From Nitrospira sp. (lineage in GTDB: Bacteria; Nitrospirota; Nitrospiria; Nitrospirales; Nitrospiraceae): 32,399 nt of DNA. The notes beneath the pieces were generated by a model that made no database searches, was not told where the DNA came from, and saw only the letters and a program-made list of their open reading frames with translations. Location: NCBI GenBank assembly GCA_024331085.1, contig JANDJG010000020.1, forward strand, positions 1-32,399, given 5' to 3'. Positions 1 to 32,399 of the stretch are shown here, in pieces (positions within the stretch are counted from its first letter, which is position 1; the number at the start of each line of letters is the position of its first letter). The position numbers were made by a program, and so were the translations under genes.

Positions 1-645
1 GGCGACGCACGGCTGGCGCAGGAGGCGGGCTTTGCGGGGTACCTGACCAAACCGATCCGCAAAGCGCAATTGCACGAGTGCCTGCGCCTGGTGCTGGGGC
101 AATCCCTCTCCAGCGTCAATTCCTGGCGGGAGGCTTCGTCCGCTCCGCCGCCGTTGATCACCCGCCACCATGTCGCCGAGGCCGGTGCCACGACCAGGCT
201 TCTCGTCGTGGACGACAATCCGGTCAATCAAAAAGTCGCCGTTCGGATGTTGGAGAAGTTGGGCTATCGAGCGGACGTGGCCGGCAACGGCCATGAGGCG
301 CTGGCCGCCCTCGCGCGCCGCTCTTATGATCTGGTGTTCATGGATTGCCAGATGCCGGAAATGGATGGGTTCGAAGCCACCAGACGCATCCGTGAGCAGG
401 AAGCAAGCCGTCCGGGGTCGCCGGATAAGACGAGTTCTCCGTCCTTGGCCGCTCTTTCCTCAACAAGCCCTGTTTTTTCGGCTATAGATCACCCTCACGT
501 GCCGATCATCGCCATGACCGCCAATGCCATGGAGGCCGACCGCCAACAGTGTCTGGCCTGCGGCATGAACGACTTCATCAGCAAACCGATCACCCGCGAG
601 GCCCTCGAAGGGGTGCTCGCGCGATGGCTGACTGCGCGCGATTGA
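1..645 (+). CDS. Hybrid sensor histidine kinase, C-terminal part with receiver domains (5' truncated)
   Basis: The frame is open from the first base, so the gene begins outside the window. The first ~30 residues are the end of one receiver domain, recognisable by the FAGYLTKPIRKAQL segment with the conserved Lys-Pro. A linker of ~30 residues follows, then a complete receiver: acidic pocket VVDDN, phospho-acceptor Asp in MDCQMPEMDGFEA, Thr in IIAMTANA and Lys in FISKPI. Two tandem receivers at a C-terminus are typical of BarA/ArcB-like hybrid kinases. The kinase core is not visible, so a stand-alone multi-receiver regulator is possible. A low-complexity Ser/Pro-rich stretch of ~30 residues (about 400-490 in the DNA) lengthens the loop before the fourth strand. 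No output domain follows. Confident for the receiver, less so for the whole protein. Confidence 0.88.
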   Translation, partial: GDARLAQEAGFAGYLTKPIRKAQLHECLRLVLGQSLSSVNSWREASSAPPPLITRHHVAEAGATTRLLVVDDNPVNQKVAVRMLEKLGYRADVAGNGHEALAALARRSYDLVFMDCQMPEMDGFEATRRIREQEASRPGSPDKTSSPSLAALSSTSPVFSAIDHPHVPIIAMTANAMEADRQQCLACGMNDFISKPITREALEGVLARWLTARD

Positions 646-747
646 CGACGAGTTCCTTCCCCCGACTCCTCATCGCGGTTTCAGCCCCGCCGATGCGAGC
701 CGAGACGCAGAGGTTCGGCGATGGCTCGATCTGTTCGCCGGCCCGGA

Positions 748-777
748 TTGACACCTTCCAACCCGCCTGACTACGAT
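748..777 (+). promoter_or_regulatory. Sigma70-type promoter upstream of the YqhA-like gene
   Basis: A perfect -35 TTGACA (748-753) and a -10-like TACGAT (772-777) are separated by 18 bases. Transcription would begin near 784, leaving a ~32-base leader before the ATG at 816. Predicted from sequence only. Confidence 0.5.
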
Positions 778-815
778 ACGGCCCGCCTCGTCGTAGGCGC
801 CGTCAACAGATTCTT

Positions 816-1385
816 ATGGCCGACGATTCCATCACCCAAGTCCGAGACAGAACGACTCAACCTCCTCCTGTTCCGCTCTCACGCGCGGAGCATTGGTTCG
901 AGGTCGTCGTCTTCGCCAGCCGATGGATCCAAGCTCCGTTGTACGCCGGTCTCATCGTGGCGGAATTGCTCTATGCCTACAAATTTCTGGTGGAACTCTG
1001 GGAAATGGCGATCCACATTCATCAGATGGACGAAACCGTGTTCATGCTGGGAGTGTTGGGATTGATCGACGTCACCATGGTTGCGAACCTCTTGACCATG
1101 GTCGTAATCGGGGGCTATGCCACCTTCGTGAGCAAGCTGGACTTGGAGACCCATCCCGACCGGCCCGATTGGCTGAGCCACGTCGATCCCGGCACCATCA
1201 AGGTCAAGCTGGCGGCCTCGCTGATCGGCATCTCCAGCATCCATCTCCTGAAGGCCTTCGTGGACGTGGCGAACGAGAACCCCGACCATATCAAGTGGAA
1301 AATTTTCATCCACCTCACCTTTCTCGGCTCCGCTATTCTGCTCGCCTGGACCGACAAGATCATGCAGAAAGACAAAAATCACTGA
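816..1385 (+). CDS. UPF0114/YqhA family inner-membrane protein
   Basis: This 189-residue protein has the layout of the YqhA/UPF0114 family (TIGR00645): an N-terminal amphipathic part (EHWFEVVVFASRWIQAPLYA), three to four hydrophobic helices, and the charged WLSHVDPGTIKVKLAASL and ISSIHLLKAF segments typical of the family. The family is found in the inner membrane of many proteobacteria and has no established biochemical function. The ATG at 816 has no convincing Shine-Dalgarno sequence, but the ORF begins there and a good promoter lies 39 bases upstream. The gene stands alone, convergent with the HerA-like gene on the other strand. Family assignment is by recognition of the conserved segments. 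No role in the cell can be stated. Confidence 0.85.
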   Translation: MADDSITQVRDRTTQPPPVPLSRAEHWFEVVVFASRWIQAPLYAGLIVAELLYAYKFLVELWEMAIHIHQMDETVFMLGVLGLIDVTMVANLLTMVVIGGYATFVSKLDLETHPDRPDWLSHVDPGTIKVKLAASLIGISSIHLLKAFVDVANENPDHIKWKIFIHLTFLGSAILLAWTDKIMQKDKNH

Positions 1386-1440
1386 CCAGAAGCCGCTCCC
1401 CGCCACGGTCGTTCGTGCGGCGAACACCTCCGTTGTCTGA

Positions 1441-1457
1441 GCCCTGTTCTTAAGGGC
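1441..1457. terminator. Weak stem-loop between convergent genes
   Basis: GCCCT and AGGGC form a 5-bp perfect stem around a 7-base loop between the stops of the two convergent genes. No T-tract follows, so this is at best a weak bidirectional terminator. Confidence 0.2.
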
Positions 1458-1481
1458 ATGCGCCAGAACATACCGGGCGAA

Positions 1482-3953
1482 TCATGACCAGGCCGGCAGA
1501 AGGGATCCATCCGGACTACGCCAATGGGGGGTCCACGCGAGAGCCGCGAGTTTCACGGTGATATTCGCCTTCGTCGGTTTAATAGAGATGGATTCCAGCG
1601 GTTCGCTCAAGGGATCGATGGCGGCGGCGAGCGCCTCGCTTTCCGCTTTGAACTGGGCTTCGATGTCCGCCAACTGCTGTTGAAGGGCCGCAAGGTTTTC
1701 TTCCGCCGCTCCGACGTCTTTCGATTCCTTGATGGCCCGACCGGCCCCACGGATCGCCGTGGCGGCCCGCCCGATGTTCGCGGCACTGATGGTCTTGCGC
1801 CCAAGAAACGCGCCGAGGAGAGACGCCCCGACCGTGATCGCCGCTTGGACCTGGCTGGTCCGTGCCTCCGTTGCCTGCTTGGCCTTGATCTGCTCGGCCC
1901 GTCTGATCCGGTCCTGGATCGCGGCGATTTTCGGCGCATACTTCTTTCGCAACGCCTCGACGGCCTGATCCCGCCGCTCGCGCCCAGCCTGTTGCAGCCG
2001 GAGACGAAAGTCCCGTTCCGACTCGCCGGGCTTGGACACTTCCTTGGTGCTGGGACTCCTCAACACCTCCAACTGCCTCGTCCGGTACAGCCACGCGGCA
2101 CACTCCTTATTCCAGTCGGCATAGTGTTTGGCTCTAGCGGCAACGGCGGGCGGCGCAAGAAATTGCGCGCCGACAGCGGGAGCCTGCTCGAGGTCCGCAA
2201 CAGTCACATCAATGGAGCTTGCTTGCTCCCAATCCACCGCCACCGGCCCATCCGCCATGGGGGCCAACAGGGTCACCGACTCCGTGACATCGATGCCGAG
2301 TTTGGAATCGGTGAAGCGAACCTGCGCCGATGCGAGAACCATCGGTGCATAAACCGCTTCGCATCCGCTCGGCTTGGCGCCGCGCAGCGGCACAAAGTAT
2401 TGCGGCACGTCGGGCGGCAACATCGGACGCGAGGCGTGAGAAGTGAGGGGTGAGGAGTGAGGAGAAGCAGTGGATTTCTCTTTCTCCTCACCTTTCACCC
2501 CCACCCCCTTACCCCTCACCGGATCCATCAACGTCTTGATTTGCGTCCTCGTCAGTGGACCGCGCAAATAGGAGAGGCACCAGCGCGTTTCGAACACGAC
2601 CGGTTCATCCTCATGCACGTTGTGCATCAGGAAAATACGATTGCCCAGGCCGGCCAGGATTTGCTCCATGCGGGTTCGATCAAACCGCTGTCCTGAACCG
2701 GCCGAGGCCCCTTCCAATCCTTCGAGCACCCGCGCCTTGTCCCGCTCGGTCTGGAGCCGGCCGATGAACCAGGTGCCGGTGTTGGCCAAGCCCTTGTAGT
2801 CGAGATCGACCGGATTCTGCGTGGCCAACACGACGCCGAGCCCGAAAGCGCGGGCCTGTTTGAGCAACGTGAGCAGGGGCTGTTTGGACGGCGGGTTGGC
2901 CACCGGCGGGAAGTAGCCGAAGATTTCATCCATGTAGAAGATGGCGCGCAGGCTCGTGGTGCCCGATTGCGCGCGCATCCACCCGATCACTTGCCCCAAC
3001 AGCAACGTGACGAAGAACATCCGTTCGGCGTCGTTCAAGTGCGCGATGGAGAAAATCGCATGGCGGGGCTTGCCGGCCGGTGTGTAGAGCAGGGACCGGA
3101 TATCGAGAGCTTCTCCTTCGAGCCAGGCCTGAAATCCCGGAGCGGCCAGCAGATTGTTGAGCTTCATCGCCAAGGCGAACCGGTCTTTCGCGGGAAAGAA
3201 GGACTCGATATCCAGCACGCCGATTTTGGCCACGGGCGGCGTTTGAATGGCGTGAATCAACGAGGCGAGGTCGAGGTCTTCTTCGTTCTGCCAACAGTGA
3301 TTAAAGATCGTGGAGAGCAGAATATGTTCGCGGCTCTGGATCGGATCGGCATCAATCCCGAGCAGGCCGAGCAGGCCCGTCACCGTCGTATTGATCCGCT
3401 CGCGCAACAGTTCCGCATCATCACGGACATCGGCCGCCGGCGCTGCGAACGATTGCATGATCGAGATCGGCACACCGGCGTTGCTGCCCGGCGTGTAGAT
3501 CGCGACCTCGGCCGCCTCTCGCAACCGCTGAATCCGCTCTCCGCTTTGCCCCCATTCCGCCAAACCCCTCTTCCACAGATCGGCCTGTTGCGCCGCGTAC
3601 TCGTCCGGCGAGAGCCCTTTCTTGCGCGCGTCGTCTTCATTGATCCAAGGGCGGAACTCTTCCGTTCTCAAGCCGGGGAACGTCAGCATCAGATTGCCAA
3701 GATCGCCTTTGGGATCGACGATGATCGCCGGGATGCCGTCGATCGCCGCTTCCTCCAACAGCGCGAGGCACAAACCGGTTTTTCCGCTGCCGGTCATGCC
3801 GACGCAGACGGCGTGGGTGACGAGATCCTTTGAGTCGTAGAGCAGCCAGCCGGGCTTGGCCTGCTTGACGGCCAGGTCGTAGGGACGGCCGAGATACAGC
3901 ACGCCAAGCTTTTCGAAATCGTCTGCAGCCGGTTTTTTTCCATCGAGTGACAT
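1482..3953 (-). CDS. HerA/FtsK-superfamily ATPase with C-terminal coiled coil (COG0433-like)
   Basis: An 823-residue P-loop ATPase. Walker A is GMTGSGKTG (residues ~52-60), a VDPKGDLGN segment follows (~80-87), and the Walker B-like FYMDEIFGYFPP lies at ~339-350, followed by the LATQNPVDLDYK sensor stretch (~376-387). This is the arrangement of HerA/DUF87 helicase-like ATPases, which pump DNA or act with nucleases. No NurA-like nuclease is adjacent. The C-terminal third has a charged predicted coiled coil (~650-700), a short Gly/Ala-rich hydrophobic stretch containing GASLLGAFLGRKT, and a second coiled coil (~750-785). The ATG at 3953 is preferred over the GTG at 3962 because AAGGAG lies 8 bases upstream of it, inside the end of the preceding gene. 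Residues ~480-510 are a low-complexity insert. The substrate is unknown. Confidence 0.85.
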   Translation of the reverse strand: MSLDGKKPAADDFEKLGVLYLGRPYDLAVKQAKPGWLLYDSKDLVTHAVCVGMTGSGKTGLCLALLEEAAIDGIPAIIVDPKGDLGNLMLTFPGLRTEEFRPWINEDDARKKGLSPDEYAAQQADLWKRGLAEWGQSGERIQRLREAAEVAIYTPGSNAGVPISIMQSFAAPAADVRDDAELLRERINTTVTGLLGLLGIDADPIQSREHILLSTIFNHCWQNEEDLDLASLIHAIQTPPVAKIGVLDIESFFPAKDRFALAMKLNNLLAAPGFQAWLEGEALDIRSLLYTPAGKPRHAIFSIAHLNDAERMFFVTLLLGQVIGWMRAQSGTTSLRAIFYMDEIFGYFPPVANPPSKQPLLTLLKQARAFGLGVVLATQNPVDLDYKGLANTGTWFIGRLQTERDKARVLEGLEGASAGSGQRFDRTRMEQILAGLGNRIFLMHNVHEDEPVVFETRWCLSYLRGPLTRTQIKTLMDPVRGKGVGVKGEEKEKSTASPHSSPLTSHASRPMLPPDVPQYFVPLRGAKPSGCEAVYAPMVLASAQVRFTDSKLGIDVTESVTLLAPMADGPVAVDWEQASSIDVTVADLEQAPAVGAQFLAPPAVAARAKHYADWNKECAAWLYRTRQLEVLRSPSTKEVSKPGESERDFRLRLQQAGRERRDQAVEALRKKYAPKIAAIQDRIRRAEQIKAKQATEARTSQVQAAITVGASLLGAFLGRKTISAANIGRAATAIRGAGRAIKESKDVGAAEENLAALQQQLADIEAQFKAESEALAAAIDPLSEPLESISIKPTKANITVKLAALAWTPHWRSPDGSLLPAWS
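2424..2516. repeat. In-frame low-complexity inverted repeat inside the HerA-like gene
   Basis: A purine-rich run (about 2443-2466, repeats of GTGAGG/GAGTGAGG) is followed by a pyrimidine-rich run (about 2482-2519, repeats of CTCAC/CACCCC). The two are nearly complementary, so the stretch can fold into a long imperfect hairpin. It is translated as a Lys/Gly/Ser/Thr-rich linker between the ATPase part and the C-terminal part. The composition differs sharply from the flanking coding DNA, which suggests a small repeat element inserted in frame. Confidence 0.6.
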
Positions 3954-3955
3954 GG

Positions 3956-4285
3956 TCACCACTCCTTAAAGATGAGGAAGACGGCGCCGACCATCAGGCC
4001 GAAACCGGCCAGATAGTTCCACTTGAGCGGTTCCTTAAGATAGAGCACTGAAAATACGCAAAACACGACGAGGGTAATCACCTCCTGTATCGTTTTCAAT
4101 TGCGCGGCGGTGAATTCATAGTGACCGATGCGATTGGCCGGCACCTGAAAACAGTACTCGATAAACGCGATGCCCCAACTCACGAGAATCGCCGCCCACA
4201 AGGGCGCGTCCTTGTACTTCAAATGGCCGTACCAGGCGAAGGTCATGAAGATGTTGGAGATGGTCAGCAGGATGATGGTGTGCAT
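3956..4285 (-). CDS. DMT-type small membrane protein, DUF486 family
   Basis: A 109-residue protein with four hydrophobic helices, an N-terminal TISNIFMTFAWYGHLK, a central FIEYCFQVPANRIGHYEF and a hydrophobic C-terminus ending LIFKEW. This is the DUF486 (COG3169) family, relatives of the small multidrug/EamA-type transporters. The PANRIGHYEF and LKTIQEVITL segments are the family's most conserved parts. Transport substrate is unknown. The ATG at 4285 is preceded by AGGAGG at 3-base spacing. The stop lies 2 bases before the ATG of the HerA-like ATPase, whose ribosome-binding site lies within this gene, so the two are probably translationally coupled. A functional link between them is not obvious. 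Confidence 0.85.
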   Translation of the reverse strand: MHTIILLTISNIFMTFAWYGHLKYKDAPLWAAILVSWGIAFIEYCFQVPANRIGHYEFTAAQLKTIQEVITLVVFCVFSVLYLKEPLKWNYLAGFGLMVGAVFLIFKEW

Positions 4286-4574
4286 GAGCCTCCTATGAAA
4301 ACAGCTTGTGACCGACGGCTACTGGCATAAAGCGGCTGCGGGCCATGAGCGCCATCAGCCGCTCCCCCTTCCCTTCTCGGCGGGGGCGGAAGGGATGAGC
4401 ATGGAGGCTTCGCCGTAGCGCCAATTGCCGCGCACTAGCCGACAAATGTGCTGGGCGCCGTTCTGTCAGTTCGTCCGGTAAGGCGCGCAGCCGATAGTAA
4501 GGAAGCAGGCTGGCGTCGAAAGCCATCGCATTACGGCGAAACCGGAACTGCTCGCCCTTGCGCCCCCCTCCCTT

Positions 4575-7082
4575 TCACACCCCCGCCTCCCTCAACACCT
4601 GCCCCGTGTAGGATCGCTTCGATTTCACAATTTCTTTCGGCGGCCCTTCCGCCACAATCTCCCCGCCTCGGTCGCCGCCTTCCGGCCCGAGATCGATGAT
4701 CCAATCGGCGTTCTTGATGACGTCGAGATTGTGTTCAATGACCAGGACCGTGTTGCCGGCTTCGACGAGTCGATCGAGGACATCGAGCAACCGCTGCACG
4801 TCGGCGAAATGGAGGCCGGTCGTGGGTTCGTCGAGGATGTAGAGGGTCCGGCCCGTGGCACGTTTGGAGAGTTCCCGCGACAGTTTGACCCGCTGCGCTT
4901 CTCCGCCTGAAAGGGTCGTAGCCGATTGGCCCAGCTTCACATAGTGGAGCCCGACGTCATGAAGGGTTTGGAGCTTGGCCTTGATGAGCGGAATGTGCTC
5001 AAAAAATTCCAGCGCGTCATCCACCGTCATGTTCAGCACGTCGGCAATGCTCTTGCCCTTGTGCAGAATTTCCAGCGTCTCGCGGTTGTACCGCTGCCCC
5101 TTGCAGACTTCGCACGTCACATACACGTCCGGCAGAAAGTGCATTTCGATCTTGATGAGCCCGTCGCCTTGGCAGGCTTCGCAACGACCGCCTTTGACGT
5201 TGAAACTGTAGCGCCCCGGTTTGTATCCACGGACCCGCGACTCCGGCAAGTTGGAATAGAGATCCCGAATGTAGCCGAACAGGCCGGTGTAGGTCGCAGG
5301 GTTGGAGCGAGGCGTCCGTCCGATCGGCGACTGATCGATGTCGATCACCTTGTCAAGCGCTTCGACGCCCTTCAGCTCCTTGCAGCCGTTGATTTTCGGT
5401 TTTTTGTGATAGAGCATCTGCGAGAGTGAATGGAACAACACCTCCAGCACCAGGGTGCTCTTGCCCGATCCCGACACACCGGTCACGCAGGTGAACAGGC
5501 CGAGGGGGACCTTGGCGGTCACGTTCTTGAGATTGTGCTTGCTCGCGCCCACGACGGAGAGGAACCCCTTGGGCTTCCGCTGTCTCCGCGGCACGGCGAC
5601 GGTTTGCGCTCCGCGTAGATATTGCCCGGTCAACGAATTGGGATCACCCATGACTTCCTGTGGTGTACCCTTGGCGACCACCTGCCCGCCGTGCGACCCC
5701 GCGCCGGGCCCCATATCGAGAATGTAATCGGCCGCCGACATCGTCTCGGCATCGTGCTCGACGACCACCACGGTGTTGCCGAGATCCCGCAGTTTGAGCA
5801 GCGTTTGCAAGAGGCGGCGGTTGTCCCGCTGATGCAGGCCGATCGACGGCTCATCGAGGATGTAGAGCACGCCGACGAGACCGGAACCGATCTGCGTGGC
5901 CAATCGAATTCGCTGTCCTTCGCCGCCGGACAGCGTGGCCGCCGCCCGATCCAGCGTCAGATAATCGAGGCCGACATTCATCAAGAAGCCCAGCCGCTCG
6001 CGGATTTCCTTCAAGATGCGATGCGCGATCACCAATTCGCGGTCCGTCAGCTTGAGCGAGAGGAAAAACTCCGCCGCCGCTCGGATCGAGAAGCTGGTCA
6101 CCTCGGCGATGGACTTCCGCTCGAGCTTGATCGCCAGGCTCTCCGGTTTCAGTCTGGCCCCCCGACAAGTCTCGCAGACGTCGAGCAAGGTGAAATCCTC
6201 TCCCTCGACATGACCGGGGGTCACTTGATAGCCGATGCCGTCGCAGGCCGGGCAAGCGCCGTGCGGGCTATTGAACGAAAAGATGCGCGGCGTGATCTCC
6301 GGATAGCTCACACCACATTGAATACAAGCCAGTTTGTCGCTGTAGAGCCTGGGCTTCCCGTCCTCGGTGAGGACTCCCACCAACCCGCCGGTCAGTCTAA
6401 GAGACGTTTCGACAGAATCGGCCAGCCGCCGCATGAGGGCGTCGCCCTGCTTCATCACGAGGCGATCGACGACGATCTCGATCGTGTGTTTTTTCTGTTT
6501 GTCGAGGACGATGTCTTCGCCAAGATCGACGACCGTGCCGTCGACGCGGGCGCGGACGTAGCCGGCCTTCCGCATCTCCAGCAGTTCTTTCCGATATTCT
6601 CCCTTCCGCCCGCGCACGATCGGCGCCAGGATTTGGAATTTGGCTCCTTCCGGCAGAGTGGCGATGGCGTCCACCATTTGTTGAACGGTCTGCGCGGCGA
6701 TTTCCTCGCCACATTGGAAACAGTATGGACGGCCCACCCGGGCGAACAGCAGGCGGAGATAGTCGTAGATCTCGGTGACCGTCCCGACCGTGGAACGGGG
6801 ATTGTGGCTGGTGCTCTTCTGCTCGATGGAGATGGCGGGCGACAGCCCTTCGATCGAATCGACATCGGGCTTGCCCATTTGTTCCAGGAACTGCCGCGCG
6901 TAAGCGGACAATGACTCGACGTAGCGACGCTGACCCTCGGCATAGATCGTGTCGAAGGCCAGGGACGACTTGCCCGATCCGCTCAAGCCGGTGATGACGA
7001 CGAGCTTGTCGCGCGGGATCTCGACGTCGATGTTCTTGAGATTATGCTCGCGGGCGCCTTTGACAATGATCGAGCCGGGCAT
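4575..7082 (-). CDS. uvrA: UvrABC excinuclease subunit A, compact form lacking the insertion domain
   Basis: Damage-recognition ATPase of nucleotide excision repair, acting as a dimer with UvrB. Two ABC modules are complete: Walker [10 protein letters not shown] (~32-40) and GVSGSGKST (~535-543), signatures LSGGEGQ (~384-390) and LSGGEAQ (~724-730), and Walker [13 protein letters not shown] and [12 protein letters not shown]. The UvrB-binding region (~120-240) is present. Zinc-site cysteines are C253/C256 with C277/C280, and C634/C637 with C657/C660. The protein has 835 residues where the family normally has about 940. The shortfall lies almost wholly between C280 and C303-x2-C306, where only 22 residues replace the roughly 110-residue insertion domain. 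No Shine-Dalgarno precedes the ATG, but TATAAT ends 8 bases upstream, suggesting a leaderless mRNA. No LexA box was recognised. Confidence 0.97.
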
Positions 7083-7090
7083 GGCGGCGG

Positions 7091-7099
7091 ATTATACCA
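7091..7099 (-). promoter_or_regulatory. Extended -10 promoter of uvrA
   Basis: Read on the minus strand, TGGTATAAT is a consensus extended -10. It ends 8 bases before the uvrA ATG, so transcription would start at or next to the start codon. No good -35 is visible. Confidence 0.55.
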
Positions 7100-7196
7100 T
7101 GCGAGGACTCGACGCATGGCCATACGCCCGGCTCGGCCTTTCGCGCCCCTTGTAGAGACCGCCGAGATTCCCCTCTCCACGGTCCATTTCTTTCGC

Positions 7197-8084
7197 TTAC
7201 GATCGTTCCGGCTTCCTCCCCACCGCCCGAATATTCACGAGCTTATTCAGGACATCAAACCAAAAGGGAGCCCCCAGCGACACCGCCCCCGTCGTTAAAA
7301 ACAATCCTACGACTTTCAACGCCCAGGCTCCTACCCCTTGGGGGAACGACGTCGGAAGCCCCGGCTCGCGCGACCAGCCGAGCGGAAGGCCCAATTTCTT
7401 CGTTTCCTCGGACATCTGTTTGATGAGTTCCACCACCTGCCCATTTTCCTGCGGCAACGGCTCCTTCGCCCTGGCTTCGGCCATCGCCACAAGCGATGCT
7501 CGCATGGTGGCGTCATGGGCCAGCGTGTTTACGATCAACACGGTATCGGCGTTGACGAGGAGGGTGACCGCCAGCGCCCACACAAAGATCAACAATTGCG
7601 CCCTCTTTTTGTACCAGCCGGAGACGCGGTCCATCGCGTCGTCGTACCATCGTTCCACATTCTCGCGCGCTTTTTTGAGGTCATCGCCCGCCTCATCGAT
7701 CAAGTTCAGCAAGACCCGTTTGACCGGCTCATTGGAAAGGGCGGCGACGGAAGCCCGCACCTCGTTCAATGTTCGCGTCTTCGACGACCCCTCAAGGGGG
7801 GCGACCACATCAAACAGCGCCATGGCAAACACACGAGAAGGAATGTAGGACGGCAACCGGCCGGCCCGTCCCAAGTGTTTGACCAACGCATGATCATAGA
7901 GTTGCCGGGCCAGACCCGATCCTTCCGCGTCGTACAACAAGTTGCGCACCCCTTCCCAGAGATTCTTGGCCCGCATGTTGAGAAATCCGGCCACCCACTC
8001 GTTCAAGACAGAACACACCAGCGACAACTGCAGATAGATCAGCGAGAGACTCATTGCAATTTCGAGTGCCTGCGAACCGAACAT
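7197..8084 (-). CDS. Unrecognised membrane protein with three hydrophobic segments
   Basis: A 295-residue protein I do not recognise. The start is the ATG at 8084, where AAGGAGG lies 7 bases upstream. The longer frame to 8234 has no such site and a non-membrane-like leader. An N-terminal hydrophobic helix (about residues 8-35, MSLSLIYLQLSLVCSVLNEW) is followed by ~130 mostly helical, charged residues, a second hydrophobic segment (LLIFVWALAVTLLVNADTVL), a ~70-residue presumably extracytoplasmic loop rich in Glu/Lys, and a C-terminal hydrophobic segment ending in SLGAPFWFDVLNKLVNIRAV. The Trp-Phe-Asp-Val-Leu-Asn-Lys motif looks conserved-like but I cannot name a family. It lies downstream of the ubiE-divergent region and upstream of uvrA on the same strand. 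uvrA has its own promoter, so no functional link is implied. Confidence 0.7.
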   Translation of the reverse strand: MFGSQALEIAMSLSLIYLQLSLVCSVLNEWVAGFLNMRAKNLWEGVRNLLYDAEGSGLARQLYDHALVKHLGRAGRLPSYIPSRVFAMALFDVVAPLEGSSKTRTLNEVRASVAALSNEPVKRVLLNLIDEAGDDLKKARENVERWYDDAMDRVSGWYKKRAQLLIFVWALAVTLLVNADTVLIVNTLAHDATMRASLVAMAEARAKEPLPQENGQVVELIKQMSEETKKLGLPLGWSREPGLPTSFPQGVGAWALKVVGLFLTTGAVSLGAPFWFDVLNKLVNIRAVGRKPERS

Positions 8085-8284
8085 CGCACGACCTCCTTCA
8101 CAGTTCTTTCCTCGCCAGCCCTCTTTTGCTTCACAAACTCCAAGGTGACGAGACAATCTGCGATCGTAAATAGCCAGTGGTCGGAGGATACGCCGTTTTG
8201 ATGAAAGAATCACTCTCCGGTGAGAGGCGCCCACATCCCGAACTTACTCCGTCACCGCTTTCGTCCGGCAACAGAGAAGCCGGC

Positions 8285-8314
8285 TTGACACCGCCTCGAA
8301 GCGGGTGCTACCAC
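8285..8314 (+). promoter_or_regulatory. Promoter of ubiE with extended -10, start codon 7 bases downstream
   Basis: Perfect -35 TTGACA (8285-8290), an 18-base spacer ending in TGC, and a weaker -10 TACCAC (8309-8314). The ATG follows after 7 bases without a Shine-Dalgarno, so the transcript would be leaderless or nearly so. Confidence 0.5.
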
Positions 8315-8321
8315 GGTCCCC

Positions 8322-9098
8322 ATGGTGCAAACCGAGGACCCCGCCGCGGCGCAACAGACGAAAGTGCAAGCCAAGGTCGTCTCGACGTGGTCCGGCCGGG
8401 CGCGCGAACAAGCCGTGCAACGGATGTTCACGGCCATTGCCGGCGTGTACGACCTGAACAACACGCTTTTAAGTTTCGGCCTTCATCACCGCTGGAAGAA
8501 AATCGCCGTTTCGTTCGTCACGCCGGTCGAGGGCGGCCTGGCGCTGGACGTGGGAGCCGGTACCGCCGACCTGGCGATTCTCGTGGAGCCGCGCATGGGC
8601 CCCAACGGGCATGTGATCGCATCCGACTTGAACCACGCCATGTTGGCCGAAGGGCTCAAGAAAGTGGCCGGCAAGGGGTTGGCCGGCAAGATCACCTGTT
8701 TGCAGGCGAGCGCCGAACGGTTGGGGTTTGCGGATGACGTCTTCGACGCGGTGACGACGGGCTTCTGCATGCGCAACGTCGGCAACTTGCCACTGGCCGT
8801 CGCCGAGATCCGCCGCATTCTCAAGCCAGGCGGCCGCTTCGTCTGTTTGGAATTCTCCCGCCCGGTCTATGGATGGCTGCGGACCCTGTATGACTGGTAC
8901 TCGTTTACGCTGCTCCCCTGGATCGGCACGAAAGTGGCCCGTGATTCCACCGGCGTGTATGAATATCTCCCGGCCTCGATCCGTACGTTTCCCGACCAAG
9001 AACGGCTGTGCCAGATTCTTCGCGAGGCGGGCTTCCGCCGGGTGGAATACCGAAACCTGACGGGAGGAATCGTGGCGATCCACGTGGCGACAAAATAA
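8322..9098 (+). CDS. ubiE: Demethylmenaquinone/ubiquinone C-methyltransferase, UbiE/MenG family
   Basis: SAM-dependent C-methyltransferase that adds the ring methyl group in menaquinone (or ubiquinone) synthesis. The 258-residue sequence has the UbiE signatures in order: YDLNNTLLSFGLHHRWKK (~43-60), SAM-binding motif I LDVGAGTADL (~75-84), motif II ASDLNHAML, RNVGNLPLAVAEIRRILKPG, and YLPASIRTFPDQERL near the C-terminus. In organisms that use only menaquinone the enzyme is called MenG. No other quinone genes are in the window, so the substrate is not settled. The N-terminal ~25 residues are an extension before the conserved part. The gene is monocistronic, with its own promoter and a hairpin-bearing gap downstream. 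Confidence 0.93.
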   Translation: MVQTEDPAAAQQTKVQAKVVSTWSGRAREQAVQRMFTAIAGVYDLNNTLLSFGLHHRWKKIAVSFVTPVEGGLALDVGAGTADLAILVEPRMGPNGHVIASDLNHAMLAEGLKKVAGKGLAGKITCLQASAERLGFADDVFDAVTTGFCMRNVGNLPLAVAEIRRILKPGGRFVCLEFSRPVYGWLRTLYDWYSFTLLPWIGTKVARDSTGVYEYLPASIRTFPDQERLCQILREAGFRRVEYRNLTGGIVAIHVATK

Positions 9099-9167
9099 CG
9101 TCGCCGGTCAGTTCCACGATCCGTCGCACCCCTGACCGACCCGCAAGGAATTCCCCAAGGCCGGGAC

Positions 9168-9195
9168 GGCCTGGATCATGACGCGTGATCAGGCC
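9168..9195. repeat. Inverted repeat downstream of ubiE
   Basis: GGCCTGGATCA and TGATCAGGCC pair over 10 bp with one bulged G around a TGACGCG loop. Neighbouring GGCC-rich half-sites (AAGGCCGGGACGGCC, AGGCCTTGAGGCCT) add further dyads. No T-tract follows, so it may be a REP-like palindrome or a factor-assisted terminator. Confidence 0.4.
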
Positions 9196-9250
9196 TTGAG
9201 GCCTGACGACCGGCGGGCCACCCCATCCGGCTCCATCCAGAGAGGGCGCC

Positions 9251-9280
9251 TTGCTTTCGGATTCAGCCCGATGCTATCAT
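9251..9280 (+). promoter_or_regulatory. Promoter of the universal-stress fusion gene
   Basis: -35 TTGCTT (9251-9256), 18-base spacer ending in TGC, and -10 TATCAT (9275-9280), forming the extended -10 TGCTATCAT. Predicted start is near 9287, giving a leader of about 88 bases before the ATG at 9375. Confidence 0.5.
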
Positions 9281-9374
9281 CCCACTTCTTCGGGGATCGC
9301 CCGCGCGGCGGTCTCAGAGATTCTCACGTAATGACGCGGACATAGTACTCTTCAGGGCCTGGGGGAAGTACTCC

Positions 9375-11477
9375 ATGTATAAGACCATTTATATCCCGGT
9401 TGATAATTCCGACCATTCCAACGCCGCCGTGGACATCGGCATCCACCTGGCGAAGCGATTCGGTTCCAAGATCGTCGGCAGCCATGTCTATGCCGCCAAA
9501 ATGCACGATAAACGCTTCAAGCAGATGGAGGCCGGTCTGCCGGAAGAGTATCACGACGAGAAAGAACTCGACCGCCAGCGCCAAATTCACGATTCCTTGA
9601 TCACGCGCGGGCTTCAAATCATCACGGACTCGTATCTCGATTACGTGGACAAGAAGTGTTCGGAATCGAACCTGCCGATCGAACGCCGCTCTTTGGAGGG
9701 GCGCAACTGGAAGGTCCTGTCGGAAGACATCAACACCAACGGGTACGATCTCGTGATCATGGGGGCCTTGGGGGTGGGGGCCGTCAAGGAGAGCGTGATC
9801 GGCAGCAACACGGAGCGGGTGGTCCGTCGCGTGCGCAACTCCGACATGTTGATCGTCAAGAACGTCCAACCGATGCAGGCGGGCAAGATCGTGGTCGCGA
9901 TCGACGGCAGCCCCTATTCGTTCGGCGGCCTGATGACCGCCCTGCAACTCGGCAAGGCGTTCGACATGCCGGTCGAGGCGATTTCCGCCTTCGACCCCTA
10001 TTTTCACTACGCCGCCTTTCACAGCATTTCCGGCGTCTTGAACGAGGAAGCCGGGAAGGTGTTCCGTTTCAAAGAGCAGGAAAAACTGCACGAAGAAATC
10101 ATCGACAGCGGTTTGGCCAAAATCTACCAGTCGCACCTCGACATCGCGCGCGAGATCGCCCAGACCGAACAATCGGATCTCAAGACGACCCTCCTCGACG
10201 GAAAAGCGTTTGAGAAAATCATTCAATATGTTCGTAAAGACGTCCCGGCCCTGCTGATCGTCGGCCGGATCGGGGTGCACAGCGACGAGGACATGGACAT
10301 CGGCAGCAACACGGAAAACCTGCTGCGCAGCGCGCCTTGTAACGTTCTCGTCTCGAACAGAAAGTACGTGCCGCCGATCGATACGCAGGCGGAGTACACC
10401 ATCGCCTGGACCGAAGAAGCCCTCCGCCGCATGGAAAAGATCCCCGTCTTCGCCCGCGGAGTCGCCAAGACCGCCATTCACCGCTATGCGATCGAAAAGG
10501 GCCACACGATCATCAGCAATACGGTCGTGGACGCGGCGGTCGGTCATATCCTGCCCAAGGGAGCCATGGAGGCCATGAGGGCGCTGGGCGGAAGCCTCGA
10601 TCAAGCCGGTATCGATCGGAACAAAATGCAGGCCGACGACGCGGTGGCGCAAGACCTGATGGGCGCGACCTTGAGCGGCATCATGACGCAAATCGTCGAG
10701 GAGAAGCCCAAGACGTCCGATTCGACGCAGGCCTATCTGGATCGCATGAGCCAAAATTATTTCGTGTGCGACGGCTGCGGTTACATCGGAAAAGGCGACA
10801 CACCGGTGAAATGTCCGGTCTGCGGCGCGGACGGCGCGCGATTCAAACAGGTGGACAAGACGATCTTCGAAGCGGCGGCCCAGGCCGAAGGGGGACTGGA
10901 AACGGACGTAGCCTACGACGACGTCCCCATGCAGTGGACCAAAGACGCAAAAGAAGCCATCCGGGCCGTCCCGGCCGGCTTTCAACGGCGTCGGGCCAAG
11001 GCCAAGATCGAGAAGAGCGCCCGCAAACTCGGCATGACCACCGTCACCTTGGAATTTGCCGCCCCCATGATTAAAGAGGCGGCGTCGGAAGATTACCGTC
11101 CGATCTTCTCTAACAAGGGAATGGGAATCTCCTCGGAGGCGGCGGCCAAACTGGGAATTGCGGGAGGGGCGACCGACCAGCACGGCAACGGCGCCCATGC
11201 CCTTGATGAAACGAAGGTCCAACAGGAGGCCGATGCTTCCCCCTATACCTGGACCGCGGAAGCGCAGGCACGGCTGGAACGGGCACCGGAAGGCTTCATG
11301 CGGGATTGCACAAAGGCTTTGATCCTGAAACACGCGGAAAAGATCGGCGTGACCCATATTACGCTGGAAGTCGCCAACGAAGGGATCGAACAGGCCAAAG
11401 GCTACATGGCCGAGGCCATGAAAACCGGTAATCTCAAAAGCATGATCGCGGATCTGACCGGAAAAGGACGCGCCTAG
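9375..11477 (+). CDS. Tandem universal-stress protein fused to a zinc ribbon and three PCP_red-like domains
   Basis: A 700-residue multidomain protein. Residues 1-165 and 170-330 are two UspA domains. Each keeps the nucleotide-binding pattern G-x2-G-x9-G-S (G130/G133/G143 and G297/G300/G310), so both may bind ATP. Residues ~342-392, 518-568 and 622-672 are three copies of a ~50-residue motif: W-T-x-E/D-A, then hydrophobic-x-x-x-P, an Arg/Lys-rich helix, and a final I-T/V-T-L-E-type strand. This matches the PCP_red domain (PF08369) found at the C-terminus of the ChlB/BchB subunit of dark protochlorophyllide reductase. Between copies 1 and 2 is a rubredoxin-like ribbon, C465-x2-C468 and C480-x2-C483. 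GGGGGAAG precedes the ATG. The downstream radical-SAM protein carries the same C-terminal motif. The function is unknown. A stress-responsive tetrapyrrole or metal role is an inference. Confidence 0.85.
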   Translation: MYKTIYIPVDNSDHSNAAVDIGIHLAKRFGSKIVGSHVYAAKMHDKRFKQMEAGLPEEYHDEKELDRQRQIHDSLITRGLQIITDSYLDYVDKKCSESNLPIERRSLEGRNWKVLSEDINTNGYDLVIMGALGVGAVKESVIGSNTERVVRRVRNSDMLIVKNVQPMQAGKIVVAIDGSPYSFGGLMTALQLGKAFDMPVEAISAFDPYFHYAAFHSISGVLNEEAGKVFRFKEQEKLHEEIIDSGLAKIYQSHLDIAREIAQTEQSDLKTTLLDGKAFEKIIQYVRKDVPALLIVGRIGVHSDEDMDIGSNTENLLRSAPCNVLVSNRKYVPPIDTQAEYTIAWTEEALRRMEKIPVFARGVAKTAIHRYAIEKGHTIISNTVVDAAVGHILPKGAMEAMRALGGSLDQAGIDRNKMQADDAVAQDLMGATLSGIMTQIVEEKPKTSDSTQAYLDRMSQNYFVCDGCGYIGKGDTPVKCPVCGADGARFKQVDKTIFEAAAQAEGGLETDVAYDDVPMQWTKDAKEAIRAVPAGFQRRRAKAKIEKSARKLGMTTVTLEFAAPMIKEAASEDYRPIFSNKGMGISSEAAAKLGIAGGATDQHGNGAHALDETKVQQEADASPYTWTAEAQARLERAPEGFMRDCTKALILKHAEKIGVTHITLEVANEGIEQAKGYMAEAMKTGNLKSMIADLTGKGRA

Positions 11478-11562
11478 CTCGTCTCGCGTCATCGCTTCAT
11501 GACACGGCTCCGGAGAGGCTTCCTTCGTCCTACGTCCTGTTTCGTCTGCGCGGCAGGACGAC

Positions 11563-11568
11563 TATAAT
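11563..11568 (+). promoter_or_regulatory. Consensus -10 eight bases before the radical-SAM start codon
   Basis: A perfect TATAAT ends 8 bases before the ATG at 11577. Its spacing is identical to that at uvrA. It overlaps the alternative TTG start at 11568, which argues for the ATG and for a leaderless transcript. No clear -35 is present. Confidence 0.45.
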
Positions 11569-11576
11569 TGACTCGC

Positions 11577-12941
11577 ATGGGCAAATCGCTTCCCATTCTG
11601 AATCCGTCTCCCGCGCCGGGCTCTCCACCGTACCAGAGTCTCGGCGACCACTCTCCTTCGCCGCTTCGGGACGGACGAACCGTCGATGACTTCAAACCCT
11701 ATCTCGTCGCGCTCAACCTGACCAAGCGGTGCAATCTGAAATGCGACCACTGCTATCTCGACGCCACCACCAGGGCGTCGGGCGGCCATGACGAACTGTC
11801 CACCGAAGAATGTTTCCGACTGATCGACCAGATTGCCGAGGTCAACAAAGGCTGTCTGCTGGTCATCACGGGCGGCGAGCCGCTGGTGCGGCCGGACATC
11901 CTCGACATCGCCCGCTATGCCGTGAACGCCGGCTTCATGGTCGTCCTGGGGACAAACGGGATGCTGATCGACGATCGGATCGCCAAAACCCTGGTCGAGA
12001 TCGGCGTGATGGGGGTGGGCATCAGTATCGACTCGCTGGACCCTGCCAAACACGACGCGTTCCGCGGCATTCCGGGAGCGTGGAACGCTGCGGTCGCCGG
12101 TATCGAAGCCGGCAAGCGCAACGGCCTCCAGTTTCAAATTCATTTCAGCGTCCAGCCTATGAACTATCAAGAACTGCCCCAGGCCATCGAGTGGGCCCAT
12201 CGGCTCGGAGCCCGCGTGTTCAACGTGTTCTTCATGGTGTGCACGGGGCGGGGAGAAGAACTGACCGATATCACACCGGCTCAGTACGAAGAGGCGCTCG
12301 GCTATCTGGTCACTTGCCAGGACAATTACAAAGGCATGCTGGTCCGCGCCCGATGCGCGCCGCACTTCAAACGGCTGGCCTATGAGAAAGATCCGAACTC
12401 TCCCCTCACCAAGGCAACCGGCTACATGGGCGGCGGTTGCCTGGCCGGCACCAACTATGCCCGCGTGACCCCGAACGGCGAATTGACTCCTTGTCCCTAC
12501 ATGCCCCTCTCCGCCGGAAACGTGCGGCAGCACAGCTTCGTGGATCTGTGGAACCGCTCCGACATTTTCAACTCGTTCCGCTACCCTCAACTCAAAGGCA
12601 AATGCGGAGACTGTGAATATTCGGATATTTGCGGAGGGTGCCGCGCGCGTCCTTACGTGGATCACGGCGATTGGCTGGACGAGGATCAGTGGTGTCTGTA
12701 CACCCCCAAGGGCGGCGAAAAGATCAAAGTGGCGTTCAATACGCCGGAAGACATCCCGATCCAATGGGACGACGCCTCGTCGGTGCGTCTCAGCCGTATT
12801 CCTTATTTCCTGCGAGCCATGGTGAAAAAGGGCGTCGAAAAACACGCCAGGGAAAATAACATCTCACTGATTACCGTCGAGCTGATGGAAGAATTGCGCA
12901 AGAAGCGATTCGGCAACGACGCGCCGGTCTTTAAGTTTTAG
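11577..12941 (+). CDS. Radical SAM/SPASM protein, NirJ/AhbD-like, with C-terminal PCP_red-like domain
   Basis: A 454-residue radical-SAM enzyme. The [4Fe-4S]-SAM cluster motif C52-x3-C56-x2-C59 sits in LTKRCNLKCDHCYLD, followed by GGEP (~99-102) and a TNGML strand. The C-terminal SPASM-type region supplies further cysteines for auxiliary clusters (C288, C306, C343, C346, C352, C355, C373), including CGDCEYSDICGGCRAR. This layout resembles the haem-pathway enzymes NirJ and AhbD and peptide-maturation SPASM proteins. Residues ~393-446 (IQWDDASSVRLSRIPYFLRA and onward) add a PCP_red-like domain, the same as in the upstream protein. The ATG at 11577 is chosen over the TTG at 11568 because a TATAAT overlaps the latter. 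There is no Shine-Dalgarno. The substrate is unknown. Tetrapyrrole modification is the leading inference. Confidence 0.88.
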   Translation: MGKSLPILNPSPAPGSPPYQSLGDHSPSPLRDGRTVDDFKPYLVALNLTKRCNLKCDHCYLDATTRASGGHDELSTEECFRLIDQIAEVNKGCLLVITGGEPLVRPDILDIARYAVNAGFMVVLGTNGMLIDDRIAKTLVEIGVMGVGISIDSLDPAKHDAFRGIPGAWNAAVAGIEAGKRNGLQFQIHFSVQPMNYQELPQAIEWAHRLGARVFNVFFMVCTGRGEELTDITPAQYEEALGYLVTCQDNYKGMLVRARCAPHFKRLAYEKDPNSPLTKATGYMGGGCLAGTNYARVTPNGELTPCPYMPLSAGNVRQHSFVDLWNRSDIFNSFRYPQLKGKCGDCEYSDICGGCRARPYVDHGDWLDEDQWCLYTPKGGEKIKVAFNTPEDIPIQWDDASSVRLSRIPYFLRAMVKKGVEKHARENNISLITVELMEELRKKRFGNDAPVFKF

Positions 12942-13023
12942 CGCGTCGCTCGCAACGCCCATGAACGGGCCGAACGCGGATGCACCCCTCGGGTGACCGT
13001 TTCTCTTGCAGGACACATCGCAC

Positions 13024-13533
13024 ATGGACGCTTTGCAACAGGTCTTTTTTGATCTCAACACGCTCATTCCGATTCTCAATCACTGGATTCACCTTCTCTC
13101 GGCGGTGATCTGGATCGGCGGCCTCGCTTTTCTTGTTTTGGCGGTCACCCCGGGCCTTCAAACGGCCGTGCCGAAGGAGCAGGTCAAACCGATCACGGAC
13201 GTCTTCTACCGTCACTATAAGAAAGTGGCGGGCATTCTCTTGGTCGTCCTCCTGTTTACCGGCGGCATCAATCTGCACTACGTCAATCAGGTCATCACGT
13301 CGCAAACCGGCGCGGGCATGCAGCATCATGCCAAGTATCTGATCGTTTTTTGCATCAAATTGCTCCTCGTGCTCGGCCTTCTCACGCTCTTTTTGTACAC
13401 CGTGATTTTCAAATCCGATGACCAAGCCGAAGAAGGCGAGACCTACGAGGTCATTCCGTTTCAGCGCGCCGCGCTATGGATGGGGTTCTTTATCGTGCTG
13501 TGCGCCGCCGCGATGAAACACCTGCATCTTTGA
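13024..13533 (+). CDS. Four-helix membrane protein with intramembrane histidines, CopD/HemJ-like
   Basis: A 169-residue protein with four hydrophobic helices (about 15-45, 68-90, 100-130 and 147-166). The first carries LNHWIHLLSAVIWIGGLAF, the histidine-containing pattern of CopD-domain and HemJ-like proteins. Further histidines lie at the second helix (YRHY, INLHY), before the third helix (QHHAKY) and at the C-terminus (KHLHL), so paired axial haem ligation or metal binding is plausible. The ATG at 13024 is chosen because AGGA lies about 10 bases upstream. The TTG at 13006 has no such site. It follows the radical-SAM gene by 82 bases on the same strand, so it could belong to the same transcription unit. 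Family membership is tentative. Confidence 0.75.
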   Translation: MDALQQVFFDLNTLIPILNHWIHLLSAVIWIGGLAFLVLAVTPGLQTAVPKEQVKPITDVFYRHYKKVAGILLVVLLFTGGINLHYVNQVITSQTGAGMQHHAKYLIVFCIKLLLVLGLLTLFLYTVIFKSDDQAEEGETYEVIPFQRAALWMGFFIVLCAAAMKHLHL

Positions 13534-13590
13534 AAAACGAATCGCGGGGCCGCTTGCGGAGTCCGGAAAATCGGCAGGCGCGGACGGAAG

Positions 13591-14352
13591 TCATCGCGAA
13601 CGCTTCGGGTCGGACCACGCCCGTTTGAAAACCGTTCTGAGACCGAAATAGCCGATCGAGTCCTTCAGATTCGAATAGAGCCGCTTGATCGGATTCATGT
13701 CCGAATTCGTCACGTACTCCATCGTCAACACGATCCGCTCTTCTCCTTCTCCGAGAGGCGTGACGGCGTGCCAGAGCTTGTCGCCGTTGAAAATCACCAG
13801 GTCTCCCGGCTCGGTGACCAGTTCAAGATGACGGAGCGGTTTCGTCGGATGATTCTTGAAGAGGTCGCATACCAACTTGCAGCACGTTGACCGGTCGACC
13901 AACCCCATCAAAATCGTATAGCGCGCCCCCTTGTAATACGACGTGTCATAGTGAAAGCCGATGTGGTCCCCCGGCTCCGTGTAGTAGTAGAGCGCGCACG
14001 CGTGGGGATCATTGTCCGGGCAGACCATCACGTCCGCGTCCGTAAGCCGATTGAGGAAACGTTTGAACGATTCCGATCGGTAGATATCCAAAAAACGGGG
14101 GGCTTTTTCCTGGACCGTATAATAGCTGACGCTTCCGCCTTTCTTATGGCCGGGAATGTAGTTGCGATTGAGTTCGCCCTTCACGCCTTGCGCCTGCGGC
14201 ACCAGGACCTGTTCCACGAAGGCCCGCGGCAAAAACTGCTTGATGACCAGAAACTCTTCCTGATCCCAATACTCCCCGTGCAGCCGGTCGAGGTCCAACG
14301 CCGCCACCGCTTGATCGACCGCCTCCACCACGGTGTTTGCTTCACGTATCAT
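13591..14352 (-). CDS. 2-oxoglutarate/Fe(II)-dependent dioxygenase family protein
   Basis: A ~253-residue enzyme with the double-stranded beta-helix metal site: HYD (H136-x-D138, numbered from the ATG at 14358) in HIGFHYDTSYYKG, distal H197 in KLWHAVTPLGEG, and R208 in ERIVLTMEY as the likely 2-oxoglutarate carboxylate ligand. The aspartate is kept, so hydroxylation rather than halogenation is expected. The substrate is unknown. A cysteine-rich turn (RSTCCKLVCDLF) between the metal residues is notable. Two starts are possible: ATG 14358 with AAGGG only 3 bases upstream, or ATG 14352 with 9-base spacing, which is preferred here. It stands alone on the minus strand, convergent with the CopD-like gene, and has no obvious pathway partner. 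Confidence 0.85.
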   Translation of the reverse strand: MIREANTVVEAVDQAVAALDLDRLHGEYWDQEEFLVIKQFLPRAFVEQVLVPQAQGVKGELNRNYIPGHKKGGSVSYYTVQEKAPRFLDIYRSESFKRFLNRLTDADVMVCPDNDPHACALYYYTEPGDHIGFHYDTSYYKGARYTILMGLVDRSTCCKLVCDLFKNHPTKPLRHLELVTEPGDLVIFNGDKLWHAVTPLGEGEERIVLTMEYVTNSDMNPIKRLYSNLKDSIGYFGLRTVFKRAWSDPKRSR

Positions 14353-14491
14353 GGACATTCACCCTTCAGCAATTATTGGTCATAATCTCCACGATCGGAC
14401 CCGCCCGTTTTTCACCCCCGACCTTCCTCCCGATGATGCTCGCAGGACGATCCTCCGGCGCGCGGGAGGGCGCCGGCGGGAATCGCGCCTC

Positions 14492-15199
14492 CTACGGTCC
14501 GGTCATGACCGGAGCCTGGATCACTTCAACGTCGGGCGGGATGACGAACTCGAACGTCTCGTTCGCCAAACCCACATTCGCCCTCAAATCGGAAAATTCA
14601 AACGTCGAGACGTTGCCGCTGACTTCATACAAAGACACGGTGCGGAGAAAATATGTTTTAGGAAACACCTCGATGACGATTCGCTGAGGATTTCTTGTCG
14701 ATTCGTGGTCCTTGGCTTTCGGCACCAGCGTGATGAGACGAAGCCCGCCCGTCCCCCGCTCGTTGCCATCCGCCGGCCGGATATCGAAGGATTCTTCCAA
14801 TTTGCCGGCTCCCTGCAACAATTCCAACGGCGCCTTGGAGGCCGCCATCTGCGTCAACTTTCCGACCAGCACCTGTTTATGTTCCGGCACATACACCTTG
14901 ACGTCGTCATTGGTGACGTAGATTCGTTCGTTCGCCGGTTCCAGATAGTCCCACCGCAATCGCCCCGGCCGTTTCAGATACACCTTGCCGCTTGACGTCA
15001 CGGGCCGTTCGAACCCTTCGATCCTGGTTTTTTGGACAAAGTCGGCCTGCAGATCCTTGGTCTTCTCGTACCGGCTCTGAATATGTTTGACGATGTCGCG
15101 GACTTCTTGAACCGCCTGATGATCAACAGGCCCTTCCGCTCCCCAAGCCGAGGAAGTCACGCAAAGAACCAGCGGAATCCAAACCCACCGACGGCTCAT
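14492..15199 (-). CDS. lolA: Outer-membrane lipoprotein carrier protein LolA
   Basis: Periplasmic chaperone that takes lipoproteins from LolCDE to the outer membrane. The 235-residue sequence begins with a signal peptide (VWIPLVLCVTSSAWGA, cleavage near residue 21). It then shows the LolA pattern: a helix with IQSRYEKTKDLQADFVQKT, SSGKVYLKRPGRLRWDYLEP, and alternating beta-strands ending in ANVGLANETFEFVIPPDVEV. The start ATG overlaps the ftsK stop (ATGA), so translation is coupled. Its presence supports a diderm cell, and the lipoproteins encoded elsewhere in the window (Pal and the pstS-linked lipoprotein) would be plausible clients. Confidence 0.92.
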   Translation of the reverse strand: MSRRWVWIPLVLCVTSSAWGAEGPVDHQAVQEVRDIVKHIQSRYEKTKDLQADFVQKTRIEGFERPVTSSGKVYLKRPGRLRWDYLEPANERIYVTNDDVKVYVPEHKQVLVGKLTQMAASKAPLELLQGAGKLEESFDIRPADGNERGTGGLRLITLVPKAKDHESTRNPQRIVIEVFPKTYFLRTVSLYEVSGNVSTFEFSDLRANVGLANETFEFVIPPDVEVIQAPVMTGP

Positions 15200-17646
15200 C
15201 CCTCCACCGCTCCCACGGGCCCGCGACGCCCCAGCACCTCGCGCCGTCCGTCACGACCAGCCGCCCCCACGATGCCTTCCGCCTCCATTCGCTCGATCAT
15301 GCGAGCGGCCCTCGGATAGCCGACCCGCAGCCGCCGCTGGAGGAGCGAGGCCGACGCTTGCCCGGTGCTCAGCACCAGCTCTTTGGCCTGCTCATACACT
15401 TCGTCTTTTGCTTCCTCTTCCGCCTTTGCTTCGTCGCCGTTGAGCAATTGCAATTCCTGAATGTAGGCGGGCGCCGCCTGTCGCTTCACAAACTCCACGA
15501 CCGCCCGCACGTCGTCGTCCGACACAAAAGACCCGTGTAACCGAACGAGCCGGCCGGTACCGGACGCGAGGTACAACATGTCACCCTTGCCGAGCAAGGC
15601 CTCCGCTCCGTTCGCGTCCAGGATCGTCCGTGAGTCGGTTTTCGAAGACACCTGGAAGGCGATGCGCGCGGGAAAATTCGCCTTGATCAAACCCGTCAGC
15701 ACGTCGACGGAAGGCCGCTGCGTCGCCAGCACCAGATGGATACCGGACGCCCGCGCCATTTGGGCCAACCTCGCGATCTTGTCTTCCACCTCCTTGGGGG
15801 CCACCATCATCAAATCGGCCAGTTCGTCGATCATCACCACGATGTAGGGCAACGGCTCCGGAGGCGTCGGTTTCGCCTGCGTGCAGCCCGGCTCGCCGGC
15901 GGCGATCGCGGACTCTCCAGCCGACAGCCGTTCCTCCTCCGAGAGAAATTGCATCGGCAGCTCCGGCTGTTCAACGGATGGAGACGGTTTTCCTGTGACG
16001 GCTTCGTGCAGCCCGGCCACTTTGCGATTGTACGCGTCAATGTTTCTGACTCCGGCCTCCGCCAGCAATTTATACCGGCGCTCCATCTCGGCCACGACCC
16101 ATCCCAGTCCTTTCGCCGCCGACTTGGCGTCGGTCATGACCGGCCGCAACAGATGGGGGATCCCCTCGTACGATTGGAACTCCAGCATTTTGGGGTCGAT
16201 GAGCAACAATTTGACTTCGTTGGGCTTGGCCGAAAAGAGAATGCTCAGCAACATCGTATTGAGCCCGACGCTCTTCCCCGCGCCCGTCGCGCCGGCCACC
16301 AACAGATGCGGCATGGTCCTGAGATCGGCCGTCACCGGCGCTCCGAAAATGTCTTTCCCCAGCGCCAACGTCAGTTTTGAGCGCGCCCTGGAAAAGGCGC
16401 CGCTCATCAACACCTCTTTGATGGAAACGGTTTCACGCGAGACGTTCGGCACCTCGATGCCGACCACCGATTTTCCCGGAAGCGGAGCCACGATGCGGAG
16501 GCTCACGGCTTTGAGCGCCAACGCGAGATCGTCCGCCAGATTCACAATCCGCGCGACCTTGGTGCCCGGCGCCGGCTCGAACTCGTACATCGTGACGACC
16601 GGACCGGGCCGAACTTCCGTCACCCGGCCTTCGATGCCGAAACTCGCCAAGGCTTTTGAGAGCACTTCGGTCTGAGCATACAGTTCTTCCTCGGACACGC
16701 GGGCCGTTGAAACGGGAGGATCGCTGAGAATCGTCGCCGGATCGGGAAGGCGATACTCGCCGGGGGCCACGGAAACACGGGAGTGCTCCCGTTCGACAGG
16801 ATGTTCTCTCTCCGATTCGACTGTGGAAGAGACAAAGACCGACTTGCCGCCGCTCCCCGCGAGCCCGCTCGCCGGCGTCGGCGTTTCGACGGCGTCTTCG
16901 GTTTCGACACGTTCACGGCCTGCGCCGATCATTGCGGGAGATTGGACAACCTTCCGATTTTCAGCTTCTTCTTCGCGGCCGCCACTCGGCTTGGGGTCGC
17001 GGTCTCGACGTTCCGAGAGTCGGGAACCCGCCCGTTCCAGCCACGCTCTGCCTCGATCCCGAATACGCCGAGCCGTTTCGCCGAGCGAGAGCGGAGCGGT
17101 AAACAAGAGCGAGACCAAGAACCCCGCGATGATCACAATGTGAGCGCCCGTCCCCGCGAACACCGCCCGTAATCCGTTCCCGATCAACTGTCCGACCACG
17201 CCGCCGGCCGCGCCGCGAGAAATCACCCCGCTGCTGACGGTCGGCACCCCCGTCGCTTCCAGATGCAGAAACGCGCTCAAAAAACACACCGCCGCAAGCG
17301 AGCTGGCCGCCGTTCGGAGAGTGATATTCACTGGATTGCCGGAGAAACAGCGGACTCCCAACCGGGCCAACAAGATGGGGAACAAATACGCAGCCCCTCC
17401 GATCAGATGAAAAAACCCGGCGCCTACCAAAGCGCCGAACGATCCGATGAGGTTTTTCGGTTGATGCGGCGACGCGACGCCGGTCGCCGGCGTCGTCGCC
17501 TCGCCCGGCACAAACGAGAGGAGGCTCAGGAACAGCAGCAGACTCACCGCAATCGCGATGACCCCGGCGACTTCTCGTTGGAGATGGGAAGAAGCGTTGG
17601 AACCGCGGCGAGACTCGCCCCGCTTGGCAGAGGTGGTCGCACCCAT
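15196..17646 (-). CDS. ftsK: FtsK/SpoIIIE DNA translocase
   Basis: Septal DNA pump that clears chromosome termini during division. The 816 residues contain an N-terminal membrane part with about four helices (~26-46, 66-97, 112-130, 160-186), a variable charged linker (~190-310), and the RecA-like motor with Walker A AGATGAGKSV (~451-460), LLLIDPKMLEFQSYEG, Walker B IVVMIDELADLMM and the FPARIAFQVSSKTDSRTILD segment. A winged-helix gamma domain (~745-805, ASASLLQRRLRVGYPRAARM) follows, which in relatives reads KOPS sequences. The linker is shorter than in E. coli FtsK and similar to SpoIIIE. A TTGAAA-17-TAGCAT promoter ends 6 bases before the ATG and no Shine-Dalgarno is seen. The stop overlaps the lolA start. 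Confidence 0.95.
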   Translation of the reverse strand: MGATTSAKRGESRRGSNASSHLQREVAGVIAIAVSLLLFLSLLSFVPGEATTPATGVASPHQPKNLIGSFGALVGAGFFHLIGGAAYLFPILLARLGVRCFSGNPVNITLRTAASSLAAVCFLSAFLHLEATGVPTVSSGVISRGAAGGVVGQLIGNGLRAVFAGTGAHIVIIAGFLVSLLFTAPLSLGETARRIRDRGRAWLERAGSRLSERRDRDPKPSGGREEEAENRKVVQSPAMIGAGRERVETEDAVETPTPASGLAGSGGKSVFVSSTVESEREHPVEREHSRVSVAPGEYRLPDPATILSDPPVSTARVSEEELYAQTEVLSKALASFGIEGRVTEVRPGPVVTMYEFEPAPGTKVARIVNLADDLALALKAVSLRIVAPLPGKSVVGIEVPNVSRETVSIKEVLMSGAFSRARSKLTLALGKDIFGAPVTADLRTMPHLLVAGATGAGKSVGLNTMLLSILFSAKPNEVKLLLIDPKMLEFQSYEGIPHLLRPVMTDAKSAAKGLGWVVAEMERRYKLLAEAGVRNIDAYNRKVAGLHEAVTGKPSPSVEQPELPMQFLSEEERLSAGESAIAAGEPGCTQAKPTPPEPLPYIVVMIDELADLMMVAPKEVEDKIARLAQMARASGIHLVLATQRPSVDVLTGLIKANFPARIAFQVSSKTDSRTILDANGAEALLGKGDMLYLASGTGRLVRLHGSFVSDDDVRAVVEFVKRQAAPAYIQELQLLNGDEAKAEEEAKDEVYEQAKELVLSTGQASASLLQRRLRVGYPRAARMIERMEAEGIVGAAGRDGRREVLGRRGPVGAVEG

Positions 17647-17652
17647 GAAGCG

Positions 17653-17681
17653 ATGCTAGCACAGGGCACAGGTCATTTCAA
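17653..17681 (-). promoter_or_regulatory. Promoter of ftsK-lolA, start codon 6 bases downstream
   Basis: On the minus strand: -35 TTGAAA (17676-17681), a 17-base spacer ending in TGC, and -10 TAGCAT (17653-17658). The predicted start is at the ATG itself, so the mRNA would be leaderless. Confidence 0.55.
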
Positions 17682-17699
17682 ACGAAGGTCAAACGAAGG
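17678..17699. repeat. Two tandem 11-bp repeats overlapping the ftsK -35 region
   Basis: TCAAACGAAGG is repeated twice without a gap. On the minus strand this reads as TTTGA half-sites 11 bp apart, one helical turn, directly over the -35. That is a usual arrangement for a response-regulator operator. Confidence 0.5.
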
Positions 17700-17749
17700 C
17701 GGCCGCCGGATCGACAGGAACTGGCTCCGTTCCCGGATCTCAAACGCCA

Positions 17750-18421
17750 CTACGGAGAGACGGGAGGCGCGGTATGGCGGATGATCTTCCCCTCGACCAG
17801 ATAGACCACCAGCTCGGCCATGTTGGTGGCGTGATCGGCGATTCGTTCCAAATATTTCGCCACAAAACTGAGCCGGATCGCGCGCGAAATGGTATGGGGG
17901 TTCTCGATCATGAACGACAGGAGCTCGCGGAAAATCTGCTCCATCAGATCATCGACCAAATCGTCGTCTTTGAGGACTTTTCTCGCGAGCGCCGCGTCTT
18001 CTTTAACGAACGCGTCGATGCTTTCTTTCACCATCATCCTGGCGATGCCGCCCATCCGCGGAATGTCGATGTAGGGTTTCAACTGAGGTTCTTGGTTCAG
18101 TTCGATCGTCCGCTCGCAGATATTTTCGGCCAGATCGCTGATCCGCTCGAGCTCCGTCGAGATTTTCATGGCCGTCGTCACCAACCGCAGGTCCCGCGCG
18201 GCCGGCTGGTGGAGCGCCAGCAGGCTGATGCACTCTTCGTCGATCTCCACGTCCAGGGCGTTGACCTTGTGATCCCGTTCGATCACCTGACTGGCCCGTT
18301 CCGAGTCGCGCTTCACGAGCGCCTCGAGCGCCTTGTCGATCTGATCTTCCGCCAAGCCGGCCATCCGCACCAATTTGGCCTTGAGTTCGGCAAGTTCTTC
18401 GTCAAAATGCCGTTGTGTCAT
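17750..18421 (-). CDS. phoU: Phosphate-signalling protein PhoU
   Basis: Adapter that couples the PstSCAB transporter to the PhoR/PhoB two-component system, in the cytoplasm at the membrane. The 223 residues form two three-helix PhoU domains, each with the E/D-rich metal motif (STELERISDLAENICE at ~89-104 and KYLERIADHATNMAE at ~189-203), plus the family's LHQPAARDLR segment. The ATG at 18421 is preferred over the longer frame to 18511, which would run into pstB. It lies 4 bases after the pstB stop, so coupling is likely. Last gene of the pstSCAB-phoU unit. No PhoR/PhoB genes are in the window. Confidence 0.95.
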   Translation of the reverse strand: MTQRHFDEELAELKAKLVRMAGLAEDQIDKALEALVKRDSERASQVIERDHKVNALDVEIDEECISLLALHQPAARDLRLVTTAMKISTELERISDLAENICERTIELNQEPQLKPYIDIPRMGGIARMMVKESIDAFVKEDAALARKVLKDDDLVDDLMEQIFRELLSFMIENPHTISRAIRLSFVAKYLERIADHATNMAELVVYLVEGKIIRHTAPPVSP

Positions 18422-18425
18422 GCGC

Positions 18426-19244
18426 TCAACCGAACCGTCCCGTGATGTAGTCTTCGGTCTGTTTCTTCGCCGGAGTCGTAAACAGTCGTTTGGTGGGGCC
18501 GAATTCCACAAGTTCTCCCAGATACATGAACGCCGTCCAGTCGGAGATTCGCGCCGCTTGCTGCATATTATGCGTCACGATCAGAATTGTCACGCGGCGT
18601 TTCAAATCCTGCAACAGCTCCTCGATACTGGCCGTCGCAATGGGGTCGAGCGCCGACGTCGGCTCGTCCAACAGCAGCAGTTCCGGATCGGTCGCGAGCG
18701 CGCGGGCGATGCAGAGACGCTGCTGCTGCCCTCCCGACAACGACGTCCCCAGAGCGGATAATCGATCCTTGACCTCTTCCCACAACGCCGCGCTTCGCAA
18801 GGCCTGCTCGACCTTTTCGTCGATCACACGCCGATCCTTCACCCCTCGAACCCGCAGGCCGTAGGCGACGTTCTCGTACACGGACTTGGGAAAGGGGTTG
18901 GGTTTCTGAAACACCATGGCCAATCGCATGCGCACTTCGATCGGATCGACCTCGCGGTCCAGAATGTTGCGGCTGTCCGGATAGAGCACGATGGCTCCCT
19001 CGTAGCGGGTGCCGGGATAGAGATCGTGCATGCGGTTAAAACACCGGAGAAACGTGGACTTGCCGCACCCCGACGGGCCGATCAACGCCGTGATGTTGCA
19101 TTCGGCGATCGGAACCGACACCCGCTTCAGCACCAGCCGAGTTCCATAATAAAAACTCAGCTCGCACGTTTCCGCCTTGAGCGGCTTGGGCCAGTCTCCT
19201 CTTCCGGCCGAGTCGGTGTATGAGCTATCCACGGGTCGGGCCAT
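18426..19244 (-). CDS. pstB: Phosphate ABC transporter ATP-binding protein PstB
   Basis: The ATPase that drives high-affinity phosphate import through PstC/PstA. The 272 residues contain Walker [10 protein letters not shown] (~56-64), the Q-loop in [16 protein letters not shown] (~111-126), signature SLSGGQQQR (~168-176), Walker [13 protein letters not shown] (~190-200) and the H-loop THNMQQA. The KPNPFPKS segment is diagnostic of PstB. The ATG at 19244 is chosen. It lies 11 bases after the pstA stop, while the longer frame to 19292 would overlap pstA by ~40 bases. No clear Shine-Dalgarno is present, so translation probably depends on coupling within the operon. Confidence 0.96.
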
Positions 19245-19254
19245 GACGTCGAAG

Positions 19255-20145
19255 TTACCAAGACACGCGCTTGCGCATCCGATAGCGCACATAGATCGCC
19301 AGCCCGTTCATGGCGAGGGTCATCCCCACCAATAGGAGGCCTGCGGCGGCCGCATTGGCGGCGAAATCCTCGCCGGGCCTGGACACCCAGGCAAACATCT
19401 GGATCGGCATCACGGTGAAGGGGGACATGAGCCACTCAAACGAGAGATATGGCGGCTGATCGGTGATCGGTGAAGGAGGTAGAAACGCGATGAACGTGAG
19501 GGCTCCGACCGTCACGATCGGAGCCGTCTCCCCGATCGCGCGGCTTAGAGCCAAAATGATGCCCGTCAAGATCCCCGATGCCGAGTAGGGCAAGACATGG
19601 TCGGCAACCGTTTGCCATCTGGTGGCCCCCAACGCAAAGGCGGCTTCCCGAATTTGGACCGGAATGGCGCGGATGGCTTCCCGTGTCGTCACGATCACCA
19701 CCGGAAGGATCAACAAGGCCAGGGTCAGCCCCGCCGTCAAAATGCTCGACCCAAGACCCAGCATATAAACGAACAGCCCCAGCGCGAGCAATCCGAAAAT
19801 AATCGACGGCACCCCGGCCAAATTCGTGACGGTCACCTCGATCAGTTCCGTCAGCCACGTCCGCCTGGCATATTCTTCCAAATAAATGGCGGCGGCGACT
19901 CCGATCGGAATCCCCACGCAGGCCGTAACCAGCATCACCAGCGTCGAGCCGACGACGGCGGGGAGGATACCGGCCTGCGACGCATGGCGGGAGGGAAACG
20001 ACGTCAAGAATCGCCAATCGAGCCGCCCGATGCCGTCGATGAGGAGGGCTCCAAACAACAGGACCAGCGTGCCGATCGCCAGAACCAGCGCGCTCAGTCC
20101 GAGCGCCTTGAACAAGGCTTCTGAAAATTTCCGGCGCTTGATCAC
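19255..20145 (-). CDS. pstA: Phosphate ABC transporter permease PstA
   Basis: Inner-membrane permease half of the PstCA channel. About six hydrophobic helices, a [26 protein letters not shown] coupling segment (EAA-type loop), and [16 protein letters not shown] near the end, all typical of PstA. The GTG at 20145 begins 1 base after the pstC stop, with a GAGG-containing site about 10 bases upstream, giving 296 residues, close to the family norm. An upstream start at 20187 would need a 41-base overlap with pstC, so it is less likely. Confidence 0.94.
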
Positions 20146-20146
20146 G

Positions 20147-21088
20147 CTAATAAACCTCTCGAAACCGCTTTCGCATGACGTGTCCAAGGATGTTAAAGGC
20201 GAACGTCATCACGGCCAGCACCAGTCCGGCCGCGAAAATGCTCCGATAGCCGATGCTGCCATGCGGCAGGTCACCGAGGGCGACTTGGACAATATACGCG
20301 GTAATCGTGGCGGCAGGCTCCATGGGATTCCAGGTGAGGTTCGGATTCTGTCCGGCCGCGATCGCCACCACCATCGTTTCGCCGACCGCGCGCGACACGC
20401 CGAGCACGTAGGCCGCCACAATGCCCGACGTGGCCGCCGGCACGACGACCCGCCACGCCGTTTCCAAGTGCGTGGCCCCCATGGCATACGACCCTTCCCG
20501 CAACACCATCGGCACGGCCCGCATCGCGTCCTCGCTCAATGAAATCACGAGGGGGAGAATCATGATGCCGATGACGATCCCCGGCCCCAGCATATTAAAG
20601 CCCGGGAGGTCCGGCCACAGCAGTTGCAGAGCCGGCGTCACCACGAGGAGCGCAAAATACCCATAGACCACCGTCGGCACCGCACCCAGCAGTTCCAGCG
20701 TCGGCTTGATGATTTCTCTCATACGAGGCGAGGCGAACTCCGATAGATAAATGGCCGACACGGTTCCGACCGGAATGGCCACCAGCAGACCGACGACGCT
20801 GGTGACGATCGTGCCGGCCAACAGGGGTAGAATCCCATAGTGAGGATCATCGAAGAGGGGGGTCCACAGCGTGTCGGTCAAGAAATCTTGGAGAGAGACG
20901 ATTTCAAAAAATCCGAGCGACTCGAACAACAAGACGGCTAGAATCGTGACGGTGGTCGCCACCGACACCAAGGCGGCGATCAACAGCCCGCCTTCGATGA
21001 CGAATTCCCGCCGCCGGCGTGCGCGGCGGCGACCGGCCGCTTCCATTCCATCCGACTTGCCGATAAGAATTGCCTTTCCCTCCTTCAT
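20147..21088 (-). CDS. pstC: Phosphate ABC transporter permease PstC
   Basis: Partner permease of PstA. From the ATG at 21088 it has 313 residues: a short Arg-rich cytoplasmic N-terminus (RRRARRRREF), about six helices, a LSEDAMRAVPMVLREGSYAM coupling loop followed by GATHLETAWRVV, and LGVSRAVGETMVVAIAAG, which marks PstC. The start is uncertain. Only a weak AGG adjoins the ATG at 21088, and an ATG at 21046 is an alternative. The frame upstream to 21157 is probably not translated. The gene follows pstS by 87 bases on the same strand. Confidence 0.93.
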   Translation of the reverse strand: MKEGKAILIGKSDGMEAAGRRRARRRREFVIEGGLLIAALVSVATTVTILAVLLFESLGFFEIVSLQDFLTDTLWTPLFDDPHYGILPLLAGTIVTSVVGLLVAIPVGTVSAIYLSEFASPRMREIIKPTLELLGAVPTVVYGYFALLVVTPALQLLWPDLPGFNMLGPGIVIGIMILPLVISLSEDAMRAVPMVLREGSYAMGATHLETAWRVVVPAATSGIVAAYVLGVSRAVGETMVVAIAAGQNPNLTWNPMEPAATITAYIVQVALGDLPHGSIGYRSIFAAGLVLAVMTFAFNILGHVMRKRFREVY

Positions 21089-21175
21089 CCTAATAGTAGG
21101 TATAAGAAGCCGGCCCCGCAACACCACAGCCTCGACCGTGCGCCAGAAAATCCACAATGGATGAGGGAACGCGAT

Positions 21176-22186
21176 CTATTGTTTCGGAGGGCGTTTCATG
21201 ATCTCTTCGACCGGCAATCCGACCTCCGGTTCTCCCCCGAACCCTGTCCCGACGACGCCCTTTGCGAATCGCTCGCGGGCCATCCCGTAAGCTTGATCCG
21301 GCAACGGCACGTAGCGGACCTCCGCGATGAGCTTCGGCCCCTCCGTGAGATAGTACTCGACGAACTGTCGCACCTCCGGCCGTTTCGCCGCTTCAGAGTT
21401 CACGTAGATAAACAGAGGGCGAGCCAGAGGCTGGTAACTGCCGTCCCTCACGGTCTCAACGCTCGGCAAGACAGGTCCGTTCTTTCCGACGATCGCGACG
21501 GCCTTGAGTTTCTTCTGCTGTGCCGCGTAATAGGCATAGGGGACGTACCCCAACGAGTGTATATTGCGTTCGATGCCTTGGACCAACACGTTATCGTCTT
21601 CGCTCGCCGTGTAATCGCCTCGGCTGGATTTCGGCTTTCCGACGATCGCATCGGTAAAGTAATCAAAGGTGCCCGAGTCGGATCCCGCCCCAAAGAGCAC
21701 GAGCTGGGCGTCGGGCCAGGTGGGGCGGACCTGATTCCACCGCATGATTTTGCCTTGCGCGGCCGGTTCCCAGATCTTTTTCAATTCCTCGACGGTCATC
21801 GAATCCACCCACGTATTTTTCGGACTGACCGCCACCGTCAACGCGTCGAAAGCCACTGGCAGCTCATAATACGTGATGCCGTTTTTCTGGCAGAGCGCCA
21901 TCTCTTCCTTCAAAATCGGCCGGGAGGCATCGGCGATATCGATCTCGCCGCGGCAGAATTTTTTGAATCCTCCACCCGACCCCGCAATTCCCACGGTCAC
22001 TCGGATCTTGCCGCGATGAGCGTTTTGAAACTCCTCGGCTACGGCCTCGGTCACAGGATAGACCGTGCTCGATCCATCGACTTTGATTAAACTCGACTGA
22101 TCTGCTCCGACCGGTTCGTTCCACAGGCACGAGAGCGTTAAGAGACCGACGGCAAGTCGGCACCCGACAAGCTGAATACGACGCAT
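21176..22186 (-). CDS. pstS: Phosphate-binding protein PstS (first copy)
   Basis: Periplasmic receptor that delivers phosphate to PstCA. The 336 residues start with a signal peptide (about 28 residues, cleavage after EPVGA) and contain the phosphate-binding loops VDGSSTVYPVTEAVAEEF, IAGSGGGFKKF, ASRPI and GAGSDSGTFDYF. It is the SphX-like variety of PstS. AAGGAAGGA lies about 8 bases before the ATG, a good ribosome-binding site. First gene of pstSCAB-phoU. Operator-like 11-bp repeats are found about 115-150 bases upstream (22301-22339), oriented toward this gene. Confidence 0.95.
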   Translation of the reverse strand: MRRIQLVGCRLAVGLLTLSCLWNEPVGADQSSLIKVDGSSTVYPVTEAVAEEFQNAHRGKIRVTVGIAGSGGGFKKFCRGEIDIADASRPILKEEMALCQKNGITYYELPVAFDALTVAVSPKNTWVDSMTVEELKKIWEPAAQGKIMRWNQVRPTWPDAQLVLFGAGSDSGTFDYFTDAIVGKPKSSRGDYTASEDDNVLVQGIERNIHSLGYVPYAYYAAQQKKLKAVAIVGKNGPVLPSVETVRDGSYQPLARPLFIYVNSEAAKRPEVRQFVEYYLTEGPKLIAEVRYVPLPDQAYGMARERFAKGVVGTGFGGEPEVGLPVEEIMKRPPKQ

Positions 22187-22300
22187 GGGCTATCCTTCCT
22201 TTTTAAAGACCGAGGACCGACGCGGATGAAGGCCTTTTGAGCCTGATACAGGAATCCTGTACATTACACAAAAGTGCCCGTCTTCTGCTTACTGTCACAC

Positions 22301-22339
22301 TGTTCCACAGTCGTGACATTCGTGTTAACTCTGTGTTAA
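22301..22339 (-). promoter_or_regulatory. Predicted PhoP/PhoB-type operator of pstSCAB-phoU
   Basis: On the minus strand TTAACA (22334-22339) and TTAACA (22323-22328) are direct repeats with an exact 11-bp period. Two degenerate copies in phase follow, GTCACG (22312-22317) and GGAACA (22301-22306). The pattern resembles the Bacillus PhoP consensus (TT-A/T-ACA repeats, 11 bp). The binding protein is inferred. Confidence 0.6.
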
Positions 22340-22407
22340 TTCCGACAGAAGAGACGGGAGGTTCTTGCGCATTTCCCCCGTGCGGACGAATTCCGACGCC
22401 CTTTAGT

Positions 22408-22424
22408 TTTACATGACTGTAACA
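22408..22424 (+). promoter_or_regulatory. Predicted PhoP/PhoB-type operator of the second pstS
   Basis: TTTACA (22408-22413) and GTAACA (22419-22424) are direct repeats 11 bp apart, oriented toward the plus-strand pstS-like gene. A possible -10 lies about 20 bases downstream. Confidence 0.5.
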
Positions 22425-22524
22425 GACGGGTTTTGCCCGTGTAACTTTCTTCTCTTACGGTACAGAGCCTTAGCGGCTCGTCGATGAGCGGCATAGAATG
22501 AAACGGGCGAAAGGAGGAATGCGG

Positions 22525-23589
22525 ATGAGCGCGGCACTGTTTCGGGGGATGGGGGTCATCGTCCTTTTGGTTGCGATGGACGTCGCGGGGTTATCGGACA
22601 CGGCAAGGGCTCAGCTTAAGCCCACAACCGACCCGCACATTCATGCGTACGTGCGGAGCTCGTCAACAATGACCGGGAGTTTAACGATCGTCGGGTCCGA
22701 CACGATGAAACCGTTGATCAGACATTGGGAACGCAAATTGAAGGAATTTTATCCCCACGTTGACATTCGGATACAAAGTTCGGGGTCCGAGCAGGGTCCG
22801 CCGGCCCTTCTGGAGAAGACCGCCCAGATTATCGCCGCCTCGCGCCCGCTCACACCGGCCGAAATCTCTGAATTCAAGAAGCGACACGGTTACGAACCAA
22901 CGGAAGTGCCCGTGGCCACCGATGCCCTGGCGATTTTTGTTCATCGGGACAACCCCATTACCGGCCTGACGTTCAAAGAACTTGAGGCCATGTTCTGTAA
23001 GGAGCGACGGCGGCAAGCGGAACACCCGATCACCAAATGGGGCCAGCTCGGCCTGGGAGGGGAATGGAGCCAGGCGGATATCTGGCTTCATGGACGCACT
23101 TCGACTTCAGGAACCGCCGCCTTCTTCCGCGAGAAAGTCTGTCTGAACGGCGAATTCAGCCCCAAGATCGTCGAGGAACCGGGGTCGGCGTCGATCGTCG
23201 TGGAAGTCATGAGGGACCGTTACGCGATCGGATACAGCGGCATCGGCTACCGAACCTCGACCGTCCGCGCCGTTCCCCTTGCGGAACAACACGGAGACGC
23301 TTTTGTCGAAGCGACCTTTGAGGCGGCCATCAATGGAACCTATCCACTCAGACGTCTTCTCTACTTGTACGTGGACAAATCTCCGGAAAAGGACGTCGCA
23401 CCCATTGTTGCGGAATTCGTTAAATTCGCGACCAGTCACGAAGGTCAAGAGGTCGTGGTGAAGGAAGGGTTTTTCCCACTCCCGACGGATGTGTTGAACC
23501 GACTCTTCTCCGCGTGGTCTCGATCCATGCCGGTCGCCGAAGCCGTTGGATCGTTCCAAAAGAACACGAATGAAAGGGCTCACCCATGA
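22525..23589 (+). CDS. Second, divergent PstS-like phosphate-binding protein
   Basis: A 354-residue periplasmic binding protein of the PstS/PBP-like family. Signal peptide MSAALFRGMGVIVLLVAMDV with cleavage near TARA-Q. Ligand loops are IVGSDTMKPLI, QSSGSEQGPPALL, AASRPL and HGRTSTSGTAAFFRE. It differs greatly from the first PstS: there is a Cys pair (MFCKERRR, EKVCLNGEF) and the sequence lacks the GSGGGFKKF form. The ATG at 22525 is chosen because AAGGAGG lies 7 bases upstream. The ATGs at 22498 and 22519 do not fit the site. It lies divergently from pstSCAB and shares the Pho-operator region. Phosphate is the expected ligand, but another oxyanion is possible. Confidence 0.88.
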   Translation: MSAALFRGMGVIVLLVAMDVAGLSDTARAQLKPTTDPHIHAYVRSSSTMTGSLTIVGSDTMKPLIRHWERKLKEFYPHVDIRIQSSGSEQGPPALLEKTAQIIAASRPLTPAEISEFKKRHGYEPTEVPVATDALAIFVHRDNPITGLTFKELEAMFCKERRRQAEHPITKWGQLGLGGEWSQADIWLHGRTSTSGTAAFFREKVCLNGEFSPKIVEEPGSASIVVEVMRDRYAIGYSGIGYRTSTVRAVPLAEQHGDAFVEATFEAAINGTYPLRRLLYLYVDKSPEKDVAPIVAEFVKFATSHEGQEVVVKEGFFPLPTDVLNRLFSAWSRSMPVAEAVGSFQKNTNERAHP

Positions 23590-23638
23590 CTCGATCCGTC
23601 TTGCACGACATGTCTTTTGCCACATCCATGGATCGCAC

Positions 23639-24388
23639 ATGATGAACCATCATTATTCGACGACATGGATGGCTCTGTGCGTGGTTGCGCTGGGATTCGG
23701 CATGAACGCCTGTCAGAGCCGGCACACACTCACGCAGACCATCTATGAAAGCCCGTCTCGGTTTGTCCGACTGGAAGTCGATCACACCGTGGGGGGAGGG
23801 CATGCTCACCCGGCCGACGTCACCACGGCCGAGGTGGCCGCCATTCTGGGCGGGATCATCATCAACGAACCGGTCAAGCTGATCCCCTCTTTGCCTTTCT
23901 TCGGCAAAGACGAAGAACCGCCTCGGCATCCCGCGTTCACCGCAGCCGAGATCGGCTTCTTCGCTCCGCTACTGACACAGGGATTGAAGACAGCGAGCCC
24001 TGAACAAGTCGTCACGTTCTATCAGTCCGTTCAACAGACTGCGGTCATTAGAAGAGTGACGTCGGGAGGGGTCTTTCTTGACGGCGATGAGCTTCACATC
24101 ATCGTAAGCAACTATCGGTCGCAAACCCATTACTCGTCCGATCCTGGAACGGCGGACACCCACGACGATCGATTCATGCCCCTGCGATCCATCACGCCGC
24201 TCCGGGCCAAGCTGGACTTTGAGCCGGCCGCCGCCCTCGTTCCGCCGCAAAACGGCACCCTGTTCAGCCGACTGTTTCGACCGGACCGCCCCGAACTCAT
24301 CGTGCGGCTGAGCCAGGTGAGGGCCGGTTTACTGGAGAAGAGCCGCTCCCCGGCAAATACAAGCCGACCGCCGGCCGGACAACCGTAG
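23639..24388 (+). CDS. Predicted lipoprotein of unknown function next to pstS
   Basis: A ~249-residue protein whose N-terminus is a hydrophobic signal (MALCVVALGFGMNAC) with a likely lipidated Cys at about position 25. The rest is soluble, with no recognised domain. It has a run from VTTAEVAAILGGIIIN to PSLPFFGKDEEPP, a mid-protein helix-rich part with AAEIGFFAPLLTQGLKT, and a beta-rich second half (SGGVFLDGDELHIIVSNYRS). No strong Shine-Dalgarno precedes ATG 23639 or ATG 23642. It follows the second pstS by 49 bases and is probably cotranscribed, so a role in phosphate uptake at the outer membrane is possible but unproven. Confidence 0.75.
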   Translation: MMNHHYSTTWMALCVVALGFGMNACQSRHTLTQTIYESPSRFVRLEVDHTVGGGHAHPADVTTAEVAAILGGIIINEPVKLIPSLPFFGKDEEPPRHPAFTAAEIGFFAPLLTQGLKTASPEQVVTFYQSVQQTAVIRRVTSGGVFLDGDELHIIVSNYRSQTHYSSDPGTADTHDDRFMPLRSITPLRAKLDFEPAAALVPPQNGTLFSRLFRPDRPELIVRLSQVRAGLLEKSRSPANTSRPPAGQP

Positions 24389-24493
24389 GTCGCATCTTTT
24401 TTGATTCGGCTTTCCGCCGCTCGGTGGCCGAGCCTTGACGAGACGTCCGTTTGGCAACCGAGAAACACATAGCGACCACCATCCGCGGATCGC

Positions 24494-25873
24494 CTAGTAG
24501 TTGAATTGCAGTTGGAATCGAATCAGGTTTCCTGCCTGACTCTTGTACGGTTCGGGCCCCGTTGCGACAGACGAAGTCCGATCGGTCCAGGAATAGGACG
24601 CCGTGAGTTCCAGATTGGGATTGATCTGGAGTTCCGCACCGATTTCGAGCTCCCGCACGCGCTGGCTCGGTGCATTCGCCTCATGCTTTCTGCCGCCGAG
24701 ATATTCTTGATACCGGATGAAGGGCCAGACGCTCAGACAGTAGGCCGGACACTTGTAGTTGTACATCGCCTGGATGTAGCCGCCGTGGAGCGGCCTGGTA
24801 CTAATCGAACGGCGATCCTCGCTCAACCTCGGCCCGTGTCCGAACGTATATTCACCCTGAAGGCCGAACGGCTGAGGATAGATCATGAAATAAGCCCCCA
24901 CCCGTTCGTCCAGGAAAGTCGTCGGGCCGGCCGGGGTTATGGGTGCGCCACCGCCTTCCGGCACAATCGACGTCTTCGAAATAACGAATTTTCCGTGGTA
25001 GGCGCTGGCGCCAAGTTCGACGATTTGTCCATTGGAAAATTCAAACGGGTATGCCGCTCGCACGATCACATGCTTATTGTCGTTGAGTTCCACCCGATTG
25101 GCGGTCTGGCCGTTATAGACCCCCACTCCCAACATGCCGTAATCGCCGGATCCCTTGAGGCCGCTCTCGACCAGCTTTCGAAACCGCGCCCGCACATGCG
25201 TGGGGGCATAATACAGAAAAAATCCGAAGTCCCGCTCATTGACCACTGCGCTGTTCAACGCATCGTTCCGATCAAGGGCCAGGCGATTTTGGCTTGACTG
25301 CATGTTTTCGAATCCGTACGGGACCTTGGACTGGCCTGCACGAATGCGCCACTCCTTGTTTTCTGTGAGAAAAATATCGGCGTACCAGTCGCGAATCTGG
25401 ACGAAGCCGCCGGTGGTGTCGTTAATACCGGACGCGAAGTCCGGTTGGAGATAGATGAACAACCGCTCATGCGGCTGGCCGCTTAAAACCAGACGAGCAC
25501 GACGCAAGAAGAACCCGTTGTTATCTCCGATGGATCGGTCCCCTTGATTGCTCACTAGAGCGCCGTTTGGCTGCCCCAATCGATTCCATCGGATTTGCGT
25601 ATAGCCTCGGACACTGATTTTCTCGTACCATTTCGCCGTTATGGGAGTATCGCCGACGCTCCGGCTCTCTTCCAATTTCTTGCTTTCCCGCCGTTCTTCT
25701 TCCGCCTTGAGCTCGACCCATTCGTCGATGGTGATTTGTCCCTTTTCCAGCATCAAGTCTTCCAGGTGACCGGCTCGAGCTGTTTCGTTCACCCCCACGC
25801 TCAACGCCATCAGCAGACACATTCCCATCCACCTCCAACACCGATTCTTCTTGTTCGTCAGCCCCAAGAACAT
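24494..25873 (-). CDS. Porin of the phosphate-selective O/P type (OprO/OprP-like)
   Basis: A 459-residue outer-membrane beta-barrel. A signal peptide (cleavage near TARA-GHLE, residue ~34) is followed by a short helical/coiled segment (GQITIDEWVELKAEEERRE). The barrel then shows the family's RWNRLG, FFLRRARLVLSGQPHERLF, and IRAGQSKVPYGFENMQSSQN motifs. The C-terminus ends in an aromatic residue (LQFNY), as expected for BAM substrates. The ATG at 25873 is chosen because AGGAGG lies 8 bases upstream. The frame to 26068 is an upstream extension over the regulatory region. Convergent with the phosphate lipoprotein gene. A Pho-type repeat pair lies 94-110 bases upstream. Phosphate selectivity is inferred from family and context. 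Confidence 0.88.
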   Translation of the reverse strand: MFLGLTNKKNRCWRWMGMCLLMALSVGVNETARAGHLEDLMLEKGQITIDEWVELKAEEERRESKKLEESRSVGDTPITAKWYEKISVRGYTQIRWNRLGQPNGALVSNQGDRSIGDNNGFFLRRARLVLSGQPHERLFIYLQPDFASGINDTTGGFVQIRDWYADIFLTENKEWRIRAGQSKVPYGFENMQSSQNRLALDRNDALNSAVVNERDFGFFLYYAPTHVRARFRKLVESGLKGSGDYGMLGVGVYNGQTANRVELNDNKHVIVRAAYPFEFSNGQIVELGASAYHGKFVISKTSIVPEGGGAPITPAGPTTFLDERVGAYFMIYPQPFGLQGEYTFGHGPRLSEDRRSISTRPLHGGYIQAMYNYKCPAYCLSVWPFIRYQEYLGGRKHEANAPSQRVRELEIGAELQINPNLELTASYSWTDRTSSVATGPEPYKSQAGNLIRFQLQFNY

Positions 25874-25966
25874 GCCCGCTTCCTCCTCTCGTCCATTGTG
25901 AAAACCGCCAACGATAAACCGCAGGCAACTAGGTAGGCCGAGAAGATTGTGATGGGATGACGGATC

Positions 25967-25983
25967 TGTTACAGGTTCGTTAA
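25967..25983 (-). promoter_or_regulatory. Predicted PhoP/PhoB-type operator of the porin gene
   Basis: On the minus strand TTAACG (25978-25983) and GTAACA (25967-25972) are direct repeats 11 bp apart. A weaker GTCATC follows in phase at 25956-25961. This is the same pattern as at the two pstS genes. Confidence 0.5.
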
Positions 25984-26053
25984 TTTTAAAAGAAGGGCAA
26001 GAGAGCCCGCCTCTGGGATAGAATACGGCGCGATTCATCAAGAGGAGATAGAA

Positions 26054-26488
26054 GTGCCTTCCGAACACTCTCCGGCCGAACCGCCGCTGTGGTCGATCGG
26101 CCTCGTCGCGACCATGATCCTGGTCGCCCCGCTTATTCTCTATTCATTCGCTCCGCCCGGTCCTCTTCGCGAGGGTGATACGGTTTTTTCAGATGGAGAG
26201 CAACGAGTTCAGCTCACGACGCCATTGAACACTTCCGGCCGGCATCTCGATGACACCTGTGTGCTCGACCCCGACAGCCCTTTGATCATCGCTCAGGTTT
26301 CGGATGATCCCGCGAACCCATCGATCGTGGCGCACGTACAAGGAAATCAGACCGGCGAATGGCCCTTCTGTCCGGTTCACGCGGAGGTGCGGCTCCACAC
26401 ACGCCAAATTTTCCAAAAACCGCCTATGTTCGGATCGATACGAGAGATGCTGACTAAGTGGACAGGCCGGAGCTCAAACGGAGATTAG
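26054..26488 (+). CDS. Hypothetical single-span membrane protein
   Basis: A 144-residue protein I cannot assign. It starts at GTG 26054 with GAGGAG about 6-9 bases upstream. One N-terminal hydrophobic helix (SIGLVATMILVAPLILYSF, ~14-32) anchors a ~110-residue, probably periplasmic part with two cysteines (DDTCVLDPDS and WPFCPVHAEVRL). A possible -10 TAGAAT lies at 26019-26024. The stop overlaps the msrA stop on the other strand. It is divergent from the porin gene, but no Pho operator faces it. Confidence 0.7.
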   Translation: MPSEHSPAEPPLWSIGLVATMILVAPLILYSFAPPGPLREGDTVFSDGEQRVQLTTPLNTSGRHLDDTCVLDPDSPLIIAQVSDDPANPSIVAHVQGNQTGEWPFCPVHAEVRLHTRQIFQKPPMFGSIREMLTKWTGRSSNGD

Positions 26489-27048
26489 GCCTTCAGGCGA
26501 TCGGCATGTTCCTTCCGGAACTTCGCCACTTTCGGCCCCACGACATACTGGCAATAGCCTTGGAAGGGATTCCGCTGAAAGTACTCTTGGTGATACGCCT
26601 CCGCCTCGTACCATTGCGAAGCCGGCACCACCTCGGTCACGATGGGGTTTGGATATCGCTTTTGTTCGGTCAGAGCGTGAATCATCTGTTCGGCGATTTC
26701 CCGTTGGAGCGGATGATGGTAGAAAATGGCCGAACGATACTGGGTCCCTCTGTCATTGCCCTGCCGGTTGAGTGTTGTGGGGTCGTGAATCGCGAAGAAG
26801 ATGTCCAGGAGATCTCGATACGAAATCACCCCGGAATCAAAGGTGATCCGAACCGCTTCGGCATGCCCGGTTTGACCGCTGCAAACCGCTTCATAGGTCG
26901 GATTGGCGGTCGCTCCCCCCATGTAACCGGACTCCACGGACTCAACGCCTCGAACCAGATCGAATACGGCTTCGAGGCACCAGAAACAGCCTCCGGCGAG
27001 GGTCGCCACTTCGTACCGGGGCTGATTTGAACGGGCGGCTGTTTCCAT
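26485..27048 (-). CDS. msrA: Peptide-methionine (S)-S-oxide reductase
   Basis: Repairs methionine S-sulfoxide in proteins. The 187 residues contain the catalytic GGCFWC motif (Cys at ~21), EAVFDLVRGVESVESGYMGG, GHAEAVRITFD, FFAIHDPTTLNRQGNDRGTQ and YHQEYFQRNP, all MsrA hallmarks. The ATG at 27048 is preferred as it gives the usual short N-terminus. The longer frame to 27120 adds an Arg-rich tail with no ribosome-binding site. C-terminal recycling cysteines are limited to FQGYCQYVVGPK, so recycling may use one resolving Cys. Probably cytoplasmic, as no signal peptide is seen. No msrB is adjacent. Confidence 0.94.
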   Translation of the reverse strand: METAARSNQPRYEVATLAGGCFWCLEAVFDLVRGVESVESGYMGGATANPTYEAVCSGQTGHAEAVRITFDSGVISYRDLLDIFFAIHDPTTLNRQGNDRGTQYRSAIFYHHPLQREIAEQMIHALTEQKRYPNPIVTEVVPASQWYEAEAYHQEYFQRNPFQGYCQYVVGPKVAKFRKEHADRLKA

Positions 27049-27132
27049 ATCGCAGTTCAAAGAAAATCGGTTCGTGCGCCTCTGATTCCGACGAGACGTT
27101 TGTCCGCCGACGACGAGCACGGCCGAAGGTTT

Positions 27133-27294
27133 TTATTCCTCCTCGCCCTCTTCAATATCTTCAATGCCCTCATAACTCATCCCGGGGAATGATGCAGCCG
27201 CCTTCTCGCACGCGCTTTCAATCATTTCCTCCGCATCTTCCGCCGAATCCGCCTCCACGAGAAATTTCACTGTCACCACGTAGCGTTGTTCCAC
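27133..27294 (-). CDS. Small acidic protein, 53 residues, with GTG start
   Basis: A short ORF whose start is fixed by AAAGGAGG 8 bases before the GTG at 27294. The longer frame to 27432 is not supported. The product is RYVVTVKFLVEADSAEDAEE, a helix, and a very acidic tail (EDIEEGEEE). The strand-helix-strand pattern resembles small alpha/beta domains with one ferredoxin-like half. It has no transmembrane segment. The function is unknown. It lies 84 bases downstream of the msrA start region on the same strand, transcribed toward msrA, and could be its upstream partner. Confidence 0.65.
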   Translation of the reverse strand: MEQRYVVTVKFLVEADSAEDAEEMIESACEKAAASFPGMSYEGIEDIEEGEEE

Positions 27295-27611
27295 TTCCCT
27301 TTCCTCCTTTTTCAGGCCCTCGTCGACAACATCGAACCTGTCTGCCCGACCGTTTCCATAATTCCATTGTCCGGCGATAACCGCCGGACCTTGGGGGGCT
27401 GTACTTTCTGATAGTTGCGGCACCCCTGTCAACGGCGTTTGTCCGAAGCTGAGCGGGTGGATTCGATGAGTGGCCTATCGAAGAGCAGTGTGTCGGAATC
27501 GTCCGGCGATTTCAAGACGCATGGCAACGTTGTATCGACTCCTTGCCCCTTGACGTCCGTCGATCAATACGATGCTCGACGACGATCGGAATCGGAGAAC
27601 ACGCATCCTGA
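27295..27611. other. Intergenic region with a perfect hairpin
   Basis: A 317-bp stretch with no gene that I can support on either strand. It holds the 8-bp-stem inverted repeat at 27369-27389 and the strong ribosome-binding site of the small acidic protein. Nothing else is recognisable. Confidence 0.5.
27369..27389. repeat. Perfect 8-bp-stem inverted repeat
   Basis: GTCCGGCG and CGCCGGAC are exact complements around a 5-base loop (ATAAC), about 75 bases upstream of the small acidic protein. It has no T-tract. It may be a leader hairpin or an operator. Confidence 0.5.
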
Positions 27612-28022
27612 TTACGCCTCGCGCTCCAGGTCGTCGAGAACCGCCTCGAGCTTTTCCAGCTCTTGAGGACTGATTTTGGAAAACCTGAGACCGAACGTCT
27701 TGCCGTCCGCCCACCGGACCATGGCCTCGTCGATCCTCAACGGCCAATCCAGCCCCGGAACGTGGATCCGACATTCAAGGGTCGTCCCTTCCGCGACCAT
27801 CAGATCACTCTCGATCTTACAGCCCCCAACCGAGATGTCCAAGGTTCGTCCGAACCCTTCCTGATACTGCCCGGAAAGGCTGCTGCGGAATTGGGCATGA
27901 AATCGCGGCTGGTCGCGTCTGTCCCGAGCCTGAAGTCTATCCGACGAACAGGCCGATGAACAGGACGACTCTTGTGCCGGCCTTCCCGTCTTTGAGGCGA
28001 TTTTTCTCTTCCGCCAGTCCAT
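27612..28022 (-). CDS. PilZ-domain protein
   Basis: A 136-residue protein, essentially one PilZ domain, which in most members binds cyclic di-GMP. The ligand-contact motifs are present: RxxxR as RDQPR (R36-R40) and D/NxSxxG as DISVGG (62-67). They are followed by MVAEGTTLECRIHVPGLDWPL and FGLRFSKISPQELEKL. The N-terminal ~30 residues are Ser/Cys-rich (SSCSSACSS). The ATG at 28022 is chosen because AGGTGA lies 6 bases upstream. The GTG at 28031 is less well placed. It would act as a c-di-GMP receptor affecting motility, secretion or envelope, but no effector is encoded nearby. Confidence 0.88.
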   Translation of the reverse strand: MDWRKRKIASKTGRPAQESSCSSACSSDRLQARDRRDQPRFHAQFRSSLSGQYQEGFGRTLDISVGGCKIESDLMVAEGTTLECRIHVPGLDWPLRIDEAMVRWADGKTFGLRFSKISPQELEKLEAVLDDLEREA

Positions 28023-28095
28023 CACGGTCACCTAGTCGTCCAAGACTCAGCCAGAAGGTCGCGAACGATTCTCTTGCTCCTCTCTCTCGCCGTCG

Positions 28096-28719
28096 CTATT
28101 TTTTCAGATTGAGCAGCATATGGCCGCGGCGGTTCTGCCGATAACAGGCCTCGTCATGATCGAAGCAGAAGGGGCGTTCCTTGCCGAGAGAGACGATCGC
28201 GATTCGCCTCTCGCTGACACCGGATTCAACCAAGTAGCGACGGACGGCTTTCGCCCGTTTGTCTCCCAGCACCAAGTTATATGTGCTTGTGCCGCGCTCA
28301 TCACAATGCCCCTCCACCCTTAACACGGCATCCGGGTGATTCTTGAGGTAGGCGGCATCGCGATCGAGCGCCTCGATTCCCGCCGGAGACACCGTCCATT
28401 CGTCATACCCAAAGAAGACGTCCTGAAGACCGGCCTCCACCGCGGCTTGTTCAGCCTCCAGCTCTTCTTTGGTCCGTTCGGCCGACCGGCGGGCCGTCGC
28501 CATCGAAGACACGCCGGGCACGGAACCGTCTCCGGTCACTCGCTCTTGCTGAGGATTACCGGAAAACCCGCGCAACTCGCCTGCCGAACCTTGACTTGAA
28601 AGAGAAGGAGCCGCTTGCTCGCCGTCGGATTGCACCCATTTTGTCCCGCAGCCTTGAAGCATAATGAGCATCGCCCCCGCAACCACAACTGCACCGGACC
28701 CAGCGACAAATCGATTCAT
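28096..28719 (-). CDS. pal: Peptidoglycan-associated lipoprotein Pal (OmpA-family C-terminus)
   Basis: Outer-membrane lipoprotein that links the membrane to peptidoglycan. From the ATG at 28719 it has 207 residues: a signal with lipobox LQGC (Cys ~24), a Ser/Gly-rich linker, a charged helix (RRSAERTKEELEAEQAAVEA), and the OmpA-like domain with VFFGYDEWTVSPAG, VEGHCDERGTSTYNLVLGDK and RAKAVRRYLVESGVSERR. GGAGG 9 bases upstream supports this start over ATG 28737 and the frame to 28842. The peptidoglycan-binding region is slightly unusual in having a Cys pair (CFDHDEAC). tolB and tolQR are not in the window. Confidence 0.92.
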   Translation of the reverse strand: MNRFVAGSGAVVVAGAMLIMLQGCGTKWVQSDGEQAAPSLSSQGSAGELRGFSGNPQQERVTGDGSVPGVSSMATARRSAERTKEELEAEQAAVEAGLQDVFFGYDEWTVSPAGIEALDRDAAYLKNHPDAVLRVEGHCDERGTSTYNLVLGDKRAKAVRRYLVESGVSERRIAIVSLGKERPFCFDHDEACYRQNRRGHMLLNLKK

Positions 28720-28832
28720 ACCTTTTTGCCTCCCCATCAAGACTTTCCACGCCCGTTGAACTCCTCGTGCGCCGACACACACCCTACACGACGGAAGCTG
28801 TGTTTTGCGGGCCTTCGGTTCGGAACACATAA

Positions 28833-28841
28833 AATATAGCA
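28833..28841 (-). promoter_or_regulatory. Extended -10 promoter of pal
   Basis: On the minus strand TGCTATATT is an extended -10. Transcription would begin near 28826, about 107 bases before the pal ATG. No -35 is visible. Confidence 0.45.
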
Positions 28842-28847
28842 TCGATT

Positions 28848-28880
28848 AAAAAAACCGCCTCCGGGCCGGCCCCAGCCGGC
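28848..28880 (-). terminator. Possible terminator upstream of pal
   Basis: On the minus strand GCCGGC-TGGG-GCCGGC forms a 6-bp perfect stem (28865-28880), and a run of seven T lies 10 bases further on (28848-28854). The distance between stem and T-run is long, so this is a weak call. It would end transcription coming from the small ORF at 29144-29284. Confidence 0.35.
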
Positions 28881-29143
28881 AAATGGCTGAAATTACGGGG
28901 ATCCCGCAATGGCTTTCTAAGCAGAAGAATTGGGTCGATGGAGAACGTGAACCTGAAGCCGTCTCATTGAGGAAAACCAAGAAGAAATGTGGAGGGCTTG
29001 TCTCGCCCTGTTATGAAGAGAAGTTCTTCGCAGGTGTGAATAAATTGGCTCGCTTCCGGGGGCGGAAAGCTCCAGCCCCTTTCCCACCACAAGAAATTCC
29101 GTGTACTCCCGCCCTTCCGCTATCCCGCGATACCAGGCCGGAG
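28881..29143. other. Region without supported genes between pal and the short ORF
   Basis: A 263-bp stretch that is less GC-rich than its surroundings. A hairpin GGAAAG...CTTTCC lies near 29065-29087. Read on the minus strand it would be the 3' part of the transcript carrying the short membrane ORF. I see no other gene. Confidence 0.4.
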
Positions 29144-29284
29144 CTATCGGTACCCTCTCCGATCAGACCAGCGGACCGGTCGTAACACCATTCCCAATCC
29201 GGCGATTGTACAAATCAACACCACCATTGCCAAGGCAAGGACCAAAAAGAACCCTGCTCTGATATCCTGCAAGATGGGGATCAT
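29144..29284 (-). CDS. Small membrane peptide, 46 residues
   Basis: A short ORF too small for usual gene callers. The ATG at 29284 is preceded by AAGGAG at 7-base spacing, nearly ideal. The peptide begins MIPILQDIRAG, then has a single long hydrophobic helix (FFLVLALAMVVLICTIAGLG, about residues 12-31) and ends in a basic, Arg-rich tail (LRPVRWSDRRGYR). The tail satisfies the positive-inside rule and would place the C-terminus in the cytoplasm. A possible promoter TTGAGG-17-TATGTA lies at 29377-29405. Such peptides often act as subunits of respiratory or transport complexes. No partner is encoded nearby, so the function is unknown. Confidence 0.5.
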   Translation of the reverse strand: MIPILQDIRAGFFLVLALAMVVLICTIAGLGMVLRPVRWSDRRGYR

Positions 29285-29376
29285 GGCTTATCTCCTTCTC
29301 CCGCGTGATTCGGCCATCTCGTCACCCGCACGGAAGACCCATGAATGGATCGGCTTCACTTCTTCGATCGCTCACA

Positions 29377-29405
29377 TACATAAAGTCATGAGCGCTCTCC
29401 CTCAA
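29377..29405 (-). promoter_or_regulatory. Possible promoter of the short membrane ORF
   Basis: On the minus strand TTGAGG (29400-29405) and TATGTA (29377-29382) are separated by 17 bases. The leader to the ATG would be about 85 bases. Both hexamers are imperfect. Confidence 0.3.
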
Positions 29406-29485
29406 CCATGGCAACGTTCTCTTTTCCATCCGGACGGCGGGCTTCGTTTTGCCCCCTTCTGGGCCCGTATTATTCACATCCAAGG

Positions 29486-29566
29486 TTACTTCTTCTTTTT
29501 GACTTTTTTAATTATGCCAGAATTCTCCCATTCGGTCTCGTCGGGATCTCCCAGCCACTTTGCCAC
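29486..29566 (-). CDS. Possible 26-residue peptide with lysine-rich tail
   Basis: A short frame beginning at a GTG (29566), reading VAKWLGDPDETEWENSG followed by IIKKVKKKK and a stop. The frame is open upstream to 29599 without ATG. No Shine-Dalgarno precedes the GTG. The acidic front and basic end look protein-like, but this could be a relic of a longer gene or chance. It is recorded because it is in an otherwise empty region. Confidence 0.25.
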   Translation of the reverse strand: MAKWLGDPDETEWENSGIIKKVKKKK

Positions 29567-29806
29567 TTGAGAGATTTCAGAGAAAATCAGGCCGCCGGAT
29601 CATCAAAAATGCCGCGATCATGACAAGTTAGGCGGGAAGGCAGAGGGGAAGACTCTGTTCGAGACTCAGGATCGATCTCGTTCGCAAGCCCGGAAGAGCA
29701 TATCTGTCGCCTCATACGGCGCCGTTCAGGGGAGGGGCGGCGCCGTCTCGGCTTCGAGAGCCGGTGAGCATGCCGAATCCAGACGGCGTATGCTCCTCAG
29801 TTATGG
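29567..29806. other. Region without supported genes next to the tRNA
   Basis: A 240-bp stretch between the short peptide frame and the tRNA gene. GC-rich dyads (GGCGCCGTTC...GGCGGCGCCG near 29718-29745) are present, but I see no ORF or ncRNA that I can support. Confidence 0.3.
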
Positions 29807-29880
<74 letters not shown>

Positions 29881-29890
29881 ATCAAACTTA

Positions 29891-29920
29891 CAAGAAGCAT
29901 GTCCAGAGAAGACTTGTCAA
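29891..29920 (-). promoter_or_regulatory. Promoter of tRNA-Arg
   Basis: On the minus strand a perfect -35 TTGACA (29915-29920) and an 18-base spacer ending in TGC, followed by a weak -10 TTCTTG (29891-29896). The 5' end of the tRNA at 29880 lies about 10 bases after the -10. Confidence 0.4.
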
Positions 29921-29940
29921 GAACATGATCCGCCGGTTGA

Positions 29941-30441
29941 CTACAGACGCGCAAGAATCTCGTCCGCAACTTGCCCGAGGGATCGCCCATCCGTCGCGAT
30001 GACGTGATCCGCCGCGGCTTGATACTTCGGCGTCCGCTCGCGCAAAACGTCCTCCACCTCGTCGACGAAGGATTTGGTTCCGGTGAGCGACGGCCGTTGC
30101 TTATCATGGCCGATACGTCGGACGATCGTCTCCACGGACGCCGTCAGCCAAAACAGGACGCCGTTTCGCTTGAGATGTTCGACGTTTTCCGAACGCAGGA
30201 TGGCTCCGCCTCCCGTGTCGATCACCAGGCCGTCTCCCGCCGCCAGCTCACGACACACCTGAGATTCGAGATCGCGGAAGTGGTCCCACCCGTCTTGTGC
30301 AACGATCTCGGGGATGCTCCGTCCGGCCCGTTTCACCACCTCCGCGTCGGTCGAGATCACGGTCCTCCCCAGGCGGGACGCCACGATTTTCCCTACCGTG
30401 CTCTTGCCGGTCCCGCGATAACCGATCAGCACGACGTTCAT
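29941..30441 (-). CDS. aroK: Shikimate kinase
   Basis: Phosphorylates shikimate at the 3-hydroxyl in aromatic amino-acid synthesis. The 166 residues contain the P-loop GYRGTGKST (7-15), shikimate contacts STDAEV (Asp32), FRDLES (Arg56) and DTGGGA (75-80), and the lid arginine in HDKQRPSL. The length is normal. The start ATG overlaps the aroE stop by 4 bases (ATGA), so the two enzymes, which act in succession, are translationally coupled. The frame ends 60 bases before the tRNA gene. Confidence 0.96.
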   Translation of the reverse strand: MNVVLIGYRGTGKSTVGKIVASRLGRTVISTDAEVVKRAGRSIPEIVAQDGWDHFRDLESQVCRELAAGDGLVIDTGGGAILRSENVEHLKRNGVLFWLTASVETIVRRIGHDKQRPSLTGTKSFVDEVEDVLRERTPKYQAAADHVIATDGRSLGQVADEILARL

Positions 30442-31292
30442 GTGAAATGGGACTCCAGCACCGCGCGCATCACGTCAACGGGAGCCGGTCGATTCGTCCA
30501 CAGTTCGAATTGCGCGACCGCCTGATGAAGAAACATCTCGAGACCGGGAATCGTCCGGCAGCCGGCTCGTTGGGCGTCCGTGAGCAACCTCGTGACCCTG
30601 GGATTATAGACGATATCCATCACGGCCAGACCGGCATGCAGCAAGGAAGCCGGCACACAGGAGGCGTCCGCCCTGGGAAACATGCCGACCGGCGTGCAGT
30701 GAATCAGGACGTGGGCGTCAGGGACCGTCCGACGAAGGGTGCTCTCGTCAAGGGTGTCGTCGTCAACGGGCAAGGCGGTCTTGGATCGAAGATCATCGGC
30801 CAATGCCGTTCGTTCGGCATGATCGACGCCCAGGACAACGAGCTTCTCCGCGTCCGATTCCGCCGCCAGCGCAAAGGCAATGGCGCGCGCGGCGCCTCCC
30901 GAGCCGAGCATGACAATGCGCCGCCCGGCCAGCGCGACACCCCCACCCCGCAGGGCGCGCAGGGCGCCGGTGGCATCGGTGTTATGCCCGATGAGGCGCC
31001 CATTCTCCGCCACGATCGTATTGATCGCGCCGATCCGTTCGGCCGTCGGTTCGATCTCATCCAAAAACGGCACGGCCGCGACCTTGTGCGGGATGGTCAC
31101 GCTGGCGCCGCGGAAATTCCCGAGCGCCCGGAGGCCTCGAATCGCGTCTCCGATCCGTTCGACTTTCCACGCCAGATACACGCAATCGACGCCGAGCGAG
31201 CGAAAAGCCGCGTTGTGAATGGCGGGCGAGAGAGAATGTTCGACGGGATTGCCGATAATGCCGCAAAACCGAGTATGGGGACCGATCTCCAT
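30438..31292 (-). CDS. aroE: Shikimate dehydrogenase
   Basis: NADPH-dependent reduction of 3-dehydroshikimate to shikimate. From the ATG at 31292 it has 284 residues: the substrate-site SLSP (~20-23) and TIPHK with catalytic Lys70, NTDATG with Asp106, NADP-binding GSGGAARA, and GLEMFLHQA near the end. The frame upstream to 31391 is not supported. GGAAAA lies ~6-8 bases before the ATG. It overlaps aroK and follows the SDR gene by ~40 bases on the same strand. Confidence 0.96.
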   Translation of the reverse strand: MEIGPHTRFCGIIGNPVEHSLSPAIHNAAFRSLGVDCVYLAWKVERIGDAIRGLRALGNFRGASVTIPHKVAAVPFLDEIEPTAERIGAINTIVAENGRLIGHNTDATGALRALRGGGVALAGRRIVMLGSGGAARAIAFALAAESDAEKLVVLGVDHAERTALADDLRSKTALPVDDDTLDESTLRRTVPDAHVLIHCTPVGMFPRADASCVPASLLHAGLAVMDIVYNPRVTRLLTDAQRAGCRTIPGLEMFLHQAVAQFELWTNRPAPVDVMRAVLESHFT

Positions 31293-31333
31293 GTTGTTTT
31301 CCGTGTGACAGGCGCGGGGAAATAGCCGCCGGC

Positions 31334-32095
31334 CTAGCCCTTGTAGATGGTCATTCCACCGTCGATCGTGAACGTGCCCCCGGTCACCCACCCGGCCTCG
31401 TCCGATGCCAGATAGAGTACCAGGCTCGCCACTTCATCAGGGGTTCCGGCGCGACGAATGGCATATTGAGCGAGCATCGATTGCAGCATCGCCGGATTCA
31501 CCATCAGCGGCGCCGCCATCGGGGTATCAATGAGCGCCGGGTTGACCACGTTGCAACGGATGCCGTCTTGGGCATAGTCGACGGCCAGAGCCCTTGTGAG
31601 GGCGTCAAGAGCTCCTTTGGAGGCGGCATAGGCCGGCAATCCGGGAATTCCGACCAAGCTGGCGACGGACGAGATATTCACGATGGAGCCGGCCTTTTGT
31701 TTCAGCATCTGGGGGATCGCCGCCCTCGTCATGCGAAACACGCCTGTCACGTTGACGTCAAAAACGGTTCCCCATCGCTCATCGTCGATCTCGTGCACCC
31801 GCTTGCCGAAATCGCCGATCCCCGCATTGTTCACCAAAATATCAATCCGACCGAAACGATCGATGGTGGTCCGCACGACCTCTTGCACGTGCGCCTCGTC
31901 CGTCACGGACCCGGCGACGGCCAACACCTGTTCGGTGCTCTGCCGAATGGCCTTCACCACCCGATCCAATTCCGTTTGACGGCGTCCCGTGATCGTCACC
32001 GACGCCCCTTCCGCCGCAAACCGTTTGGCCACGGCTTCCCCGATCCCGGCATTCCCCCCCGTAATGATGGCGACTTTCCCCGTCAATCGCTGCAT
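31334..32095 (-). CDS. Short-chain dehydrogenase/reductase (SDR)
   Basis: A 253-residue classical SDR. The NAD(P)-binding TGGNAGIG (12-19), NNAG (89-92), the catalytic Ser (142/143) with Y156-x3-K160 in YAASK, and the C-terminal FTIDGGMT are all present. The substrate cannot be told from the sequence; FabG-like and sugar- or steroid-type reductases share these motifs. Arg38/39 after the second strand (TGRRQ) suggests NADP(H) preference. AAGGG lies 8 bases upstream of the ATG at 32095. The start overlaps the end of the trmI gene by 13 bases, so the two are probably cotranscribed, perhaps with aroE-aroK as well. Confidence 0.93.
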   Translation of the reverse strand: MQRLTGKVAIITGGNAGIGEAVAKRFAAEGASVTITGRRQTELDRVVKAIRQSTEQVLAVAGSVTDEAHVQEVVRTTIDRFGRIDILVNNAGIGDFGKRVHEIDDERWGTVFDVNVTGVFRMTRAAIPQMLKQKAGSIVNISSVASLVGIPGLPAYAASKGALDALTRALAVDYAQDGIRCNVVNPALIDTPMAAPLMVNPAMLQSMLAQYAIRRAGTPDEVASLVLYLASDEAGWVTGGTFTIDGGMTIYKG

Positions 32096-32399
32096 CCTGC
32101 ATACCCTTCCGTTTCGCCCTTCGTCTCGTCGTTCAAGATATCGTCGACATCGGCTTGTTCCGCTCGCGCAGCGGGCAAGCCGACTTCCACTTTCCTTGCC
32201 ACGGTAATGAATCCGGAGTGGGCGACCATCCTATGATCCGGCCTCACGCTTCGGCCTTGCACCGACCAGGTCCGCAGCAACGACTCAAAGGTTTCCACCA
32301 TGGCGAACGCCGCCGTCCGCTCCAGCGCCTCGACCGTCTGCATGACTTGCGGGACCGTCGGGACAAAGCTCAAATATATTCCACCGGACCGAAGAACCC
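32083..32399 (-). CDS. trmI: tRNA (adenine-58-N1)-methyltransferase, C-terminal part (truncated by window edge)
   Basis: The frame is open through the last base, so the gene begins outside the window, and the TTG at 32373 is not the true start. The visible ~105 residues match the C-terminus of the TrmI/Trm61 family: LRSGGIYLSFVPTVPQV, an amphipathic helix (MQTVEALERTAAF), METFESLLRTWSVQ-like ending, SVRPDHRMVAHSGFITVARK, then a variable tail. The family makes m1A58 in the T-loop of tRNAs. The N-terminal SAM-binding domain is not visible. The stop overlaps the SDR start. Confidence 0.85.
   Translation of the reverse strand, partial: VLRSGGIYLSFVPTVPQVMQTVEALERTAAFAMVETFESLLRTWSVQGRSVRPDHRMVAHSGFITVARKVEVGLPAARAEQADVDDILNDETKGETEGYAGCSD

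Follow-up and report, generated by a model that had tools for sequence, protein, structure and literature searches.

Two adjacent genes of a Nitrospira sp. contig encode proteins with quite different cores, a tandem universal stress protein (UspA) and a radical SAM/SPASM protein, that share PCP_red (PF08369), a domain known from chlorophyll synthesis. What process does this pair serve? The stretch analysed, here called the window, comprises 32,399 nucleotides and belongs to a draft genome of 2.7 Mb that is 84% complete. The initial annotation placed the pair in a tetrapyrrole or metal-cofactor system with a link to stress, an interpretation that our results support in part. Drawing on domains, gene order, the relationship to AhbD, cysteine spacing and co-occurrence with a cytochrome bd-like oxidase, all read from sequence, we propose with moderate confidence that the pair is part of a conserved tetrapyrrole-processing module making or inserting haem for bd-like oxidase complexes. 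The relevant features of the window are as follows.

8322..9098, plus strand: MpqE, methyl-plastoquinone methyltransferase (NCBIfam NF052510, 408.7 bits, cut-off 335)
9375..11477, plus strand: tandem UspA / three-copy PCP_red / rubredoxin-like fusion protein, 700 aa (Pfam, alignment, AF2 model)
9375..9857, plus strand: UspA domain 1, residues 1-161, ATP motif G130-2x-G133-9x-G143-S (Pfam and alignment)
9888..10355, plus strand: UspA domain 2, about residues 172-327, ATP motif G297-2x-G300-9x-G310-S (Pfam and alignment)
10407..10538, plus strand: PCP_red copy 1 (54.3 bits)
10761..10847, plus strand: rubredoxin-like domain, CxxC...CxxC (RUBY_RBDX, 2.8e-06)
10935..11057, plus strand: PCP_red copy 2 (41.7 bits)
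11250..11375, plus strand: PCP_red copy 3 (34.4 bits)
11577..12941, plus strand: radical SAM/SPASM protein of a family sister to AhbD, with C-terminal PCP_red (Pfam, NCBIfam, tree, cysteine motif)
12765..12899, plus strand: PCP_red copy 4 (52.8 bits)
13024..13533, plus strand: CopD-like protein (sub-cut-off Pfam and NCBIfam matches, homologue alignment)

Both proteins of the pair give strong matches to the PCP_red model and carry four copies in all, as the initial annotation had stated; scored singly, the copies reach 34.4-54.3 bits, each above the curated cut-off of 32.5 bits. The first protein matches UspA twice (6.2e-33) and PCP_red three times (whole-protein 1.5e-31) in Pfam. The domain initially annotated as a zinc ribbon is present, and its identity is rubredoxin-like (27.1 bits, RUBY_RBDX cut-off 26.5). 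The best PDB fold for the AF2 model of this protein is Rv2623 (3cis), with UspE also matched, and like these tandem universal stress proteins it has the ATP motif G-2x-G-9x-G(S/T) in both domains; all three glycines of G-2x-G-9x-G-S are invariant in each domain across 29 aligned homologues. A putative link to stress rests on this UspA fold and the intact ATP motifs. Unlike Rv2623 and UspE, the window protein has invariant histidine-containing inserts and a C-terminal PCP_red/rubredoxin-like tail. Seven histidines of the UspA part (H37, H44, H72, H211, H239, H254 and H302), most of them inside the unusual inserts, are invariant in the 29 sequences and are candidates for a possible metal or haem site. 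An antisense ORF (9324-11492, minus strand, 722 aa) is a mirror of the UspA gene without support and was discarded.

The second protein, which the ORF caller starts at TTG 11568 (11568-12941, plus strand), matches Radical_SAM (2.4e-23), SPASM (4.3e-10) and PCP_red (6.8e-13; 48.9 bits) in Pfam. We prefer ATG 11577 as the start codon, because homologues begin there and TTG 11568 is judged too early; for the same reason ATG 13024 is preferred over TTG 13006 for the gene that follows. The product of that third gene had been described as a four-helix protein with histidines in CopD/HemJ-like positions. A CopD match is present yet below cut-off (PF05425, 20.7 against 32.1 bits; NCBIfam CopD, 5e-09, also below cut-off). 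The Pfam scan of this protein gave no match to PF03653 (HemJ), and hhalign against a single HemJ sequence returned a non-significant probability of 3.6%. Residues H29 and K118 of this protein (counting from TTG 13006) do not vary among 18 homologues, and members of its family are also neighbours of the radical SAM gene in Poribacteria and in locus L112. A promoter scan of positions 8300-13700 found no sigma-70-like site.

In order to determine how widely this arrangement is conserved, we examined the loci of homologues. Radical SAM/PCP_red proteins occur in Nitrospira and other Nitrospirota, Nitrospinota, Brocadia, Scalindua and Poribacteria, and additionally in Gallionella/Nitrosomonadales, Casimicrobiaceae and other proteobacteria. 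The pair itself is conserved in Nitrospirota, Poribacteria and proteobacteria, and the neighbourhood of the two genes is maintained in relatives and across phyla, as the initial annotation would require. Of the 79 loci with upstream sequence longer than 1.5 kb, 55 have the UspA/PCP_red gene directly 5' of the radical SAM gene (gap -100 to 300 bp); L021/L076 and L026/L077 are each one contig counted twice in this total. A larger overlap in four alphaproteobacterial loci is probably explained by start codons called too early. In three Poribacteria and in L112 the UspA/PCP_red gene is found 2.5-6.7 kb away within the same cluster; in Brocadia, Scalindua and two Nitrospinota loci the surroundings of the radical SAM gene showed none. 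One Brocadia locus (L097:8998-14423), with no USP gene nearby, contains a radical SAM gene with three PCP_red copies followed by a sensor histidine kinase, a response-regulator-like gene and a transglutaminase-like protein. Literature searches for PCP_red together with UspA or radical SAM returned no relevant paper, and a non-exhaustive search found none describing the module.

PCP_red is the same Pfam domain as the C-terminal domain of BchB/ChlB in dark protochlorophyllide reductase (DPOR), and the window copies match BchB and the solved domains 2l09 and 2kru. Unlike BchB/ChlB, the window proteins have no nitrogenase-like core, and PCP_red occurs in them in multiple copies and in unrelated proteins; BchB models match them by the C-terminal domain only, and neither is recognised as DPOR subunit B. 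In the window genome, 12 PCP_red matches are spread over five proteins, namely the pair, a four-copy protein and two zinc-ribbon proteins with two copies each, and eight further genomes sampled from the same family have 11-12 copies apiece. One of the two zinc-ribbon proteins has a relative (in G009) that adjoins an Mrp-type ATPase; the other is encoded on contig C51. An order of Mrp/NBP35-type ATPase and then zinc-ribbon/PCP_red protein was observed in Nitrospiraceae and Poribacteria alike (L144:4157-5865, L104:4342-5839). The domain is also fused to tetrapyrrole-related proteins. Two family f7 loci (L122:2584-3972, L123:990-2378) encode a near-cut-off AhbD (489 of 500 bits) with a C-terminal PCP_red that falls inside the AhbD clade, which on the core-domain tree is an acquisition separate from that of the window family, and in family f10 (L030:4552-5679, L031:4036-5061) PCP_red is fused N-terminally to a chlorite dismutase/HemQ-fold domain. 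A role of PCP_red as a metal-binding domain was considered and rejected: it has no conserved His or Cys, its main conserved positions being W, P, F, R, E, A and G.

AhbD is the radical SAM haem b synthase of the sirohaem-dependent pathway. The radical SAM protein of the pair resembles it in its CX3CX2C motif (C55/59/62) and in an eight-cysteine SPASM motif with AhbD spacing (C263/291/309/346/349/355/358/376). The full motif, CX20-33CX17CX36-37CX2CX5CX2CX17-35C, is present in 90 of 90 family members; among controls, it is found in five of six plain AhbD and none of five AhbC sequences. It was published (PMC10452713) as a feature of AhbD in methanogens and sulphate reducers. In a core-domain tree built without NirJ2 sequences, the radical SAM/PCP_red family forms a clade (93/96) whose sister is Nitrospirota AhbD (99/95); AhbC lies outside (100/100), and the window protein is not inside the AhbD clade; identity between the family and plain Nitrospirota AhbD sequences in the alignment is 35-37%. 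NCBIfam ranks NirJ2 first for the window protein (TIGR04055, putative haem d1 biosynthesis; 322.5 bits), followed by AhbD (TIGR04545; 315.9-316.9 bits), both under their equivalog cut-offs of 500 bits. Unlike the context of NirJ2, no nir genes were seen near the window gene. Unlike AhbD, the window family combines a score of about 317 bits with an extra C-terminal PCP_red and an adjoining UspA fusion gene, and is additional to complete haem b routes.

The initial annotation had reported no other haem genes. This holds for the window genes checked, and no protoporphyrinogen oxidase (PPO) gene is adjacent to the pair in the window itself, but haem genes do adjoin the pair in other lineages. At 15 distinct loci the gene next to the radical SAM gene encodes a flavoprotein (family F8) that is a PPO homologue (241 bits, cut-off 97.85). 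In family f9 it is additional to a PPO encoded beside ferrochelatase; in 14 proteobacterial carriers it is the sole such flavoprotein, and since HemJ is also present in 11 of these 14 genomes, the F8 protein is extra there. HmuY follows the pair in family f7. Together with the sister relationship to AhbD, the cysteine spacing and the fusions to AhbD-like and Cld/HemQ-fold proteins, the PPO and HmuY neighbours point to the tetrapyrrole side of the system first proposed.

We compared the family with the haem b routes of its hosts. Family f1 has genes for PPO, ferrochelatase and a Cld/HemQ-type protein and no HemN equivalog (HemF was outside the search), family f9 (G008, G049) has HemN and ferrochelatase, and families f3, f7 and f8 have AhbC- and AhbD-type genes and no ferrochelatase (AhbD was not found in G012). 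The radical SAM/PCP_red gene coexists with each of these three routes, that is ChdC-type, HemN/HemH and AhbC/AhbD, and therefore its product is probably not the organism's own haem b enzyme. The chief rival to our interpretation takes the opposite position, in which the protein would be a second AhbD, an oxygen-independent coprohaem decarboxylase that takes over haem b formation where the peroxide-dependent ChdC (HemQ) fails, partnered at low oxygen by the UspA protein. AhbD proteins are indeed the closest relatives, with a cysteine motif identical in spacing, and in Nitrospiraceae, where CgoX-, ferrochelatase- and Cld/HemQ-type genes occur and a HemN equivalog does not, coprohaem is a likely intermediate. 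AhbD and HemQ catalyse the same step in different organisms (PMC7242693), and several UspA proteins of N. marina, which may or may not include the UspA/PCP_red protein, rise at low O2 (PMC8115632). However, the family is also found where a separate AhbD exists (G002, G006, G007 and G016) and in G008 and G049, where the HemN/HemH route makes no coprohaem, and it forms a clade apart from AhbD with scores far under the cut-off. We regard a second AhbD as unlikely, though still a serious contender.

Less likely again is that the radical SAM/SPASM protein acts in protein or peptide maturation, for instance on a subunit of the cytochrome complex, with PCP_red as a helical docking module only. The AF2 model of the protein is good (pLDDT 84), and the solved folds nearest to it, PqqE and SuiB and also SkfB and anSME, are peptide or protein modifiers. 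No AhbD structure was among the comparisons, and SuiB likewise headed the structural matches reported for an AhbD model (PMC10452713). The lack of a conserved His or Cys in PCP_red able to ligate metal would suit a docking module. NCBIfam, however, places the haem enzymes NirJ2 and AhbD at about 320 bits against at most 146 bits for peptide maturases, and the PPO and HmuY neighbours and the Cld, AhbD and BchB fusions speak for tetrapyrroles.

Proteins that bind or degrade haem for trafficking, sensing or salvage, as opposed to building a cofactor, would account for the HmuY neighbour in f7, for the rubredoxin-like domain and conserved histidine-containing inserts of the UspA protein, and for a haem-oxygenase-like neighbour in locus L075. 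No transporter accompanied the pair in the annotated loci, however, and the PPO neighbour would be left unexplained; we consider this improbable.

The reading in which the module makes or inserts haem for a bd-like oxidase is supported by co-occurrence. Among Nitrospirota, 21 genomes carry the pair, whole or in part, and a search with the bd-like oxidase subunit of about 625 aa encoded in Nitrospiraceae found it in 19 of them, versus none of 40 others. Fisher tests of this association, which ignore relatedness, give 7e-14 at the level of genomes, 4e-07 for genera and 2e-04 for families, and the co-occurrence is confounded by phylogeny (5/5 versus 0/11 families). In other phyla 23 of 25 carriers have a bd-like oxidase; in eight of these it shares a contig with the radical SAM gene, no more than about 25 kb apart. 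Four carrier genomes (G008, G002, L084 and L100), some of them incomplete, yielded no bd-like gene, and none is adjacent to the pair in the window; the bd-like oxidase genes of this genome are on other contigs. The near-constant co-occurrence suggests an undescribed route for making or fitting the haem of the oxidase.

Gene order provides a second connection. In all seven Nitrospiraceae genomes examined, a zinc-ribbon protein gene with two PCP_red copies is in an operon with genes for a protein of about 350 aa and a bd-like oxidase subunit of about 625 aa. Locus L076 is a contiguous same-strand array of bd-like, dihaem c, trihaem EB_dh (alt-NxrC-like), UspA-PCP_red, radical SAM-PCP_red and PPO genes, bd-like genes are within the same locus in L098 and L106, and a single cluster in L112 brings together cytochrome b, octahaem c, UspA-PCP_red, Mrp, zinc-ribbon PCP_red, CopD-like and radical SAM-PCP_red genes. 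The module co-occurs with, and in several lineages adjoins, the bd-like oxidase/alt-NxrC cluster of Nitrospira, Nitrospina and anammox bacteria. Passages on this cluster in three papers (PMC6606698, PMC3578206, PMC8026999) call the oxidase enigmatic and report its synteny with alt-NxrC and cytochromes c; they mention a zinc-finger protein and no radical SAM, UspA or PCP_red component. The oxidase's cofactors and function are described as unsettled in two of them (PMC3578206, PMC8026999). According to PMC6606698, every Nitrospira genome analysed by 2019 was reported to be missing a canonical haem-copper oxidase, and bd-like oxidases may take its place; a few Nitrospira were subsequently found to have a cbb3 oxidase (PMC8115632).

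We infer the substrate, the chemistry, the role of PCP_red and the delivery to the oxidase as follows. The module would serve bd-like oxidase complexes in nitrite oxidisers, in anammox bacteria and in certain further lineages. The radical SAM/SPASM protein, an AhbD paralogue, would most likely carry out radical chemistry on a haem or porphyrin side chain, probably a propionate, while the tandem UspA protein would bind ATP and partner it. The repeated PCP_red domains may hold the tetrapyrrole, pass it on, or mediate docking between the proteins. Further components may be the CopD-like membrane protein, the zinc-ribbon/PCP_red proteins beside the Mrp ATPase and in the bd-like operon, and, in other lineages, the dedicated PPO homologue; the product would be haem made or inserted for the oxidase. 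A more specific and more tentative version, to which we give a smaller though still appreciable chance, is an undescribed pathway in which the AhbD-paralogue radical SAM protein, the UspA-PCP_red protein, the extra PPO homologue and the zinc-ribbon/PCP_red handlers yield a modified haem required by the bd-like oxidases, which in nitrite oxidisers and anammox bacteria are the putative terminal oxidases or complexes for reverse electron flow. If the proposal is true, a co-inherited haem-enzyme module makes the haem content of bd-like oxidases directly testable, and PCP_red gains a wider role in tetrapyrrole handling.

A part in methyl-plastoquinone biosynthesis, suggested by MpqE upstream of the pair in the window and in most Nitrospira loci, is very improbable, given that MpqE does not adjoin the pair outside Nitrospira and no other quinone gene is nearby in the annotated loci; MpqE itself probably lies outside the system. 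In most Nitrospira relatives a gene for a B12-type radical SAM protein (about 550 aa) separates MpqE from the UspA gene; this intervening gene is absent from the window (9099-9374) and from L038. Just downstream of the three genes, on the opposite strand (13594-14358), the window encodes a 2OG-Fe(II) oxygenase with a significant match to the halogenase HalD (2.3e-10). Additionally, a Nitrospirota genome free of PCP_red (L119:3126-7625) carries an AhbD - HemE - ferrochelatase - PPO operon, which seems to represent a coproporphyrin route ending in AhbD instead of HemQ.
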